Positions 1 through 64,000 of a DNA stretch of 64,000 nt are shown in pieces. The notes below the pieces were generated by a model. That model ran no database searches. It saw only the letters and a program-made list of their open reading frames with translations, and had not been told where the DNA came from. Location: NCBI GenBank assembly GCA_017523325.1, contig JAFWWO010000064.1:1-64000 (forward strand). The letters run 5' to 3'. Numbering within the stretch: the stretch's first letter is position 1; each line of letters opens with the position of its first letter. The position numbers and the translations under genes were made by a program. The DNA is from Anaerotignum sp. GTDB lineage: Bacteria > Bacillota > Clostridia > Lachnospirales > Anaerotignaceae.

Positions 1-54
1 AGATGATAATGGCGGTGCGGTAGGGCGGCGGCGTTTGCATATCCCTCAAAAGCA
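1..54. other. Unassigned edge sequence
   Basis: Short stretch before the rnpB terminator. No start codon with a ribosome site and no recognisable gene end can be assigned here; it may be the flank of a gene outside the window. Confidence 0.3.
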
Positions 55-91
55 CAAAAAAACACACCCTCTCCCGAAGGTGTGTTTTTTT
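55..91 (-). terminator. Rho-independent terminator of rnpB
   Basis: An eight-pair stem AACACACC/GGTGTGTT closes a short loop, with an A-run on one side and a T-run on the other. On the minus strand it lies directly after the 3' end of RNase P RNA. Because both flanks are A/T-rich it could also stop transcription arriving from the left on the plus strand. Confidence 0.85.
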
Positions 92-437
92 GATATGAGC
101 AAGCCTATAAGCCGGGTTCTGTTTTTCAGACAGCCATCTATCTTGGTCTGTTGTCGCCAACAGCATCTTGCGACACACTCGAAACGGGACGAGCAGCCCC
201 ATAGGTTTCTTTCGGTCTTGCTTCGGACGGGGTTTACAGGGACCCATGCCGTTACCGGCACAGCGGTAGGCTCTTACCCCACCTTTCCACCCTTACCTGC
301 TTGCACAGGCGGTTTATTTCTGTTGCACTTTCCTTAGAGTCGCCTCTACCGGCCGTTAGCCGGCGTCCTTGCTCTGCGAAGCCCGGACTTTCCTCATTCC
401 GCCAAGGCGAAACGCGACTGTCCGACTTACTCACATC
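92..437 (-). ncRNA. rnpB: RNase P RNA, bacterial class A
   Basis: Catalytic RNA subunit of RNase P, which removes 5' leaders from tRNA precursors. On the minus strand the conserved core GAGGAAAGTCCGGGC lies near the 5' side, and the typical 3' end ACCCGGCTTATAGG is present. The two ends (424-437 and 92-105) form a 14-pair P1 helix with three G-U pairs, which defines the boundaries used here. A consensus promoter stands just upstream and a terminator just downstream, so it is a free-standing transcript overlapping no gene. The class A fold fits a Clostridia member rather than the class B RNA of bacilli. Confidence 0.95.
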
Positions 438-442
438 GAGTC

Positions 443-471
443 ATTATAAAGCATTTCATTTTCACTGTCAA
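443..471 (-). promoter_or_regulatory. sigma-A promoter of rnpB
   Basis: TTGACA (minus strand, 466-471) and TATAAT (443-448) are separated by 17 bases, a perfect vegetative consensus. Transcription would begin about 436, matching the P1 helix of rnpB. The -35 box overlaps the 3' end of the kinase gene. Confidence 0.9.
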
Positions 472-2126
472 ACCTTAAAGCAGCTTCCGCCAACAAATTC
501 CTTAATCAGGGAATTATTGGGGATTTCCAGCCCCGGCGCCGCCAAAAAATACCCCAAAAACTTAATCAGCCGCTTCGCCGTTACATACTCCGGCATAGAG
601 GGGTCAATGCGGAACAGCTGGGGTTCTGCATACTGTTTCAGCACATTCAGCTCATACAGCGTGGCGGAATTAAATACGGCATCGGCATTCTCTTGGAAAG
701 GGAATATATTCTCCTCCTCCCCTTGGGTCACCGTATCCCAAGAGGAAATGGTCGTCGCCGCATCTCGCCCACGGAACTGATAATCCCGCACAATACGGCG
801 AATGAGCCTGCTATCGGAGGTGGATACCCGGTTATGGTCGTCTACGTTCAGCTGGGTCAATGCACTGATGAACACCTTAAATTTATTTTCTGCCGGAATT
901 TCCGCCGTCAGCTTGTCGTTCAAGCCATGAATCCCTTCCATCACCAGAATTTCACCCTGCCCCAACTGCACAAAATCACCATTATATTCCCGCTTGCCGG
1001 TGACAAAATTATAATAGGGCAGTTCCACCTTTTCTCCTGCAATGATACGCTTTAGGTCCTCATTCAACTGCTTCAAATCCAGCGCCTCGATACGTTCGAA
1101 GTTTTTCTTGCCAAATTCGTCCAGGGGGGTTTTATCTCTGTCAATAAAATAATCGTCCAGAGAAACCTTATGGGGCTGTATCCCCAACACACGCAACTGC
1201 ACACCCAGGCGGTTGGCAAAAGAAGTTTTCCCCGAAGAAGACGGTCCTGCAATCAGCACCACCCGCACCTGATCCATGCGATGATAAATTTGGTCGGCAA
1301 TCTCCGCCACCTTCTTTTCATGGAGGGCTTCGTTAATACGAATCAATTCGCCGAATTTCCCCTCAACAATGGTATTGTTCAACTCCGCCACGTTGGAAAC
1401 CCCCATCAGCCGGCACCAGCGCATCTGCTCCAGAAACACATCACTGATTTTTTTGGAATCCTTAAAGGATAATAATTCATGGGGCTTTGCCGGGTCGGGG
1501 AAGCGAATGAGAAAGCCCTTTTCATAAGGCATCAGCCCAAACACCTGCAACAGACCCGCCGAGGGCGGCATATAGCCGTAGAAATAATCGTAAAAGCCAT
1601 CCATCTCATATAGGTTGACATTGGAGGCACGGCGGAAACGGAACAGCTCCGCTTTATCCGGCATACCCTGCTTTCTCACAATATCTATGGCTTCGTCCTT
1701 CCCGAAGGTGCGCTTTTGAATAGGCAATCCTTTTTGCACATATTCCTTCATTTTGCTCTCCAGACGGCCTACCAAATCCTCGGTAACAGGGATTGCAGGC
1801 TTATGAATCTCGCAGTATAAATTCCCCCGCAGGGAATGCTCGATAACCGCCATTGCCTCATTCCCCAGCACGTCCCGCACCGCCTTTACCAACAGGAAGG
1901 ACACGCCTCTATGATACACCCGCATTCCTTCCTCGTCCCGCAGGTCAAGGAATGTCACGTCCTCCCCTTCTACCACGGGATTATTCAGCTCCCGCAGGAG
2001 ATTTCCCTGCTTTGCCAGCAAAATAGGCGTAGGAAATTCCTGCTGAAAGCCCTCCGCCAGCTTGCCATAGGTCATGCCATCGGTAACGGCAATTTTTTTG
2101 CCCATTACTTTGATGATTTTTTCCAA
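468..2126 (-). CDS. TGS-domain nucleoside (uridine) kinase-like protein
   Basis: Predicted cytoplasmic kinase with an N-terminal TGS/threonyl-tRNA-synthetase-like half fused to a uridine kinase/phosphoribulokinase domain. The Walker A loop GPSSSGKT lies at about residues 294-301 and is followed by a DDYFIDRDKTP motif typical of uridine kinases. This roughly 550-residue fusion is common in Clostridia, where it is usually named nucleoside kinase; its physiological substrate is not settled. I chose TTG at 2126 because AGGAGGAG lies seven bases upstream; the longer reading frame (to 2207) would overlap the preceding gene. ATG at 2105 is an alternative. It is the last protein gene of the run starting at the DUF6440 gene. 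Confidence 0.85.
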   Translation of the reverse strand: MEKIIKVMGKKIAVTDGMTYGKLAEGFQQEFPTPILLAKQGNLLRELNNPVVEGEDVTFLDLRDEEGMRVYHRGVSFLLVKAVRDVLGNEAMAVIEHSLRGNLYCEIHKPAIPVTEDLVGRLESKMKEYVQKGLPIQKRTFGKDEAIDIVRKQGMPDKAELFRFRRASNVNLYEMDGFYDYFYGYMPPSAGLLQVFGLMPYEKGFLIRFPDPAKPHELLSFKDSKKISDVFLEQMRWCRLMGVSNVAELNNTIVEGKFGELIRINEALHEKKVAEIADQIYHRMDQVRVVLIAGPSSSGKTSFANRLGVQLRVLGIQPHKVSLDDYFIDRDKTPLDEFGKKNFERIEALDLKQLNEDLKRIIAGEKVELPYYNFVTGKREYNGDFVQLGQGEILVMEGIHGLNDKLTAEIPAENKFKVFISALTQLNVDDHNRVSTSDSRLIRRIVRDYQFRGRDAATTISSWDTVTQGEEENIFPFQENADAVFNSATLYELNVLKQYAEPQLFRIDPSMPEYVTAKRLIKFLGYFLAAPGLEIPNNSLIKEFVGGSCFKV

Positions 2127-2149
2127 TTTCTTCTCCTCCTTTTCAAAGC

Positions 2150-3271
2150 CTATATATGCCAAAAGGTCTGCCAATTCACTTGGGAACAAAGCACCTCGAT
2201 TTCCCAACCCTTTTCCTTTGCCGCCGCCGCCAGTTTTTGCTGCAAAACCGGCACGATCAATACTTCGCTTTCATAATGGGTCACATCGGCAACAGCCATA
2301 TCCATTTCCATGGCTTTTTGGGCTTCATGGTATTTGATGTCCGCCGTCAGGTAGGCCTCTGCCCCCTTCTCCTTGGCAAGGGATACAAATTCCACACCGC
2401 TGCCGGTACAAAGCCCTACGCGGTGTATCATTTTCTCCCCATCGCCCACCAGACGGATATGGTCCAGATGCAATTTTTGTCTGAGGATTTCCGCAAACTC
2501 CCGAAAAGACAGTGCCCGGGGCAAATCCCCGATACGCCCGATGCCCTCTTTTTTCCCCTTTTGCTCCACGGGATAAATATCGTAAGCCGCCTCTTCATAA
2601 GGATGTGCCGACAGCATGGCTTTTATGACAGCATTTATTTTTTCCGCCGGCACGATGGTTTCCAGACGGATTTCCTCCGCCTGCTCCAGCTTACCCGGCT
2701 GCCCAATAAAAGGATTCGTCCCTTCAGAGGGCAGAAATGTTCCCATGCCTTTTGCAGCAAAAGTACAATGGGAATAGGCGCCGATATGCCCCGCTCCCGC
2801 GGCACACATGGCATCTCTGACGGCGGTTTCATGACCAAGCGGTACATAAACCACGATTTTTTTCAATTCCTCTGCCCATGTTTCCTCCAGAATTTCCACA
2901 TTTTCCAGACCAATCAGCTCTGCCAGTACATCATTGGTGCCGCCTGCCGCCACGTCCAGATTGGTATGGGCGGAATATGCTGCAATTCCGTTTTCTATCA
3001 ATGCAAAAATTCGTTTGCCCAAGGGGTTATCCGCCGTAATGCTTTCGATTTTGCGAAACAACAGCATGGGGTGATGGGTCAGTATCATATCTGCTTTCAG
3101 CCGCTTCGCCTCCTCAATGACAGGCTCTATGACGTCCAGCGCCACCAATATCCGTTTCACTTCTCTATCCGGATTTCCTATGGCAAGCCCCGGCTTATCC
3201 CAGCCCTCCGCCAGTTTTTTGGGGGCGATGCCCTCCATCACTTCCATAATATCCTTCACTTTGACAGACAT
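2150..3271 (-). CDS. Nif3-like dinuclear metal centre protein (YqfO/YbgI family)
   Basis: Protein of 373 residues of the Nif3/DUF34 family, which forms hexamers around a two-metal site. Visible metal-ligand motifs are ILTHHPMLLF near residue 65, SAHTNLD near 100 and VTHYESE near the C-terminus. The length shows the inserted central YqfO domain found in Firmicutes. Its biochemical role is uncertain; GTP cyclohydrolase and metal-related roles have been proposed for the family. The start overlaps the end of trmK by 16 bases, and the trmK-nif3 pairing is very common in Firmicutes, so the two are co-transcribed. Confidence 0.9.
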   Translation of the reverse strand: MSVKVKDIMEVMEGIAPKKLAEGWDKPGLAIGNPDREVKRILVALDVIEPVIEEAKRLKADMILTHHPMLLFRKIESITADNPLGKRIFALIENGIAAYSAHTNLDVAAGGTNDVLAELIGLENVEILEETWAEELKKIVVYVPLGHETAVRDAMCAAGAGHIGAYSHCTFAAKGMGTFLPSEGTNPFIGQPGKLEQAEEIRLETIVPAEKINAVIKAMLSAHPYEEAAYDIYPVEQKGKKEGIGRIGDLPRALSFREFAEILRQKLHLDHIRLVGDGEKMIHRVGLCTGSGVEFVSLAKEKGAEAYLTADIKYHEAQKAMEMDMAVADVTHYESEVLIVPVLQQKLAAAAKEKGWEIEVLCSQVNWQTFWHI

Positions 3272-3948
3272 TCCAATGCCTCCTTCATATATGCCAGCTT
3301 TTCCTCTACGGCAGGCAGGCGTTTGATTGCCTGTTCCGTCGGGGTTTCTCTCAGACGATTTGCCAGCCGGCTGTATTTCCCTTCCTCTATCTCCAAAAAC
3401 TCCCGCAAAAGGGGATCCTTTTTCTCCAATAGCTGTTTGCCGTAAAGGTAGTCAATCTCTCGCCCATATTTCTCCGTTCCACGGACACAGCGCATCAGTG
3501 TATAGACCTTTCCCTCCTCCTTCAGCATATGCTCCTCGGCAATGGAAAAGCCGATGGCATGGAGATATTTCCGCACCTCGCCAAAATCCCTCTGGGGGGA
3601 AAGCACCAGTTCTTTTAAGCTTGCAGCCACCTCCGGGCTATCCTGCAAAATATGTACAATCAGCATACCGCCCATGCCCGCCATCACAGCCGTTTCTGCC
3701 TCAAAGGGACGCAGGGGCAAAAGGCCGCTACCCAATCGGGTTTCAATGACTTCCTCCGCACCATACAGGCGGATATTGGCTTTTGCTTTCTCCAAAGGGC
3801 CTTTTCGCACATCGCAGGCGAATGCTTTTTTTATTTTCCCACGCAAAAACAGGGCAATGGGTACATAGCCATGGTCTGTGCCGATATCCGCCACCGTTTC
3901 ATGGTTCACCAGATTGACAACCTGCTCCAATCGCTTTGATAATTCCAT
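3256..3948 (-). CDS. trmK: tRNA (adenine(22)-N1)-methyltransferase
   Basis: Makes N1-methyladenosine at position 22 of bacterial tRNAs using S-adenosylmethionine. The 230-residue length is normal for the family. The SAM-binding motif DIGTDHGYVPI is at about residues 21-31, and the family signature MAGMGGMLI with a following SPQRD stretch is present. The C-terminal part is a predicted coiled helical extension. It overlaps the nif3-like gene downstream and follows the DUF6440 gene after 42 bases. Confidence 0.92.
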   Translation of the reverse strand: MELSKRLEQVVNLVNHETVADIGTDHGYVPIALFLRGKIKKAFACDVRKGPLEKAKANIRLYGAEEVIETRLGSGLLPLRPFEAETAVMAGMGGMLIVHILQDSPEVAASLKELVLSPQRDFGEVRKYLHAIGFSIAEEHMLKEEGKVYTLMRCVRGTEKYGREIDYLYGKQLLEKKDPLLREFLEIEEGKYSRLANRLRETPTEQAIKRLPAVEEKLAYMKEALECLSK

Positions 3949-3990
3949 AATTCCTCCTCACTGCAAGCGGGTTCGGCTCTATCAAGGATT

Positions 3991-4185
3991 TCACAGCGAA
4001 AAATAGCTGTCCGCCTCGCCAATGACCGGTTTGCCGTCTTTATCCAGTAAAACCGTCAAACCGCCTGCATAACCCTTGAAAGCAAGCATATAATGCACGC
4101 CCGTTGCCTTATCCACCAGAATTTTCACACCCTCTGTCATACCCTGAGAATACACCGTTTCAAATCTCTTATCTGCTTTCGCCAT
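3991..4185 (-). CDS. Small DUF6440-like protein
   Basis: A 64-residue protein with no signal peptide. The pattern of a VDKATGVHYML stretch followed by YAGGLTVLLDKDGKPV resembles the DUF6440 family of short Firmicute proteins of unknown function. AGGAGG lies seven bases before the ATG. It sits between rpoD, from which it is separated by a terminator, and trmK. No function can be assigned. Confidence 0.7.
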   Translation of the reverse strand: MAKADKRFETVYSQGMTEGVKILVDKATGVHYMLAFKGYAGGLTVLLDKDGKPVIGEADSYFSL

Positions 4186-4217
4186 AATTTTGCCTCCTTA
4201 GCCCATAGCCTTCGCTC

Positions 4218-4251
4218 AAAAAACGGGCGTGACAAAATTCTGCCCGCCCGT
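4218..4251 (-). terminator. Rho-independent terminator after rpoD
   Basis: Minus-strand stem ACGGGCG/CGCCCGT with a 15-base loop is followed by TTTTTT. It lies 15 bases past the rpoD stop and separates the dnaG-rpoD unit from the DUF6440-trmK run. Confidence 0.85.
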
Positions 4252-4265
4252 AACAATTCCGTGTT

Positions 4266-5342
4266 TTATTCCAGATAATCCTTTAACTTTTTACTTCTGC
4301 TGGGATGACGCAGCTTTCGCAACGCCTTCGCCTCAATCTGGCGGATACGCTCTCTGGTTACGTTAAATTCCTTGCCCACTTCCTCCAGCGTTCTGGCTCT
4401 GCCATCGTCCAGCCCGAACCGCAGGCGCAGCACTTTTTCCTCCCGCTCTGTCAGGGTATCCAGCACCTCAAAGAGCTGCTCCTTCAACAGGGTAAAAGCC
4501 GCCGCTTCCGCCGGAGCGGGAATATCATCATCTGGGATAAAATCACCCAAATGGCTATCCTCCTCCTCGCCGATGGGGGTTTCCAGAGAAACAGGCTCCT
4601 GAGCAATCTTCATAATCTCCCGCACTTTTTCCTCGGGCATCTGCATTTCTACGGACAGTTCCTCTACCGTAGGCTCTCTGCCCAATTCCTGCAACAACTG
4701 TCTGGAAATACGAATGAGTTTATTGATGGTTTCCACCATATGCACGGGAATACGAATGGTACGAGCCTGATCCGCAATGGCACGGGTAATGGCCTGCCTA
4801 ATCCACCATGTGGCATAGGTACTGAATTTGAAGCCCTTATGGAAGTCGAATTTCTCAACTGCCTTAATCAGCCCCAGATTGCCCTCCTGTATCAAATCCA
4901 AAAAAAGCATTCCTCTGCCTACATACCGCTTGGCAATGCTGACCACCAGACGAAGATTGGCCTCCGCCAGTTTCTTTTTGGCCTCCTCATCGCCTTCCTC
5001 CATACGCTTTGCCAGCTCAACCTCTTCCTCGGCACTGAGCAGGGGCACCTTCCCGATTTCTTTCAGATACATACGCACAGGGTCATCGATATTGATGCCT
5101 TCGGGCAACGTCAGATCCATGTCCTTTTCGACTTCCTCTTCCTCTGCCTCTATATTCCCGAGGATATCGATGCCTTGCGTTTCCAAATATTCATAGATAC
5201 GCTCAATGCGGTCAGAATCCAAATCCAAATCCGCCAGATGATCCATGATTTCTTTGTATTCCAATACACTTTTTTTCTTTTTGCCCATTTGGACCAGTTC
5301 TTCCAGACGGGTCAACAATGTAGTTTCTTCGACGGATTTCAA
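4266..5342 (-). CDS. rpoD: Primary RNA polymerase sigma factor (sigma-70/sigma-A)
   Basis: Housekeeping sigma factor directing RNA polymerase to the TTGACA/TATAAT promoters seen throughout this window. The 358 residues show an acidic region 1.1, region 1.2 ([12 protein letters not shown]), region 2 with the strictly conserved [13 protein letters not shown] near residue 190, region 3, and region 4.2 ending in [20 protein letters not shown]. The size matches clostridial SigA. It follows dnaG at a distance of 39 bases in the classic dnaG-rpoD order and is closed by a terminator. No rpsU gene lies in front. Confidence 0.97.
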
Positions 5343-5381
5343 CGCGATCCTTCCTTTCTGTGCTTTTATAGTCTAACCATC

Positions 5382-7163
5382 TCAAATGGTAATATACAGA
5401 GAATCCAGCTTTCTTTTGGCTTCTACCAGCCTTTGTATCTCCTCCGCCGAGGCGGCATTTGCCAGCAAATGGTCGATTTTTGTACGTTTCAGGCGTTTGA
5501 CCTGTTCATTGACGGCTTTTTCCAAATCCGCCTCGTTTTCGGCAGAAAGCTGCATGGCGAAAATCTCCGTCACCGCCTTTTGCTCCTGCGGTTCTTCAAA
5601 GCAGCTGACCAAATCCGCAGGGAATACAGTCCCCGATTCCTGCCATAGCTGACCGATAGCGGAAAACGTCCTGCGAAAAATTTCTTCCGTAAAATCCGTT
5701 TCCTCCAGCACCGTTTTCAGCTTCTCGTAAATGCCCTGATACTGAGCAGAAACAAACAACAGATTTTTCTGTGCCTCCAGCAAGCCTTTTTCCGTTTTCA
5801 CGCCTGCCCCGCTGTAAGCCTTCCGGTTTTGCTGCCGTCTTTGCTCCGCCTCCCTACGGAAGGCCTCCTCGTCTTTTCGCATCAGCTTGCGAATCTCACT
5901 GTCAATGGCTTCCTCCTCCACGCCTGTCATACGGCTCACTTCGCCCAGATAGACATTTCGCTCAATCTCGCTATCCAGCTTCGCCAATATTTCCGCCGCC
6001 TCCGTAGCAAAGCGTACCTTATGCTCCGGATTTTCCAGATGATACTTCCGCCGGATACACGCAATTTCAAAAGATATATAATGCACGGCATTGACCAATA
6101 ATTTTGAAAATTCCGCCGCACCTTTTGCCTTAATAAATTCATCGGGGTCCTTCCCGTCAGGCACCTGCACGACCTTCACCCGAAAACCGCCCTGCACCAG
6201 CACCGGTATGGCACGCAAAGCCGCATTGGTACCCGCTTCATCGCTATCGTAAAGCAATATCACATCATCGGCGAAGCGTTTCAGGGTTCTGGCGTGCTCC
6301 TGATTAAAGGCCGTACCCAAGGACGCCACTACGTTATGAAACCCCGCCTGATAGATGGTCAGCATATCCATATAGCCTTCCACCAATATCAGTTCTCTCT
6401 TCCTCGCCGCTTTTGCAAAATTCAGCCCATACAGATTACGGCTTTTATTAAACAAAACCGTTTCCGGCGAATTGAGATATTTCGGCTCCCCTTTGCCCAG
6501 AATACGTCCGCCAAAACCAACGACACGCCCCTGCACATCGAATATGGGGAACATCAGCCGTCCCCGAAAGCGGTCATGATAGCCCTTGCCGTCCTTATTC
6601 TCCAGCACAAGGCCGCTTTTGAGCATCTCCCCCATGGTATAGCCCTGCTGCTGCAAATGCTTCAAAAGCGCATCATACCTGTCGGGGGAGTAGCCTATGC
6701 CGAACTTTCTGGCAATGGTGGGAGCCATCTGCCTTTTTTGCAGATACGCTCTGGCTTGGGCTCCTTCCTCCCCTTGGAGGGCTTCGTAATAAAACCGCCC
6801 CGCAATTTTATGTATTTCAAACAGCCTTGCCTTCAACTGCTCCGCCGCTTGAGCCTGTGCGCTTTTCTCCGGCTCCGGCAGAAGGATATGGGCTCTGTCC
6901 GCCAGCCGTTTCAAGGCCTCGGGAAAATCACAGTTTTCCATCTCCATCAGAAAGCCGAACACATTCCCCGCGGCACCGCAGCCAAAGCAATAATAAAACT
7001 GTTTTTCACTATTGACGGAAAAGGAAGGGGTCTTTTCATTATGAAAAGGACACAGCCCGAAATATGAACTGCCCTTTTGCTTCAAGGGTACATAGCGGGA
7101 AACGACTTCTACAATATCATTTTGCATCCGCACTTCATCAATAATCTCTCTCGGATACCGCAT
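5382..7163 (-). CDS. dnaG: DNA primase
   Basis: Synthesises RNA primers for lagging-strand replication. The N-terminal CHC2 zinc finger is intact (CPFHNEKTPSF, then YYCFGCG, residues about 40-65). The TOPRIM catalytic core follows, with LILVEGYMDML near residue 255 and an acidic LLYDSDEAG motif near 310. The C-terminal third is the helicase-binding domain. ATG at 7163 starts the usual MRYPREIIDEV sequence; GTG at 7172 would add three residues. A stem-loop terminator lies only about 35 bases upstream. rpoD follows directly. Confidence 0.96.
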   Translation of the reverse strand: MRYPREIIDEVRMQNDIVEVVSRYVPLKQKGSSYFGLCPFHNEKTPSFSVNSEKQFYYCFGCGAAGNVFGFLMEMENCDFPEALKRLADRAHILLPEPEKSAQAQAAEQLKARLFEIHKIAGRFYYEALQGEEGAQARAYLQKRQMAPTIARKFGIGYSPDRYDALLKHLQQQGYTMGEMLKSGLVLENKDGKGYHDRFRGRLMFPIFDVQGRVVGFGGRILGKGEPKYLNSPETVLFNKSRNLYGLNFAKAARKRELILVEGYMDMLTIYQAGFHNVVASLGTAFNQEHARTLKRFADDVILLYDSDEAGTNAALRAIPVLVQGGFRVKVVQVPDGKDPDEFIKAKGAAEFSKLLVNAVHYISFEIACIRRKYHLENPEHKVRFATEAAEILAKLDSEIERNVYLGEVSRMTGVEEEAIDSEIRKLMRKDEEAFRREAEQRRQQNRKAYSGAGVKTEKGLLEAQKNLLFVSAQYQGIYEKLKTVLEETDFTEEIFRRTFSAIGQLWQESGTVFPADLVSCFEEPQEQKAVTEIFAMQLSAENEADLEKAVNEQVKRLKRTKIDHLLANAASAEEIQRLVEAKRKLDSLYITI

Positions 7164-7199
7164 TTCCCTCACCCCGCTTTCCTACCGTCCGTTCGGTAA

Positions 7200-7224
7200 A
7201 AAAGGAAGTGCATGACTTCCTTTT
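7200..7224 (-). terminator. Stem-loop with T-run directly before dnaG
   Basis: Ten-pair stem AAAAGGAAGT/ACTTCCTTTT with a five-base loop, followed on the minus strand by a run of six Ts. It ends the dgt transcript or acts as an attenuator for dnaG, because fewer than 40 bases remain before the dnaG start and no clear promoter fits into them. The stem is symmetrical, so it could also act on the plus strand. Confidence 0.7.
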
Positions 7225-7354
7225 CTTATTACCTCATATTCGACATTTTTTGAAAAATTCCTTTTCCTTTCTCTTCTTTTCTCTCTATTTTGTAAGGATA
7301 ACCAAAAAAATCAATGAAAATCCTACTATTTTTCAAACTTTCGGCAATGCCGAT
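7225..7354. other. A/T-rich gap between dgt and dnaG
   Basis: About 130 bases, strongly T-rich on the plus strand. A minus-strand promoter for dnaG would have to lie here, upstream of the stem-loop, but I cannot point to a convincing pair of boxes. Confidence 0.35.
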
Positions 7355-8368
7355 TTACAATTTGCTCCACTCCCGCGGGATAAACAATTCATTATATTTC
7401 GCTACGGCAAAGCGGTCTGTCATACAGGCGATATAATCGCACACCACCTGCTCCACCCTATCCCCCTGCTCCAGCAGCAGGCGAAATTCTCCCGCCATCT
7501 CCCGAGGCTGCTCCATATAATAGGCGAATAAATCCCCTACGATTTTTTCCGCTTTTTTATGCTCCGCCACTGCCACATCACTGGCATAGACCCGTTTGAA
7601 CATAAAGCTGCGTAGATCCGAAAGGGTCTGCCGCATTTCCGTACTCATATGAATCTCATTGATATTCATGCTATTGGCGATGGTATCCCGTATCATGGCA
7701 TTGATACGACTGCTGGAGGTATGGCCGATAAGGGCTACGATTTCCGCCGGAATATCCGTCGGATGCAACATGCCCGCCCGAACGGCATCGTCAATATCGT
7801 GATTGGTATAGGCAATTTTATCGGACAGCTGTACAATTTTCCCCTCCAGCGTAGAGGGACTGCCACTGGTACGATGGTGCAAAATACCGTCCCGCACCTC
7901 CCATGTCAAATTCAACCCCTGTCCGTCTTTTTCCAGCCGTTCTACCATACGCAGGCTTTGTTTATTATGGGCGAAACCGCCGCTCTCTTTGCAAAGCCTG
8001 TCCAGCATCCGCTCTCCGGCATGGCCAAAGGGCGTATGCCCCAAATCATGGCCCAAAGCAATGGCCTCTGTCAAGTCCTCATTCAGCCGCAGGGCTCTGG
8101 CAATGGTACGGGCAATCTGGGATACCTCCAGCGTATGGGTCAGGCGGGTACGGTAATGATCCCCCTCCGGGGAAATGAACACCTGGGTTTTATGCTTCAT
8201 TCTGCGGAAGGCCTTACAATGGATGATACGATCCCTGTCCCGCTGAAAATCCGTGCGGATATCGCATTTTTCCTCCGGTCGCTGCCGCCCCTTGGTATTG
8301 ACACTTTTTGTGGCATAGGGCCCCAGCATCTTCTCCTCCAACTCCTCTTGAAACAGGCGTAATTCCAT
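7355..8368 (-). CDS. dGTP triphosphohydrolase-like HD-domain protein
   Basis: Predicted deoxynucleoside triphosphate triphosphohydrolase that cleaves dNTPs to nucleoside and triphosphate. The HD metal site is visible: RLTHTLEVSQIARTIAR near residue 78 followed by IALGHDLGHTPFGHAGE near 105, plus conserved FRRMKHKTQVF upstream. The 337-residue length fits the short Firmicute Dgt-like group often located upstream of dnaG. GGAGGGAA lies nine bases before the ATG. The nucleotide specificity cannot be told from sequence. Confidence 0.9.
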   Translation of the reverse strand: MELRLFQEELEEKMLGPYATKSVNTKGRQRPEEKCDIRTDFQRDRDRIIHCKAFRRMKHKTQVFISPEGDHYRTRLTHTLEVSQIARTIARALRLNEDLTEAIALGHDLGHTPFGHAGERMLDRLCKESGGFAHNKQSLRMVERLEKDGQGLNLTWEVRDGILHHRTSGSPSTLEGKIVQLSDKIAYTNHDIDDAVRAGMLHPTDIPAEIVALIGHTSSSRINAMIRDTIANSMNINEIHMSTEMRQTLSDLRSFMFKRVYASDVAVAEHKKAEKIVGDLFAYYMEQPREMAGEFRLLLEQGDRVEQVVCDYIACMTDRFAVAKYNELFIPREWSKL

Positions 8369-8501
8369 GGCGTTCCCTCCTTTTTTCCGTTTTTTTGAAA
8401 CCGCTATGTATATTTAGATACGCCGTTTTCCCTCCAAATCCTCTTTTTTGCCGAAAAAATACCGCCCCCGCCATAGGCAGACAAAAACACCGCCCAAACG
8501 C

Positions 8502-8536
8502 AAAGGCAGAGAGGTGCGCTCCTCCCTGCCTTTTTT
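8502..8536. terminator. Stem-loop after the PrpE-like gene
   Basis: Thirteen-base arms AAAGGCAGAGAGG and CCTCCCTGCCTTT pair with one mismatch, followed by six Ts on the plus strand. It lies just past the phosphatase stop on the minus strand, where the tail is less T-rich, so its strength in that direction is doubtful. Confidence 0.5.
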
Positions 8537-8548
8537 CCCTGCCTGCAC

Positions 8549-9340
8549 TCATTCCTCCGGCACCTTGCCGCCGCCGGTATAAGGGGTATATTCCCTGCCC
8601 CGCACCTGCACAAATTCCAGTTCCGGATAACGCAGAGCCGTCAGGTATCCGCCATAAACACAGCCTTGGTCAATATCTACCGTACGGTTAATCATCTCCG
8701 GCTTTTCCGCCACCGTATGCCCATAAACCACAAAGGGCTCGCCATCATACTCCTGCGCCCAATCCAACCGCTCCGGCTTCCCGTTTTCATCAAAGCGCCC
8801 TGTGGTTTCGCCATACAGGCAGACTGCCCGAATTTTATTGGAAAACCTGCCGATGGACTCCCCCCGCAGACCGCCATGAACCACCGCCAAGCGCTTTTTA
8901 TCCAAAAGCAGATAATAGCATTGGCTTTCATAGCAGGCCATATAGCGGTTACGAAATACCATACGCTCCTCCTTCGGCAGTTTCTCCAATTCCGCTACCG
9001 TATTCTCCAGCCCATGGGAAATATGCACCCGATTGCCCAGAAAATAACGGTACAGCTTATTACAATGGTTCCCATGCACCCAAAACGCCCCGCCGTATGC
9101 CACCTGATCCATCCAGAAATTCAGGCATTTCAAATTTTGCCAGCCCTTATCCGCCACATCGCCTACGGAAATCAGCCGCCGCCCCTCCGGGTGGATATAT
9201 GCGTTTTCTCCCTTGGTGTAGCCCAGCTTGCCGATGAGTTCCATCAGCTCATCATAACAGCCATGGACATCACCGATGATATCAAATTTATTTTCACGAA
9301 ATTCCAAAATACGAAATTCCCGCTCCTGTTTTCCCTTCAT
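8549..9340 (-). CDS. PrpE/ApaH-like metallophosphoesterase
   Basis: Calcineurin-like phosphoesterase of about 263 residues, related to PrpE and symmetrical Ap4A hydrolases or to PPP-type protein phosphatases. The two-metal motifs are in order: IGDVHGCYDEL, VGDVADKG, WVHGNHCNK, AVVHGGL and VYGHT. The GNH motif is followed by Cys rather than the common Asp or Glu. ATG at 9340 has GGGAG six bases upstream; an in-frame start at 9427 would place the first 29 residues inside a structured repeat and is unlikely. A candidate structured leader lies upstream. Confidence 0.82.
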   Translation of the reverse strand: MKGKQEREFRILEFRENKFDIIGDVHGCYDELMELIGKLGYTKGENAYIHPEGRRLISVGDVADKGWQNLKCLNFWMDQVAYGGAFWVHGNHCNKLYRYFLGNRVHISHGLENTVAELEKLPKEERMVFRNRYMACYESQCYYLLLDKKRLAVVHGGLRGESIGRFSNKIRAVCLYGETTGRFDENGKPERLDWAQEYDGEPFVVYGHTVAEKPEMINRTVDIDQGCVYGGYLTALRYPELEFVQVRGREYTPYTGGGKVPEE

Positions 9341-9378
9341 ATTCGGCTCCCTTTGTTTTTCCTTCGGTATGGTATGAG

Positions 9379-9430
9379 CAGGCTTTGCCCTATGGGTAAA
9401 CATTCCTAAACAGCCTGCCGTTTGCAAACA
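9379..9430 (-). repeat. Degenerate partial copy of the branched hairpin repeat
   Basis: The stretch around 9380-9410 repeats the plus-strand series GGCTT(T/C)GCCCTATGGGTA..CATT..TAA.CAG seen in the full element at 9499-9530, with substitutions and without the right arm of the long helix. It lies between the full copy and the phosphatase start codon. Confidence 0.6.
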
Positions 9431-9460
9431 CCCGACTATTCGCCTACTTTCTTGCCTTTC

Positions 9461-9582
9461 GCCGTGCGTATTCGCAGGCTTCGCCTGCTCATCACGGGCT
9501 TCGCCCTATGGGTAGGCATTTATAAGCAGGCGAATGTGTGCAAGCCCACCTTCGCCCGCTTACAAATGCCTACCCGCACGGC
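9461..9582 (-). repeat. Branched hairpin repeat, copy A (candidate structured RNA)
   Basis: Plus-strand layout: outer arm GCCGTGCG (9461-9468) pairs with CGCACGGC (9575-9582). Inside are a hairpin GCAGGC-TTC-GCCTGC (9474-9488), a small hairpin GGGC-TTC-GCCC (9496-9506), the box TATGGG, and a 25-bp helix (9510-9534 with 9551-9575) closed by a loop containing TGTGCAAGCCCA. The two mismatches of the long helix, A9522-C9563 and A9528-C9557, are A-C on the plus strand but U-G on the minus strand. A second copy with different arm sequence is at 23705-23831. There is no T-run, so it is not a simple terminator. Confidence 0.75.
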
Positions 9583-9599
9583 TCATTGCTTTCGTGAAT

Positions 9600-9605
9600 A
9601 TTGTA
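9600..9605 (-). promoter_or_regulatory. Possible extended -10 box before hairpin copy A
   Basis: Minus-strand TGGTACAAT matches an extended -10 element, with TACAAT five of six to consensus, but no good -35 box is found. Transcription from here would start about 10 bases before the outer arm of copy A and run into the phosphatase gene. Confidence 0.35.
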
Positions 9606-9700
9606 CCACAAAAATTATATCTTTTGCAGAAAAACTCCGGCTTCATGAAAAAACCTTCTGCGGCATATAGATAAACAAATAGATTCTACGGAGGTTGTCT

Positions 9701-9907
9701 ATGTATTCCAACCAGAAAATTCCAGAACCCTTTTGCAACTACGGCAAGGCAAGCCCTGCCCGTCCCACTCCCAACTCGGAACCCGCAGAGGCGGCAGAAA
9801 GCACCCTCCACGCTACGGAAGAAAAGCAATTTATACAAAATACCCACGAAAAGCAGGATTCTTCCCCCCTTTTGGCACTCTTACTTTTGGGGCTGTTATC
9901 CTCCTGA
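9701..9907 (+). CDS. Small hypothetical protein with hydrophobic C-terminus
   Basis: A 68-residue protein, not recognised. ACGGAGG stands six bases before ATG 9701, which makes translation likely. The first 50 residues are polar and rich in Pro, Glu, Thr and Asn; the last 12 are hydrophobic, with the core LLALLLLGLL, so it may attach to a membrane or to spore layers. A strong terminator follows. It is transcribed away from the phosphatase and towards the minus-strand helical protein genes. A role in sporulation is only a guess from size and composition. Confidence 0.6.
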   Translation: MYSNQKIPEPFCNYGKASPARPTPNSEPAEAAESTLHATEEKQFIQNTHEKQDSSPLLALLLLGLLSS

Positions 9908-9925
9908 ACGAAAGCCTTATTTTTT

Positions 9926-9953
9926 GGCTGTTGCTCCGGCAACAGCCTTTTTT
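9926..9953 (+). terminator. Rho-independent terminator of the small ORF
   Basis: Stem GGCTGTTGC/GCAACAGCC with a TCCG loop, followed by six Ts. It begins 19 bases after the stop codon of the 68-residue protein. Confidence 0.9.
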
Positions 9954-9962
9954 CTGCAAAAT

Positions 9963-9987
9963 AAAAAAAGGGGCGTTTCACCCCTTT
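9963..9987 (-). terminator. Rho-independent terminator of the helical-protein pair
   Basis: Minus-strand stem AAAGGGG/CCCCTTT followed by a T-rich tail, four bases past the stop of the 87-residue protein. It faces the plus-strand terminator at 9926-9953. Confidence 0.85.
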
Positions 9988-9990
9988 CGC

Positions 9991-10254
9991 TCATAAACCC
10001 AGCATTGCCATAATTTTCTCCAGCTGTTTTTGTTCCTCCTCCGGAAGGCCTGCCGCCATGGCCGCCAATAGGGTCTTTTGCTCCTGCGGCGGGAGCGCGC
10101 CCCCTGCAGAAAGCTTCTCTCCATATTCCAAAAACACATCCAGCCGTTCCATGCCTATTTTGCCCTTGCTTTTTTCCGCCACCTCCCGCAACAGCTGTAA
10201 CCGTTCCTCTCCCAGTTTTTGCAGTTCAGGCGTATCCCAAGGTGTATTTGTCAT
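9991..10254 (-). CDS. Small helical hypothetical protein (87 residues)
   Basis: Not recognised. The protein is charged and predicted helical. Its C-terminal half, centred on AAMAAGLPEEEQKQLEKIMAML, resembles the repeated unit seen twice in the upstream 152-residue protein (A..P.L..E.QR.L..IV..M). The start overlaps the stop of that gene by four bases (ATGA), so the two are translationally coupled. It carries no signal peptide and no membrane segment. Confidence 0.65.
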   Translation of the reverse strand: MTNTPWDTPELQKLGEERLQLLREVAEKSKGKIGMERLDVFLEYGEKLSAGGALPPQEQKTLLAAMAAGLPEEEQKQLEKIMAMLGL

Positions 10255-10709
10255 ACCTCGCCCTCCCGTCTTAAAATCTCTCTTACGTCCATAATCTTTA
10301 CGATCGTATCCAGCTGTCTGCGCTGCTCCTGCTCCAGATAAGGCCGCACCGCCCCCAACAGCTTCCTGCGCCGCAGTGCCGGCGATTCCTCCTGCCGCCC
10401 CCGTGCTTCCAACATCTCCCCTGAAAGCACCCGCCGCATTTCCATCAGCCGGACAATGACATACAAATCCCTTTGGTATTCTCGGTCTAAAAAGGGAATT
10501 GCCGCAAAAATCATATTTTCATTGGCGTTACGCCCGAAACTCTCCGGCGTTTCCTTTTGCTCCACTACCGCACGCTCCGGCGGGACAGCCGTTCCCATCA
10601 GCCGCCGCAGCCGCTCCATTCGCTCCAGCATACGAAACGCTTCCATTCCCTGCTCTCCCAGCATTTCGGAAAACAGTCCCATTCTATCGTTTCCCTGTTT
10701 TTCCGTCAC
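10251..10709 (-). CDS. Helical hypothetical protein with an internal duplication
   Basis: A 152-residue protein of unknown function. Two segments, one starting [18 protein letters not shown] near residue 70 and one starting [19 protein letters not shown] near residue 120, share the pattern P(F/Y)L(D/E).E.QR.L..IV(R/K).M..R..L, an internal repeat of about 28 residues. The start is GTG 10709, or ATG 10682 with AGGGA upstream. It is divergent from the interrupted subtilase gene and coupled to the next gene. Related helical character is seen in the protein directly downstream of the subtilase. Confidence 0.65.
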
Positions 10710-10740
10710 AGGCTTTCACCCCTTTTCCGTTCTAAAAAAA

Positions 10741-10783
10741 AGATATGCTCCCGAAAGAAAAAAGATGCTCTCCGAAAGAAAAA
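10741..10783. repeat. Imperfect tandem repeat of about 21 bp in a divergent intergenic region
   Basis: GATATGCTCCCGAAAGAAAA is followed by GATGCTCTCCGAAAGAAAA. The pair lies between the divergent starts of the helical-protein operon and the subtilase, where a shared regulator could bind. No clear promoter boxes are attached; TTGACA at 10812-10817 lacks a matching -10. Confidence 0.45.
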
Positions 10784-10850
10784 CCGCAGAACCTTTCCCA
10801 AAAATCTCCTTTTGACATACCTTGATAAAGAAAGAAGGGAGATGCTTGTC

Positions 10851-11063
10851 ATGTCTTTTGATGCAGATTTTTTTGCCGCTGAAAACCCTTCGGCGGAGCA
10901 AGTATATACGGGGCAGGGAATCTCCATTGCCGTTTTGGATACGGGAATCTCGCCCGTTGCGGATTTTACCCTGCCGGATAACAGAATCGTGGCTTTTCGG
11001 GATTTTGTCAACGGAAAACAAACGCCTTATGACGATAACGGTCACGGCACCCATGTCACGGGC
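10851..11063 (+). CDS. Subtilisin-family serine protease, 5' segment of an interrupted gene
   Basis: Codes for the first about 71 residues of an S8-family (intracellular subtilisin-like) protease. It carries catalytic Asp30 in AVLDTGI and catalytic His65 in [10 protein letters not shown]. There is no signal peptide or propeptide, so the enzyme should act in the cytoplasm. ATG 10851 has GGGAG nine bases upstream. Reading past 11063 enters a mobile element and ends at 11432 in unrelated sequence, without the catalytic Ser. Joined at the 14-bp core to the segment beginning at 14702, it gives a complete in-frame enzyme of 306 residues. Translation of this fragment alone cannot give an active protease. 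Confidence 0.85.
11049..11062 (+). repeat. Left 14-bp attachment core (att site)
   Basis: ACCCATGTCACGGG, identical to 14702-14715. It encodes Thr-His-Val-Thr-Gly of the subtilase active-site motif, so the target of integration is one of the most conserved parts of the protein family. Confidence 0.85.
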
Positions 11064-11065
11064 GC

Positions 11066-11090
11066 AAAAAAAGAGAGCCTGCGCAGGCTC
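11066..11090 (-). terminator. Rho-independent terminator of thiMthiE
   Basis: The palindrome GAGCCTGCGCAGGCTC is followed on the minus strand by TC and seven Ts. It lies just inside the left end of the element and would shield the host gene junction from transcription of the cargo. Confidence 0.9.
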
Positions 11091-11096
11091 CCCTCT

Positions 11097-11735
11097 CTAT
11101 CCAATCAATTCTTCCATTGTGCTGTGCAATCTTCGGGCGGCTGTTTCTATATCTTCCGCTGCAAAAATGGCAGAAACCACCGCCACACCGTCAATGCCAC
11201 TGCCTTTCAATTCCATGACGTTTTCCTGCTGTATGCCGCCAATGGCAACCACGGGAATATCAACAGCCTCACAAATCGCCTGCAGTGTATCGAAAGAAAC
11301 CTCCGCCGCATCCGGCTTCGTGGAAGTGGGGAATACCGCCCCTACGCCCAAATAATCAGCCCCCCGCTGTTGTGCCAGAAGGGCTTGCTCCACCGTCCGC
11401 ACAGAAACACCGATGATTTTTTCCGGGCCTAATTTCTCCCGCACGTCGCCTGCCTCCATATCGCTTTGGCCTACATGCACGCCATCGGCATCTACCGCCA
11501 AGGCGATTTCTACATCATCGTTGATGACGAAAGGGATACCATAGCGGTCTGTGACTGCTTTCAGCTTCTTTGCTTCTGCCAAAAAGGCATCGTAGCTCAA
11601 CGCCTTCTCTCTGATTTGAACAAACGTCGCACCGCCTTGTATGGCTCTTTCTACATCTTCCTCCAAGGCTCTGCCGCCCAACCAAGCACGGTCCGTTACG
11701 GCATAAAGCAGCATAGATGCTTTATCTACATTCAA
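11097..11735 (-). CDS. thiE: Thiamine-phosphate synthase
   Basis: Joins hydroxymethylpyrimidine diphosphate and thiazole phosphate to form thiamine phosphate. The 212 residues form a TIM-barrel type sequence with the family motifs [10 protein letters not shown] (about residue 35), [12 protein letters not shown] (about 68) and DGVHVGQSD (about 83), and later [11 protein letters not shown] and VVAIGGI. The start is TTG with GGAGG upstream and overlaps the end of thiM by 14 bases, so the pair is co-transcribed. It is cargo of the recombinase element; no pyrimidine kinase gene is nearby. Confidence 0.93.
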
Positions 11736-12549
11736 TTTTCATACCCTCCTCCAGCATTTTGTCGTCCAGATTGCTCATGGCATCTATCAAAAATGTACGG
11801 AAAGAGGCCGTCCCTCCCTCCGGCGTATGATCCAGCCGTTTTTTCGCCAGCTCGCCACACAGCCCCATGGCCGCTACTGCCGCCGCCGCGGCCTCCAGGG
11901 GGTATTTCGGGTTCGCCGCACCATAGGCCGCTACCACACCGCTGAGCATACAGCCCGTTCCCGTGATTTTGGAAAGCATGGGCACGCCGTTACGAATAAT
12001 ATAAGCTTGCTTTCCATCCGCCACAATATCAATGGCTCCCGTCATGGCAATGACAGCATCGGTTTTTCGGCTCAACTCCTGCACAAAAGCAACCGATGCA
12101 GACAAATTTTCCTCTGTCACATTATCCGCCATATCCGCATCGACTCCTTTGGTATTGCTTTTTTCACCGTACAGGGTCTTTAATTCCGAAACATTCCCAC
12201 GAATTACCGTAAAATGCACTTCCTCCAGCAGGCGGCGAGCCGTATCCGTCCGCAGGCGGGACGCACCTGCTCCCACAGGGTCCAGCACCACGATATGCCC
12301 CAGTTCATTGGCTTTCTTCCCCGCCTTTATCATGGAATCTATGGTTCTGCTGTTGAGGGTGCCGATATTGATATTCAAACCGCTGCAAAGCGCTGTAATT
12401 TCCTCCACCTCTCGGGCATCGTCCGCCATAATGGGCGAGCCGCCGCAGGCCAGCAGAATATTCGCTACGTCATTTACTGTCACATAATTGGTGATATTAT
12501 GTATCAACGGTACCATTTTTCTGACATTGGCTATGATTTCTCTTCTCAT
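11722..12549 (-). CDS. thiM: Hydroxyethylthiazole kinase
   Basis: Phosphorylates the thiazole moiety for thiamine salvage, feeding ThiE. The 275-residue ribokinase-fold sequence shows the N-terminal PLIHNITNYVTVNDVAN typical of ThiM, GGSPIMADDAREVEEI, VLDPVGAGASRLRT and the anion-hole motif KITGTGCMLSG near residue 195. GGAGAAGG precedes the ATG. The leader (12550-12637) carries no TPP riboswitch that I can recognise, which is unusual for thiamine genes in Firmicutes. Together with thiE it forms the cargo operon of the element. Confidence 0.95.
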   Translation of the reverse strand: MRREIIANVRKMVPLIHNITNYVTVNDVANILLACGGSPIMADDAREVEEITALCSGLNINIGTLNSRTIDSMIKAGKKANELGHIVVLDPVGAGASRLRTDTARRLLEEVHFTVIRGNVSELKTLYGEKSNTKGVDADMADNVTEENLSASVAFVQELSRKTDAVIAMTGAIDIVADGKQAYIIRNGVPMLSKITGTGCMLSGVVAAYGAANPKYPLEAAAAAVAAMGLCGELAKKRLDHTPEGGTASFRTFLIDAMSNLDDKMLEEGMKIECR

Positions 12550-12637
12550 ACGTTTTCCTTCTCCTATATCGTTAGATTTTGCTATGCAAAAACGTCATAG
12601 CAGTACTATGGCGTTACAGTCCTTCTTCCGCCCGTTA
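12550..12637 (-). promoter_or_regulatory. Leader of thiM with small hairpin, possible weak promoter
   Basis: On the minus strand TTGATA and TGTAAC are 17 bases apart, a weak sigma-A-like pair overlapping the lipoprotein stop. A small hairpin with ATAG/CTAT arms follows. The conserved CUGAGA and ACCUGA parts of a TPP riboswitch are absent. Confidence 0.3.
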
Positions 12638-13216
12638 TCAAATCACAAAAAGCAGATAGGTCTGATGGGCTTCCGTAGTTCTCTCCTGCCAATAGGTACG
12701 GAAGGTTTCTGCGTCCAGCTCCGGCTCATTGGAAAGAACACAGATGGTATAAGCCTGTCCGCCTTCCTCCAGCCGAAAATCTTCAAATATATTCAGGCAG
12801 TCAAAGGTTTCCTGCAACTGCTTTTCAATCTCCAGTTCCTCGCCATAGCCATCTCTTGTACGGTCAGAAACCAACAGGTAGCCGCCTTCCGCTTGATGAC
12901 TCAAATAATCCAGCATCGCACCGCCCTGCATGGAATACTGACAAATAACCACAGATGCCGCCTCGCCCTGCTCCGATGCCTGCAAAAAGCCGTCCCAAGC
13001 CTCCTGCCCGCCGGCAACCGCACCATCGGCTATGGTATAAAAGCCTTCTGACACTGCCGTTTCTTTCGTGACCTCCTCCGGCAATTCCTGCAAATAAGCC
13101 TGCATTTCCTCCGCTGTGATTGCCGTTGCCTGTGGCTTCGGTTCTTTTGTCGGCTGTCCGCCGCAGCCCGCCAGCAACACCATGACACAAATTGTAGCCA
13201 AAAGTCCTTTTTTCAT
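12638..13216 (-). CDS. Putative lipoprotein, possibly DUF4362-like
   Basis: A 192-residue protein with a lipoprotein signal peptide: basic start, hydrophobic stretch and lipobox LLAGC with Cys18. The mature part has no catalytic motif that I recognise; the run QGGAMLDYL then LLVSDRTRDGYG faintly resembles DUF4362 lipoproteins of Firmicutes. Its ATG overlaps the stop codon of the recombinase gene by four bases, so the two are coupled. As element cargo it may have been captured by chance; a role in excision is not indicated. Confidence 0.7.
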   Translation of the reverse strand: MKKGLLATICVMVLLAGCGGQPTKEPKPQATAITAEEMQAYLQELPEEVTKETAVSEGFYTIADGAVAGGQEAWDGFLQASEQGEAASVVICQYSMQGGAMLDYLSHQAEGGYLLVSDRTRDGYGEELEIEKQLQETFDCLNIFEDFRLEEGGQAYTICVLSNEPELDAETFRTYWQERTTEAHQTYLLFVI

Positions 13217-14163
13217 ACGTCTATCCTTCCTTTCCCTTTGCCTATGACTCTATTTTTGGAGCGTTTCTCCATCATTCTCCTCACTTCATCAAAAACCTCT
13301 TGTTTGATAATGGCTTCATGGGTATTTTCCACCACTATCCACTGATTTTTGGGCAATTGCCGTATCCTTTTCTCCTTAAAGCTAATTTTTTCCTCTTTTC
13401 CCTGCACCATATGCCCCAGATAAACGGGGTTTTTCAAAATTTTTCTAATCGTGGAAGCCGACCAGTTTTTACACTCCCTTCGCCCCAAATCCTCCCCGCG
13501 GTTTTTTTTCACCTGAGAGGGGGTGGGTATGCCCTGTGCCGTCAGCCTTTGGGCGATTTTACGGCAGGAAAGCCCCCCTAAATACAGAGAAAATATCTCC
13601 GCCACCGCAGGAGCCGTTTCCTCGTCCCGCAAAAGCCGATGACGGCATAACGGGTCCTTTCCATATCCATACGGCGCATAATTGCCTAAAAACTGCCCTT
13701 CCTCCATCTTCCGGCGAAAAACAGCCCTGATATTTTCCGAAAGCTCCTCCGAATACCATTCGTTGACCAGGCTATTGATTTGACGGGCTTTTTTATTCTC
13801 CCGCCGAGCCGTATCCACATGGTCCACCAATGTCAGAAACCGCACCCCCCAGAGGGGGAATTTCTCATGGAGATAGATTTCCGCCGTTGCCGCATTTCGG
13901 GTAAAGCGGGACTGGGTTTTGCAAAGAATCAGCGAAAAACAGCCTGCCTGTGCGTCTGCCAGCAAACGGCAAAAGGCCGGTCTATCCTCCCGCAGGCCGG
14001 AATAATCCTCATCGGCATACACGCCATATACCTCCCACCCCTGCCTTTGGGCATAATCCAACAACAGAGAGCGTTGGTTCTGTATGCTTTCGCTTTCCGC
14101 CGTCCCTCTGCCTTCATCTTCCACAGAAAGCCTGCAATAAATGGCTACCTTTTCCCGTTTCAT
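13213..14163 (-). CDS. Short serine recombinase of the intervening element
   Basis: Site-specific recombinase of the large-serine family, 316 residues. The N-terminal resolvase domain has catalytic Ser13 in AIYCRLSVEDEG and the arginine-rich TQSRFTRN motif. The recombinase domain follows (SENIRAVFRRKM, then YAPYGYGKDP, GIPTPSQ and TIRKILKNPVYLGHMVQG). The usual zinc ribbon and coiled coil of 450-550 residue relatives are missing: the protein stops where a Cys-rich HPLAGK.RC..C segment normally begins. Start ATG 14163 has GGGGCGG upstream; the longer frame to 14217 is unlikely. It most likely catalyses integration and excision at the 14-bp cores. Confidence 0.88.
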   Translation of the reverse strand: MKREKVAIYCRLSVEDEGRGTAESESIQNQRSLLLDYAQRQGWEVYGVYADEDYSGLREDRPAFCRLLADAQAGCFSLILCKTQSRFTRNAATAEIYLHEKFPLWGVRFLTLVDHVDTARRENKKARQINSLVNEWYSEELSENIRAVFRRKMEEGQFLGNYAPYGYGKDPLCRHRLLRDEETAPAVAEIFSLYLGGLSCRKIAQRLTAQGIPTPSQVKKNRGEDLGRRECKNWSASTIRKILKNPVYLGHMVQGKEEKISFKEKRIRQLPKNQWIVVENTHEAIIKQEVFDEVRRMMEKRSKNRVIGKGKGRIDV

Positions 14164-14234
14164 ACTGCCGCCCCTTTTTTGTTTCCTTAGGAAAACTATA
14201 TGGCAAAGCGGCGGCAACTATCCCTTCCAAACAC

Positions 14235-14272
14235 AAAAACCGCAGCCCTACAAAAGGTGTGGTTGCGGTTTA
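14235..14272 (-). terminator. Terminator after the zinc-ribbon membrane protein gene
   Basis: Minus-strand stem AAACCGCA/TGCGGTTT with a loop of about 20 bases ends in TTTTTGTG. It separates the upstream small gene from the recombinase. Confidence 0.75.
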
Positions 14273-14283
14273 TTCTGTCAAAA

Positions 14284-14553
14284 TCATAGCCCTCGAAAAA
14301 GATATTTCTCACACTGGGGGCAGCAGGTTTCTTCATTCACCTTGCGGCGACAATCCAGCTTTTTCCCACAATGGGGGCAAACATACAGCTTCATTTCCAG
14401 AAAAATATTCAGCACAGCCACAACAATCGCCGCCGGAATATTATGCCAGAAAACAAAAATAATCGCCGCCAAAGCGTAAATAAGCAAACTCAGCTTTTGA
14501 AATCTTTTATACTTCGCCAACAGAGCACTGCCTTTATCGGGTAAGGTTTGCAC
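14284..14553 (-). CDS. Small membrane protein with a zinc-ribbon tail
   Basis: An 89-residue protein of unknown function, first gene inside the right end of the element. Two hydrophobic segments (about residues 22-36 and 39-52) are followed by a cytoplasmic-type zinc ribbon, YVCPHCGKKLDC and then CCPQCEKY, giving two CxxC pairs. Similar short proteins occur widely in Lachnospiraceae without an assigned role. It has its own terminator and so its own transcription unit. Confidence 0.65.
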   Translation of the reverse strand: MQTLPDKGSALLAKYKRFQKLSLLIYALAAIIFVFWHNIPAAIVVAVLNIFLEMKLYVCPHCGKKLDCRRKVNEETCCPQCEKYLFRGL

Positions 14554-14701
14554 GGTATAACCCCCTTTTTTTCATATTCGCCTTTATTTTATAACAAATC
14601 CTCCCAAAAAGCAACTGCAAATGAGAAATTGTCACAGATGCCAAAAGAAAAACGGAATTTTTTTATGCAAAATCACCACTATCACCCCCCTTGCTCCCGT
14701 G
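14554..14701. other. Right end of the intervening element, non-coding
   Basis: About 150 bases, A/T-rich, between the last element gene and the right core. The final bases CCCGTG, joined to the core, make the inverted repeat CCCGTGA..TCACGGG, a plausible arm for recombinase binding. A start codon for the downstream subtilase segment is not needed if excision occurs. Confidence 0.4.
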
Positions 14702-14715
14702 ACCCATGTCACGGG
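14702..14715 (+). repeat. Right 14-bp attachment core (att site)
   Basis: ACCCATGTCACGGG, identical to 11049-11062. Here it is preceded by CCCGTG and followed by the genuine continuation of the subtilase, AATTGCCTGCGG. Confidence 0.85.
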
Positions 14716-15424
14716 AATTGCCTGCGGAAACGGCTGGCTTTCCAACGGAAAATATTGCGGCATCGCCCCTATGGCGCAGATTGTATCGGTGAAAATACTG
14801 GATCGCCTGGGGCAGGGAAATTCCGCCCATGCCGTCGCCGCCCTTCGATGGATAATGGACAATGCCCGCAAATATAATATTAGAGTAGTGAATCTTTCCA
14901 TTGGTACCAACGACAGAAAGGTCAACCTGCCCTTAAAGGACGCCGTGGAGCGGCTCTGGCGCAGAGGTATCGTGGTGGTCGCCGCCGCCGGAAACCCCGA
15001 CGGGCGCAACGGACACCGCCCGCCCCCTGCCGTCAGCAACGGCGGTGATGTCATTTGTGTAGGCGCTTGGGAGGATCGGGCCTATTTCCAGACCCCTTCC
15101 TTCTCCCTATTCACAAAGGAGGAAAATAATCTACCCGATATATGGGCGCCGGGAGAGGATATCGTTTCTACCCTCTCGCCGGATTACGAGTTTTCCCTCC
15201 CCAATCGCCACCCCCAAAACATCACGGATACCCATTATATCCGCATGAGCGGTGCATCTATGGCCACGCCTCTCATCAGCGGCGCCGCCGCCCTTTTGCT
15301 GGAAAAATACCCCCGCGCCCGCCCGGAGGAAATCAAACACCTGCTATTACAAGCGGCAGCCGCCAACGGCAACCTCATCGACAGAAAGACCTGTCTGGAA
15401 CTTTCAAGAAAGGTGGTTACATGA
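14702..15424 (+). CDS. Subtilisin-family serine protease, 3' segment of an interrupted gene
   Basis: Codes for residues 67 to 306 of the restored S8 protease. The motifs follow in the right order: GKYCGIAPMAQI, VVNLSIGTNDR, the oxyanion Asn in VVAAAGNPDG and catalytic Ser252 in RMSGASMATPLISGAAALLL. The upstream open frame to 14621 is element sequence, and no convincing ribosome site precedes it, so this part is probably not expressed as a separate protein. The stop codon overlaps the ATG of the next gene. The restored length of 306 residues agrees with intracellular subtilisins lacking a propeptide. Confidence 0.85.
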   Translation, partial: THVTGIACGNGWLSNGKYCGIAPMAQIVSVKILDRLGQGNSAHAVAALRWIMDNARKYNIRVVNLSIGTNDRKVNLPLKDAVERLWRRGIVVVAAAGNPDGRNGHRPPPAVSNGGDVICVGAWEDRAYFQTPSFSLFTKEENNLPDIWAPGEDIVSTLSPDYEFSLPNRHPQNITDTHYIRMSGASMATPLISGAAALLLEKYPRARPEEIKHLLLQAAAANGNLIDRKTCLELSRKVVT

Positions 15425-15855
15425 TTATGGCTGAAAATACTGTATATTCCCTGGCAAAAACCCTCCAGCATACCGATGGTCTGGAACGGGATTTCTCCCA
15501 GATGCTTTCCGCTCTGCGGGATACCATCGAAAAGGACTATCTGCTGAAAATCCGCTCCGCCGCCGATACGGAAAAGGCCTTCGCCGTGGAGCATCCGCCC
15601 AGAGAAGTGACTCTTCTCAGGGCATTATCCGCCTTTATGGACGAAAACGGAAAACAGCAAATCGACCGTATGACCCGTTCTTTGCTGTTCCTTCATTCCA
15701 TGCAGCACGTCCAGCGCAGTATGGAGGATTTCACCGCCGGGAACCTTCTGGAGGCCCGCAGTACCGACACCTCCGTCGACGCCAATCCGCCCTCTGCCCA
15801 GTCTGCCCGTATGGCAGGGCTATTTCTGGCGTTGGCACTGGCAGACCAGTTTTAA
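15421..15855 (+). CDS. Helical hypothetical protein coupled to the subtilase
   Basis: A protein of 142-144 residues starting at ATG 15421 or 15427, overlapping the subtilase stop (ATGA); AAAGGTGG serves as ribosome site. Not recognised. It is almost wholly helical, charged, without signal peptide. Its segment LLRALSAFMDENGKQQIDRM shows the same loose A...F.D...+Q.D.+ pattern as the repeats in the two minus-strand proteins on the other side of the protease gene. Tight coupling suggests a partner, inhibitor or substrate of the protease. A terminator follows. Confidence 0.65.
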   Translation: MIMAENTVYSLAKTLQHTDGLERDFSQMLSALRDTIEKDYLLKIRSAADTEKAFAVEHPPREVTLLRALSAFMDENGKQQIDRMTRSLLFLHSMQHVQRSMEDFTAGNLLEARSTDTSVDANPPSAQSARMAGLFLALALADQF

Positions 15856-15860
15856 GCCAC

Positions 15861-15896
15861 AAAAAAACCATCTCTTCTTCATAGAGATGGTTTTTT
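15861..15896. terminator. Bidirectional terminator
   Basis: Stem AAACCATCTCT/AGAGATGGTTT with a seven-base loop, A-run on the left and T-run on the right. It serves both the plus-strand helical protein gene and the minus-strand polyferredoxin gene. Confidence 0.9.
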
Positions 15897-16821
15897 ATTC
15901 GGGAGAAATTGCCTTATCGGAAGCATTTTCCTCTCCCTTTGGTTTGGCAAAGCCTGCATCAATGGCATAGGTCGGGCAGACGGCCTTACATTTCCCACAA
16001 CGGATACATTCGAGAGAATTGGGATCCTCCCTCACAGAAATGGCCATGGGACAAACCTGTTCGCATTTTTCACAGCCGATACATTTTTCCTTCACAAACT
16101 CCATTTGATACAGCCCAAACTTATGAAACAGAGAGTAAAACGCACCCAAAGGACAAAGGTATCTGCAAAAGAAGCGACTGACAGACGACGACACCAACAG
16201 CACCAGAAGCATCACCAGTAATTTCCAACGGAACAATGCCCCTGCCAACACCCGCAAGGCTTGATTGGTCAACATCAGCGGCAGAGCCCCCTCCAATGTA
16301 CCTGCCGGACAGATATATTTACAAAAATACGGCGGTATCACACCCATGGCATCTGCCCCAAACAACGGCAGAAGTATGACGAACACCAACAATATGCCAT
16401 ATTTCAACCGGCGCAGGGGAATATCCAGCTTTTTCGGCACAGAAAGCTTTTTCACCGGAAGGCGGTACAGCAAATCCTGCACAAAACCAAAGGGACACAG
16501 AAAGCCGCACACCAGCCTGCCCAGCAACACGCCAAACAGCATCAACAGCCCCAGCACATAAAAAGGGAATTTCCCACCGATACCGCCCAATACCGTCTGC
16601 AAAGCACCTATGGGACACGCCCCCAAAGCACCGGGGCAGGAATAGCAATTCAAAACGGGAACACACAACGCCTTTGTTTTGCCTGTAAAAATTTTGCCGC
16701 CGGCAAAGCCCGCTCCATAGCCATTCCAAAACACGGCGCTCATCAGCTGTATGCCCCCTCTGATGCGGGTGTGCTTCTGTGCTCTTCCACCTTTTAGCCG
16801 ATTCCGATACATTCCAGACAT
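15895..16821 (-). CDS. Membrane-bound polyferredoxin (NapH-like 4Fe-4S protein)
   Basis: Integral membrane protein of about 308 residues with several transmembrane helices, Cys-rich motifs in the membrane part (LNCYSCPGALGACPIGALQ, GFLCPFGF, CKYICPAG, CRYLCPLGAF) and two C-terminal ferredoxin motifs (CIGCEKCEQVCP and CIRCGKCKAVCP). The family passes electrons across or along the membrane. It follows tlpA and the CD1871A-type gene and partly overlaps the latter; ATG 16821 or 16812 are the likely starts. The set points to a small thiol or electron-transfer system reaching the cell surface. Confidence 0.85.
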   Translation of the reverse strand: MSGMYRNRLKGGRAQKHTRIRGGIQLMSAVFWNGYGAGFAGGKIFTGKTKALCVPVLNCYSCPGALGACPIGALQTVLGGIGGKFPFYVLGLLMLFGVLLGRLVCGFLCPFGFVQDLLYRLPVKKLSVPKKLDIPLRRLKYGILLVFVILLPLFGADAMGVIPPYFCKYICPAGTLEGALPLMLTNQALRVLAGALFRWKLLVMLLVLLVSSSVSRFFCRYLCPLGAFYSLFHKFGLYQMEFVKEKCIGCEKCEQVCPMAISVREDPNSLECIRCGKCKAVCPTYAIDAGFAKPKGEENASDKAISPE

Positions 16822-16940
16822 ATCCTCACCGCCTTTTGCAATACAGCCACCCATTCGCCATTGTGCGCACCCATGCCGATAAAAGCAAGGGCTGTCACAA
16901 GGGTAACGGTTCTTGCCCATAAAATGCCTTTTTTACTCAA
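16794..16940 (-). CDS. CD1871A-family CXXC motif small membrane protein
   Basis: A 48-residue protein starting at TTG 16940, which overlaps the tlpA stop (TTGA). It has one hydrophobic helix and ends in VRICLECIGIG, the signature of the small CD1871A-type CXXC proteins of anaerobic Firmicutes. Its position between a TlpA-like thioredoxin and a polyferredoxin is the usual one for this family. The CXXC pair probably takes part in thiol-disulfide or electron transfer with its neighbours. Confidence 0.8.
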   Translation of the reverse strand: MSKKGILWARTVTLVTALAFIGMGAHNGEWVAVLQKAVRICLECIGIG

Positions 16941-17512
16941 GAAATCACGTCCTTACCCATCTGGGTCAGTGCATCATTGATATGCTCCAGATAAAGGGGG
17001 CGAATATCCGGCGAACTGCCCACAATTTCCTTGCCCAGCAAGTTCCCCTGACTATCCACAAATACGGTGGTGGGAATATACATGACCTGTCTATCCAAAT
17101 CCATCAAATCCCCATCTCCCAAAAGCAATGTGGTACCATCGAAACCTGCCTCCTCCAAAATACGGGTTATCTCTTCCGTATACATCTCATCATCCAGACA
17201 ATGGGTAATCAAATTGATATTTTCCGGCAGGCTTTCCTTCAGCTCCGCCAACTGAGGCATTTCATGGACACAGGGCCCGCAGGTGATAGACCATATATTG
17301 ATTACAGTTACGTCATAATCGGCAAAATCCGCCGCAGAAAAGCCGCCGCCATCCAGCGTTTTGGCGGTAAAGGTATGCAAATCCCCAAAGGAACTGCCTT
17401 CCTCCTGCTCCACAGCAGTATCCGGAACATTTTGCTCCTCTTTGGGCGCACAACCCACTGCCGGAAAAACAACCAGACCCAGGGCAAGCATCAGTGCCAA
17501 TACTTTTTTCAT
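16937..17512 (-). CDS. TlpA/ResA-like thioredoxin-fold lipoprotein
   Basis: Extracytoplasmic thiol-disulfide oxidoreductase of about 191 residues. It has a lipoprotein signal peptide (lipobox VGC, Cys near residue 21), an acidic linker and a thioredoxin fold. The active site is in INIWSITCGPCVHEMPQL, with CGPC where CxPC is usual, followed by the cis-Pro region YIPTTVFVDSQG. ATG 17512 has AGGAG eight bases upstream. It is the first gene of an operon with the CD1871A-like protein and the polyferredoxin, which together could reduce surface thiols. Confidence 0.88.
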   Translation of the reverse strand: MKKVLALMLALGLVVFPAVGCAPKEEQNVPDTAVEQEEGSSFGDLHTFTAKTLDGGGFSAADFADYDVTVINIWSITCGPCVHEMPQLAELKESLPENINLITHCLDDEMYTEEITRILEEAGFDGTTLLLGDGDLMDLDRQVMYIPTTVFVDSQGNLLGKEIVGSSPDIRPLYLEHINDALTQMGKDVIS

Positions 17513-17533
17513 ATTTATCACTCCTTTTCCTTC

Positions 17534-17561
17534 ATTCTATTTTCACGAAAACAATTTCCAA
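17534..17561 (-). promoter_or_regulatory. Likely sigma-A promoter of the tlpA operon
   Basis: Minus-strand TTGGAA (17556-17561) and TAGAAT (17534-17539), spacer 16, lie about 22 bases before the tlpA start. Confidence 0.5.
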
Positions 17562-17660
17562 GCAGTATTGTTTCCGCAAGATTCACATTTCCCTTTGGGC
17601 AGCCGTCAAGGTTTGCTGCAACTCATTATTTTCAAAACGCATACAGCCGCCATTTGCTCC

Positions 17661-17700
17661 AAAAACAGCAGAGCAGACCCATGCCTGCTCCGCCTTTTTT
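17661..17700. terminator. Terminator after alaS
   Basis: Stem GAGCAG..CTGCTC with flanking T-runs on both strands; on the minus strand it lies shortly after the alaS stop codon. Confidence 0.7.
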
Positions 17701-17710
17701 CGCAATGCCG

Positions 17711-20353
17711 TTATTTTATCTGCTCCCCAATGATTTCCTTGGCTTTTTCCAACGCCTCACCGATCTTGGAGGCGTCTTTCCCGCCGGCCTGCGCCATATT
17801 GGGGCGTCCGCCGCCGCCACCGCCGCAAACAGCCGCCGCTCCTTTGATGATATTGCCGGCGTGTACGCCCTTTTGCACCGCATCATCGGTGGCCATTGCC
17901 ATCAGATTCACTTTGCCGTCCTTTGCTCCCGCCAGAACAATCACACCGCTGCCCAGCTTATTTTTCAAGCTGTCGCCCAATGTACGCATGGCGTTGCCGT
18001 CCATTTCCTTCACCTCTGCCGCCAATACGGTCACGCCGCCAATCTCCGTCTTTTTGCTCAGGATTTCCTCTGCCGCACCGCCTGCCATTTTGGCTTTCAG
18101 CCGTTCCATTTCCTTCGCCATTTCCTTTTGCTCCGCCAAAAGCTGTTCCACACGGCCAAGCAATTTATCGGGGGTGGTTTTCACCATACGGCAAAGGGTA
18201 CGGATTTCACCCTCCTGCGCCTGATAATGCTGCAGCGCACCTTCGCCGGTCAGGGCTTCAATACGTCTGACCCCTGCGGCAACGCCGTTTTCGGATATGA
18301 TTTTGAAAGAGCCGACCTGCGATGTGTTTTTAAGATGGGCGCCGCCGCAAAGCTCAATGCTGTAACCGCCCATATCTACCACACGAACCACATCGCCGTA
18401 TTTCTCGCCGAACAGTGCCATGGCGCCCTTTTCTCTCGCCGCATCAATGCTCATTTCCTCCGCCACGACGGGATAGCTGGCGAATACAGCTTCATTGACC
18501 AGGCGTTCCACTTCCTGCAATTCCTCCGCCGTCATAGCTGTAAAATGGGTGAAGTCGAAACGCAGGCGGTCGGCGCTGACCAAAGAGCCCGCCTGCTCCA
18601 CATGGGTGCCCAAAACCGTCCGCAGGGCTTTATGCAACAGGTGGGTTGCACTATGGTTTCTTGCCGTCGCCAGCCGCAATTTTGTATCAATGGAGGCGCA
18701 AACCGTATCCCCAAGAGAGATACTGCCCTCCGTCACCTGACCCACATGGGCAATCTTACCGCCTACTACCTTTACGCAATCGCTCACTTCCACTGTGCCG
18801 TCGGCAGTTTTCAGGATACCCTTATCCCCTATCTGACCGCCGCTTTCTGCATAAAAAGGCGTTTTATCCAAGAATACGGCGACGGAAACCCCCGCCTGTG
18901 CCCCGGCGGAAATCGCATCATTCGCTACCAAAGCCACAATTTTGGCATCTTTCACCTCGAAAACATCATAGCCCGCAAAGGCCGTTTCCAAATCGGCAGG
19001 CAAATCGTTATACACGGTTTCTGCCGCACCCATATAGTTGGATTTTGCTCTGGCAGAACGCGCCCGCTCCTTCTGGGCTGTCATTTCCGCGGCAAAAGCA
19101 TCCTCGTCCACGCTCATGCCTGCTTCCTCCAGAATTTCTTTTGTCAAATCAATGGGGAAGCCATAGGTATCATACAAACGGAAGGATTTTTCGCCGCTCA
19201 TCACGGTCTGTCCTGCGGCTTTCATCTCCTCCATATCCTCTTTCAAAATTTCCATACCCTTATCAATGGTTTTATAGAAGCTGTTTTCCTCTGTGGAAAG
19301 GATTTTGAAGATATACTCCTGTTTATCCACCAATTCGGGGTAGGCATCGCCACTGCAAGCAATGACAGACTTGGAAAGCTCCGCCAAAAATTCCCCCTGT
19401 ATGCCCAACAGCTTGCCATGGCGTGCCGCACGTCGCAGCAACCGGCGCAAAACATAGCCCCTGCCTTCATTGGAGGGCAGAACGCCGTCCGCCGTCATCA
19501 TGGTCACGGAGCGGATATGGTCTGTAATCACACGGACGGAAACGTCGGTTTTATGGTCTTTGCCATAAAAAACATTGGCTTTGGCACAAACGGCATCTCG
19601 AATGGATTTTACCGTATCCACATCGAATATGGAGTCCACGCCCTGCAATATGGTCGCCATACGCTCCAGACCCATACCCGTATCGACATTTTTCATCTCC
19701 AGCTCCGTATAGGTGCCGTCCTCCTCTGCATTAAACTGGGTCAATACCAGATTCCAAAACTCCATATATCTGTCACAATCACAGCCTACGCCGCAGGTAG
19801 GGCTATCGCAGCCGTATTCCGGCCCACGGTCGTAATAAATTTCCGTACAGGGGCCGCAAGGTCCTGTACCATGCTCCCAAAAGTTATCCTCCTTGCCCAG
19901 GCGAGTGATTTTTTCCCAAGGCAGACCCACTTTCTCATGCCAGATATTCCCTGTTTCATCGTCATTTTCGTAAATTGTGACGTACAGCTTATCCTCGGGT
20001 ATCTCCAATACCTTTGTGACAAATTCCCAAGACCATGGAATAATTTCGTTCTTGAAATAATCGCCAAAGGAAAAATCCCCCAGCATTTCAAAAAATGTGC
20101 CATGGCGGGCGGTTTTGCCCACGTTTTCAATATCGCCGGTACGGATACATTTCTGGCAGGTGGTCACCCGTTTGGAAGGCGGTATCTCCTGCCCCGTAAA
20201 ATACGCCTTCATGGGCGCCATACCGGAGTTAATCAGCAAAAGGCTGTTATCATTATGGGGTACCAGGGAAAAGCTTTTCAGCCGCAGATGGTCCTTACTC
20301 TCAAAGAAAGACAAAAACGCTTCCCTTACTTCATTCACACCAAGATATTTCAT
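17711..20353 (-). CDS. alaS: Alanyl-tRNA synthetase
   Basis: Charges tRNA-Ala. The 880-residue protein has the full domain order: class II catalytic core with RHGTFFEMLGDFSFGDYFK near residue 85 and GTGPCGPCTEIYYDRG near 160, tRNA recognition domain, editing domain with metal-binding HSATHLLHKALR near 570 and CGGAHLKNTSQ near 670, and the C-terminal DHHA1 domain ending with GGGGGGRPNMAQAGG. ATG 20353 has AGGAGGA seven bases upstream. Expression is controlled by a T-box leader. A long open frame on the opposite strand is a shadow. Confidence 0.98.
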   Translation of the reverse strand: MKYLGVNEVREAFLSFFESKDHLRLKSFSLVPHNDNSLLLINSGMAPMKAYFTGQEIPPSKRVTTCQKCIRTGDIENVGKTARHGTFFEMLGDFSFGDYFKNEIIPWSWEFVTKVLEIPEDKLYVTIYENDDETGNIWHEKVGLPWEKITRLGKEDNFWEHGTGPCGPCTEIYYDRGPEYGCDSPTCGVGCDCDRYMEFWNLVLTQFNAEEDGTYTELEMKNVDTGMGLERMATILQGVDSIFDVDTVKSIRDAVCAKANVFYGKDHKTDVSVRVITDHIRSVTMMTADGVLPSNEGRGYVLRRLLRRAARHGKLLGIQGEFLAELSKSVIACSGDAYPELVDKQEYIFKILSTEENSFYKTIDKGMEILKEDMEEMKAAGQTVMSGEKSFRLYDTYGFPIDLTKEILEEAGMSVDEDAFAAEMTAQKERARSARAKSNYMGAAETVYNDLPADLETAFAGYDVFEVKDAKIVALVANDAISAGAQAGVSVAVFLDKTPFYAESGGQIGDKGILKTADGTVEVSDCVKVVGGKIAHVGQVTEGSISLGDTVCASIDTKLRLATARNHSATHLLHKALRTVLGTHVEQAGSLVSADRLRFDFTHFTAMTAEELQEVERLVNEAVFASYPVVAEEMSIDAAREKGAMALFGEKYGDVVRVVDMGGYSIELCGGAHLKNTSQVGSFKIISENGVAAGVRRIEALTGEGALQHYQAQEGEIRTLCRMVKTTPDKLLGRVEQLLAEQKEMAKEMERLKAKMAGGAAEEILSKKTEIGGVTVLAAEVKEMDGNAMRTLGDSLKNKLGSGVIVLAGAKDGKVNLMAMATDDAVQKGVHAGNIIKGAAAVCGGGGGGRPNMAQAGGKDASKIGEALEKAKEIIGEQIK

Positions 20354-20409
20354 ACATATCTCCTCCTTTAAAAAAATCATGCCGCATTTCCGATAATTCT
20401 ACGCATTTT

Positions 20410-20430
20410 CCCCTGCAAAAAAGGCAGGGA
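20410..20430 (-). other. Extra hairpin between T-box terminator and alaS
   Basis: CCCTGC/GCAGGG arms around a run of six pyrimidines, located just after the T-box terminator. It may protect the processed transcript or sequester bases near the ribosome site. Confidence 0.4.
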
Positions 20431-20687
20431 AAAGAAAAGCCCCGATCCGAAGATCAGGGACGATTGAACCGTGGTACCACCCTAGTTACAGCAAAAATGC
20501 CGTCGCTCAAAGCCGTTAACGCCGACCTACGCCACGACATACTCCGCTTTTCCGCCGTGGGGCCGGTTCCGCAGAACCGAAAAGACTGCTTCCACGCATC
20601 GCACCGAGGGGCTTCCACTCTCCCCCTCTCACTGGACAGGCCGTCTTGCGTGTACTCCTTCTTTCCATAGCCTTTTTCCTAATAATG
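20430..20687 (-). promoter_or_regulatory. T-box riboswitch of alaS
   Basis: The minus strand shows the T-box sequence AGGGTGGTACCACGG (20469-20483), which binds uncharged tRNA, followed by the terminator stem GTCCCTGATC/GATCGGGGC and TTTTCTTTT (20431-20461). The 5' part folds into an extended stem I. Low charging of tRNA-Ala should favour the antiterminator and switch on alaS. I could not fix the specifier codon with confidence; the gene context implies an alanine codon. Confidence 0.93.
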
Positions 20688-20692
20688 ATTTG

Positions 20693-20721
20693 ATTATAGA
20701 CATCTGTCGGCCTTTTGTCAA
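20693..20721 (-). promoter_or_regulatory. Consensus sigma-A promoter of T-box-alaS
   Basis: TTGACA (20716-20721) and TATAAT (20693-20698), spacer 17, on the minus strand. The start of transcription falls at about 20686. Confidence 0.92.
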
Positions 20722-20735
20722 GGCATTTTACAGGC

Positions 20736-22157
20736 TTACTCCGTCATCTCCCGCAGGCAATCCCCCATACGCTTCAGCCCTACCTCTATTTTATCATCGC
20801 TGAGGTTGGCAAAACTCAGGCGGACATGGGCGTTTTCTTCCCCGCCTAAATCGTACTGACTGCCGGGGGTCAAAATCACATTCTTTTCCAGCATACGGCT
20901 GCAAAAGGCTTCCGCCCCCACACCATCAGGCAATTTCAGCCAAAGGCTGACTCCGCCGTCGGGCTTACCGTATGTTACCGAGGGCGGCAGGTATTTTTTA
21001 GCGGCAGACAGGGCTTTGCGGTATTTCCCGCTGCCGTAACGCCGCATTTGTGCGGCATGATGCTCCCAGCCGTTTTCCCGCAGATAATACTCCATGGCTC
21101 TTTGCAAAAAGCCGGAGGTGGAAATATCCGTGGTGTATTTCGCCTCCATCACCGCCCGATGGATTTTTTTCGGCAATACAATCAGCCCCATACGCAACCC
21201 CGGCATCAAAATCTTGGAAAAACTCTTAATATAAATGACGCGGTTTTTATAATCCAAAGCCTTCAGGGGGACGAGAGGGGCTTTGCCATAATGGAAGTCA
21301 TAAAAATCGTCCTCCTCTATGATGTATGTATCATATTTCTCCGCCAGCTCCAACAGGCGGCGTTTCTTTTCCATGGAATAGGAAATGCCCGTGGGCGTCT
21401 GGTAATATGCCATCATATACAGAAAACGGGGGTGATAAATTTTCAAAAAATCCTCCAATACGGTCATATCCATACCGTCCGCCTCCAGGGGGATTTCCAC
21501 CAGCTTTCCGCCACGGGAAAGGAAGGCACCTGCCGCACCGTAAAACGTGGGCTTTTCCACAAAAACCACGTCCCCATAGCCCAGCATGGCCTTAGAAATA
21601 ATATCAATGCCCTGCTGGGCGCCGGAGATAATCTGCACATTTTCCACGGAGGTCTTGATACCCAGCCGGGAAAGATACCGGCAAAGCTGCTGTCTAAGGG
21701 GTGCATAGCCCATACTGTCCATATACCGAAACGCACCGCCTTTTTCCCGCTCCAACACCTCATCAAAGGCTTTTTTGAAATCGTCCACAGGAAACAGCTC
21801 ATGGGGCAGAGAGGCGGCGGCAAAATTGATGGCATTTTCCAGTGAAAGCTCTCTCTCAAAAGAACGAAGGCTTCGGCTTGCCATAGGGGACGGGATACGC
21901 TCCACCGGCAGGGGGGAAACAAAGGTACCGCTCCCCTTACGGGAATAGACCATCTGCTTTTTCTCCAATGTTTTATACGCCGTCACTACGGTAACGGCAT
22001 TGACCCCAAAATGCTCCGCCAACTTCCGAATGGACGGCAGCTTACTGTTGGCAGGCAGACGGCCGGCAGTAATCAGCCGCTCTATCCCCTCCGCCAACTG
22101 CTGATATAAGGAGGTATCCCCTGTTTTTTGCAACGCGAGTTCAAAAATTTCCTTCAT
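20736..22157 (-). CDS. MocR-type GntR/aminotransferase fusion regulator
   Basis: Transcription regulator of 473 residues with an N-terminal GntR winged helix (about 10-80, LYQQLAEGIERLI and the LPSIRKLAEHFGVNAVTV recognition helix) fused to a class I aminotransferase domain. The PLP lysine is probably in YIKSFSKILMPGLRMG near residue 312, and YPTFYG-like and EEDDFYDFHYG motifs precede it. Such proteins (PdxR, GabR) use PLP or amino compounds as effectors. The target is unknown; the gene has a weak ribosome site (GGAG, ten bases) and follows rpoN after 50 bases, so autoregulation or control of a distant gene is possible. Confidence 0.88.
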   Translation of the reverse strand: MKEIFELALQKTGDTSLYQQLAEGIERLITAGRLPANSKLPSIRKLAEHFGVNAVTVVTAYKTLEKKQMVYSRKGSGTFVSPLPVERIPSPMASRSLRSFERELSLENAINFAAASLPHELFPVDDFKKAFDEVLEREKGGAFRYMDSMGYAPLRQQLCRYLSRLGIKTSVENVQIISGAQQGIDIISKAMLGYGDVVFVEKPTFYGAAGAFLSRGGKLVEIPLEADGMDMTVLEDFLKIYHPRFLYMMAYYQTPTGISYSMEKKRRLLELAEKYDTYIIEEDDFYDFHYGKAPLVPLKALDYKNRVIYIKSFSKILMPGLRMGLIVLPKKIHRAVMEAKYTTDISTSGFLQRAMEYYLRENGWEHHAAQMRRYGSGKYRKALSAAKKYLPPSVTYGKPDGGVSLWLKLPDGVGAEAFCSRMLEKNVILTPGSQYDLGGEENAHVRLSFANLSDDKIEVGLKRMGDCLREMTE

Positions 22158-22206
22158 ATTATATATACTCCAAAATAAACCAATTTCTGATTTTCATGCA
22201 CTCCCC

Positions 22207-23571
22207 TTATGAAGGGTCATATTTCTTTCTGCCGGAGGCGCCTGGAATCCCCATGCCTTCCCGATATTTCGCTACGGTACGGCGGGAAATCCGTATCCCC
22301 TCCGCCGTCAGCTGTTCTGTCAAGGCTCTGTCGCTGAGAGGCTTTGTTTTATCCTCCTTATCAATGAGGGTACGCAGACGTTGGCGGATACTATCCGCCG
22401 AAATTGTTTCGCCCTCCGCCGCCATGGTTTTGGAGAAAAAGGCATGGAGGGGGAATACGCCCCGTTCACACTGCAAGTACTTCTCCTTCACGGCACGGCT
22501 GACGGTAGATTCATGAAGCCCCAGCTCCTCCGCCACATCTGCCATACGCAAAGGGGCAAGCCGGCCTTGGGGGCTTAAGAAAAAGGCGCTTTGTTTTGCA
22601 ACGATACATTCCGCCGTTTGTTGCAGGGTGCTTTCCCGTTTGGCAATACACTGTAATGCCCATTGAGCCTGCTTCAATTTGCGGGCAATATATTCCTCCG
22701 TTTCCGGAGCGGCATCTTCCCGCAACAGCTTTACATAGGTATGGCTGATTTTCAGGCGAGGCAGCAGGTGGTGGTTCAGGGAAACCGTCAATTCCTCGCC
22801 TCTGCGTTCCACCAGAATATCGGGAACAACGTATTCCACGGGGCGTTCTCCCCGAAAGCCACTGCCGGGCTTCGGCTGACAGGTACGAATTTCCGTCAAT
22901 GCCGCCGTAATTTCCGTCAGAGAAACCTTCAACCGCTTTGCCAGATAGGACAGGCGGTTTTTTGCCAGCTCGTCCAGATAGTCCGCCACAAGGGTCTTGG
23001 CTAAGGCAGAGGCATTTTTTTGCTCCAGTTGCAGCAAAAGACATTCCCGTAAATCCCTCGCCCCAACACCGGGCGGATCCAAGGTCTGGAATTGGTGTAA
23101 AAGGCTTTGAGCCTGCTCCTTTTGCAGGCGATATTTCTCCGCCGCCGCTTCCAATGCGTCCGCCTCCAGATAACCGCTTTCCGCCGTACTTTCCGCCAAA
23201 AAACGCAATACTCGTTTTTGATTCTCCTCTATTTTCAAAATATTGATTTGAAACAACAGATATTCCCGCAGGCTTTCGGCATCTTTTCTGCCAAAACGTG
23301 CATTCTCCCGTTCCTGTTCGTTTTCCTGCTCCATGCGGTAATAACTGCGGTTTTGCTCATCGGCCTCCTCAAGCCATTGGAGCTTTTGCAAAAGCTTTTC
23401 TTCCCGCTCCTGCACCGCAGGCTCCTCGCCCCACTCCAGCAGGGGGTTCTCCTCCGCCAATTCCTTGACGTACTCCGAAAGGGCAAGGGTATTCATTTGC
23501 AGGATTTCCACCGATTGCTGCAACCGCCGGGATAATACCTGCTTTTGGCTAAGCTGTAACGATAAATCCAT
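22207..23571 (-). CDS. rpoN: RNA polymerase sigma-54 factor
   Basis: Alternative sigma factor for -24/-12 promoters, working with AAA+ activators. The 454 residues have the glutamine-rich region I (LSLQLSQKQVLSRRLQQSVEILQMNTLALSEYV), an acidic region II, core-binding and HTH regions (ADVAEELGLHESTVSRAVKEKYLQ) and the C-terminal RpoN box (RISRRTVAKYREGMGIPGA). AAAGGAGG precedes the ATG. No sigma-54 activator is in this window. The gene is preceded by a branched hairpin repeat that may form its RNA leader, and the MocR gene follows after 50 bases. Confidence 0.96.
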   Translation of the reverse strand: MDLSLQLSQKQVLSRRLQQSVEILQMNTLALSEYVKELAEENPLLEWGEEPAVQEREEKLLQKLQWLEEADEQNRSYYRMEQENEQERENARFGRKDAESLREYLLFQINILKIEENQKRVLRFLAESTAESGYLEADALEAAAEKYRLQKEQAQSLLHQFQTLDPPGVGARDLRECLLLQLEQKNASALAKTLVADYLDELAKNRLSYLAKRLKVSLTEITAALTEIRTCQPKPGSGFRGERPVEYVVPDILVERRGEELTVSLNHHLLPRLKISHTYVKLLREDAAPETEEYIARKLKQAQWALQCIAKRESTLQQTAECIVAKQSAFFLSPQGRLAPLRMADVAEELGLHESTVSRAVKEKYLQCERGVFPLHAFFSKTMAAEGETISADSIRQRLRTLIDKEDKTKPLSDRALTEQLTAEGIRISRRTVAKYREGMGIPGASGRKKYDPS

Positions 23572-23630
23572 GAAACCCCTCCTTTCGATTTTTTCTGATT
23601 TTTGTGATTATGCCTCATGGCAATCCGCTG

Positions 23631-23678
23631 CCGCCGTGGGCCATTCGCAGCACATAACACGGCTCATCTCGGGCAGTC
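23631..23678 (-). repeat. Partial copy of the branched hairpin repeat
   Basis: 48 bases matching 23705-23752 except for a short block in the middle (CACATAACACGGC against CACATGGTGCTGC). The inner hairpin is replaced by CACGGC, which pairs with the preceding GCCGTG. The long helix is absent. It stands between the full copy B and the rpoN start codon. Confidence 0.65.
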
Positions 23679-23704
23679 CACTTCCTCTGGTTTCCCGCTC
23701 ATTC

Positions 23705-23831
23705 CCGCCGTGGGCCATTCGCAGCACATGGTGCTGCTCATCTCGGGCAGTCGCCCTATGGGATTCCGGTTATAGCCATACAGCCATGTGCAAGCACAGG
23801 CTATATGGCTACAACCGGAATCCCGCACGGC
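23705..23831 (-). repeat. Branched hairpin repeat, copy B (candidate structured RNA)
   Basis: Same skeleton as 9461-9582: GCCGTG (23707-23712) pairs with CACGGC (23826-23831). The inner hairpins are GCAGCAC-ATG-GTGCTGC and GGGC-AGTC-GCCC. After TATGGG comes a 26-bp helix (23760-23785 with 23799-23824) around a TGTGCAAGCACA loop. The helix arms share only their terminal GGG/CCC with copy A, yet are complementary to each other. Both helix mismatches (A23772-C23812 and C23781-A23803) are G-U pairs on the minus strand. It lies about 135 bases before the rpoN start. Confidence 0.75.
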
Positions 23832-24301
23832 TTGTTGTCTACGCTAAGTGTATCACATTCTCCGCAAAAGATGCAAGGCGGCAGACCCCTCCTATGAAAA
23901 GACAGTCTTTTTTCGGCTTTTTGCGATTATTTTGTCAATTTATCCGAAAAAGCAACTGGAAAACCCTATGGATTATGGTAATAAATAAACATTTACTTTT
24001 ATAGATAATAAGTGTACACTAAAGTCACACAAAATTCGCATGCAAACAATTTATCCGAAAACACCTATGGTTTTTGGCATATTTTGCAGCCTACGGAGGA
24101 TTTCGTTTTTTTGCAAAAAACAACATTTAGTGAAATTTCTTTTGGTACAAAAAGTTTTTTCGCTTTTTTTCTGCAAAAATATTGTGAAATTCTTAATTTT
24201 GTATTAAAATATTGCTGTTATATATAGCTATATTTTTATAAAAGTATAACTCATTACCGTGCTTTCCCAAGCACAAAATCACTTGAACAGAGGGGGATAA
24301 T
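23832..24301. other. A/T-rich region before the rnf operon
   Basis: 470 bases without a supported gene. The distal 300 bases are markedly richer in A and T than the surrounding coding regions. They hold the probable rnf promoter (24182-24210) and a small hairpin GTGCTT-TCCC-AAGCAC (24259-24274) in the leader. No known riboswitch class was recognised. Near 23850-23900, on the minus strand, lies the region where an rpoN promoter would be expected, but no strong boxes were found. Confidence 0.5.
24182..24210 (+). promoter_or_regulatory. Probable sigma-A promoter of rnfCDGEAB
   Basis: TTGTGA (24182-24187) and TAAAAT (24205-24210), spacer 17, about 90 bases before rnfC. Several other A/T-rich boxes nearby make the assignment tentative. 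Confidence 0.45.
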
Positions 24302-25699
24302 ATGCAAGCTTTAACGTTCAAACGTGGGGTTCATCCGCCCGATGGCAAGGCTCTGTCCGCAGAGCAGCCCATCAAGGTGATACTCCCGAAAGAAGACTCT
24401 GAATTGTTCTATCCCATGAGCCAGCACATCGGTGCGCCTTGCGAACCGTTGGTAGCTGTTGGCGACCATGTTAAGGTAGGACAGAAAATCGCAGAATCCG
24501 GGGCATTCATGTCCTCTCCGATTTTCGCAAGCGTTTCCGGCGAGGTTGTGGACATTCGTCCTATGCTGGTGCCCGGCGGCGCAATGGTAAAATCCATCGT
24601 TGTCAAAAACGACGGCAAAATGGAAGAGATCGAAGGCCTGAATCAGGGCAGAGATTACACAACCATGACAAATGACGAAATTTTGACGGCTATCAAAGAA
24701 GCCGGCGTTGTTGGTCTGGGTGGTGCAGGTTTCCCTACACACGTAAAACTCGACCCTCCCAAGGATACTCCCATCGATCATATCCTCATCAATGCGGCAG
24801 AATGTGAGCCTTACCTCACTTGTGACTACCGCCTGATGCTGGAAGAACCCGAAAGAATCGTCAAAGGTTTACAGATTATGCTGAAACTGCACCCCGGTGC
24901 AAAGGGCGTAATCGGCATCGAAATGAACAAGCCCAAAGCCATCGAATCTATGACGAAGGCTTGCGAAGGCATTGACAACATCACCGTTCAGCCTTTGGTG
25001 ACAAAATTCCCGCAGGGTTCCGAAAAACACCTGATTTACGCCATCACAAAAAGAGAGGTAAAATCCGGTGCACTGCCCGCAAGTGCCGGCTGTATCGTGG
25101 ATAACGTTGACACCGTACTTGCCATCGAAAGAGCAATCTGCAAGGGCAGACCTCTGATGAGAAGAATTGTAACCGTTTCCGGTCAGGGGATCAAAAACCC
25201 CGGCAACTACAAAATCAGAATCGGTATGACACTGAGAGATTTGGTAGATGCCATCGGCGGTTTCAAGGAAGATAACCCTCCCGTGAAGCTGATTGCCGGC
25301 GGCCCTATGATGGGTCCCACGCTCTATACACTGGACGTTGCTTCCGTAAAAACCACCTCCGGTCTGCTGTGCTTCACGAAAGAAGAAGCCTACATACCCG
25401 AGGAAAGAAACTGTATCCGTTGCGGCAAGTGTGTGGACCACTGTCCTATGGGTCTGATGCCCTTCATGCTGAATGCATTCTCCATTAAGGGCGACGGCGA
25501 AGGCTTCGTGGCACACCACGGTCTGGATTGTATCGAATGCGGCAGCTGTTCCTACGAATGTCCTGCAAAACGCCAGCTGGCTCAGTCCATCAGAGCGACA
25601 AAGAAAATCGAAGCAGGCAAAAAGGCAGCAGCGGCAGCAGCGGCAAGAGCAAAGGCTGAAGCAGAAGCAAAGGCAAAAGCCGAAGCAGAAAAGAACTGA
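24302..25699 (+). CDS. rnfC: Rnf complex subunit C (NADH/ferredoxin dehydrogenase subunit)
   Basis: NADH-side subunit of the membrane ferredoxin:NAD+ oxidoreductase, which couples this reaction to Na+ or H+ transport. The 465-residue protein has an NADH/FMN-binding module like complex I NuoF (GLGGAGFPTHVKL near residue 140, INAAECEPYLTCDYRLM), a SLBB domain and two 4Fe-4S motifs (CIRCGKCVDHCP and CIECGSCSYECP near 380-430). The tail is a charged Ala/Lys/Glu helix. AGAGGGGG lies upstream. It is the first gene of the six-gene operon in the clostridial order CDGEAB. Confidence 0.96.
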   Translation: MQALTFKRGVHPPDGKALSAEQPIKVILPKEDSELFYPMSQHIGAPCEPLVAVGDHVKVGQKIAESGAFMSSPIFASVSGEVVDIRPMLVPGGAMVKSIVVKNDGKMEEIEGLNQGRDYTTMTNDEILTAIKEAGVVGLGGAGFPTHVKLDPPKDTPIDHILINAAECEPYLTCDYRLMLEEPERIVKGLQIMLKLHPGAKGVIGIEMNKPKAIESMTKACEGIDNITVQPLVTKFPQGSEKHLIYAITKREVKSGALPASAGCIVDNVDTVLAIERAICKGRPLMRRIVTVSGQGIKNPGNYKIRIGMTLRDLVDAIGGFKEDNPPVKLIAGGPMMGPTLYTLDVASVKTTSGLLCFTKEEAYIPEERNCIRCGKCVDHCPMGLMPFMLNAFSIKGDGEGFVAHHGLDCIECGSCSYECPAKRQLAQSIRATKKIEAGKKAAAAAAARAKAEAEAKAKAEAEKN

Positions 25700-25717
25700 G
25701 AAGGGGGAGAATAAAAC

Positions 25718-26677
25718 ATGTCTAACTTTGTAGTATCCGGTACCCCTCATGTGCGTTCCAAAGAATCCATTCAGAGCATCATGCGTGACGTGATTATCGC
25801 TCTGATTCCTGCAACTGCAGCGGGTATCTATTATTTCGGTGTGAAGGCCATCATTTTGATTGCCGCTTCCATCGTATCTGCCGTTTTCTTTGAATGGCTG
25901 TATCAGAAGCTTTTGAAAAAACCCGTTACCATCAGCGATTTATCCGCTGTTGTAACCGGTCTTTTGCTGGCAATGAACCTGCCCGCAGCAGCGCCTGTTT
26001 GGGTTGCTATTGTCGGCAGTGCGTTTGCCATTATTTTTGCAAAACAGCTTTTTGGCGGTTTGGGTCAGAACTTCATCAACCCTGCTCTGGCAGGCCGTGC
26101 ATTCCTTCTGGCTTCCTACCCCACAGAAATGACAACTTGGCCCGCTCCCGTTGGCTTCAGCGGTGCAGATGCGGTTACGATTGCAACACCTCTGTCCCAG
26201 ATGAAAACAGGTGCTTTCCCTGATGCATCTTTGATGCAGTTATTCCTGGGTCAGGTGGGCGGCTGTATCGGTGAAACTTGTGCCGCTGCCCTGATTATCG
26301 GCGGTCTTTACCTGCTGTGGAAACACGTAATCAGCTGGAAGATTCCCGTAATCTACATCGCAACGGTATTCGTGCTGACAGCTCTGATTGGCAGACACGG
26401 CGTGCGTATGCCCGTTTATGAACTGTTTGCCGGCGGTCTGATGCTGGGTGCGTTCTTCATGGCAACAGACTACGCTTCCTCTCCCGTTACACCCAAGGGA
26501 CAGGTTATTTTCGCAGTGGGCTGTGGTGTAATTACCACTTTAATCCGTATCTTCGGCGGTTACCCCGAAGGCGTATCCTACTCTATTTTGATTATGAATG
26601 TTTGTGTACCTCTGATTGAAAGATTCACAGAGCCTACAATCTTTGGTGCGTTACCCAAAGTAAAGGAGGCGAAATGA
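25718..26677 (+). CDS. rnfD: Rnf complex subunit D
   Basis: Integral membrane subunit of 319 residues, related to NqrB, with about nine or ten transmembrane helices. The covalent FMN site is probably the Thr in DAVTIATPLSQMKTG near residue 155, as in the SGAT-type motif of RnfD/NqrB proteins. It forms part of the ion path. The gene overlaps rnfG by four bases (ATGA). Confidence 0.95.
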   Translation: MSNFVVSGTPHVRSKESIQSIMRDVIIALIPATAAGIYYFGVKAIILIAASIVSAVFFEWLYQKLLKKPVTISDLSAVVTGLLLAMNLPAAAPVWVAIVGSAFAIIFAKQLFGGLGQNFINPALAGRAFLLASYPTEMTTWPAPVGFSGADAVTIATPLSQMKTGAFPDASLMQLFLGQVGGCIGETCAAALIIGGLYLLWKHVISWKIPVIYIATVFVLTALIGRHGVRMPVYELFAGGLMLGAFFMATDYASSPVTPKGQVIFAVGCGVITTLIRIFGGYPEGVSYSILIMNVCVPLIERFTEPTIFGALPKVKEAK

Positions 26678-27219
26678 GCATGAACACAAAAGAAATCGTA
26701 AAACCCGCAATTGTTCTGCTGCTAATCGCCGCTGTGGCTGCCGCTCTTCTGGGCTTTATTTCTGAAGTAACAGCAGCCCCTATTGCTGCACAGGAACAAA
26801 AAACATTGAATGAAGGCATGATGGCGGTTATGCCCGAAGCAAGCAGCTTTGAAGAATTGACAGATGCCGAAAAATCCGGCACCATCACAGCTGTATATCA
26901 GGCGGATAACGGCGGTTACGTTATCACAACGGCTCCCGGCGGCTTCGGCGGCGCTGTAAATACTATGGTTGGTATCGGTGCCGACGGTGTCATCACCGGT
27001 GTGCGTGTAACAGGCCACGCCGAAACACCCGGTCTGGGTGCAAAGGCAACGGAACCGGCTTTCTATGAACAGTTCACCGGAAAAGCAGGTACTGTTTCCG
27101 TAACAAAAGACGGGGGCGAAATCGTTCCCATCACAAGTGCAACAATTACTTCCAGAACCGTGTGCGATGGTACACAGGAGGCTCTGGATTGGGTCGCAGC
27201 GAATGGAGGTGCTAACTGA
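26674..27219 (+). CDS. rnfG: Rnf complex subunit G (flavinylated)
   Basis: Membrane-anchored FMN-binding subunit of 181 residues. An N-terminal signal-anchor helix (IVLLLIAAVAAALLGFI) is followed by an extracytoplasmic FMN-binding domain with the covalent attachment motif PITSATITSRTV near residue 153, the second Thr being the expected FMN site. ApbE-type flavin transferase would be needed for maturation; none lies in this window. It overlaps rnfD and rnfE. Confidence 0.95.
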   Translation: MSMNTKEIVKPAIVLLLIAAVAAALLGFISEVTAAPIAAQEQKTLNEGMMAVMPEASSFEELTDAEKSGTITAVYQADNGGYVITTAPGGFGGAVNTMVGIGADGVITGVRVTGHAETPGLGAKATEPAFYEQFTGKAGTVSVTKDGGEIVPITSATITSRTVCDGTQEALDWVAANGGAN

Positions 27220-27812
27220 TGGCTAACCCTATTAAACTGATTAAAAACGGTATCATCAATGAAAACCCTACATTCGTACAGGTTATCGGTATGTGTCCTA
27301 CCTTGGCGGTAACATCTTCCGCCATCAACGGTATTGGTATGGGTTTGGCAGCAACGGCGGTACTGGTATTTTCCAATATCTTCGTATCCCTGTTGAGAAA
27401 AATCATTCCTGATACGGTTCGTATCCCTTGTTTTATCGTAGTAATTGCAACATTCGTAACCATTATCGAGTTTGTTTTGAAGGCTTATGTGCCTACTTTG
27501 TACAAATCACTGGGTCTGTTTATCCCGCTGATCGTTGTTAACTGTCTGATTCTGGCTCGTGCAGAAGCATTTGCGTCCAAAAACGGCCCCGTTGCTGCTG
27601 CATTTGACGGTATCGGTATGGGTCTTGGTTTCACCATCGCCCTGGGCATTCTGGGTCTGGTTCGTGAATTCATCGGCGCAGGCACACTGTTCGATATTAC
27701 GGTTCTGCCCGAAGCATTCCCCAGAACTCTGTTGTTCGTAATGGCTCCCGGTGCGTTCTTTACACTGGCTTGCCTCATGGCGATTCTGAATCATTTCAGA
27801 AACAAAGCGTAA
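27219..27812 (+). CDS. rnfE: Rnf complex subunit E
   Basis: Integral membrane subunit of 197 residues with six predicted helices, homologous to NqrD and to RnfA. Conserved segments include PTFVQVIGMCPTLAVTSSA near the N-terminus, whose Cys residue is the position that ligates a membrane iron centre with RnfA in studied complexes. It starts on the last base of the rnfG stop codon. Confidence 0.95.
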   Translation: MANPIKLIKNGIINENPTFVQVIGMCPTLAVTSSAINGIGMGLAATAVLVFSNIFVSLLRKIIPDTVRIPCFIVVIATFVTIIEFVLKAYVPTLYKSLGLFIPLIVVNCLILARAEAFASKNGPVAAAFDGIGMGLGFTIALGILGLVREFIGAGTLFDITVLPEAFPRTLLFVMAPGAFFTLACLMAILNHFRNKA

Positions 27813-27829
27813 GAAGGAGGGGAAAATAA

Positions 27830-28408
27830 ATGAATCTGATTCTTTTGGTTTTAGCCGGGATTTTCGTAAACAACTACGTATTATCCCAGTTCTTAGGCAT
27901 CTGCCCCTTCCTCGGCGTTTCCAAAAAGGTAGACACCGCGGCTGGTATGGGTATGGCCGTAATCTTCGTTATGTCCCTGGCGGCAGCAGTAGCTTGGTTG
28001 GTTTACAACTTCATTCTGGTGCCTCTGAACATTATATATCTGTATAACATTGCGTTCATTCTGGTTATCGCTTCTTTGGTACAGTTCGTTGAAATGTTCC
28101 TGAAAAAAGCTGCTCCTGCGCTGTATCAGGCACTGGGCGTTTTCCTGCCCCTGATTACAACAAACTGTGCGGTGCTGGGTGTTGCCGTTTTGAATATGCA
28201 AAAAGGCTACAACTTCATCGAATCCGTACTGAACGCACTGGGCGGTGCTGCCGGTTTCGCTCTGGCCATCGTTTTGTTTGCAGGTATCCGTGAAAGAATT
28301 GCTGATAATGATACACCGAAGGCCTTTGAAGGTTTCCCTATGGCTCTGATCACTGCAGGTCTGATGTCCATCGCATTCCTTGGCTTCTCCGGTCTGATTA
28401 AACTGTAA
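27830..28408 (+). CDS. rnfA: Rnf complex subunit A
   Basis: Integral membrane subunit of 192 residues, homologous to NqrE, with six helices in inverted topology to RnfE. The N-terminal [23 protein letters not shown] holds the conserved Cys. AGGAGG precedes the ATG. It lies between rnfE and rnfB. Confidence 0.96.
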
Positions 28409-28425
28409 GAAGGAGGGTAACAAGA

Positions 28426-29439
28426 ATGGATCCAATGAGTATTGTATACCCCGTCCTGAGCGTCGGTGGTTTGGGCGTCGTTTTCGGCGCATGCTTGGGT
28501 GTTGCCAGCCAGGTCTTCCATGTGGACGAAGACCCCAGAATCGGTGAAGTGCTGGAAGTTCTGCCCGGCGCAAACTGCGGTGGCTGTGGTTTCCCCGGTT
28601 GCGGCGGTTGTGCTGCTGCTATCGTAGCCGGCACCGCTGCTGTCAATGCTTGCCCCGTTGGTGGTGCGGCTTGTGCGGAAAAGATTGGTGCCATCATGGG
28701 TATAGAGGCTTCTGCCGCTGAACCCGTTGCCGCTTTCGTAAAATGCGGCGGCACTTGCGAAACAGCAAAAGAAAAATATGATTATTTCGGTATCGATGAC
28801 TGTAATATGGCTGTTCAGCTGGCAGGCGGCGGTGCGAAAAGCTGTGCATATGGCTGTCTGGGTCTGGGCAGTTGTAAAAAAGCCTGTGCTTTCGGCGCCA
28901 TCGAAATCGTAGACGGCATCGCAGTAATCGATAAAGAAAAATGTGTTGCCTGCGGCAAATGCGTATCCGCTTGCCCGAAACACATCATTGAGCTTCTTCC
29001 TGCGAAAAGCAAAATTAAGGTACAGTGTTCTTCCAAAGAACTGGGCAAAAACGTTATGCCTGTATGTACCACCGGTTGTATCGCTTGTAAGATTTGCGAA
29101 AAGAACTGTCCTTTCGATGCAATCCATGTGATTGATAATCTGGCAGTGATTGATTATACAAAATGTAAGGCTTGCGGCATCTGTGCAAACAAATGCCCTA
29201 AGAATGTAATTACAGGCAAGCGTCCTGCACCTGCGGCTCCTGCGAATGCGGCTCCTGCGAATGCGGCTCCTGCGAATGCGGCTCCTGCGAATGCGGCTCC
29301 TGCACCTGCGGCTCCTGCACCTGCGGCTCCTGCACCTGCGGCTCCTGCACCTGCGGCTCCTGCGGAGGCTCCGAAAGCAGAGCCTGCGGAAGCTCCTAAG
29401 GCAGAAGCGCCTGCGGAAGAAGCACCTAAGGCAGAATAA
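28426..29439 (+). CDS. rnfB: Rnf complex subunit B (multi-cluster ferredoxin)
   Basis: Ferredoxin-side subunit of 337 residues that passes electrons into the complex. An N-terminal membrane helix is followed by the four-Cys cluster motif GANCGGCGFPGCGGC near residue 48 and by several 4Fe-4S motifs (CVACGKCVSACP, CIACKICEKNCP, CKACGICANKCP). The last 65 residues form an Ala/Pro-rich tail made of pentapeptide repeats (NAAPA, then PAAPA) and a Glu/Lys end; at DNA level this is a tandem 15-bp repeat. A terminator follows 30 bases after the stop, closing the operon. Confidence 0.95.
   Translation: MDPMSIVYPVLSVGGLGVVFGACLGVASQVFHVDEDPRIGEVLEVLPGANCGGCGFPGCGGCAAAIVAGTAAVNACPVGGAACAEKIGAIMGIEASAAEPVAAFVKCGGTCETAKEKYDYFGIDDCNMAVQLAGGGAKSCAYGCLGLGSCKKACAFGAIEIVDGIAVIDKEKCVACGKCVSACPKHIIELLPAKSKIKVQCSSKELGKNVMPVCTTGCIACKICEKNCPFDAIHVIDNLAVIDYTKCKACGICANKCPKNVITGKRPAPAAPANAAPANAAPANAAPANAAPAPAAPAPAAPAPAAPAPAAPAEAPKAEPAEAPKAEAPAEEAPKAE
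29236..29355 (+). repeat. Tandem 15-bp repeat inside rnfB
   Basis: Eight units: four copies of GCTCCTGCGAATGCG and then four of GCTCCTGCACCTGCG, identical within each block. The unit is five codons, so changes in copy number keep the frame and only alter the length of the Ala/Pro-rich tail. Confidence 0.95.
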
Positions 29440-29470
29440 TTGCCCAAAGCAACATAAATTGCAAAACTAC

Positions 29471-29505
29471 GAGAATCCCTTGTGTACGCAAGGGGTTCTT
29501 TTTTC
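29471..29505 (+). terminator. Terminator of the rnf operon
   Basis: Stem AGAATCCCTTG/CAAGGGGTTCT with a six-base loop followed by a run of Ts. Confidence 0.93.
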
Positions 29506-29570
29506 TTTACCATCATTCCAAAGTGTGGTAAACTACTATCAGAAATCGTTATTTAAGGAGGATTTTGCAT

Positions 29571-29831
29571 ATGAAGGGTCGTTCCTCGCAAAATATATGG
29601 GTATTGATATTATTATTGCTGGCCGGGGTTGTCATCGGCGGATTTATCGCCAATTTGCTGAGCGGTATCTCCGCTTTAAGCTGGCTGGCTTACGGCAGCA
29701 GCTTTGGACTGGCTTCACCCTTGATGCTGGATTTGGGTGTGCTGACACTGCAATTCGGGTTCACCATCCGTTTCACCATCGCCGGTATCATCGGCATTAT
29801 ACTGGCTTTTTTCATCTATCGAAAATTATAA
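29571..29831 (+). CDS. DUF4321 small membrane protein
   Basis: An 86-residue membrane protein with hydrophobic stretches at about 8-30, 38-55 and 62-84, matching the DUF4321 family that is found next to the mre genes in Clostridia. AAGGAGG lies nine bases before ATG 29571. A terminator follows, so it is probably its own transcript rather than part of the mre operon. The function is unknown. Confidence 0.8.
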   Translation: MKGRSSQNIWVLILLLLAGVVIGGFIANLLSGISALSWLAYGSSFGLASPLMLDLGVLTLQFGFTIRFTIAGIIGIILAFFIYRKL

Positions 29832-29848
29832 GCCGCCCTCTTTTGACC

Positions 29849-29873
29849 AAAAGCCGCTTCCGCGGCTTTTTTT
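29849..29873 (+). terminator. Terminator of the DUF4321 gene
   Basis: Stem AAAAGCCGC/GCGGCTTTT with TTCC loop and seven Ts. Confidence 0.92.
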
Positions 29874-29928
29874 CTGTCGATTTTTGCGGTAGAAAAACTT
29901 AAAATTTTTGAAAACTGCTTGCCTTTTC

Positions 29929-29957
29929 TTGAAAAGAATCGTAAAAAGAGGTATGAT
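29929..29957 (+). promoter_or_regulatory. sigma-A promoter of the mre-min-rod operon
   Basis: TTGAAA (29929-29934) and TATGAT (29952-29957), spacer 17, about 80 bases before mreB. Confidence 0.8.
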
Positions 29958-30037
29958 AAAGAATAAGGCAAAAAAATAAGAAAAATACCGCTGACGGCAT
30001 ATTGCTCAGGCGTTTTCATGATGAAAGGGGTAAATAT

Positions 30038-31066
30038 ATGTTTTCCAAAGATATGGGTATCGACTTAGGCACTGCCAATACACTGGTGTATATGCGAGAA
30101 AAGGGCATCATCGTCAACGAGCCCTCGGTTGTTGCCATCAACACACAGACCAAAGAGGTTCTGGCCGTGGGCAACGAGGCCAAGGAAATGATCGGGCGTA
30201 CCCCCGGCAATATCGTTGCCATTCGCCCCATGAAGGACGGCGTTATCGCTGATTTCGATGTGACCCAAGCCATGCTGCGTTATTTTATCAATAAGGCTTA
30301 TGTGCGTTCTTTATTCGGCCCTAAGCCCCGTATTGTGATTTGCGTACCCTCCGGCGTCACGGAGGTGGAAAAGCGTGCCGTTTTGGAGGCCGCCATTGCC
30401 GCAGGCTCCAAGGAAAAGGACACCTATCTCATCGAAGAGCCTATGGCCGCATCTATCGGTGCAGGACTGCCTGTGGCAGAGCCGACGGGCAGTATGGTAG
30501 TGGACATCGGCGGCGGCACCAGCGAGGTGGCTGTCATTTCTCTGGGCGGTATCGTTACCAGCACCTCCCTGCGGGTAGCCGGAGATGCACTGGATAACGC
30601 CATTGTGAACTATATCAAAAGAGAATTTAACTTAGCCATCGGTGACCGTACCGCCGAAAGCATTAAAATTACCATCGGCTCCGCTTTCCCTCTGGAACAG
30701 GAGGAAAAAATGGAAATCCGCGGCCGTGACCTGTTGAGCGGTCTGCCCCAGACCATCGACATCAATTCCATTCATGTGCGGGAGGCCCTGAGCGAACCGC
30801 TCAATGCCATTATTGACAGCATCAAACAGACATTGGAAGCAACTCCGCCCGAACTGGCGGCGGATATTATGGAATACGGCATTACCCTCACCGGCGGCGG
30901 CGCACATTTGCGCGGGCTGAATCAGCTGATTACCGCCGAAACCGGTATGCCCGTCCATATCGCCAACGAACCGCTGAATTGCGTGGCTCTGGGTACGGGT
31001 ATGGTTCTGGAACACATCGATACCCTGAAATCCGTTCTGATTTCCCCCAGAAAAGCACTGTTCTAA
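30038..31066 (+). CDS. mreB: Rod shape-determining protein MreB
   Basis: Bacterial actin homologue that organises lateral wall synthesis. The 342 residues begin [19 protein letters not shown], with the ATP-binding phosphate-1 motif DLGTANT, the phosphate-2 motif [18 protein letters not shown] near residue 150 and the adenosine motif [13 protein letters not shown] near 285. ATG 30038 has AAAGGGG upstream. mreC, mreD and PBP2 follow, the standard elongasome order; this agrees with a rod-shaped cell. Confidence 0.97.
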
Positions 31067-31099
31067 TTGCAGGAACATACTCGGAAGGAGCGTTTTGTT

Positions 31100-31945
31100 T
31101 TGCAGCAGTTTTTTGAAGAACATAAAAAGCATATCATCGGCACGGGCCTCCTGCTTTTGGTATTGATTACCGTCATTACCAGCGGGAAAAAGCTGAACGC
31201 CACTCTGCTGGAAAGCGCCATCGGCGTTGTTGTCACGCCCTTTCAGGATTTGACTACGGGTATCGGCAGCTGGGTGGATACAACGGTTTCCTCTGCCCGC
31301 AGTAAAACCGATTTCAGAAAAGAAAACGAAGAACTGAAAAGCCGGATTGCCGATTTGACGGCGGAAAACAAACGGCTTGCCCTATACGAGGAGGAAAACA
31401 AGCGGCTTTCCGCTTTATTAAAAATCGCACAGAAATATCCCCAATACGAAAGCATTGGGACCGCTATTATTGCCAAAAATCCCGGCGTCTGGTACAACGG
31501 CTTTACCATAGACAAGGGTACCAAAAACAACATCAGCGCCAATATGGTGCTGATTGCGCCCGAAGGCTTAGTGGGCAAAATACTGGAAAGCGGCGCCACC
31601 TTCTCCAAGGCACAATCCATACTGGATAACCGCAGTTCTGTACCTGCCAAAAGCCTCAGAACCGGCGATTTGGGCGTGGTCAAGGGGGATTATGCCCTCT
31701 CCGGCGACGGGCTTTGTAAAATGGAATATATCGACAGCGAGGCGGAAATTATGGCCGGTGATGAAATCGTGACCTCCCAGCTTTCCGATATCTACCCCGA
31801 AGGACTGCCCATCGGCAAGGTGACCGAAATCGAAACAGACCCCAACGGCCTGACGAAATACGCCATCATTCAGCCCTTTGTGGACCTAAAGCATTTGGAT
31901 ACCTTGCTGGTGATTGACAAAAACGGTACGGAGGAGATGCCATGA
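31100..31945 (+). CDS. mreC: Rod shape-determining protein MreC
   Basis: Membrane-anchored extracytoplasmic scaffold of the elongasome that binds PBP2. The 281-residue form starting at TTG 31100, with GGAAGGAG nine bases upstream, has a short cytoplasmic end, one membrane helix, a coiled coil (KTDFRKENEELKSRIADLTAE) and the two beta-barrel domains, including VIAKNPGVWYNGFTIDKG-like and GLVGKILE segments. The frame to 31067 is less likely because it lacks a ribosome site. It overlaps mreD by four bases. Confidence 0.93.
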   Translation: MQQFFEEHKKHIIGTGLLLLVLITVITSGKKLNATLLESAIGVVVTPFQDLTTGIGSWVDTTVSSARSKTDFRKENEELKSRIADLTAENKRLALYEEENKRLSALLKIAQKYPQYESIGTAIIAKNPGVWYNGFTIDKGTKNNISANMVLIAPEGLVGKILESGATFSKAQSILDNRSSVPAKSLRTGDLGVVKGDYALSGDGLCKMEYIDSEAEIMAGDEIVTSQLSDIYPEGLPIGKVTEIETDPNGLTKYAIIQPFVDLKHLDTLLVIDKNGTEEMP

Positions 31946-32454
31946 GGATTTTCATTACCGCACTGTTGGTCTTTTTGAATTTTATACTGCAAACCACCCT
32001 ATTCCGGTTTTTCGCCATTCGGGGCGTTTTCCCCAATACGGCATTGATTATCGTGACCTCCTACGCCCTTTTGCGGGGCAGCAAGGAGGGGGCACTGGTC
32101 GGGGTGTTTTCCGGCCTTTTGATGGACGTGTTTTTCAGCACCACCATCGGCTTTTATTCCGCACTCTATTTTGCCGCAGGCGTTGCCTTTGGCAGAATAC
32201 AGCGTAATTTCTATCGGGAAAATTATTTGTTGCCCATTATTTTCTGTACCCTTTCCGCCTGCCTGTTTGAGGCAGTGCTCTATGCCACCGGCTTCGTATT
32301 CCGCGGAGAAGGAAATCTGCTGTATTTCCTCTTTCGTGTGCTGCTGCCGGAAATTGTTTATACGGCTATCCTGACCATTCCCATTTACCGGATTTTATTC
32401 GGCATCAACGAATGGCTGGAGTTAAAGGAAAAATACAGGTATCGCCTGTTTTAA
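31942..32454 (+). CDS. mreD: Rod shape-determining protein MreD
   Basis: Integral membrane protein of 170 residues with about five helices, partner of MreC in the elongasome. The sequence RGVFPNTALIIVTSYALLRGSKEGALVGVFSGLLMDVFFS is typical of the family. It starts within the mreC stop codon (ATGA), showing translational coupling. Confidence 0.92.
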   Translation: MRIFITALLVFLNFILQTTLFRFFAIRGVFPNTALIIVTSYALLRGSKEGALVGVFSGLLMDVFFSTTIGFYSALYFAAGVAFGRIQRNFYRENYLLPIIFCTLSACLFEAVLYATGFVFRGEGNLLYFLFRVLLPEIVYTAILTIPIYRILFGINEWLELKEKYRYRLF

Positions 32455-32481
32455 TCAGCTCTCTTTCCCTTAGGAGGAACC

Positions 32482-35319
32482 ATGAGAAAGCATATCGAAC
32501 ATTTTTTAGATTTATGTAAAAGCAGAATATTTGTGATGCTCTGCGGTATTATCGTCCTCTTTGCCATTGTGGTACTGCGGCTGTTTTCCCTGCAAATTAT
32601 CCACGGGCAGGAGTATGAACATTCCGTTACTGCCAGCATTTCCAAGGATTTGAAGGTGCCTGCCTCCCGCGGGGGGATTTATGACCGCTACGGCAGACCT
32701 CTGGCAATCAATTCCGTGGCATATTCCGTGCAGGTGGACGGCAGTATCCCTCTGGAGCTTTCCAAGGAGGAAAAGAAAAATCTGGCTGTCGCCCTGACCC
32801 AGTATCTCGAGGAAAAAGGCGTACAGCAGGTGGACGCTCTGCCCATTTCCCAAAATGCACCCTATGTCTTCCAATTTGAAGGCACGGAAAAGGAACAGCA
32901 AACGAAGAAAAACCGCTGGAAAGCCTCCATGGGGCTGAGCAAAAAACAGCGGAAAATGACCGCCGAGGAATGTCTGGATTATTTATACGACACCTATCAG
33001 ACACCCAAAAGTTTTTCGCCCCAACAAAAACGAACCTATCTCTCTCTTTGTCTGAGCGGGGACAAAAACCTTATGGCTCTGACCCTGGCTATGAAGCTGG
33101 CGGATTTCGGCGAAACCATCACCGATGAGCTTCCTCTGGAGAAAACCCCGCCCTTCGCCTTCCAATTCAACGGCAATTCCGCCAAAGAAAGAAACTGGAA
33201 GGAAAGTATGCAGATGTCGGGCGAGGAGCTTTCCTACGATTCCCTGCAAACCTTGGACTATCTGCGGGATTATTTCGGGCTGCCGGAAGGCTTGCCTCCG
33301 GATTTGGTGCGTAATACATTAGGGATTCGCTATTCCATATACTTACAGCGGTTTCAGCAGTTCCAATCCGTTACGGTGGCCACGGATATCAGTGATAAAA
33401 CACTGGCTTATGTAGAAGAAAATCAAGACACCTTCCCCTGTGTCATCATTGATACGGTTTCTTTGCGGGAATACCCCGAGGGGAAGTATTTTTCTCATAT
33501 TTTAGGCTATATTCGGCAAATGACGGAAAACGATTTCCCCCTCTATAAGGACGATACAGATGCCGAGGGCAATCCCCTTTACAGCCAGACGGATATTGTG
33601 GGGCAGGACGGTATGGAAAAGCTCTATGAACGTCAGCTCAACGGGGTTGACGGGAAAATCTCCATTGAGGTGGATAATCAGGGGCGGCGTATGAGCGTCA
33701 TTGATTCCACGGAACCTGTCCCCGGAAAAGATGTATTTTTGACCATAGACAGCAAACTCCAAAAAACCATATATGATACACTGGAAAGCGAACTGAGAAA
33801 ATCCGTACGGCGGCAATTAAGCTCCTCCGGTAAATACGGCGTATCCACCACGGAGCTGTTTGCCTCCATGATTCGGGTCAACCATATCTCCGCCTCCAGA
33901 ATGATTCGCTCCGAAACGGGCGTACAATACGCTGTGCTCCAACGGCTGAAGGAGGCTCAGCCTACATTTGATGCGGAGCAGGAAAACGCTGTGACCGTTG
34001 CCCAAAACTTCCTTCTGGAAGGGCTTTCCAACGGCACCATCAGCCACAGAGAATTGCTTCTGATGATGATTGAACAGGGGCATCTGCCCGCCAGTGAGGA
34101 GGAAATCGCCGCCATTGATGCCGGCACAGTCAGCCCCCTTACGGTGATTTTGAATAAGCTGGATAGCGGGGATCTTTCTCCGGCGGATACAGGTCTGGAC
34201 CCCTGTACCGGCTCAGTTTTCGTAACACAGGTAGGCACAGGCGAGGTTCTGGCCAGTGTGACCTATCCTTCCTATGATAATAACGAGCTGGTCAATACTT
34301 TCAATAATGCATACTATAACGACCTTCTGGAGGACGGCAACACCCCTTTGGTAAACCGTCCGCTGAAACAGAAAAAAGCCCCCGGCTCTACATTCAAAAT
34401 GGTGACGGCATTGGCGGGGCTGGAAACAGGTATCATTACCCCCTCCACATTTATTCGGGATTTGGGGGTCTTCAAGGACACCGGCTTCCCCTACGCCCGC
34501 TGCTGGATTTACAGCAATACCGGCGGCACCCACGGCGCCCTTACCGTTGCCCATGCGTTGGAGGTTTCCTGCAACTACTTCTTTTACGAACTGGCATACC
34601 GCATGGGAAATGCAACCAACGGCGGCGGCACCCAGGCCATTACCACATTGAATGAATATATGGCTATGTTCGGCCTGAATCAACTCACCGGCGTGGAACT
34701 GGACGAATACGGCCCTACCATGGCATCGCCCTCCAACAAAGAAAAGGCAGTCAAAACCTTTAACCCCGATGCCACCACAAGCCGTACCCGTTGGACCGAT
34801 GGGGATACCATTCGTACCGCCATCGGGCAATCGGTCAACAGCTATACGCCGGCACAAATGACGAAATATGTATCCACCCTTGCCAACGGCGGCACCCTAT
34901 ATAAACTGCATATGGTGGATCGTATCCAAAATGCAGACGGCAGTTTATACGCCAAGGTAAAGGAAACGGTGGAAAATGTGGCCCATTTCCAGCCGGAAAA
35001 TCTGCAAACGGTATATGAGGGAATGTATCTGGTGACCAACGGCTCCAGAGGGACGATGCGGGGCGCCTTTCGGGATCTGCCCATAAAGGTGGCGGCCAAA
35101 ACCGGTACCGCCGAGGAGGATAAAAACCGCAGCTCCCATACATGGTTCGTCTGCTTTGCACCCTATGACGACCCCCAAATCGCCATTACCGTAATGATAC
35201 CTTTTGGGGAGGGTCACGGTAACCCGTCCCCCGCCATCACCGAGGCCATTCTTCGGGAATATCTGGGGCTGGATTATACCCCTCATCATACCACCATGCA
35301 AACCCTATTGGCACAATAA
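32482..35319 (+). CDS. mrdA: Penicillin-binding protein 2 (class B transpeptidase)
   Basis: Elongation-specific peptidoglycan transpeptidase of 945 residues. One N-terminal membrane helix is followed by a dimerisation domain (SRGGIYDRYGRPLA near residue 60) and a C-terminal transpeptidase with active-site Ser in GSTFKMV near residue 634, SCN near 695 and KTGTAEE near 872. It is longer than the usual 600-700 residues because of large inserts in the pedestal region, as often seen in Lachnospiraceae. It follows mreD in the elongasome operon and works with RodA encoded downstream. Confidence 0.95.
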   Translation: MRKHIEHFLDLCKSRIFVMLCGIIVLFAIVVLRLFSLQIIHGQEYEHSVTASISKDLKVPASRGGIYDRYGRPLAINSVAYSVQVDGSIPLELSKEEKKNLAVALTQYLEEKGVQQVDALPISQNAPYVFQFEGTEKEQQTKKNRWKASMGLSKKQRKMTAEECLDYLYDTYQTPKSFSPQQKRTYLSLCLSGDKNLMALTLAMKLADFGETITDELPLEKTPPFAFQFNGNSAKERNWKESMQMSGEELSYDSLQTLDYLRDYFGLPEGLPPDLVRNTLGIRYSIYLQRFQQFQSVTVATDISDKTLAYVEENQDTFPCVIIDTVSLREYPEGKYFSHILGYIRQMTENDFPLYKDDTDAEGNPLYSQTDIVGQDGMEKLYERQLNGVDGKISIEVDNQGRRMSVIDSTEPVPGKDVFLTIDSKLQKTIYDTLESELRKSVRRQLSSSGKYGVSTTELFASMIRVNHISASRMIRSETGVQYAVLQRLKEAQPTFDAEQENAVTVAQNFLLEGLSNGTISHRELLLMMIEQGHLPASEEEIAAIDAGTVSPLTVILNKLDSGDLSPADTGLDPCTGSVFVTQVGTGEVLASVTYPSYDNNELVNTFNNAYYNDLLEDGNTPLVNRPLKQKKAPGSTFKMVTALAGLETGIITPSTFIRDLGVFKDTGFPYARCWIYSNTGGTHGALTVAHALEVSCNYFFYELAYRMGNATNGGGTQAITTLNEYMAMFGLNQLTGVELDEYGPTMASPSNKEKAVKTFNPDATTSRTRWTDGDTIRTAIGQSVNSYTPAQMTKYVSTLANGGTLYKLHMVDRIQNADGSLYAKVKETVENVAHFQPENLQTVYEGMYLVTNGSRGTMRGAFRDLPIKVAAKTGTAEEDKNRSSHTWFVCFAPYDDPQIAITVMIPFGEGHGNPSPAITEAILREYLGLDYTPHHTTMQTLLAQ

Positions 35320-35336
35320 ATACAGGAGGAAACCCT

Positions 35337-35969
35337 ATGAATCAGGAAAACTATGTGATATTCAAAGGCACCAAGGACGGCGTGACCGTATTATTCGATG
35401 CGGAGGCACCCTTTGAAAGCCTCTGCGAACAACTGGAAAAAAAGGTGGAGGAGGCAGGCAAATTTTTCGATAATGTCAAGACCTCTATGGCTTTTAAGGG
35501 CCGCAGCTTCACCGAGGAGGAGGAAGAAACCCTTCTGAAAATCATCGCAGAGCATACCAATATGGAAATTTCCTTTGTGAAAACCGAAAATAACGAACTA
35601 AAACACCTTTCTACGATATTGGAACAGGAAATGTCCCCCTTTAACTTGACAAAATTCCATCGGGGCTCTTTACGCAACGGGCAAAAAATTGAGTTCGACG
35701 GCAGTGTCGTGGTGGTGGGCGATGTCAACCCCGGGGCGGAAATCAAAGCCACCGGCAACATCATCATACTGGGACAGCTGAAGGGCATGGCCCATGCCGG
35801 CTGCAAGGGTATGACCGACGCCTTCGTTTTCGCCGTTTATATGGCACCGGTACAGCTGCGTATTGCCGATATTATCACCCGTTTCCCCGAGGAAAACAAG
35901 CGGGGCGACAAGGCACCGGAATATGCCTTCATACAGAATGAACAGATTTTTGTCATGGCATTGGCTTAA
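35337..35969 (+). CDS. minC: Septum site-determining protein MinC
   Basis: Inhibitor of FtsZ assembly, 210 residues. The N-terminal domain (VIFKGTKDGVTVLFD) is followed by the C-terminal beta-helix domain with RNGQKIEFDGSVVVVGDVNPGAEIKATGNIIILG near residue 120, which binds MinD. AGGAGG precedes the ATG. The gene is 18 bases after PBP2; a possible weak terminator lies before minD. Confidence 0.94.
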   Translation: MNQENYVIFKGTKDGVTVLFDAEAPFESLCEQLEKKVEEAGKFFDNVKTSMAFKGRSFTEEEEETLLKIIAEHTNMEISFVKTENNELKHLSTILEQEMSPFNLTKFHRGSLRNGQKIEFDGSVVVVGDVNPGAEIKATGNIIILGQLKGMAHAGCKGMTDAFVFAVYMAPVQLRIADIITRFPEENKRGDKAPEYAFIQNEQIFVMALA

Positions 35970-36154
35970 AACTTTTGGAAAAGCTGTCGGTTTTTCGGAA
36001 AAAGACACGGCTTTTGCTAAAAAAAAGAGTGCAAAACCTGCATTTTTTTGTTAAGATAGAAACAGATATGTGATTTTCGCGAAGATAGGGAAGAAAAAAC
36101 CGTCCTCAAAGGGAAAAGCATAGAAAAAACGCTAAGATTAGGGGGAACACATGA
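35970..36154 (+). promoter_or_regulatory. minC-minD intergenic region with stem-loop and possible promoter
   Basis: 185 bases. An imperfect stem AAAAGCtGTC/GACacGGCTTTT near 35967-36018 could reduce transcription after minC. Further on, TAAGAT near 36052 with TGCAAA 16 bases upstream is a weak -10/-35 candidate for minDE. Confidence 0.35.
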
Positions 36155-36952
36155 ATGAGTGAAGTAATTGTTATCACCAGCGGCAAGGGTGGCGTAGGTA
36201 AAACCACCACCAGCGCAAACTTAGGCTGCGGCCTTGCTATTTTAGGAAAAAAAGTGGCTTTGGTAGATGCCGATATCGGTCTGAGAAATTTGGACGTTGT
36301 TATGGGTCTGGAAAACCGCATTGTATACGATTTGGTAGACGTGGTAGAGGGCAACTGCCGACTGAAACAGGCTCTCATCAAAGACAAGCGCTTTGACGGG
36401 CTGTTTTTGCTGCCCGCTGCACAAACAAGAGATAAGGACGCCGTTTCTCCCGAGCAGATGCAAAAGCTTTGCGAAAGCCTGAAGGAAGAAGGCTTCGATT
36501 TTATCATCATCGACTGCCCCGCCGGTATCGAACAGGGCTTCAAAAACGCCATCGCCGGTGCTGACAGAGCCGTTGTTGTAACGACACCGGAGGTTTCCGC
36601 TGTCCGTGATGCAGACCGTATCATCGGGCTTTTGGAGGCAAACGGACTGAATAACCCCACTTTGATTTTGAACCGCCTGCGTATTGATTTGGTACAGCGG
36701 GGCGATATGATGAATATTGAGGACGTAACGGAAATTCTGGCGGTGGATATTCTGGGCGTTGTGCCTGATGATGAAAGCATCGTCATTGCCACCAATAAGG
36801 GCGAGCCTGCTGTCAATACCACAGAATCCAAAGCGGGTCAGGCTTACAGAAACATCGTACAGCGTCTGATGGGTCAAGATGTGCCTATCATGACCTTTGA
36901 ACAGCAACCGGAAGGCTTTATGGATAAGCTGAAAAAGCTGTTTCGTAAGTAA
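36155..36952 (+). CDS. minD: Septum site-determining ATPase MinD
   Basis: Membrane-associated ATPase that recruits MinC, 265 residues. The deviant Walker A motif GKGGVGKTTTSANLG is at residues 10-24, IIDCPAGIEQGF is the Walker B region, and the C-terminal amphipathic helix GFMDKLKKLFRK provides membrane targeting. GGGGGA lies eight bases before the ATG. minE follows after 28 bases. Confidence 0.97.
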   Translation: MSEVIVITSGKGGVGKTTTSANLGCGLAILGKKVALVDADIGLRNLDVVMGLENRIVYDLVDVVEGNCRLKQALIKDKRFDGLFLLPAAQTRDKDAVSPEQMQKLCESLKEEGFDFIIIDCPAGIEQGFKNAIAGADRAVVVTTPEVSAVRDADRIIGLLEANGLNNPTLILNRLRIDLVQRGDMMNIEDVTEILAVDILGVVPDDESIVIATNKGEPAVNTTESKAGQAYRNIVQRLMGQDVPIMTFEQQPEGFMDKLKKLFRK

Positions 36953-36980
36953 TCACTGACAAAGGAAAGGATGTGTAACG

Positions 36981-37265
36981 ATGGATTTCTTAAGCTTTTT
37001 CCGTAAAAAAAGTGCTGCCCCCTCCGGCAGTGTTGCGAAGGATCGCCTGAAGCTGGTGCTGGTACATGATCGTGTGAATTGCTCCTCTCAGGTTTTGGAA
37101 ATGCTCAAAACCGATATTATCAAAGTAATTTCCAATTATATGGAGATTGATCAGGAGGGTCTGGATATCCAGATTACCCAAACCCAATCCGATGACAACA
37201 ACGGAACGGTTCCTGTATTATACGCCAACATTCCCATTAAAAGTATGCGTAAGGTCAATCAATAA
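36981..37265 (+). CDS. minE: Cell division topological factor MinE
   Basis: A 94-residue protein that stimulates MinD ATPase and positions the division site. The N-terminal FLSFFRKK and the anti-MinCD segment DRLKLVLVHDR are followed by the dimerisation domain with IIKVISNYMEIDQEGLDIQI. Presence of MinE implies an oscillating or gradient Min system rather than DivIVA/MinJ positioning. Confidence 0.94.
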   Translation: MDFLSFFRKKSAAPSGSVAKDRLKLVLVHDRVNCSSQVLEMLKTDIIKVISNYMEIDQEGLDIQITQTQSDDNNGTVPVLYANIPIKSMRKVNQ

Positions 37266-37285
37266 GACACCCCGCAATACATACG

Positions 37286-37334
37286 AAAAAGACCTTCAAA
37301 ACCTCCGGACTGCCCTATTTTTGAAGGTCTTTTC
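37286..37334 (+). terminator. Stem-loop between minE and rodA
   Basis: AAAAGACCTTCAAAA pairs with TTTTGAAGGTCTTTT around a 16-base loop. It ends in TTTTCC and so may be a partial terminator that lowers rodA-mgsA transcription relative to minCDE. Confidence 0.6.
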
Positions 37335-37408
37335 CGGTTTTTTGTGCAGCTCTTTTCAGAAAGAGAGTTGCCCAAAATACCGGAAAACTCCCTTTTTCAG
37401 GAGGTATC

Positions 37409-38563
37409 ATGATTATGCAAGTCAAAAAATATTTTCAAAATCTGGATTATTGGCTCATTGCCGCTGTTTTCCTGCTGACGGTTTTCGGCATCATCAGCAT
37501 CGCCAGCGCTACCCGCATCAATCTGGGGGAAAGCCCCTCCAATGTCATCAAGCAGGGGGTATTTTTTCTCATCGGGATTGGCCTGATGATTGTGGCCGCC
37601 AATGTGGATTATGAATATGTTTCCCAATTTTATATCCCCATTTATGCATTGAATTTACTGCTATTGGTGGCGGTACTGCTCATCGGTGTGGACAGCAAGG
37701 GAGCAACCCGTTGGATTGCCATTGGCCCTCTGACCATTCAGCCCTCGGAATTTGCCAAGGTGATTATGATATTTTGTCTGGCAAAGCTCATCTCCCTACG
37801 GCAAAAACAGCTCAATACTCTGCCGACATTGGCATTTCTTTGCGGCGTAACGCTTCTTCCTCTGTTTTTAATACAAAAACAACCGGCTCTTTCTGCCAGT
37901 CTGGTGCTGGTAGCCATCTTTTGTATTGAGCTTTTTGTGGCAGGGCTGGATAAAAAGCTTATTCGCAATATTTTAGTGCTGGCTGTACCTGCGGTGGGTC
38001 TGATTCTTTGGGACGTAGGGCGGGAAAATCCCCTTTTTACGGATAAAATTTTTGCCACCCATCAGTTCAACCGTATTTTATCCTTTGTGGACCCCAGCCG
38101 TGACCCCGGTCTGTATTATCAGACGGAAAAATCCATCAGTGCCATCGGTGCCGGACAGCTGACGGGCAAGGGTCTGTTCCACGGCACCCTCAATCAGCTC
38201 AGCTACCTGCCGGAGCCCCATAACGACTTTATATTCTCCGTTATCGGGGAGGAATTCGGCTTTTTGGGCTGTATATTTGTGCTGGCTATATTGCTTTTTA
38301 TCGTGTTTCGTTGTATAGTTATAGCAATATCAGCCAGAGATATGTTCAGCCAGCTTTTGGCCACAGGCATCGCCGGTATGTTTGCCTTCCAGACCTTCGT
38401 AAACGCCGGCGTGGCAACGGGTATCCTGCCCAATACGGGTATGTCCCTGCCCTTTGTCAGCTATGGCGGCAGCTCTATCTGGACGAATATGGTCGCCATC
38501 GGCCTGATTTTGAATGTACGCAAAAAAGAAACAAAATCGCTATTTGAGGGGGGTTTGTTATGA
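37409..38563 (+). CDS. rodA: Peptidoglycan polymerase RodA (SEDS family)
   Basis: Membrane glycosyltransferase of the elongasome, partner of PBP2. The 384 residues have about ten helices and the SEDS signatures GVDSKGATRWIAIGPLTIQPSEFAKV near residue 92 and NTGMSLPFVSYGGSS near 350, with WD as in the loop segment LILWDVGRENP. AGGAGG precedes the start; ATG 37415 is an alternative. It overlaps mgsA by four bases. Confidence 0.94.
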   Translation: MIMQVKKYFQNLDYWLIAAVFLLTVFGIISIASATRINLGESPSNVIKQGVFFLIGIGLMIVAANVDYEYVSQFYIPIYALNLLLLVAVLLIGVDSKGATRWIAIGPLTIQPSEFAKVIMIFCLAKLISLRQKQLNTLPTLAFLCGVTLLPLFLIQKQPALSASLVLVAIFCIELFVAGLDKKLIRNILVLAVPAVGLILWDVGRENPLFTDKIFATHQFNRILSFVDPSRDPGLYYQTEKSISAIGAGQLTGKGLFHGTLNQLSYLPEPHNDFIFSVIGEEFGFLGCIFVLAILLFIVFRCIVIAISARDMFSQLLATGIAGMFAFQTFVNAGVATGILPNTGMSLPFVSYGGSSIWTNMVAIGLILNVRKKETKSLFEGGLL

Positions 38564-38955
38564 ATATTGGTTTAATCGCCCATGATAATAAGAAAAAATT
38601 GATGGAAAATCTTTGCATCGCCTATCGGCATATTTTATGCAAGCACGAGCTCTACGCCACCGGCACAACGGGGCGTTTGGTGGAGGAGGCCGCCAATCTG
38701 TCGGTGCATAAATACCTCTCCAGCCATCTGGGCGGACAACAGCAGATGGGGGCGCAAATCATCAACAACGATATTGACGTGATGATCTTCCTGCGGGACC
38801 CCGTTTCTCCCCAGGACTATGAATCGGAAATCAATTCCATTTTGCACCTTTGTGATATCCATAATATCCCCATTGCCACCAATCTGGCAACGGCGGAGGT
38901 ACTGCTTCTGGCTCTGGACAGGGGCGATTTGGACTGGAGAAACGTCATACGATAA
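38560..38955 (+). CDS. mgsA: Methylglyoxal synthase
   Basis: Converts dihydroxyacetone phosphate to methylglyoxal and phosphate, a bypass of lower glycolysis under phosphate limitation. The 131-residue protein shows the family sequence IGLIAHDNKK at the N-terminus, TGTTG near residue 39, and GGQQQMGAQI then DVMIFLRDPVSPQDYESEI with the catalytic Asp. It is translationally coupled to rodA, a frequent clostridial arrangement. Confidence 0.95.
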   Translation: MNIGLIAHDNKKKLMENLCIAYRHILCKHELYATGTTGRLVEEAANLSVHKYLSSHLGGQQQMGAQIINNDIDVMIFLRDPVSPQDYESEINSILHLCDIHNIPIATNLATAEVLLLALDRGDLDWRNVIR

Positions 38956-38972
38956 CGAAAGGACGGACATTT

Positions 38973-39281
38973 ATGACAGAAACAAGTATGAACATCACCG
39001 CCCTATGGGTGATTGTTATTTATTATCTCCTCATCAACATCATACTGTATGGGGCAATGGTTATTGATAAAAGAAAAGCCATAAAGGAAAAAAAGCGTAT
39101 CCCCGAAAAAAATCTGTATCTTTTGGCGGTGCTGGGCGGCGGCTTCGGCGGACTTGTGGCTATGGTCACAAAGCACCATAAAAACCGTCATTTGGATTTT
39201 ATTCTGGTATTTACCATTACGGCAATCCTGCACTGTATTGTTGCCCTATTCCTCATCGGGAAACTGGTGCTTCATGTATAA
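38973..39281 (+). CDS. DUF1294 membrane protein
   Basis: A 102-residue protein with three hydrophobic segments and the DUF1294 pattern (MVIDKRKAIKEKKRIPEKNLYLLAVLGGGFGG then KHHKNRHLDF). The function is unknown. GAAAGGACGG precedes the start region; ATG 38988 is a second option. A terminator follows and closes the operon. Confidence 0.82.
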   Translation: MTETSMNITALWVIVIYYLLINIILYGAMVIDKRKAIKEKKRIPEKNLYLLAVLGGGFGGLVAMVTKHHKNRHLDFILVFTITAILHCIVALFLIGKLVLHV

Positions 39282-39284
39282 CAC

Positions 39285-39325
39285 AAAAGGGAGAATTCCT
39301 AAGACAAGGAATCTCCCTTTTTTTT
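39285..39325. terminator. Bidirectional terminator
   Basis: Stem AAAGGGAGATTCCT-type arms (AAAGGGAGAATTCCT with AGGAATCTCCCTTT, one mismatch) with A-run and T-run flanks. It ends the plus-strand operon and lies just past the sleB stop on the minus strand. Confidence 0.88.
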
Positions 39326-39333
39326 GCGGCTAT

Positions 39334-40047
39334 TTAATTCGCACCGAACACATGACGCCCGATTCTGGTGGTGATGGGAATGGTCCAAATCCAGCGGCTG
39401 GTAGCCGTTTCCGGATTCCAGTAATATATGGCGCCATTGGTGGGGTCCCAGCCGTTGAGGGCGTCCTGCGCCGCCTGCAATGCGGTTTCGGAAGGCGTCA
39501 GAAAAAACTGTCGGTCTACCACCGCATCAAACGCACCCCGCTGAAAAATGACATCTGCAATGCTATTGGGGAATTGCTCGCTGGCTACACGGTTCAGCAC
39601 CACCGCCCCCACGGCAACCTGCCCTTCATAGGGTTCGCCCCGTGCCTCCCCATGGATGATGGACGCCAAGAGGAAAATATCGTCCTCGAGAAAGGCGCCT
39701 TCCTGCCCCACAGCACTGGTGCCGGAGCCTATTTCGATACCCAGGGCGTTTAATGTCACTACACCGGCAATGCCATCGGGGGTCAAGCCGTTATCCCGCT
39801 GGAAGGCCACAAGGGCATCATAGGTACGAGAGCCGAAAATCCCGTCCACAGAGCCGGTATAATACCCCAGCTCCTGCAATCTTTGCTGGGTATCCCGCAC
39901 AAGAGAGCCTCTGGAGCCCCATGTGACCAATTCCACTGTGGGCAAAGCCTCGGGCAAAAAAGCCATTTTCTGTATCCCGTATCCCGTCAGGCAAAGGCAG
40001 AGAAAAAGCATTCCGCTCCAAGCCGCCCATCTCCATTTTTTTCCCAT
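39334..40047 (-). CDS. sleB: Spore cortex-lytic enzyme SleB-like hydrolase
   Basis: Exported cell-wall hydrolase that degrades spore cortex during germination. Of about 237 residues, the N-terminal signal/anchor helix is followed by a peptidoglycan-binding domain (RGSLVRDTQQRLQELGYYTGSVDGIFGSRTYDALVAFQ, about 43-80) and a hydrolase_2/SleB catalytic domain with ASIIHGEARGEPYEGQVAVGAVVLNRV containing the catalytic Glu. ATG 40047 has GGAG eight bases upstream. It lies 16 bases after spoIIR. No ypeB gene follows, which is the usual partner in bacilli. Confidence 0.88.
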   Translation of the reverse strand: MGKKWRWAAWSGMLFLCLCLTGYGIQKMAFLPEALPTVELVTWGSRGSLVRDTQQRLQELGYYTGSVDGIFGSRTYDALVAFQRDNGLTPDGIAGVVTLNALGIEIGSGTSAVGQEGAFLEDDIFLLASIIHGEARGEPYEGQVAVGAVVLNRVASEQFPNSIADVIFQRGAFDAVVDRQFFLTPSETALQAAQDALNGWDPTNGAIYYWNPETATSRWIWTIPITTRIGRHVFGAN

Positions 40048-40063
40048 CTTGGCCACTCCCCGT

Positions 40064-40750
40064 TTATGTTCTCTCCTGCCACCATTCCACAATTTTGAAT
40101 TTCATCTTTGGTGTAAAGCCCTCCTGCTCTAAGGCGGAAACCACCAGATATTCCTCCTCGGTGAGGGTATTTTGCAGCCGCAGGTGGCTTTCCTCCGTAG
40201 AATAGCCCCATGCAGCGTCCACAAAGCACATCTGGGGATACAGCACGCACCACCAATTCTGCCCTGCGCCTTCGCCAATCTCTACCCGCAGGGCATCATA
40301 AACGCCGGCAGGAAATATCAAATCGTCATACCGCTTAAACGGGAACTCCTCCCGCACCAAGGATACCCGCACAGGATAGGCATAGCCCTGCTCCTGTATC
40401 TCCGCCAGAGCCGTTTCTACAATGGCCTGCCTTGCATCGGTCAGCTTTGCCAATGTTTCCTCCTTGGAATCACAGCCCTGTAAAAGGGCGCCGTATTCCT
40501 CCAATATCCTATCCCGCACCGCCAGCTTCAAGGCCTGATCCTCCTTGCTGTCACTGTTGGCCAGCACATGAAAACGCACCACCTTCGCCGCAATGCCGTT
40601 TTGTATCACCTCGGAATAGCCCTTTGTCCACCGGGCGCCAAAGCCTGCACTAAAAGCAAGACCGATCACCACCGCCCCAATCCAGCACCATTTCTCCTGT
40701 TTCCAGAGGGTCTGTATGGTTTTCTTCCATTTCCATTGTGTTTTCATCAT
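40064..40750 (-). CDS. spoIIR: Stage II sporulation protein R
   Basis: Secreted forespore signal that triggers SpoIIGA-dependent processing of pro-sigma-E in the mother cell. The roughly 228-residue protein has one N-terminal membrane helix and the family motif KVVRFHVLANSDSKEDQALKLAVRDRIL near residue 55, plus NWWCVLYPQMCFVD further on. The start with AAAAGGGGAGAGGA is ATG 40750. It lies between gerC and sleB, an unusual location; a sigma-F-type promoter candidate stands just upstream. Confidence 0.93.
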   Translation of the reverse strand: MMKTQWKWKKTIQTLWKQEKWCWIGAVVIGLAFSAGFGARWTKGYSEVIQNGIAAKVVRFHVLANSDSKEDQALKLAVRDRILEEYGALLQGCDSKEETLAKLTDARQAIVETALAEIQEQGYAYPVRVSLVREEFPFKRYDDLIFPAGVYDALRVEIGEGAGQNWWCVLYPQMCFVDAAWGYSTEESHLRLQNTLTEEEYLVVSALEQEGFTPKMKFKIVEWWQERT

Positions 40751-40781
40751 TCCTCTCCCCTTTTCCATATTCTTCTAGGGA

Positions 40782-40811
40782 TAGGATTGCCATTTTTTTC
40801 ATTGGATAAAC
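40782..40811 (-). promoter_or_regulatory. Candidate sigma-F/sigma-G promoter of spoIIR
   Basis: Minus strand: GTTTA (40807-40811), 15 bases, then GGCAATCCTA (40782-40791). This fits most of the forespore consensus G-(T/C)-(A/T)-TA and GG-N-(A/G)-A-N-A-N-T-(A/T) with one mismatch. It overlaps the gerC stop region and would let spoIIR be expressed before the ger genes. Confidence 0.45.
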
Positions 40812-41866
40812 CCGGTTTTTTTCGCCCCAATATCCCTTAATTTGACCTGCGGCTGAATTTCCACAGTCATATTTTCCCAGAGCGTATCCCGTTCCTGCCC
40901 CTGCATGAGTCGGGGCGCTTGCCGATAAAGGCGGGGTAAGATACCGAATAAATCTGTCCCTGCCGCTTTCGCTATTCCTATTGTATTTTCGATTTCCTGT
41001 TTTATGATGGTTTCAAAGAGATTTTCCAAATTTTCCTCTGCCTCCATACCGCCCTGCAATATCCCCTCCAAGGGCAGTGTCACACGACAGCCGATGCCGT
41101 CCGCCCTCTGCACAAAATCATAGTGGACATCGCTTTTTCTGATTTCCACAGGCACTTTCTCTCCTTGATACGTCCCTTCCAAAAGGGCGCCGTCTGCCTC
41201 GCCCAATAAAAAGAGATACCCCTGCTCCTGTTTTTCGTCCAGCCCATACATCTGCCCATTGGCAATGCCGATGCCGCCGCCCAGCCGCAGTTTCTCTCCC
41301 TCCACCGCAATACGGGGGAGTACGGCAGCACCATTTTGCTCCTGCCATTCCGTCAGGAAGGTATCCAAATCCAAGCTCTTGGTGACTGCCACCTCTTTGG
41401 CCGTATTTTTATAAAAATCCCAGAGGAACAGCCCGGTCTGGCTATCCTCCTCCAAAACGGCATTGACGCAATCCGCCGCCTGCCCCTCCGTCGCCAGCAG
41501 CATGACCTGCTCCGATACGATTTGGTTATGCTCCAATTCCCCCAGAAAATGGGTCAGCCGCCTTTCCTCCTCTAACACGCCCTTGCCTAAAATCACCGTT
41601 TTCAACTGGCCCAAATCCGTCTTACGGGAGCTGCGGCAATCGGCCTGCACCACCGCCTCCGCCAATGTGGCGGCTTCTACGGTATAGGGCTCCCCTTCTT
41701 CCTCCTCCATATTGGCCGGGGCAAATGTGAAGTGATAGCCTGCCTCCGCCGTATCCACGCCTATGGTAATGATAAACGCCCTATCCTCCGGGTCTTTTCT
41801 ATCCCAACAGCCGGTCAAAAGAAAACAGGCGGCACAGACCAAAAACAACAGTCTTCCTTTAGCCAT
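40799..41866 (-). CDS. gerC: Ger(x)C family germination lipoprotein
   Basis: C subunit of a nutrient germinant receptor, lipid-anchored on the outer face of the spore inner membrane. ATG 41866 gives about 355 residues with a lipobox LLTGC (Cys near 18) followed by WDRKDPEDRAFIITIGVD, the hallmark start of GerAC/GerBC proteins. GGGAGGTGGAG precedes it. The start lies inside the end of gerB. The three-domain length is typical. Confidence 0.92.
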   Translation of the reverse strand: MAKGRLLFLVCAACFLLTGCWDRKDPEDRAFIITIGVDTAEAGYHFTFAPANMEEEEGEPYTVEAATLAEAVVQADCRSSRKTDLGQLKTVILGKGVLEEERRLTHFLGELEHNQIVSEQVMLLATEGQAADCVNAVLEEDSQTGLFLWDFYKNTAKEVAVTKSLDLDTFLTEWQEQNGAAVLPRIAVEGEKLRLGGGIGIANGQMYGLDEKQEQGYLFLLGEADGALLEGTYQGEKVPVEIRKSDVHYDFVQRADGIGCRVTLPLEGILQGGMEAEENLENLFETIIKQEIENTIGIAKAAGTDLFGILPRLYRQAPRLMQGQERDTLWENMTVEIQPQVKLRDIGAKKTGFIQ

Positions 41867-42968
41867 TGGCTCCACCTCCCTTCCGTACACGAGAAAGAAA
41901 CAACAACAGCAAAGGCAATCCCAACAGATAAAATCCATTGAGCCACGGCGCCATGTTCAAACGAAGGCCATAGGCACCGGAAAAATCCGGCGGCAGGGTA
42001 CCCCCAATGAACAGCAGTATCAGAATCGCAAAAAGCCAATATTTCCGCTTCCCCTCCGACTGATGACACAGCTGCACCGCCAAAAGAGAGCCGAAAAACA
42101 GCGTTCCCGAAAGGAACACCGTCACTGCCGCCATCCAAAACCACAGCAATATCACATCCAAGCGGGTCAAAAACACACCGGTAAAGCTGACCCGTTCCAT
42201 CATTTGCAATGTGGGCAACAGCTTAGCCGGCAGGGTATCCGCGCCATAAACCGCCAGACAAAGGAATACAATGACCGTCAGCACCAATGTAAACAAAAAA
42301 CACACCACTGCCACAGGCATAGACCCGTTGCGGGGCTTTTTTAAGCCGGGGAATACGAAATACAAAAACACCAATCCCTGAAATACCACGCTCATTTCCG
42401 GCAGGCTTTGTGCCATTCCTTTCAGTTGGGGCAGTGCCAAGGGCATCACCCGCCGATATTCCGAGGAAATGGCAACGGCAATCAGTATCACCACCAGCGG
42501 CACAGCCACGAAAAAGAACAGAACCTCCGCCGCCCGTCCCCTACATTCCATGCCCTGAGCCGCCAAAGCACCGCTGACAAGCAAAATCACCAACGAAAGT
42601 ATCCACATGGGCGTAGAAGGCAGCATCGTACGGGAAACCACCTCCGTAAACAGCCGCAATTCCACCGCACCGTCCAACCACAGCTTTGCCGCCAATCCCA
42701 ACAGCACCAAATTCCCCACAATGCCGCCCAAAAGACTGCGGCACCATTGCACAACCGTACCATCGGGCATTGTTTTGCCAAGGGTTGTCAGAAGCAGGGA
42801 AATTGCCGTAAAAAGACCGCCCAAAATCGCCGCCGCCGGCCAACAGCCGTTTTGGGTGCATAATGCCAGCTCCCCCGGCAAAAACAGCAGTGTTGTACCG
42901 AAAAAGTCCAATAGCAGCAAAGCCTGCAACTGCCGCAGGGATATTTTTCTGTTATCTGCAAACATCAA
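41859..42968 (-). CDS. gerB: GerB-type germinant receptor permease subunit
   Basis: B subunit of a nutrient germinant receptor, 369 residues and ten or so membrane helices, related to the amino acid/polyamine permease superfamily and thought to bind the germinant. The start MMFADNRKISLRQLQALLLLDFFGTTLLFLP is typical. It overlaps gerA by four bases and gerC by eight. Confidence 0.93.
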   Translation of the reverse strand: MMFADNRKISLRQLQALLLLDFFGTTLLFLPGELALCTQNGCWPAAAILGGLFTAISLLLTTLGKTMPDGTVVQWCRSLLGGIVGNLVLLGLAAKLWLDGAVELRLFTEVVSRTMLPSTPMWILSLVILLVSGALAAQGMECRGRAAEVLFFFVAVPLVVILIAVAISSEYRRVMPLALPQLKGMAQSLPEMSVVFQGLVFLYFVFPGLKKPRNGSMPVAVVCFLFTLVLTVIVFLCLAVYGADTLPAKLLPTLQMMERVSFTGVFLTRLDVILLWFWMAAVTVFLSGTLFFGSLLAVQLCHQSEGKRKYWLFAILILLFIGGTLPPDFSGAYGLRLNMAPWLNGFYLLGLPLLLLFLSRVRKGGGANG

Positions 42969-44440
42969 TCCTCACCGCCTTTCCTCTGCCGCCCTTTGGG
43001 TCGGGCAAAAATGGGTCTGCGTTTCATGAAGGACAGAGGAAAGCGGAAAATGCTATCCTCCCAATCCACATCGTCATTGACGGAGGAGGAACAGAAGGGA
43101 TAGAGATAGGGTATCCCATAGGAGGTCAGGCTGGACAGATGTGCCAAAAACAACAGCAACGCCGCCCAAACGCCGAACAGCCCAAACACCGCCGCCAGCA
43201 AAATCACCAAATATTTACTCAGCCGAAGGGCCGAAACAATGGAAACATTGGGAATGACAAAGCTGCATATGCCCGTCAATGCCGCTATGATAACTACCGC
43301 AGGGCTAACCAGACCTGCCTCCACTGCCGCTGAGCCGATGATGATACCGCCTACAATGCCAATGGTAGAACTGACAGGCGAAGGCAGGCGAATCCCCGCC
43401 TCCCGCAAAAGCTCAAAGGCCAGCTCCATAATCAGCACCTCCCCTACCACAGAAAAGGGAATATTCTGTCTTGTAGAAGCGATTTTTAATGCCAGTGCCG
43501 TCGGCATCAGCTGGGGGTGATACACGGAAAAAGCAATATACAGCCCCGGCAGGGTCATTGTCAGAAATGCCGCACCATAGCGAATCAGACGAATGATGCT
43601 CATCATCTCCCAACGCTCATAATAATCCTCCGCCGCCTGAAAAAAAGTGTTTAATGTGGCAGGCAGAAGCAGGGCATAGGGCGTATTATCCACCAGAATG
43701 GCAATCCGTCCCTCCAGCAGCGCCGAGGCTGTCTTATCCGGCCGCTCCGTCATTTGCAACTGGGGAAAGGGAGAAAACTGCCGCTTTTCCAATAGCTGCT
43801 CCCCATAGCCGCTATCGGGCAGAAAATCAATATCCAGCCTATCCAACTGCCCCTCCACCTGCCGTAATGTTTCCGGCCGCACCAAATCCTCCATATACAT
43901 CAGGCCGATATCGGTTTTGCTCCGTTTTCCCGCCTGCTTACGCTTTAGTTTTAGGTGGGTATCCCGAATACGGCGGCGGGTCAGTACGATATTTAACGCC
44001 ATCAGCTCCGTAAAAGCATCCTTGGGCCCTTGTACCACCACCTCCGTTTCCGCTTTATTCACCCCACGGGTAGGGAATGCCTTCGTAGAGGCTTGGAGGG
44101 CAAACTCGTCCCCGTCCATCAAAAGCACCGTATCCCCCAGAAGCACCGCATCATAAACCTCTTGGAGGGTAGTGATTTTCGTCAGCTCCCCGATGGAAAT
44201 GACTTCCTCCATTAAGGCGGTCAAAAGCCCCTCTGTCCCCTGCATTTGACAGCGTGCCATCACATTCGTCATGATAAAATCCTGTATGACGTCCCCGTCT
44301 ACAATATTATCGGTATAGACCATAAACAGCCGGCCTTCGCCCCCATTGATGCGAAACTCCCGCATGACAATATCCCCGCAGTCCCGGAAGGCTTCTTGTA
44401 TGGCCGCTGTATTTTTGGTTAAATCCTTTGCAATCTGCAT
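42965..44440 (-). CDS. gerA: GerA-type germinant receptor subunit A
   Basis: A subunit of a nutrient germinant receptor, 491 residues. A large N-terminal cytoplasmic domain (DIVMREFRINGGEGRLFMVYTDNIVDGDVIQDFI near residue 25) is followed by about five membrane helices with the conserved MLPATLNTFFQAAEDYYERW and PGLYIAFSVYHPQLMPTALALKIASTRQ-like region, and a basic tail. It is first in the cluster gerA-gerB-gerC-spoIIR-sleB. No clear forespore promoter was found upstream. Confidence 0.94.
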   Translation of the reverse strand: MQIAKDLTKNTAAIQEAFRDCGDIVMREFRINGGEGRLFMVYTDNIVDGDVIQDFIMTNVMARCQMQGTEGLLTALMEEVISIGELTKITTLQEVYDAVLLGDTVLLMDGDEFALQASTKAFPTRGVNKAETEVVVQGPKDAFTELMALNIVLTRRRIRDTHLKLKRKQAGKRSKTDIGLMYMEDLVRPETLRQVEGQLDRLDIDFLPDSGYGEQLLEKRQFSPFPQLQMTERPDKTASALLEGRIAILVDNTPYALLLPATLNTFFQAAEDYYERWEMMSIIRLIRYGAAFLTMTLPGLYIAFSVYHPQLMPTALALKIASTRQNIPFSVVGEVLIMELAFELLREAGIRLPSPVSSTIGIVGGIIIGSAAVEAGLVSPAVVIIAALTGICSFVIPNVSIVSALRLSKYLVILLAAVFGLFGVWAALLLFLAHLSSLTSYGIPYLYPFCSSSVNDDVDWEDSIFRFPLSFMKRRPIFARPKGRQRKGGED

Positions 44441-44501
44441 CGCTCCACCACCTGTCTGTTTTCTCTAGTTTGTGCAAAAATGGGAAACTCATGCAGGCAT
44501 G

Positions 44502-44540
44502 AAAAAAAGAGCCTCCCGCAAATTCCATTGCAAGAAGCTC
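44502..44540 (-). terminator. Terminator of the TolC-like gene
   Basis: Minus-strand imperfect stem GAGCTTCTTGCAA/TTTGCGGGAGGCTC followed by seven Ts. Confidence 0.8.
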
Positions 44541-44556
44541 TTATGGCTTTATTTTT

Positions 44557-45699
44557 TTATTGTTTTTGATTGCCGGCAGTATCATTGCCCAGCAAAGCAG
44601 GGTGTTCAAAGCTGAAAATCAGCATATCGTGGTTATACATATTCTTACGGAGGGCATTTTCCGCATTCAAAACGCCCAATTCTGCCTGTGCCACATCTAT
44701 TTTTTTTAAATTGCCGACTTTATAATTGATTTCCGCCGCCCGCAAATCGCCCTTGGCTTTCTTCAAATCCGCTTGTGCAGAAGCATAGACCGTTTCCAAC
44801 TGCTGTATCTGCAAATAGGCATTGCGAATGGCGAACTCCTTATTCTCCTTCGCCGTTTTCACCGCCCGCTTCGCCTGATCATAGGTCATTTCATTCCGAT
44901 TATCCTGAGAACCGTCCCAAGATTCCGGCAAATAATTCCTATTGAATTTTGCATTATCAAATGCCAATTCCCGCAATTTGATGCTTGGATCATTTTTGGT
45001 TTTTTCCACGATATACTGATCCAAAGTCTGCTTCAATTCATAGGGGGCATAGGCCACATCATAAATATACCGAAACCGCACTTCCGGCTTTTCGCCCATC
45101 ATGCCGTTCAGCTTCATATATTCCTGCTCCAAGGCATTTTCCAGCAGTGTCACATTATCCTGCGCTTTTTTTGAGGCAATCTCCAACTGGTCTAATTGAT
45201 ACTTGCTCAAAAGCCCCATGCGGTTTTTGACCTGCCCCTGCTGATACAACGCTTTTTGCACCTCGGCATTTTTCTGTGCCAGCTTCAGGCTGTCCAAATT
45301 CGTAAAAATGGTGGTGAAATAGGATTTGACTGTGGCCTGCAATGCCAGTTCCGTCAGCTCCTTGGTGTAGGCGTTTTGTTTCATGCCCGAATCCGTCTGA
45401 TAAGCGGCGCTGGTGATTGTATACCATACGTCGTTGACCCATTTTTGATACTCATAGGTGATTGTATTAAAATAGCCTACACTATCCCACAAATCCTCCT
45501 TGGTTTTTTGCAGGAAATCGGCATAATCCTGCAAATCTTTCAAATCCGAACTATGGGTACGGGCTTTTTCCAATGCCTGTTCATAGGTGAGGGTTGGCAG
45601 GGGCTGCACCGTGGGTTCTGCGGCAAATACTGCCGTCGGCATAAGGGAAAGGCTCAGCACAAGGGCCAAGCCGCTTTTTATGGAAAAAAAAGGGTTCAT
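44557..45699 (-). CDS. Secreted TolC-like coiled-coil protein
   Basis: A 380-residue protein with a Sec signal peptide (cleavage after AVFAA, about residue 27) and long alpha-helical hairpins. The repeated pattern ending in AEINYKVGNLKKIDVAQAELGVLNAENALRKNMYNHD is typical of TolC/outer-membrane efflux proteins. In an apparently monoderm Firmicute there is no outer membrane, so the role is unclear; it may bridge the thick wall or S-layer. No efflux pump genes are adjacent. It has its own promoter and terminator. Confidence 0.75.
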   Translation of the reverse strand: MNPFFSIKSGLALVLSLSLMPTAVFAAEPTVQPLPTLTYEQALEKARTHSSDLKDLQDYADFLQKTKEDLWDSVGYFNTITYEYQKWVNDVWYTITSAAYQTDSGMKQNAYTKELTELALQATVKSYFTTIFTNLDSLKLAQKNAEVQKALYQQGQVKNRMGLLSKYQLDQLEIASKKAQDNVTLLENALEQEYMKLNGMMGEKPEVRFRYIYDVAYAPYELKQTLDQYIVEKTKNDPSIKLRELAFDNAKFNRNYLPESWDGSQDNRNEMTYDQAKRAVKTAKENKEFAIRNAYLQIQQLETVYASAQADLKKAKGDLRAAEINYKVGNLKKIDVAQAELGVLNAENALRKNMYNHDMLIFSFEHPALLGNDTAGNQKQ

Positions 45700-45737
45700 G
45701 ATACTTCCTCCGTTAAATTGATTTTCATTTCAAACTA

Positions 45738-45766
45738 ACTATATCACTTCGCTCTAAAAAAAGCAA
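45738..45766 (-). promoter_or_regulatory. sigma-A promoter of the TolC-like gene
   Basis: TTGCTT (45761-45766) and TATAGT (45738-45743), spacer 17, on the minus strand, about 40 bases before the start codon. Confidence 0.7.
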
Positions 45767-45815
45767 CGACACAGCCCATATTTTTCTTTGAACGCTTGAA
45801 ATTAAGCTCCCCCAT

Positions 45816-45847
45816 AAAAAGGAACTGCCCATCAGAGCAGTTCCCTT
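45816..45847 (-). terminator. Terminator of the giant surface protein gene
   Basis: Minus-strand stem GGAACTGC/GCAGTTCC with eight-base loop followed by TTTTT, about 20 bases after the stop. Confidence 0.9.
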
Positions 45848-45867
45848 TCTCTTGCCTTGAGATTTCA

Positions 45868-48800
45868 TTATTTCAGTATATTTTCGCAAAAACGCATAAT
45901 CGTCGAGGCTGTTTCCGCACGGGTTGCATTCCCTTGGGGAACAATTGTATCGGCAGTACGTCCGGAAACAAGACCCTCTGCGTTTGCCCAGCGTACATTT
46001 TCCAATGCCCACGCCGAAATTTCGCCTGCGTCTTTGAAGTTGCTCAAATCGGCACGTTTGGAGGTGTCAATACCCTTAAATGCAGCATATCTCATAAACA
46101 GTGCCGCCATTTGTTCACGGGTAATTTTTGCATCGGGCTTAAATGTAGAGTCATCAAAGCCTTTCACAACACCGCTTGATTCTGCCCAAATTACGGCATT
46201 TGTGTACCATTTTCCTTGGGCAATATCGCTGAAGGAGGAGCTTCCGCTTACGGCAGGCGAGCCCTCCAGACGGTAAAGAATGGTCGTGAACATCGCTCTG
46301 GTCACCGGTACATCAGGTTCAAAGGCATCGTCGCTTGTGCCAAACATAATGCCCTTTCCGGAAACATAGTCAACAGCGCCTTTGTACCATGCATCGGGTT
46401 TCACATCCTTGAAGGCAGGTGCGGGATTTTCCTGAGGTTCTGTTTGCGTTGTTTCTCCCTCAGTCTTTTCCTTAAACGAACCGCTCACAGTAACCTTTCC
46501 TGCAGGCATTTTGAAGGAATAGGTTCCGTCGGACTCTTTCGTTACCGAAACATTGTTTCCGTCTTTATCCTTAACGGTTACACTATCGGCTTCAAAGCCC
46601 TCATCAGGGGTAAGGGTCACTTTAACGGTGCTTCCCGATGCCGCCTTTGCAGGATTTACGGTAATTTTGCCGTTTTCCGCTGTTCCGGCTTCCACTTCAT
46701 ATCTTACGGTGCTTGCACCACCGCCGCCGCTTGAACCGCCGCTTGAGCCTGCTGTATATTCTGCTGTCATAACCGCCATAACCGAATCTTCCATTTTGCC
46801 ATTTTTCTCTTTGCTTTGGATGATTTCGATTGTGTATTTGCCTGTGGAAGCGTTCTTTCCGAGAGAAACTGCACCGTCTGCACTGATATTAAGTCCTTGG
46901 GCAAACACTTGACCGTTACTTGTTTTAATTGTGGCGGAATAGTAATTTGTGGGGCTTGCATCCTTGTTCACCGAAGCAGTTTCAAGGTCTTTTGCCGAAA
47001 GATTGGCCAGCTTAATTGTGCTTGCGTTTGTAAAGGACGCTGTGGGATAAGGACTTACAAGAAGATCCGTTCCGATAGTACACGTTGCAAAAGTACCGTT
47101 CTCATTTTTGAAGAAGTACTTAATTTGTGTGATTTTCTTGCCCTCCAAATCCTTATACATTTCGTTATTGGGGGTCAACGCTCCATTTTTAATGGTTTCT
47201 GTGTGTCCCGTGCAGAATGCCAGCTCCACACCTTTCCAAATATTTTCCAAATGGCGCAGTGCATAAAGCTTTCCATTTTCATCCGTGAGGATTACGCCAT
47301 AAACTGTACCCTTGGAAAGATTTTCCGTTTGATCGCCGCTTAATTTAATGCCGTAGTCCCCTCTCTTTGTAAGAGCTGTGATTTCGGCTGTTACCTCCGA
47401 ATAAGCTGCCGCTCTGCCGTTGACAGCCGCAAACTCGTAAGAACCGCTATTCTTTGTCAGCTTTTTGTAAAGGTTGGGCTTAGCCGTCATTTCAAAATAG
47501 GAATAATCCCCTGCGGCAAAGAGGGCTTCCTCTGAATCCACCTTTTTGCTGCTGTCAAGGAGGGATTTTTCCGTAAGAACGGGATATGTAACTCCCAGAA
47601 TATCGGTGCTTGCGTAGGTTTCATCCTCTCCGTCGTGGTATGAGCCTGTAACCTGCTGACCATACGCTTTTTTCGTTGCACTTGTTACGGCGTCAACGCC
47701 CTCAATCTTTTCTCCCTTGTAGAAATCCGCATAGGGGATATTCATAAGCACATATCCTGCCTCGGGGATTTCAATTTCAACAGGGAAATCAATCATCGCA
47801 TTTTTGGTTATATATCTGATGTTTTTAATCGTTTTTCCGCTGAATTCCTTCAATGAACCGCCGATTTCAACTGCTCTCCAAAGGTTTTCGATGTGACGGA
47901 GTGCCATTTGGGAGCCATCGGCAAAGGTAAGGATTACGCCGCTTACAACATCACCCTGATTGATTCCCGTTGTTCCCGAAAGAGGAATCTCGATTTCTCC
48001 GTGGCTTGTTCCAATTTTAACCTCACCGGTTACGCCTTCAACAGTTGTAACATCTCCGTTTACGGCAGAAAAAGCCTTCTTTCCGTTTGCAACGGTAAGA
48101 GTTTTGTATCTTTCGGGAGTTTCCTTAAGCACATAATAGGAATAATGCTCGCTTTCAAAGAGAGCGTCCTTGCCTGTGTAGGTTGTTGTTGAAGTCTGTC
48201 CTCTATTGGTTACGGTGATTTCAACGCTTGAATCGTCCGTAATCTCTTTCAGTCCCTCCAAAACAGACATATCCTCGACCAAAACGGGATAAATCACACC
48301 TGAAATATCCGTACCCTTAGGGTCAACATGATATGAGCCTCCTGCAAGAGTTCCTGTTCTGGGCTTATTTAATGTCGCACTTGTTACGGCATCAACGCCG
48401 CTTACGCCTTCTGCCTCGTAGAAGTCAGCATAGGGAATGTTCATAAGAACAAAGTTTCCGCCTGCCTTTTCACCGAATACAGCAGGTGAATCCTCTTTCA
48501 CAGTCCAGCTTCTAAGGTCTGAACCGTCATTTTCATAGTAAACAGGGTGAACAAGGTCTAACCCTTTCACAATATCGTTTATTTCCTTAAATTCATCGGA
48601 AGTTTTTGCTTTGTTTGCATTAAGAAGGTTCGCAAAATCCTGAGATTTCATCTCTTCGGCGGTTTTACCCTCTGTCATATTCTGTTCCTCTTTGGGAACA
48701 ACCACGCCGCTGCTGACAGGCTCCTCTTTCTTAACTCCTGCTACGGACTGAACCGCATCGGAATTGAAATAGCAGTTTCTGTCAATGCCGATTCCGGCGA

Positions 48801-51800
48801 GCCGTCCGTTCATTCCGCCCACATCGGTTGTATCCTTTAAGGAAACCACATCGCCGAAAGCATAGCAGTTGTAGTGAATTCCTCCTGCCTGACCTATAAA
48901 TCCGCCGATATGAACCTTGTTGGTGTTATTCGCGTTTCCTTGGACATCACCGAGTGCATAGCAGTTCACAATTGTTGTACGGTTATCCATGGCAGCAAAA
49001 CCGCCGCCGTAGCTGTTTCCTGCATCTGTATCCACGGTAATATTGACATTTGCAAAGGTGTCCTTTATAAGACCTCTCAAAACATTTCCGGAAATTCCGC
49101 CGCCCCTTGAGATTTTATCGCTAGAACGGCTTCTAATGCTTCCCGTTACAGAACAATGATCAATCACAAAACCGTTTTGAATGTTTCCGATCAGCCCACC
49201 GATATAGTTTGTATAGCGGGAATCTACGTTTATGTCAATTCCCTCCAGATGAATGTTTTTCAGGTTTACATTTCTGTATTCGTCGGAAAGAGGTATGTTT
49301 CCGGGAAGTTCCCCTGCCGCAAAGCCGAAAAGTCCGGCCGTATACATCATTCTGGGGTCTTTTGTTGCCTCCTCTGTGGAACCTATTTTAAGCCCTGTAA
49401 TTTTATAATTTCCGCCGTCATAGTTTCCGCAGAAAGGATATGCGCAGTACTGTTTATCCGCACCCTTGATTTCAGCTCTAATTCCCCAACCTATGGGAAG
49501 CCATTCCTTGGCAGAAACATCTATGTCGGCCGCTTGAAGGAAATGCACGTTTTCCCAGCTGTTGTCCTCGCCCATTGCTTCAGCAATGAATCGAAGCTGT
49601 TCTTCCGTTTCAACAATATACGGGGATTCCGCCGTTCCGGTTCCCTTTTCAAAAATGCTTGTGTCGGGTTTCCCGTAGCCGGATGTATCTCCGTAAATTG
49701 CTTTTTCCTTCGCCTTTTCGAGGGCCTCGTTATAAGCATCGCCGCTTGTCTGTCCGCTTACAGCCTCTTCCTTGGTAACGCTGTTATTACTTACGCTGAT
49801 TTTTACAACGGTTGTTTTCGCCGCATCTCTGCCGTACCAATCTCCATCCCGCATAACAAGCTCGGAAACGGGTACGTTTTCGCAATCGGGCTGAACATAG
49901 GTTATTTCAGATGTGCTGTCCCCGAATGTTACTTCGTTTTTGTCGCTGTCATAGGTCCATGCCTTAAGGGCATCCTTGGAAAGACCGTATTGAGTGATGT
50001 CAATGGGATATGTGCTGAATTTAGCATTCAGCTTATCAGCAATTCCCGAATACTCCGCCAAAGCATATCCGTTGATGTCATCTACAAGACCGCCTATGTA
50101 AGTATCTCCCTCTTCATTCATGCCTGCGGGAACCTTGGTTCCTATGGATTCAACCACATTCACCTTGTTTCCGTTTATGGTCATGACAGAGTCGGTGTTA
50201 TAGAAGCAGGAATAGGATTTTCCGATACCTGTCACCCAGCCGGAAACGGCTCCTGCATAAACGCTGTGTTCCTTGGTGGTAAGATCGCCCTTACTGTATG
50301 AGCCCACAAGCGGCCCTGCGTTTACTCCCACAAGTCCGCTTATGGAAGCCATACCCTCGTTGCCATTTTCACGATTTCCGCTGCCTGTAACATCTCCAAG
50401 ACCGTAGCAGTTGGCAATAAGGCCTCTATTGTTTAATGCAACAATTCCGCCGCCCTGCGCAATGTTACTGCCCTTGGTGGTAACATCTATTTCCACATCG
50501 GACATGGAGTTGATTACAGCACCCTTATACTGCTGTGCCGCAATGCCGCCTACCCATGTATTTCCCTTATCGACTGTAAGGTGCATTTTTCCGTAAACCT
50601 TAACGCCGTCAATAATTGCACCCTTGTTTGAGTTTCTATCACCGGCCATATACCCGGCAACGCCGCTCATATAAACGCTTATCGGGCAGGTCAGGTCAAA
50701 GTCCACATTGGAAAGGGTAAGGTTTTTCACCACTGCACCCACATCCAATATGCTGAAAAGGCCTACATATTGTTTCTTTCCATCAACGGCACCGGACATC
50801 TTAAGTCCGGAAATTTCATATCCTTTACCATCGAATGTGCCTGCAAACGCATATTCACTGTCTCCGATGGGCGTCCACTCATTTTCCATTTGAATATCAG
50901 CACCGAGCGCTATGAATTTTCCGCTATAATCCGCACCCTCGGTCTGAGATTTCCCAAATGCACGAAGCTGCGCTTCGTTCATTATGATGTAGGGATCGGA
51001 TTCTGTTCCGCTTCCCGATGCAAAAATGGAAGCATCGGGCTCGGTGTTTACCCATGTGTCACCGGAAGGAAGCGCCTTTCCTTCCTCAAAAACCCACTCC
51101 CTAAGGCTTAAGCCCTCGATTCCGAAAGCCTCCATCAGCTTGCTTACGGGCAGAAGGTTTTTGTTCATCCTCTCCGCAAAGGCCTCAGATTCCATTTCAC
51201 TGCGTTCGAGAGCCTTAACATTTTCCGATGTCGCAAAAACAGTGTCGTGGTTAATAGTTCCGACTCCTGTGGGAACAAGGTCTGTGGAATCGGAATTTAT
51301 GGTTAAAGTGATATCGTCGGCATAATAGCCGTAGTCACGCAATGCACCTGTTTCGGGATAAACATAGTCGTTTCCGGATCTTGTCATGCCCGATGTGGTA
51401 ATTTGACCGTACAATGCGCCTACCCATTTATGCTTGCTTCCATCGTTACCCACAGAAGAATTGCCCAAAGCCGCCGTATTCCACTGCTTTCCGGCAAACA
51501 TTGCGGAAATTCCGCCCGCCATTCCGCCGAAATTGGTACTTACGGGAGATTTGCCCGAGTTATCTCCGAATGTAATGCAGTTGATAATTTTTGCATTGTT
51601 TCCCGAGTTTCCGATTATGCCTCCCGCATATGCGGATTGATTTCCTCCTCTGGATTCTGCATCTATATCCATATCCGTCCAGCAGTTAATAAATACAGAG
51701 GAAATATTTCCTCTTCCCACAAGTCCGCCGCCAAATATCAACTTTGCTCCGTCTGTGGAAACTTTTACAGAGCCTTGGGCAGAGCATGTGTCTATTAAGG

Positions 51801-52623
51801 TTGCCACAGCACTGTCCGCATTGGTCCCCTTTACGGTATCGCCTGAAATTGCACCGGCACGAAGCACGGCATCGGAGGCACTTACAACAATATCCACACC
51901 TGTCAGGTTCAGATTTTTCACAACCGCCTCATTGTTCAAGGCGGAAAACAGTCCCAAATTGCTCTCATCGGTATAGGAACTGTCCTTTATTGTAAGTCCG
52001 CTTATGGTGTAACCACGGCCATCAAAGGTTCCGTTAAATATGGTTTTCGTGGTTTCCTCCGCCTTGCCCTCCGTACCAATGGGGTTCCAGTTTTCCTCGC
52101 TATCAAGGGTAATGTCATCTCCGAGAGCGACAAACTCCCCATCGTAGCTTTCCCCCTCATCCACAGCTTCCGCAAAAGCTTTCAGCTGTTCGGCTGTCTG
52201 AATGATGTAGGGATTTTCTTCCGAACCGTCGCCGGATTCAAAAATCCCCGAATCAACAGCTTTGGAAAGAGCGTCTTTTACCGCCGCCTTAATGCCATTG
52301 GAGCTTCTTGTCGCCCCGGTTACAGCATCCACATCGGGAGAATTTTCCCGAATAATGTCCGCGAATATTTCTTTGGCCGTATTCCAAAAGTTTGCTGTTT
52401 CACTGTGTTCTATTTCTGTTATTTCGGAAATTTTACCTTCCGTTATTGTGACGGAAAGAGTAATCTTCCCTTTGTAGCCTTCGCCGGTTCCCTCGTAAGT
52501 TCCGTCCTGATAGACCACGGTGCTTGCTGCACTCACCGTTAGAGGCGCAAACGTAGGCAGAAGAGAAAGCATCATGACAAAAGCCATAAAAACTGCAACT
52601 GCCTTGTTTTTGGTTCTTAGCAT
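45868..52623 (-). CDS. Giant SLH-anchored surface protein with FMN-binding domain
   Basis: Exported protein of 2,251 residues. Order: Sec signal peptide (about 1-32); FMN-binding domain (about 35-125) with the flavinylation-type motif VDAVTGATRSS; three GLUG/filamentous-type repeat modules, each beginning with a SIF-like box and a PYI(I/V) stretch near residues 128, 529 and 989; two domains starting VLMNIPYADFY near 1399 and 1629, each with VDAVTSAT, resembling Tp47-like domains; a Gly/Ser linker and a bacterial Ig-like repeat near 1975-2055; and three S-layer homology domains (about 2074-2251) for attachment to wall polymers. Two DtxR-like palindromes flank its leader. A metal-regulated extracellular redox role is inferred, not shown. 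Confidence 0.82.
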   Translation of the reverse strand: MLRTKNKAVAVFMAFVMMLSLLPTFAPLTVSAASTVVYQDGTYEGTGEGYKGKITLSVTITEGKISEITEIEHSETANFWNTAKEIFADIIRENSPDVDAVTGATRSSNGIKAAVKDALSKAVDSGIFESGDGSEENPYIIQTAEQLKAFAEAVDEGESYDGEFVALGDDITLDSEENWNPIGTEGKAEETTKTIFNGTFDGRGYTISGLTIKDSSYTDESNLGLFSALNNEAVVKNLNLTGVDIVVSASDAVLRAGAISGDTVKGTNADSAVATLIDTCSAQGSVKVSTDGAKLIFGGGLVGRGNISSVFINCWTDMDIDAESRGGNQSAYAGGIIGNSGNNAKIINCITFGDNSGKSPVSTNFGGMAGGISAMFAGKQWNTAALGNSSVGNDGSKHKWVGALYGQITTSGMTRSGNDYVYPETGALRDYGYYADDITLTINSDSTDLVPTGVGTINHDTVFATSENVKALERSEMESEAFAERMNKNLLPVSKLMEAFGIEGLSLREWVFEEGKALPSGDTWVNTEPDASIFASGSGTESDPYIIMNEAQLRAFGKSQTEGADYSGKFIALGADIQMENEWTPIGDSEYAFAGTFDGKGYEISGLKMSGAVDGKKQYVGLFSILDVGAVVKNLTLSNVDFDLTCPISVYMSGVAGYMAGDRNSNKGAIIDGVKVYGKMHLTVDKGNTWVGGIAAQQYKGAVINSMSDVEIDVTTKGSNIAQGGGIVALNNRGLIANCYGLGDVTGSGNRENGNEGMASISGLVGVNAGPLVGSYSKGDLTTKEHSVYAGAVSGWVTGIGKSYSCFYNTDSVMTINGNKVNVVESIGTKVPAGMNEEGDTYIGGLVDDINGYALAEYSGIADKLNAKFSTYPIDITQYGLSKDALKAWTYDSDKNEVTFGDSTSEITYVQPDCENVPVSELVMRDGDWYGRDAAKTTVVKISVSNNSVTKEEAVSGQTSGDAYNEALEKAKEKAIYGDTSGYGKPDTSIFEKGTGTAESPYIVETEEQLRFIAEAMGEDNSWENVHFLQAADIDVSAKEWLPIGWGIRAEIKGADKQYCAYPFCGNYDGGNYKITGLKIGSTEEATKDPRMMYTAGLFGFAAGELPGNIPLSDEYRNVNLKNIHLEGIDINVDSRYTNYIGGLIGNIQNGFVIDHCSVTGSIRSRSSDKISRGGGISGNVLRGLIKDTFANVNITVDTDAGNSYGGGFAAMDNRTTIVNCYALGDVQGNANNTNKVHIGGFIGQAGGIHYNCYAFGDVVSLKDTTDVGGMNGRLAGIGIDRNCYFNSDAVQSVAGVKKEEPVSSGVVVPKEEQNMTEGKTAEEMKSQDFANLLNANKAKTSDEFKEINDIVKGLDLVHPVYYENDGSDLRSWTVKEDSPAVFGEKAGGNFVLMNIPYADFYEAEGVSGVDAVTSATLNKPRTGTLAGGSYHVDPKGTDISGVIYPVLVEDMSVLEGLKEITDDSSVEITVTNRGQTSTTTYTGKDALFESEHYSYYVLKETPERYKTLTVANGKKAFSAVNGDVTTVEGVTGEVKIGTSHGEIEIPLSGTTGINQGDVVSGVILTFADGSQMALRHIENLWRAVEIGGSLKEFSGKTIKNIRYITKNAMIDFPVEIEIPEAGYVLMNIPYADFYKGEKIEGVDAVTSATKKAYGQQVTGSYHDGEDETYASTDILGVTYPVLTEKSLLDSSKKVDSEEALFAAGDYSYFEMTAKPNLYKKLTKNSGSYEFAAVNGRAAAYSEVTAEITALTKRGDYGIKLSGDQTENLSKGTVYGVILTDENGKLYALRHLENIWKGVELAFCTGHTETIKNGALTPNNEMYKDLEGKKITQIKYFFKNENGTFATCTIGTDLLVSPYPTASFTNASTIKLANLSAKDLETASVNKDASPTNYYSATIKTSNGQVFAQGLNISADGAVSLGKNASTGKYTIEIIQSKEKNGKMEDSVMAVMTAEYTAGSSGGSSGGGGASTVRYEVEAGTAENGKITVNPAKAASGSTVKVTLTPDEGFEADSVTVKDKDGNNVSVTKESDGTYSFKMPAGKVTVSGSFKEKTEGETTQTEPQENPAPAFKDVKPDAWYKGAVDYVSGKGIMFGTSDDAFEPDVPVTRAMFTTILYRLEGSPAVSGSSSFSDIAQGKWYTNAVIWAESSGVVKGFDDSTFKPDAKITREQMAALFMRYAAFKGIDTSKRADLSNFKDAGEISAWALENVRWANAEGLVSGRTADTIVPQGNATRAETASTIMRFCENILK

Positions 52624-52655
52624 TTTTTATTCCTCCTTTGTAATAATATATAAAA

Positions 52656-52671
52656 GTTATCCATAGCTAAC
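52656..52671. promoter_or_regulatory. DtxR/IdeR-like palindrome, downstream copy
   Basis: GTTATCCATAGCTAAC, an imperfect inverted repeat in the 5' leader of the giant surface protein. Its half-sites resemble those of the copy at 52712-52727 and the TTAG..CTAA core of iron-dependent DtxR-family sites. Confidence 0.45.
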
Positions 52672-52711
52672 AATATGGGCAAATTTAAGCTGTTTTATGA
52701 AAAAACAGCTC

Positions 52712-52727
52712 GTTAGTCTAGGCTAAC
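52712..52727. promoter_or_regulatory. DtxR/IdeR-like operator at the promoter
   Basis: GTTAGTCTAGGCTAAC, symmetrical at 14 of 16 positions, covers the expected transcription start just downstream of the -10 box. Its GTTAG..CTAAC half-sites resemble the DtxR/IdeR consensus. A repressor bound here would block initiation. Confidence 0.55.
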
Positions 52728-52731
52728 TTTA

Positions 52732-52759
52732 ATTATGCACCTCTCCCTTATTTTGTCAA
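52732..52759 (-). promoter_or_regulatory. sigma-A promoter of the giant surface protein
   Basis: TTGACA (52754-52759) and CATAAT (52732-52737), spacer 16, on the minus strand. The leader is about 100 bases and contains a hairpin AGCTGTTTT/AAAACAGCT between the two palindromes. Confidence 0.75.
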
Positions 52760-52863
52760 GTACTAAGCAAACATTTTTTTGCTCCCATCAGCCGGAAAAA
52801 ACTCTTTTTCGATTTCGTTTTCATGAAAGACGCCGCTTTTCGCGGAAAATTTCTGCAAATACA

Positions 52864-52896
52864 TAAAAAAAGAACCGAGGCTTTCGCCTCGGCTCT
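52864..52896 (-). terminator. Terminator of the S-layer-like gene
   Basis: Minus-strand stem GAGCCGAGGC/GCCTCGGTTC with GAAA loop and seven Ts, about 36 bases past the stop. Confidence 0.95.
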
Positions 52897-52932
52897 CATG
52901 ACTTCTATTTTTCGCTTTCTGTCAAGCAACAA

Positions 52933-55200
52933 TTATTTCTGGCTGCCGTTCAGAGTAGCTGTTCTTGTAGAAGCATCCCATGTGATGTCTGTTACACCCA
53001 ATGCTGTAGCCAGGTCTCTCATAGGCAGGAACGCTCTGGAGTTCACGATTTCAACTGCGGAAGATGCAGGAAGAACGGAACCGTTTACGTTAACAACCTT
53101 CTGACCTGCTGTCATTGTGATGATTCTCTGACCGTACAGGATTGTAACTGTCTTTGTAGGACCATTCCACAGTACATTCTGAGTGTTGATACCCAGTGCA
53201 ACTGCAACTGCTCTTACGGGCAGCATTGTGTAGCCAGCTGCGTTGATGTATGCGGGTGTGTCGATTTCAATCTTGTTTTCGCCGGAGATTACATAGCTTT
53301 CACCAACGGGTACTACTACCTTTGTTGTGAAGGAAGCGTCATCCTGTTCTCTACCAGCTGTGATAACGTTTACAAATGCTTCTTTTACTGTTTCAACTGT
53401 ATCGCCATCGAATTTACTTACATGTTTGATAATGCCTTCGCCGGTTTCTTTCTTGTCGTCATAGTCAGGAGCGAACAGGTCCTGAACTTTGTAAGCTTTC
53501 AACAGAGTGGTATCCAGCAACAGGCTGTAAGGACCTGCGGGGATGTTTCTGCCCATGTACAGAGCCATATCTTTGATTGTTACTGTTGCAGGGTCCTCAT
53601 CGGATGCTGCTGTAACCTTGAATTTCAGGTTGCCATCTTTGGTTTCGGATTTGATTTCCATGCCGGATTCTGCATCTACTACGAATGTAGCATCGCCATC
53701 AAAGTCGATATTTCTTTCCAGATGGAAGATGAATTCTGCTCCATCTTTCTTGCTCCACAGACCAGCAGCAGCCTCTGTAACTTCGATAGCTGTGGGGATT
53801 GCTGTGTATCTGTAGTCGATTCTCAGGTCGTTCTGTGCAGCCTTTACTGTGTAAGGTTTTACGAACTTAGCGATTGTTACTTTCTGTGTTTCCAGAGCGT
53901 CGCCCTTCAGTGTCAGTTCAACATCGCCTTCAAAATCAGGGTCAGCAACCAGTTGCAGTTTGAATGTGATCTTGCCTGCTTTGCCGCCTTCTGTGTCTGT
54001 CAGAATCTTCTTAGCGAAATCGAAGAATACATGATCGCCCTTCTGGTAAGCATCTGCAAAATTTCCTGCTTCCAGACCCAGTTGTTCACAGCTTACATCT
54101 GTTACATCTGTTACATAAACGCCTTCGGGCAGTTCCAGAGAGAATGCCTTCTTCACGTTCCATGCGCCTGCAAATGTTTCTTTCAGTGTTACTTCCAGAG
54201 ACAGGTGATCGGAATCATCTGTGATACCTGTGTTCTGTACGTCAACGCCGCTGTAAATTACAGGTACATCTTCGTCTTCATCAACAGACATAACTACTTT
54301 CATGTCGATAACTTTAGCAACTTCAACAGTAGCTGTTGCTGCGAAAGTACCGGTAATCTCTTTGTCTTTGAGTGCTTTTACAGTCAGTGTTGCAACTGCG
54401 TCAACCTTAGCGGAATCAGCAATGATTTCCATATCAGCAGCGTCGATTACGATTTCATCAGTCTCAGCTGTGATTACGATTGTTGCTACGTTGCCATCCT
54501 TGTCATCTACGTCATAGCCCTCGCCGCCTTTAACTGTTCCGAATTCAAAGCCTTTGGACAGTTTCAGTTCAAACGTCTGACCTACTACGAATTTACCAAC
54601 TTTGGATTTGATCTTCAGATCTTTTTCCAGTGTTGTGGATTCTTCGGGAGCAACTTCAGCCAGTTTCTTTACTGTAGCTGTGATGCCTTTGTCCAGAATT
54701 GTAGCATAAACCAGGTTTTCATAGCCGCCGATGAAGCCGATATCATCGGAATCAACGGATACTGTAGCCTTTGTGCCTGCAGAAGTTTTTGTCAATTCGC
54801 TTGCCAGATTGAGAACGATCTTGTCGCCCTTTGCAAACTTACCGGTGAATTTGGCAGTAACTTCGTTTTTGTCATCTTTTGTTACGACAACACTAACATC
54901 ATCGCGTTCTACGCCGTCTTCATTGACAACTATTACTGTCGCATTTCCGAATTCTGCGTTATCCAGTGTAAATGTTACACTTGCAGTGGGTTCTGCTCCA
55001 CCCATCTCCTTGTACTGTGCTGAATCGATTGTCAGCTGCAATTCGGGACCACTTACGGCGTCTTCGCCTTTTTGGAGTTCCGCAGCCTTAATCACTTTAG
55101 CCTTAGCCATTACGTCACTATCCTCAGCTGCAAATGCTGTTGCAGGAACCAAGGATGCAACCATAGCGGCAGCCATCACGAAAGAAATTAATTTCTTCAT
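52933..55200 (-). CDS. Abundant secreted S-layer-like protein with stalk domain
   Basis: Exported 755-residue protein. The signal peptide MKKLISFVMAAAMVASLVPATAFAA is followed by a long beta-rich, acidic region that I do not recognise, and a C-terminal copper-amine-oxidase-N-like stalk domain of about 120 residues (TMLPVRAVAVALG near residue 655, then RAFLPMRDLATALGV and TWDASTRTATLNG). That domain commonly attaches surface proteins to clostridial walls. Codon use is restricted to a few preferred codons, as in rnf and acl, suggesting high expression, and AAAGGAGG stands before ATG 55200. The frame to 55449 has no start support. A structural surface-layer role is likely. Confidence 0.8.
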   Translation of the reverse strand: MKKLISFVMAAAMVASLVPATAFAAEDSDVMAKAKVIKAAELQKGEDAVSGPELQLTIDSAQYKEMGGAEPTASVTFTLDNAEFGNATVIVVNEDGVERDDVSVVVTKDDKNEVTAKFTGKFAKGDKIVLNLASELTKTSAGTKATVSVDSDDIGFIGGYENLVYATILDKGITATVKKLAEVAPEESTTLEKDLKIKSKVGKFVVGQTFELKLSKGFEFGTVKGGEGYDVDDKDGNVATIVITAETDEIVIDAADMEIIADSAKVDAVATLTVKALKDKEITGTFAATATVEVAKVIDMKVVMSVDEDEDVPVIYSGVDVQNTGITDDSDHLSLEVTLKETFAGAWNVKKAFSLELPEGVYVTDVTDVSCEQLGLEAGNFADAYQKGDHVFFDFAKKILTDTEGGKAGKITFKLQLVADPDFEGDVELTLKGDALETQKVTIAKFVKPYTVKAAQNDLRIDYRYTAIPTAIEVTEAAAGLWSKKDGAEFIFHLERNIDFDGDATFVVDAESGMEIKSETKDGNLKFKVTAASDEDPATVTIKDMALYMGRNIPAGPYSLLLDTTLLKAYKVQDLFAPDYDDKKETGEGIIKHVSKFDGDTVETVKEAFVNVITAGREQDDASFTTKVVVPVGESYVISGENKIEIDTPAYINAAGYTMLPVRAVAVALGINTQNVLWNGPTKTVTILYGQRIITMTAGQKVVNVNGSVLPASSAVEIVNSRAFLPMRDLATALGVTDITWDASTRTATLNGSQK

Positions 55201-55631
55201 GGGTTCATTCCTCCTTTTGAATGTTTGAATTTTTGTTTTTTTGTTGTTTCGTTTTATAATTATACAACGAAGTGCATTTCGTTTGCGCCGTTCGCTTCCA
55301 TTCTTCCGTCCCTTCCCAAGAGCCGCTCTTCCGTTTCCTTGGCTTCCCCCACACCCATTCAGGAGTTCCGCCGCCGTCCCATCCGGTTGGCTTTTGTTCC
55401 GTTTCGGAAAAACTTCGGTTTCCTTTGCAAATTTACTTTGCAGGTTCATTCTATCAACGCTTTTTCATTTTGGCAATAGGATTTCCCAAACTGTAACACA
55501 ACTGTAATTTTATAGAAATATTACGGAGAAATATTACAAGACCCTTTTTGCCCGCGGATTGACACTATCTGCAACTTTTTCCCTTTTATAGTGGACTTAT
55601 CCACAAAACAACCGGAAAGGAGAGAAAGGAT
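55201..55631. other. Divergent intergenic region, S-layer-like gene and phage-tail cassette
   Basis: 430 bases. The minus-strand leader of the S-layer-like gene contains A-rich unstructured sequence next to the ribosome site. More distally, a TATAAA box near 55510-55520 could serve as a second promoter for it. On the plus strand TTGACA at 55559-55564 lies before the tail cassette, but its possible -10 (TATAGT) is 22 bases away, so the promoter is doubtful. Confidence 0.4.
55259..55283 (-). promoter_or_regulatory. Promoter -10 box with inverted repeat, S-layer-like gene
   Basis: TATAAT on the minus strand (55259-55264) is directly preceded by the perfect inverted repeat AACGAA-N6-TTCGTT (55266-55283) occupying the spacer. 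No good -35 is present, which suggests an activator or repressor acts at the repeat. Confidence 0.45.
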
Positions 55632-56303
55632 ATGGCAACATTTACAGAACACTACAATTTAATGAAACCGGGAGAGGAGGATTACTATGATGTGCTGGAT
55701 TTCAACGAAAACATGGATACCATCGACGGTATGATGGCGCAGATGGAAACGGCTGCGGAAGGCATCAGCGAAAAAATCGGTACGCCTGTGGGCAGCGAAA
55801 CGGTGTTTTCCCTTTTGCACGAAAAAAAGGAGGATTCGTTATATTACGTTCCTTCCGTAGCGGTGCAGAAAAATTATCATGACGTTGTGGTTTGGGACAA
55901 TGCCGAATACGATACGGAGGGGATTTTCAAAATTGCCGATTTCACCGCAAAGCATGACGGAACGGTGCGGATATACATGAAAACTACCGCCTATGGCCGT
56001 TTGAATAAATGTATATACTTTTCCATTTACAATATGGCAGCCGCAGAAATCGCTTTGGCGCCCGACTGCAGTATTGTGGAAAATGCAACGGAAAACAGGG
56101 CAAAGCCCGCGCCTATTTATAAGGAGCTTATCAAGCCTTTCGACTCATCCGCCGCCGACAATACAGCGGATACGGAATTTTGCCTGCATCTGCCCGTGGA
56201 AAAAGGCAAGGCTTATATCTTTATCATTGATTATTCTTCAACCAGAATTCTGAAAATAAACGATTTTCAGATTTCCTATGACGAAGTGCAGGATTTAACT
56301 TAA
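55632..56303 (+). CDS. Phage tail-fibre-like protein, isolated
   Basis: A 223-residue protein. The N-terminus YNLMKPGEEDYYDVLDFNENMDTID is characteristic of the first part of tail-fibre or tail-associated proteins of Firmicute phages. The rest is a predicted beta-sandwich (about 80-223) without recognised catalytic residues. GGAAAGGAGAGAAAGG lies upstream of ATG 55632. It is followed by a 96-residue protein and an XkdX-like protein, the usual end of a tail module, but no other phage genes are present. Confidence 0.7.
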   Translation: MATFTEHYNLMKPGEEDYYDVLDFNENMDTIDGMMAQMETAAEGISEKIGTPVGSETVFSLLHEKKEDSLYYVPSVAVQKNYHDVVVWDNAEYDTEGIFKIADFTAKHDGTVRIYMKTTAYGRLNKCIYFSIYNMAAAEIALAPDCSIVENATENRAKPAPIYKELIKPFDSSAADNTADTEFCLHLPVEKGKAYIFIIDYSSTRILKINDFQISYDEVQDLT

Positions 56304-56326
56304 TTTGGAAAAGGAGGAACCCAGAT

Positions 56327-56617
56327 ATGCTTGTGAATTTTAACAAAGAAAGACGTGTGCTTTGGTACAACCCGTACCTGAGCAGGGAAATGGCAGAAAA
56401 ATGTTTGGCGGAAAATACGGTTTGGATAGACAGCAGCGTGCCTGCCCCCAAGGAAATAGAGGGTATGCGCCCCTATCTGATGCTGACGGAGGATATGAAG
56501 CTGGATTATGGCTATGAACCCGCTCCTCAGCCGGAATATACCGAAATACAGACCATTATGCAGGCCATTTCCGATTTGGAGCTATTGATTTTGGAAGGAG
56601 GAATGGGAAATGTTTGA
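56327..56617 (+). CDS. Phage tail-associated hypothetical protein
   Basis: A 96-residue acidic protein, not assigned to a named family. It lies between a tail-fibre-like gene and an XkdX-like gene, where phages of Firmicutes often encode a small protein of this size with Pro-rich middle and helical end (YTEIQTIMQAISDLELLIL). AAAGGAGG precedes the start. The stop overlaps the next gene by eight bases. Confidence 0.6.
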   Translation: MLVNFNKERRVLWYNPYLSREMAEKCLAENTVWIDSSVPAPKEIEGMRPYLMLTEDMKLDYGYEPAPQPEYTEIQTIMQAISDLELLILEGGMGNV

Positions 56618-56726
56618 AATCCTGAAGAAAAAATATGAAAAGGGCTATATACGAAAAGACCAGCTGATGCGTTACGTCCGCATCGGCCTCATCACCGAGG
56701 AAGAAATGGAACAGATTTGCAGATAA
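56610..56726 (+). CDS. XkdX-family small phage protein
   Basis: A 38-residue protein starting at ATG 56610 with GGAGG eight bases upstream. The pattern MFEILKKKYEKGYI..DQLMRYVRIGLITEEEMEQI matches the short XkdX family found at the end of tail modules of B. subtilis PBSX and related phages. It completes the three-gene cassette and is followed by a terminator. Confidence 0.75.
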   Translation: MFEILKKKYEKGYIRKDQLMRYVRIGLITEEEMEQICR

Positions 56727-56730
56727 AAGC

Positions 56731-56779
56731 AAACACGACTTTTCGAGGGAAAACTCCCTCAGAAAAGCCGTGTTTTTTT
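56731..56779. terminator. Bidirectional terminator after the tail cassette
   Basis: Long imperfect stem AAACACGAC..TTTTC / GAAAA..GcCGTGTTT with inner GGGA/TCCC and a run of seven Ts on the plus strand. It also serves the convergent yihY-like gene. Confidence 0.9.
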
Positions 56780-57602
56780 ATTCCGTATCCCCTCCCACCT
56801 GCCGCAGGGATTGATTGAACACCGCCCCAATCAGCAGAGAGGTCATGCTCCAGTTCAGCCAGACCAAAAAGGCGATAATCGCCCCGATGGAGCCGTAAAT
56901 CACGGAATATTTGCCCATATTGTCCACATAATAGGAAAAACCCGCAGAAATCGCCAGCCATGCCACAGTGGAAAGCACTGCCCCCGGCAGGATATACCGC
57001 CATGCCGGCGGGCGATTGGGCGAAAAATAATAGACCGCACTCACCAACGCCAATAATGCCACTGTCATAGGCAAAAAACGTATTTTCGTCCAAAAACGGA
57101 TAAAGCTTTGCTGTATGGGTATGAAATTGCTGATAAAATCCAGCATACGCTCCCCAATCAGCATAAGTACAACCATAAAGGGCACCAAAACCAGCAAAAA
57201 CAACGCCAGCCCGATAATACGCTTCGTATGCCCCTTTGGCTTTTCCTCCCCATAAATCCGACTGACCTCATCGGTCATGCTTTTTACCGCCCGCAGGGGA
57301 AACCAAAGGGTAAATGCCAGCCCGAAGGTCAGCAATGTGCCGCTGCTGGTGGCTGTCATATGGGCGATGGTTAAATTCAGCAGGGTAATGACGTCCTCCG
57401 GCAAAAAGCCTGCCGCCTCCCCTTCCAGAGAAATCATGGGCAGATGTAAAAAGCCCAAAAGAGAAATTACCGTAATCAGGAAGGGGAAAATGGCAAATAT
57501 CAGATAATAGGTCAGTGTCGCCGCCCGCTTGCCGATATCGTTGGAAAGATAGCCTTTTACTGTCAACCCTGCAACCAACCCGCATTTTTTTAATCGTTCC
57601 AT
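56778..57602 (-). CDS. YihY/BrkB family inner-membrane protein
   Basis: A 274-residue protein with six predicted helices, of the YihY/virulence factor BrkB family once wrongly named RNase BN. The signature AATLTYYLIFAIFPFLITVISLLGFL is near residue 28 and GSIGAIIAFLVWLNW near 235. It may be a transporter; the substrate is unknown. The SDR gene lies four bases upstream, so both are in one operon. Confidence 0.88.
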   Translation of the reverse strand: MERLKKCGLVAGLTVKGYLSNDIGKRAATLTYYLIFAIFPFLITVISLLGFLHLPMISLEGEAAGFLPEDVITLLNLTIAHMTATSSGTLLTFGLAFTLWFPLRAVKSMTDEVSRIYGEEKPKGHTKRIIGLALFLLVLVPFMVVLMLIGERMLDFISNFIPIQQSFIRFWTKIRFLPMTVALLALVSAVYYFSPNRPPAWRYILPGAVLSTVAWLAISAGFSYYVDNMGKYSVIYGSIGAIIAFLVWLNWSMTSLLIGAVFNQSLRQVGGDTE

Positions 57603-57606
57603 TGCA

Positions 57607-58359
57607 TCAACCTTCCTTTTTCTTCTGGGCGTGATACGCCGCTTTCAGCATCATGGTTTCCCAAAGGAATTTTTCACCGATATACGCCGCCTTCATGGTC
57701 AAGCCCGGTATCAAAACCGCCTTTCCTCGGAACATTCCCTTTATGCCGTATTGGGCGATACTGCGGGAGGTGGCGCCACGCAGGGAAAAACGGACATTGG
57801 CCCGCTCGTTAAAGCCCGTTTCCACAGGGCCCGGGCAAAGGGCGGATATATGCACATGGCTTCCCTCTCGCCGCAATTCTTCATAAATAGCCTCCGTCAG
57901 GCGAAGGACATAATTTTTTGTGGCGTAATAGGTGGACATCAGCGGCCCTGCCAAAAAGCCCGCCGAGGACGACATATTTAAGATATACCCCCTATCCCGC
58001 CTGCGAAAATCCGCCAGAAACAGCTTTGTCAAAATATGCACGGCACGAACATTCAAATCCAGCATATTCAGCTCCGTTTCCAAAGGCACTTCGGAAAAAG
58101 GGCCAAATGCCCCATAGCCTGCATTATTGATGAGAATATCAATATTCTCCCCCTTTACCTGCTCATAAAGGGCATAGCAATCCTCCTCTTTGGATAAATC
58201 TACGGTGATTATCTTCACGGGAACAGGCAGGCGGCGTTTCACCTGCTCCATTTTTTTCGTATTCCGACTGGCAAGAATCAGGCTGCAACCCATACGGGCC
58301 AATACCACTGCCATATCCCGCCCGATGCCGCTTGAGGCACCTGTAATGAGCGCTTTCAT
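57607..58359 (-). CDS. Short-chain dehydrogenase/reductase
   Basis: A 250-residue NAD(P)-dependent oxidoreductase of unknown substrate. The cofactor motif TGASSGIGRDMA is at residues 6-17, NNAGYGAFGPF near 85, the catalytic Ser in NMSSSAGFLAGPLMSTYYATKNYV with Tyr and Lys of YxxxK, and CPGPVETGF near 190. This is the DltE/YqjQ-like classical SDR group. ATG 58359 has AAAGGAGG upstream; the frame to 58425 has no support. It is paired with yihY. Confidence 0.88.
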   Translation of the reverse strand: MKALITGASSGIGRDMAVVLARMGCSLILASRNTKKMEQVKRRLPVPVKIITVDLSKEEDCYALYEQVKGENIDILINNAGYGAFGPFSEVPLETELNMLDLNVRAVHILTKLFLADFRRRDRGYILNMSSSAGFLAGPLMSTYYATKNYVLRLTEAIYEELRREGSHVHISALCPGPVETGFNERANVRFSLRGATSRSIAQYGIKGMFRGKAVLIPGLTMKAAYIGEKFLWETMMLKAAYHAQKKKEG

Positions 58360-58719
58360 AAGAAAATCCTCCTTTTGGCTCTTTTCTTCTCTTACTATCA
58401 TAACCATAAATTCACCAAAGTGCATCTAAAATCTGTGGATTTCAAAAAAAAGTGCAAAAAAACTCTCCCGTAATTTTTGTTCTTTTGCATCTGTTTCCAG
58501 TGCCAAAACAGCAGTATTTCCCGCCAAACTGCCTTTTTTTCAACTCTGCCCTTGGGGGAGAGTTTTGTATATTTCGCCGAAAAAAATTTGAAAAAAAATA
58601 AAAATACCTATTGACCCTCCTTTTACGGCACCAAATATACTCAAGACAAAGCTAAGGAAAACACCTTGGCAAAGCAAAAAACAACTATCAAACCCATTTA
58701 TCAAAAAGGAGGAATTGCT
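58360..58719. other. Divergent intergenic region SDR-acl
   Basis: 360 bases, A/T-rich. On the plus strand an imperfect hairpin CTCTGCCC/GGGGGAGAG with four Ts (58543-58566) could be an attenuator. TTGACC at 58612-58617 is a probable -35 for acl, with AATATA (spacer 17) or TATACT (spacer 19) as -10. ACTCTCCC near 58470 can also pair with GGGAGAGT near 58560, giving an alternative fold. No riboswitch class was recognised. Confidence 0.4.
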
Positions 58720-59172
58720 ATGGTAGGCAAAAAGGTAGTACATCATCTGATGATGAGCGAAAAGGACGGACATTATGTAGGCGGCTTGGTCAACGGTGCC
58801 AGAATCGTAAACCAGTGGGGCGATGTAGGAACAGAACTGATGGTATATGTGGACGGCGATATCAGCCTGTTCTTGGGATACGAAAACATCGAATTTACCG
58901 CTCCCGTTTATGTAGGCGATTTTATGGAATACCACGGCTGGATTGAAAAAGTAGGCAACCAGTCCTACACCTGCAAATTTGAAGCATGGAAGGTTGCAAC
59001 CATGCTGGACAGAACCGATGCAGACATGACAGGCATCGAACACACCGCTGCAACAGCCTGCGAACCTCCCGTTCTGTGCGGCAGAGCAACAGGCAGCCTG
59101 TTTATTGCAAAGAAAGACCAGAGAGGCCCTCAGGAATCTTCTTTCAAAGACAGAAAACATCCCGGTGAATAA
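58720..59172 (+). CDS. acl: Beta-alanyl-CoA ammonia-lyase
   Basis: Hot-dog-fold enzyme that interconverts beta-alanyl-CoA and acryloyl-CoA plus ammonia. The 150 residues, for example GARIVNQWGDVGTEL and PVYVGDFMEYHGWIEKVGNQ, agree almost throughout with my recollection of the C. propionicum enzyme. ATG 58720 has AAAGGAGGA upstream; the frame from 58666 is not needed. Optimal codon use suggests strong expression. A CoA-transferase gene follows after a terminator, which could activate beta-alanine or a related acid. A 3-aminobutyryl-CoA lyase role is a close alternative. Confidence 0.88.
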   Translation: MVGKKVVHHLMMSEKDGHYVGGLVNGARIVNQWGDVGTELMVYVDGDISLFLGYENIEFTAPVYVGDFMEYHGWIEKVGNQSYTCKFEAWKVATMLDRTDADMTGIEHTAATACEPPVLCGRATGSLFIAKKDQRGPQESSFKDRKHPGE

Positions 59173-59180
59173 AAAACTTT

Positions 59181-59207
59181 AGGAGCGGTGGCACCGCTCC
59201 TTTTTTT
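59181..59207 (+). terminator. Terminator of acl
   Basis: Stem AGGAGCGGTG/CACCGCTCCT-type with a minimal loop followed by seven Ts. It separates acl from the CoA-transferase gene, whose expression is therefore lower or separate. Confidence 0.9.
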
Positions 59208-59240
59208 CTAATATTTTTTTCTAATAAAGGAGGCATCTTT

Positions 59241-60428
59241 ATGAAACGACCCTTGGAGGGCATTCGTGTCCTTGATTTGACGCAGGCGTACAGCGGTCCT
59301 TTTTGCACCATGAATCTGGCGGATCACGGCGCAGAGGTCATTAAAATCGAAACACCCGGAAAGGGCGACCAGACAAGAGGCTGGGGGCCTATGGAAAACG
59401 ATTACAGCGGATACTACGCCTATATCAACCGCAACAAAAAGGGCATCACCCTAAACCTGAAAACAGACGAGGGAAAAGAGATTTTTACGGAATTATTGAA
59501 AACGGCAGATGTGGTCTGTGAAAATTATAAGGTGGGCGTGTTGGAGCGGCTGGGCTTTTCCTATGATGTGATGAAACGCATCAATCCCCGTATCATCTAC
59601 GGCTCCATCAGCGGTTTCGGCTTGACGGGAGATTTGGCACCCCGTCCTGCCTATGACATCGTGGCACAGGCCATGAGCGGTATGATGAGCGTCACCGGCT
59701 TTGCCGATGGCCCGCCTTGCAAAATCGGCCCCTCCATTGGGGATAACTACACCGGTGCTTATCTTTGCATGGGCATTTTAATGGCATTATACGAGCGGGA
59801 AAAAACCGGTGTGGGCAGACGCATCGACGTTGCCATGATGGATACCCTTTTCTCCGTTATGGAAAATTTCGTTGTGGAATACACCATCGCCGGAAAAACG
59901 CCCCATCGGGCAGGCAACCAAGACCCCTCCATCGCCCCCTTCGATTCCTTCCACGCCAAGGACGGGGATTTTGTCATGGGCTGCGGCACGGATAAAATGT
60001 TTGCCGCTCTCTGCGATGCCATGGGAAAAGGAGAATTATCGGCAGACCCCAGATTTGATACCAATTTGCACCGCTGTGACAACTATGCAGAATTAAAACC
60101 CCTGATTGAGGCGTGGACGGCGACAAAAACCGTAAAGGAACTGGAGGAAATCATCTCCGGTATGCAGATTCCCTTCGGCGAAATTTTGAATATTCCCCAA
60201 GCGGCGGAGCATGCACAAACCAAGGAACGAAATATGCTTTGGGAGGTTTTCCAGCCCGGTATGGAACGCCACATTCGTATCCCCGGCACACCCATTAAAA
60301 TCCACGGCGAAACAGATGCCCCGCAAAAGGCGGCGCCCCTTTTGGGCGAGGATACCGCCGCCATACTTTCTGCTTTGGGGTATGATGCCGCCGCCATTTC
60401 CGACTTTAGGGCAGCAGGCGTAATTTGA
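59241..60428 (+). CDS. Family III CoA-transferase (CaiB/BaiF)
   Basis: A 395-residue acyl-CoA transferase of the CaiB/BaiF/formyl-CoA transferase family, which moves CoA between acids through a catalytic Asp. Visible motifs are RVLDLTQAYSGPFCTMNLADHGAEVIKIE at the N-terminus, NRNKKGITLNLKTDEG, FGLTGDLAPRPAYDIVAQAMSGMMSVTG near residue 130 and GRRIDVAMMDTLFS, whose Asp is the expected nucleophile position or close to it. AAAGGAGG precedes it. Next to acl it may form the CoA esters handled by that enzyme; the acid substrate is not known. Confidence 0.9.
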   Translation: MKRPLEGIRVLDLTQAYSGPFCTMNLADHGAEVIKIETPGKGDQTRGWGPMENDYSGYYAYINRNKKGITLNLKTDEGKEIFTELLKTADVVCENYKVGVLERLGFSYDVMKRINPRIIYGSISGFGLTGDLAPRPAYDIVAQAMSGMMSVTGFADGPPCKIGPSIGDNYTGAYLCMGILMALYEREKTGVGRRIDVAMMDTLFSVMENFVVEYTIAGKTPHRAGNQDPSIAPFDSFHAKDGDFVMGCGTDKMFAALCDAMGKGELSADPRFDTNLHRCDNYAELKPLIEAWTATKTVKELEEIISGMQIPFGEILNIPQAAEHAQTKERNMLWEVFQPGMERHIRIPGTPIKIHGETDAPQKAAPLLGEDTAAILSALGYDAAAISDFRAAGVI

Positions 60429-60472
60429 CGGGTTTTTTCGGGCGTATGATCTGCTCAAGCCCTTCTCCCGAG

Positions 60473-60501
60473 TTGCAACACAAGGACGGCTGTGGTATGA
60501 T
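60473..60501 (+). promoter_or_regulatory. sigma-A promoter of the MerR regulator
   Basis: TTGCAA (60473-60478) and TATGAT (60496-60501), spacer 17, about 40 bases before the start. Confidence 0.8.
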
Positions 60502-60539
60502 ATGCACAGCAGCCATCACACCAAAAAAGGAGGTGTCCT

Positions 60540-61406
60540 ATGCTCCGGAACAAAAAAATATATCCCATTGGAAAAGTATCGTCCCTTTGCAACGTTTCCG
60601 TAAAAACACTGCGGTATTATGACGAAATCGGCCTGCTGGTGCCCGATTGCCGCAAGGACGACAGCAATTACCGTTATTATACCCATGAACAAATACTGAC
60701 TTTATTCATCATTCGTAAATTGCGGCATCTGGGTGTTCCATTGAAGGAAATCAAAACCATTATCTGCCAAAAGGACGCCCAAAGCATGGAGCATTGTATC
60801 CGCCAACGGCTGGAGGAGATTAGTCACGCCATGGAAGCCCTCAACGACCAATACGCCGAAGGGCAACTGCTTTTGGAACGCTTGGAAAAGGGGCAAAATC
60901 TGCTGGAAGCAGAACAGCCCGGCTGGACGACAGAAGGGATTCGGGTGGAGGATATTCCCATCTCCCCGGTGCTGTTTACCCGCCGTATCAAAAAAAATTA
61001 CAAAAACAGTGATGTTTCCGTGGACAGATGGTTCGAGCTGTTTGAAATGGTCGCCCGATTGAAACGAAAGGCGGTTGGGTCCGTTATTCTGACCTACCAT
61101 AACCCGCCTCTGGAACAGTTTTATCAGAATGACTGCGATTTGGAAATCAGTATTCCGGTCAATGAACTTTCGGATTCGCCCGCGGCTAAGAACTTCGGCG
61201 GCTTCCCCGCTGTGACGGCACTGCATATCGGCAAAAATGAGGACATCATTCAAACCCATATCAAAGCAATCAAATGGCTCAATCAACAGGGATATACCAT
61301 CACAGGGCCTATTTCCGAGGAATATATCATCTCTCCCATAGATACCACAAGGGAACAGGACCATATCACCAAAGTCATCATTCCCATTGAAAAACCGAAA
61401 AAATAA
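60540..61406 (+). CDS. MerR family regulator with GyrI-like effector domain
   Basis: A 288-residue transcription regulator. The N-terminal MerR winged helix (IYPIGKVSSLCNVSVKTLRYYDEIGLLVP, about 6-35) and dimerisation coiled coil (to about 125) are followed by a GyrI/AraC-type effector-binding domain, as in BltR and BmrR multidrug regulators. AAGGAGG precedes the ATG. Its target is not evident; the plus-strand neighbours acl and CoA-transferase are candidates, or a distant transporter. A terminator follows. Confidence 0.87.
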   Translation: MLRNKKIYPIGKVSSLCNVSVKTLRYYDEIGLLVPDCRKDDSNYRYYTHEQILTLFIIRKLRHLGVPLKEIKTIICQKDAQSMEHCIRQRLEEISHAMEALNDQYAEGQLLLERLEKGQNLLEAEQPGWTTEGIRVEDIPISPVLFTRRIKKNYKNSDVSVDRWFELFEMVARLKRKAVGSVILTYHNPPLEQFYQNDCDLEISIPVNELSDSPAAKNFGGFPAVTALHIGKNEDIIQTHIKAIKWLNQQGYTITGPISEEYIISPIDTTREQDHITKVIIPIEKPKK

Positions 61407-61416
61407 GCAACAAAGC

Positions 61417-61466
61417 AAAACCCCCGCTGCAGGATCTCATTTTTCTCCTGCATCAGGGGTTTTTTC
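61417..61466. terminator. Bidirectional terminator
   Basis: Imperfect stem AAACCCC..GCAGGA / TCCTGC..GGGGTTT with A- and T-run flanks between the MerR gene and the convergent ogt gene. Confidence 0.9.
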
Positions 61467-61509
61467 TCTGCGGCTCATTGGCTCCATGCAAAAACAGCGG
61501 AATTTCATA

Positions 61510-61986
61510 TTATCTGCCCCGTTGTTCCAACTCCAACAGCCATTTTTTCTTCTCCGTACCGCCGCCATAGCCCGTCAGGCTGCCGTCCTTACCGATGACC
61601 CGATGGCAGGGAATCAAAATAGAAATGGGATTTTGATTGTTCGCCATACCCACGGCACGGCTTGCCTTGGGATTGCCCACAATGGCGGCAATTTCCCCGT
61701 AGCTTCTGGTTTGTCCATAGGGGATTTCCCGCAGTGCCGCCCAGACCTTTTGCTGAAACGCTGTTCCCTTGGGGGCAAGGGGCAGGTCAAAGGTCTGCCT
61801 TGTGCCTGCGAAATATTCCTCCAGCTCCTGTTTACAGCAAGCCGACAAAACTGTGGGCAATTCCAGCACCACCGCCCCCTCCGGCAGCTTTTCGCCGAAA
61901 ATCAGCCGGGTCACTGCCCCGCCCTCCATGCCAATGGCAATTTTACCCAAAGGGGTCAAACTATCGTAACAAAAAAATGCCTCCAT
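61510..61986 (-). CDS. ogt: Methylated-DNA-protein-cysteine methyltransferase
   Basis: Repairs O6-methylguanine by transferring the methyl group to its own Cys. The 158-residue sequence has the active site ILIPCHRVIGKDGSLTGYGGG near residue 125 and the helix-turn-helix RSYGEIAAIVGNPKASRAVGMANNQNP. AAAGGAG is upstream, within the end of nfo; only two bases separate the genes, so they form a DNA-repair operon. Confidence 0.95.
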   Translation of the reverse strand: MEAFFCYDSLTPLGKIAIGMEGGAVTRLIFGEKLPEGAVVLELPTVLSACCKQELEEYFAGTRQTFDLPLAPKGTAFQQKVWAALREIPYGQTRSYGEIAAIVGNPKASRAVGMANNQNPISILIPCHRVIGKDGSLTGYGGGTEKKKWLLELEQRGR

Positions 61987-61988
61987 AC

Positions 61989-62825
61989 TTACTTCTCCTT
62001 TCTCATACGCCGCAAAAGGGCAATCTCTCTTGCATAGCCCTCCGCTTCGTTGGGGGTTTCCAGATAAAAGGGCAGATGCCGCAGTTTCGGGTGGTTGATG
62101 ACACCTTCTATGCCCGTCAGTCCCAATGTGCCTTCGCCGATTTTTTCATGCCTATCCTTATGGCTGCCCATGGGGTTTTTGCTATCATTCAGATGTATGG
62201 CTTTCAGCCGCTCCAAGCCGATGATACGGTCAAATTCCTGCAAAACACCCTCCAAATCCCCCAAAATATCATAGCCGCCGTCAAATACATGGCAGGTATC
62301 CAGACAAATGCCCAATCGCTCCTGCTGTTCCGTTTTATCCATAATGGCACGCAGCTGTTCAAAATTCCGCCCTATCTCGCTGCCTTTGCCCGCCATGGTT
62401 TCCAGCAGAACAGGGGTTTTGCCCCCGTCAGAAAGAATATGGTTCAGCGTATCGGCAATCAGGGCAATGCCGACTTCTTCCCCTTGCTTCACATGGCTGC
62501 CCGGGTGGAAATTAAACATGACATCGGGCAAAAGCTCCAGCCGTGCCAAATCTTCCTTCATGGTATTTCGGGCAAACTCCCGCAAATCCTCTCTTGCGGC
62601 ACAGGGATTCAGGGTATACGGCCCATGGGCCAATAACGTACCGAATTTCTTTTCTGCCGCAAAGGCGATAAAGGCCTCTATATCCGTCATATCCAATGCC
62701 TTCACAGAGCCGCCTCTGGGGTTTCTGGTAAAAAATTGGAATACATTGGCTCCAAGGCGTTCCGCCTCCTGCCCCATGGCAAGATAGCCCTTTGCCGCCG
62801 ATAAATGACACCCAATCCAAAACAT
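61989..62825 (-). CDS. nfo: Deoxyribonuclease IV (endonuclease IV)
   Basis: AP endonuclease with three zinc ions. The 278 residues start MFWIGCHLSAAKG, with FQFFTRNPRG near residue 29, LLAHGPYTLN, FHPGSH, CLDTCHVFDGGYD near 175 and HLNDSKNPMGSHKDRHEKIGEG near 210, all metal-site segments. ATG 62825 has GGAGG upstream; the longer frame to 62873 is less likely. It is co-transcribed with ogt. Confidence 0.95.
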   Translation of the reverse strand: MFWIGCHLSAAKGYLAMGQEAERLGANVFQFFTRNPRGGSVKALDMTDIEAFIAFAAEKKFGTLLAHGPYTLNPCAAREDLREFARNTMKEDLARLELLPDVMFNFHPGSHVKQGEEVGIALIADTLNHILSDGGKTPVLLETMAGKGSEIGRNFEQLRAIMDKTEQQERLGICLDTCHVFDGGYDILGDLEGVLQEFDRIIGLERLKAIHLNDSKNPMGSHKDRHEKIGEGTLGLTGIEGVINHPKLRHLPFYLETPNEAEGYAREIALLRRMRKEK

Positions 62826-62994
62826 GGTCTTCCTCCGTTCAATATCATAAACAATATTGGTAAATTCCGTCATGGGATTTTCCCCCGCAGGCGTTTCAGG
62901 TTTATGGCAATCATTTCTTTCGGGTTCCGAAACGCCCTGCTTTCTATCCCTATTTTACTCGAAACAATCCCCTTGTGGCAAGCAAAACTGCCTC

Positions 62995-63023
62995 TTGCAC
63001 ATCACCCGTCCCCGCCGTATAAT
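62995..63023 (+). promoter_or_regulatory. sigma-A promoter of the permease gene
   Basis: TTGCAC (62995-63000) and TATAAT (63018-63023), spacer 17, about 40 bases before ATG 63066. Confidence 0.85.
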
Positions 63024-63065
63024 GAACAGGTCAAAATCAAGAATAGTTCAGAAACGGAATTTATC

Positions 63066-64000
63066 ATGAAAGAACAGCTTATCACGTTTTTCAAAAAAGA
63101 AACCATACTCTGCACGGCGGGAATTTTGGCAGGCATCTCTGCCTTCTTCATACCGCCGGACAGGACCTATCTCCAATACTGCGACCTACGGGTACTGGTG
63201 TTATTATTCTGCCTGATGGCGGTCATGAGCGGCTTTCAACAGCTGGGGCTTTTCAACAGCCTTGCGGCCGCTCTATTGAAAAAAGCCCGTAACCAGCGGC
63301 AATTAACCACAATTTTAATCATGCTCTGCTTTTTCTCCGCTATGCTGGTGACAAACGATGTGGCACTGATTACATTCGTCCCCTTTACACTTTTGCTGTT
63401 GGAGCGGGCAGGGCTCAAGGAATGGTGTGCGCCCATTCTTGTGCTGCAAACCATCGCCGCCAATCTGGGCAGTATGCTGACGCCGGTGGGCAACCCCCAA
63501 AACCTTTATATTTATACGGTTTCCGCCATGACAGCAGGGGATTTTTTCGCCGCTACATTCCCCCTGACACTGCTTTCCTTCCTATTGCTTTGTCTGTTTT
63601 GTATGAAACAGCCGACTGCACCCTTGCCCCTACAAAGAAAACAGGAACACAACAAGTATTCTGCAAAAGAAAAACAGCTTCTCGCCGCCTTAGGGGTGCT
63701 GTTCCTCCTTTGCCTACTGGCAGTATTCCGCATTTTGCCCTATCTTTTGGTATTCGCTCTCGTATTGGGGTGGTTCTTGCTGTTTCAGCCAAGGGTACTG
63801 CGGAAGGTGGATTACAACCTACTGCTGACCTTTGTCTGTTTCTTCCTGCTCATCGGCAATCTGGGGCGCATCCCCATTGTGCGGGAGGCATTACAGCACA
63901 CTTTGCAGGGAAAAGAGGTTTTTGTGGCATTTTTCGCCAGCCAAATCATCAGCAACGTCCCTGCCGCCGTACTGCTTTCCGAATTTACGGACAGATACGA
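63066..64000 (+). CDS. Anion/Na+ permease (ArsB/NhaD or CitM type), truncated by window end
   Basis: An open frame of at least 311 residues that continues beyond the window. It has many hydrophobic helices and two halves of the ion-transporter superfamily pattern: MLVTNDVALITFVPFTLLLL near residue 100 followed by ANLGSMLTPVGNPQN near 135, and FFASQIISNVPAAVLLSEF near the end. The NDVALI and NVPA motifs with a Pro-containing TPVGNPQN hairpin are typical of SLC13/ArsB-like permeases. The ribosome site is weak (GGAA); the promoter is good. The transported ion cannot be decided. Confidence 0.78.
   Translation, partial: MKEQLITFFKKETILCTAGILAGISAFFIPPDRTYLQYCDLRVLVLLFCLMAVMSGFQQLGLFNSLAAALLKKARNQRQLTTILIMLCFFSAMLVTNDVALITFVPFTLLLLERAGLKEWCAPILVLQTIAANLGSMLTPVGNPQNLYIYTVSAMTAGDFFAATFPLTLLSFLLLCLFCMKQPTAPLPLQRKQEHNKYSAKEKQLLAALGVLFLLCLLAVFRILPYLLVFALVLGWFLLFQPRVLRKVDYNLLLTFVCFFLLIGNLGRIPIVREALQHTLQGKEVFVAFFASQIISNVPAAVLLSEFTDRY

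Follow-up and report, generated by a model that had tools for sequence, protein, structure and literature searches.

Clostridiales-1 (RF01699) entered the literature in 2010 as a probable RNA with no role assigned (PMC2864571). Its entry in Table 1 of Weinberg et al. 2010 reads y / n / n, that is, probably RNA and probably not cis-regulatory (PMC2864571). Rfam types the family as sRNA, and no later functional work on it was found in the literature searched. Among other dispersed non-coding repeats, REP/BIME palindromes and IS200/IS605-mobilised elements form hairpins and are inserted without target duplication. REP elements carry a tetranucleotide as their hallmark. IS200/IS605-type elements are inserted 3′ of a short motif, likewise without duplication. 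Pneumococcal BOX elements are short structured repeats scattered over the genome; they are built of modules, with internal units in tandem, and are co-transcribed (PMC3049150). They occur at the ends of genes, stop codons among them, and beside T-boxes, and BOX-type repeats are over-represented between convergent genes (PMC3049150).

Layout and fold of the two elements

The window is the whole stretch of 64,000 nucleotides of Anaerotignum sp. DNA that was analysed. It contains two elements, copies A and B, which were found where a preliminary description of the sequence had placed them. The scores below refer to R1, a covariance model built from ten aligned copies with a short calibration, and to the Rfam model of RF01699.

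9461-9582, minus strand: structured RNA core of copy A (fold z −10.5; R1 128.3 bits; RF01699 39.6 bits, full length), made of the outer stem GCCGTG/CACGGC, a long hairpin with a GCUUGC tip, a GGGC..GCCC hairpin and an AUGAG-stem-CGAAU hairpin
9508-9575, minus strand: long variable hairpin of copy A, arms of about 27 nt, tip GCUUGC
9583-9599, minus strand: conserved 5′ leader of copy A (ATTCACGAAAGCAATGA, minus strand), predicted to contain the transcription start
9600-9605, minus strand: −10 box at copy A, TGG-TACAAT; probably part of the host gene rather than of the element
9376-9443, minus strand: partial second copy (apex, 3′ arm, GGGC hairpin), downstream of copy A in the RNA, by sequence
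8552-9340, minus strand: calcineurin-like phosphoesterase of 263 aa (Pfam PF00149), co-oriented, downstream of copy A
23707-23831, minus strand: structured RNA core of copy B, laid out as copy A (fold z −9.4; R1 110.5 bits; RF01699 21.8 bits)
23847-23852, minus strand: −10-like box at copy B, TGATACACT, probably the host rpoN promoter
23633-23679, minus strand: partial second AUGAG module, downstream of copy B in the RNA, by sequence
22210-23571, minus strand: sigma-54 factor RpoN (Pfam PF00309, PF04552, PF04963), co-oriented, downstream of copy B

The order in the minus-strand RNA is 5′ leader, outer stem, long hairpin with the GCUUGC tip, CAUAGGGC..GCCC hairpin, AUGAG-stem-CGAAU hairpin, and outer stem. 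The conserved unit extends about 17 nt past the outer stem (GTTCACGAAAGCAATGA, minus strand). The transcription start at copy A is predicted from the position of the −10 box, and the leader sequence is also found in most copies of this genome. The phosphoesterase gene has an ATG start with GGGAG, 120 nt beyond copy A. The common parts that had been described, namely the outer arms, two small hairpins, TATGGG, the TGTGCAAGC apex and CCCGCACGGC, were all recovered in A and B. The long arms were said to share only the terminal GGG/CCC; these bases are indeed shared, but an aligned TTGTA is common to both copies too.

Folded alone, copy A has an energy of −70.6 kcal/mol on the plus strand (z −8.9) and −81.3 kcal/mol on the minus strand (z −10.5); the values for copy B are −74.8 (z −8.8) and −84.5 kcal/mol (z −9.4). 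No shuffled sequence reaches the native folding energy of either copy.

Two other RNAs were recognized on the minus strand of the window: a T-box leader (RF00230, 98.2 bits, positions 20453-20677) and a bacterial RNase P RNA of class A (284 bits, positions 92-433). In two congeners (L113 1371-1760, L133 1373-1761), element-like hairpins lie inside stretches matched as T-box leaders, recalling the pneumococcal BOX/T-box composite.

Strand and covariation

An unbroken long helix forms on the minus strand only, where 11 G-U and 2 A-C oppositions are counted over ten copies. As the helix is continuous there and G-U outnumber A-C, the RNA is taken to be the reverse complement, and the orientation given in the preliminary description is reversed.

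In the ten-copy alignment, 94.7% of the pair cells are standard-paired. Both sides are changed in 25 pairs, of which the long helix contains 20, and in 63 cells; none of 500 shuffles reaches these values. The counts come from related sequences with the structure taken from one of them, but the margin is large. When the partner was slid by 1–3 columns as a control, at most 9 pairs had changes on both sides. Covariation and wobble bias show that base pairing in the minus-strand RNA is under selection, which maintains the fold. This bears out the initial proposal of a selected structure with matched changes. The word interchangeable was misleading for the arms, most of which are homologous and change by compensated drift. 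Because intermediate copies link A and B, the arms have drifted by compensated steps rather than been swapped. The minus-strand wobble bias, the adjacent promoter and the co-orientation of the next gene favour RNA over single-stranded DNA, although sequence alone does not settle the matter. The possibility that the arms are captured phage sequence was rejected, as exact 20-21-mers of the arms of A and B had no match in viral contigs and the arms are related between copies.

Copies in the genome and in relatives

A pattern search found the element core scattered over the genome. The covariance-model search that had been proposed as a check was carried out with R1 and yielded 17 near-full-length copies scoring 92–140 bits, plus truncated ones, in the 1.66 Mb assembly, a draft that is 80% complete. 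The expectation of a family with many copies is borne out by these matches. The core sequence of the window type is also present in two Lachnospiraceae MAGs (L129, L130). Several R1 matches of 40–75 bits in other genera were left out, as they could belong to other branches or be hairpins of a generic kind.

Tandem arrangements were also encountered. Behind a full copy upstream of uppP (L086 1591-1810; L262, contig C54 of this genome), the AUGAG module is repeated in four units with a period of about 75 nt. A congener (L131) has three tandem AUGAG units with a period of 109 nt.

A divergent branch of Clostridiales-1

It had been thought that no described family had such a layout, which was wrong: judged by its motifs and their order, the A/B-type element is a divergent branch of Clostridiales-1. 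The RF01699 model scores copy A, a further copy (C2) and copy B at 39.6, 31.6 and 21.8 bits, all below the gathering cut-off of 48 bits; the three match model positions 1–166 with their parts in the right order. Long hairpins alone draw spurious matches to miRNA families at scores similar to those of RF01699. Such matches are generic to any long hairpin and were discarded. Because the score is below the cut-off and hairpin matches are generic, membership rests on the identity and order of the motifs.

The GCUUGC tip of the long hairpin, which is the RF01699 consensus, is exact in 8 of the 10 aligned copies and has one change in the other two. The AUGAG-stem-CGAAU hairpin is exact in 9/10, and the same module is found at RF01699 loci. 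RF01699 members of the order and genus carry the same tip and the same module in the same order. RF01699 is matched in all nine genomes of the genus, above the cut-off in eight, and in the reverse search R1 weakly recovers two RF01699 members. The third, 3′-terminal hairpin of RF01699 (GGAUUG..CAAUCC) is absent from the copies of this genome, in which a GGGC hairpin stands ahead of the AUGAG module.

Two other resemblances were set aside. UGAUGAG..CGAA recalls the hammerhead ribozyme, with a score of 17.5 bits of 37, but the core C of CUGAUGA is a G in these copies. A likeness to retron msr-msd was weighed on layout alone and dropped.

Promoters and gene orientation

In 17 of the 22 copies of this genome, a hexamer with at most one mismatch to TATAAT starts 21–27 nt ahead of the outer stem, against a mean of 1.4 and a maximum of 4 copies in control windows. 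Gene orientation was read from draft genomes in which a simple ORF rule defined the genes. In this genome, 18/20 copies point in the same direction as the next gene (p 4e-4). The next gene is also co-oriented at 46 of 63 RF01699 loci (p 3e-4), which were picked from high-scoring matches, several per genome, and are not fully independent. Of 15 RF01699 relatives in short gaps between co-directional genes, 14 lie directly at the upstream stop codon and not at an arbitrary point of the gap. The genes downstream of the copies, mostly named by eye, are unrelated (rpoN, phosphatase, pth, uppP, tmk, glgB, permease).

A TTTTTGTGGTATGAT-like stretch precedes the same phosphoesterase gene in several element-free congeners, and −10-like TGATAAAAT or TGGTAGAAT boxes are found upstream of rpoN in element-free congeners.

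At RF01699 sites, the pairs that would extend the outer stem into the host flanks are in weak excess (a mean of 1.56 against 0.90, p 0.0004); such an extension is not claimed, as a count of the pairs in the first six was not significant (p 0.06).

Empty and filled sites

The site of copy A is empty in all seven congeners having the phosphatase gene, and that of copy B in the six whose rpoN start was read. The copy at uppP is missing from all four congeners with close uppP orthologues. Two of these four share 24 identical bases (AGGAAAAAATAAGAATTGCAAGAA) and the −10 box up to the junction, and the filled and empty sequences diverge exactly behind TATAAT, so the uppP promoter is older than the insertion. 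The promoter is plainly kept by the empty sites at uppP; it is plausibly kept at A and B, where the shared stretch is shorter. Dispersed copies with orthologous empty sites are as in mobile non-coding (MITE/REP-like) elements.

In another genus, 30 genomes were read at the purB site, and 3 of them have it filled. Upstream of purB in L232, L233 and L251, at what seems the same site, the arms of the long hairpin are wholly different while the AUGAG region is kept, which points to fast turnover of the arms.

As to a target-site duplication, no direct repeat was found beyond those of shuffled pairs (p 0.5). A search for Y1 transposase in the nine RF01699-carrying genomes of the genus found it present in four and absent from five, with two matches in this genome; this transposase is not consistently linked to the element.

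Interpretation

It is considered probable that the element is a dispersed, probably mobile RNA cassette that forms the 5′ end of the mRNAs of unrelated genes. The copies would have arrived by insertion just 3′ of the −10 boxes of existing promoters, insertion being supported by the orthologous empty sites, and would have spread by transposition of some kind. Transcription of the host gene is predicted to begin within the cassette, so that the mRNA would carry a folded 5′ leader. The most likely effect is that this stable leader would be tolerated, being placed at the greatest possible distance from the ribosome-binding site; it may also shield the 5′ end of the mRNA from 5′-to-3′ decay. Within operons, at the upstream stop codon, RF01699 relatives would act as intercistronic linkers. 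The weakest step is that the AUGAG/CGAAU loop and the GCUUGC tip would probably be bound by a protein of spread or RNA handling.

The number of copies, the empty sites, the partial copies in tandem and the patchy spread could also reflect a purely selfish hairpin repeat of DNA or single-stranded DNA (REP/MITE-like), in which the RNA fold is incidental. The insertion mode of IS200/IS605-type elements is compatible with insertion behind TATAAT, and two Y1 transposase matches exist in this genome. This reading is rather unlikely, as the elements are co-oriented with the next gene and lack a consistent transposase link; the wobble bias of one strand is a weak point against it, since single-stranded DNA tolerates such bias too. 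Free-standing genes for trans-acting small RNAs, each with its own promoter, are distinctly improbable. At the tested sites the promoter appears to be that of the downstream gene, co-orientation with the next gene is strong and the distance short, and in operons the element lies between the stop codon and the following start. The discrete fold, the promoter at most copies in this genome, the unrelated downstream genes and the y / n / n entry of Weinberg Table 1 (PMC2864571) would nevertheless fit such genes.

Still more doubtful is a ligand- or protein-sensing, riboswitch-like cis-regulator of one regulon. The consistent position in the 5′ leader and the two highly conserved loops are set against the lack of a function common to the downstream genes and the turnover of sites between species, and an unsystematic look revealed neither a conserved alternative terminator nor conserved ribosome-site pairing. 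That an unrelated RNA family has converged on the Clostridiales-1 layout is very improbable: the sub-cut-off RF01699 scores, the additional GGGC hairpin and the missing third hairpin speak for it, but the loop motifs are identical and in equal order, the genus and the niche are the same, and intermediates occur in congeners.

For the mobile RNA cassette, an extension to the whole family is possible and is proposed tentatively. Clostridiales-1 and the branch of the window would be mobile structured-RNA cassettes inserted at two joints of transcripts, behind the −10 box and at operon stop codons, where they would serve many unrelated mRNAs as a folded 5′ end or as a linker, with compensated drift continuing in their helices. 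Such a class, if real, would call for a targeting process able to recognise the boundaries of transcription or translation. What is new is a divergent branch of Clostridiales-1, evidence of insertion at orthologous sites, and a sharp genomic niche, behind a −10 box or at a stop codon and in line with the next gene. With this niche and with empty and filled sites at hand, the role of Clostridiales-1 becomes testable.

Comparison with known systems

The element resembles RF01699 in its outer stem, its variable long hairpin tipped with GCUUGC, its AUGAG-stem-CGAAU hairpin, its many copies per genome, its occurrence in Clostridia and its leader position. It differs by the extra CAUAGGGC..GCCC hairpin, the lack of the third hairpin and the sub-cut-off scores; moreover, the copies of this genome lie behind −10 boxes, whereas RF01699 relatives lie at stop codons. 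Dispersed hairpin repeats and insertion without target duplication are shared with REP/BIME and IS200/IS605-mobilised elements, from which it departs in having no consistent Y1 transposase and in a 27-bp helix that drifts with compensation. By analogy of behaviour, the nearest known analogue is the pneumococcal BOX element. No relation in sequence to BOX was noticed. Both are short, dispersed, structured repeats with tandem internal units, but unlike BOX, with its excess between convergent genes, the window-type elements lie upstream of genes and in line with them.
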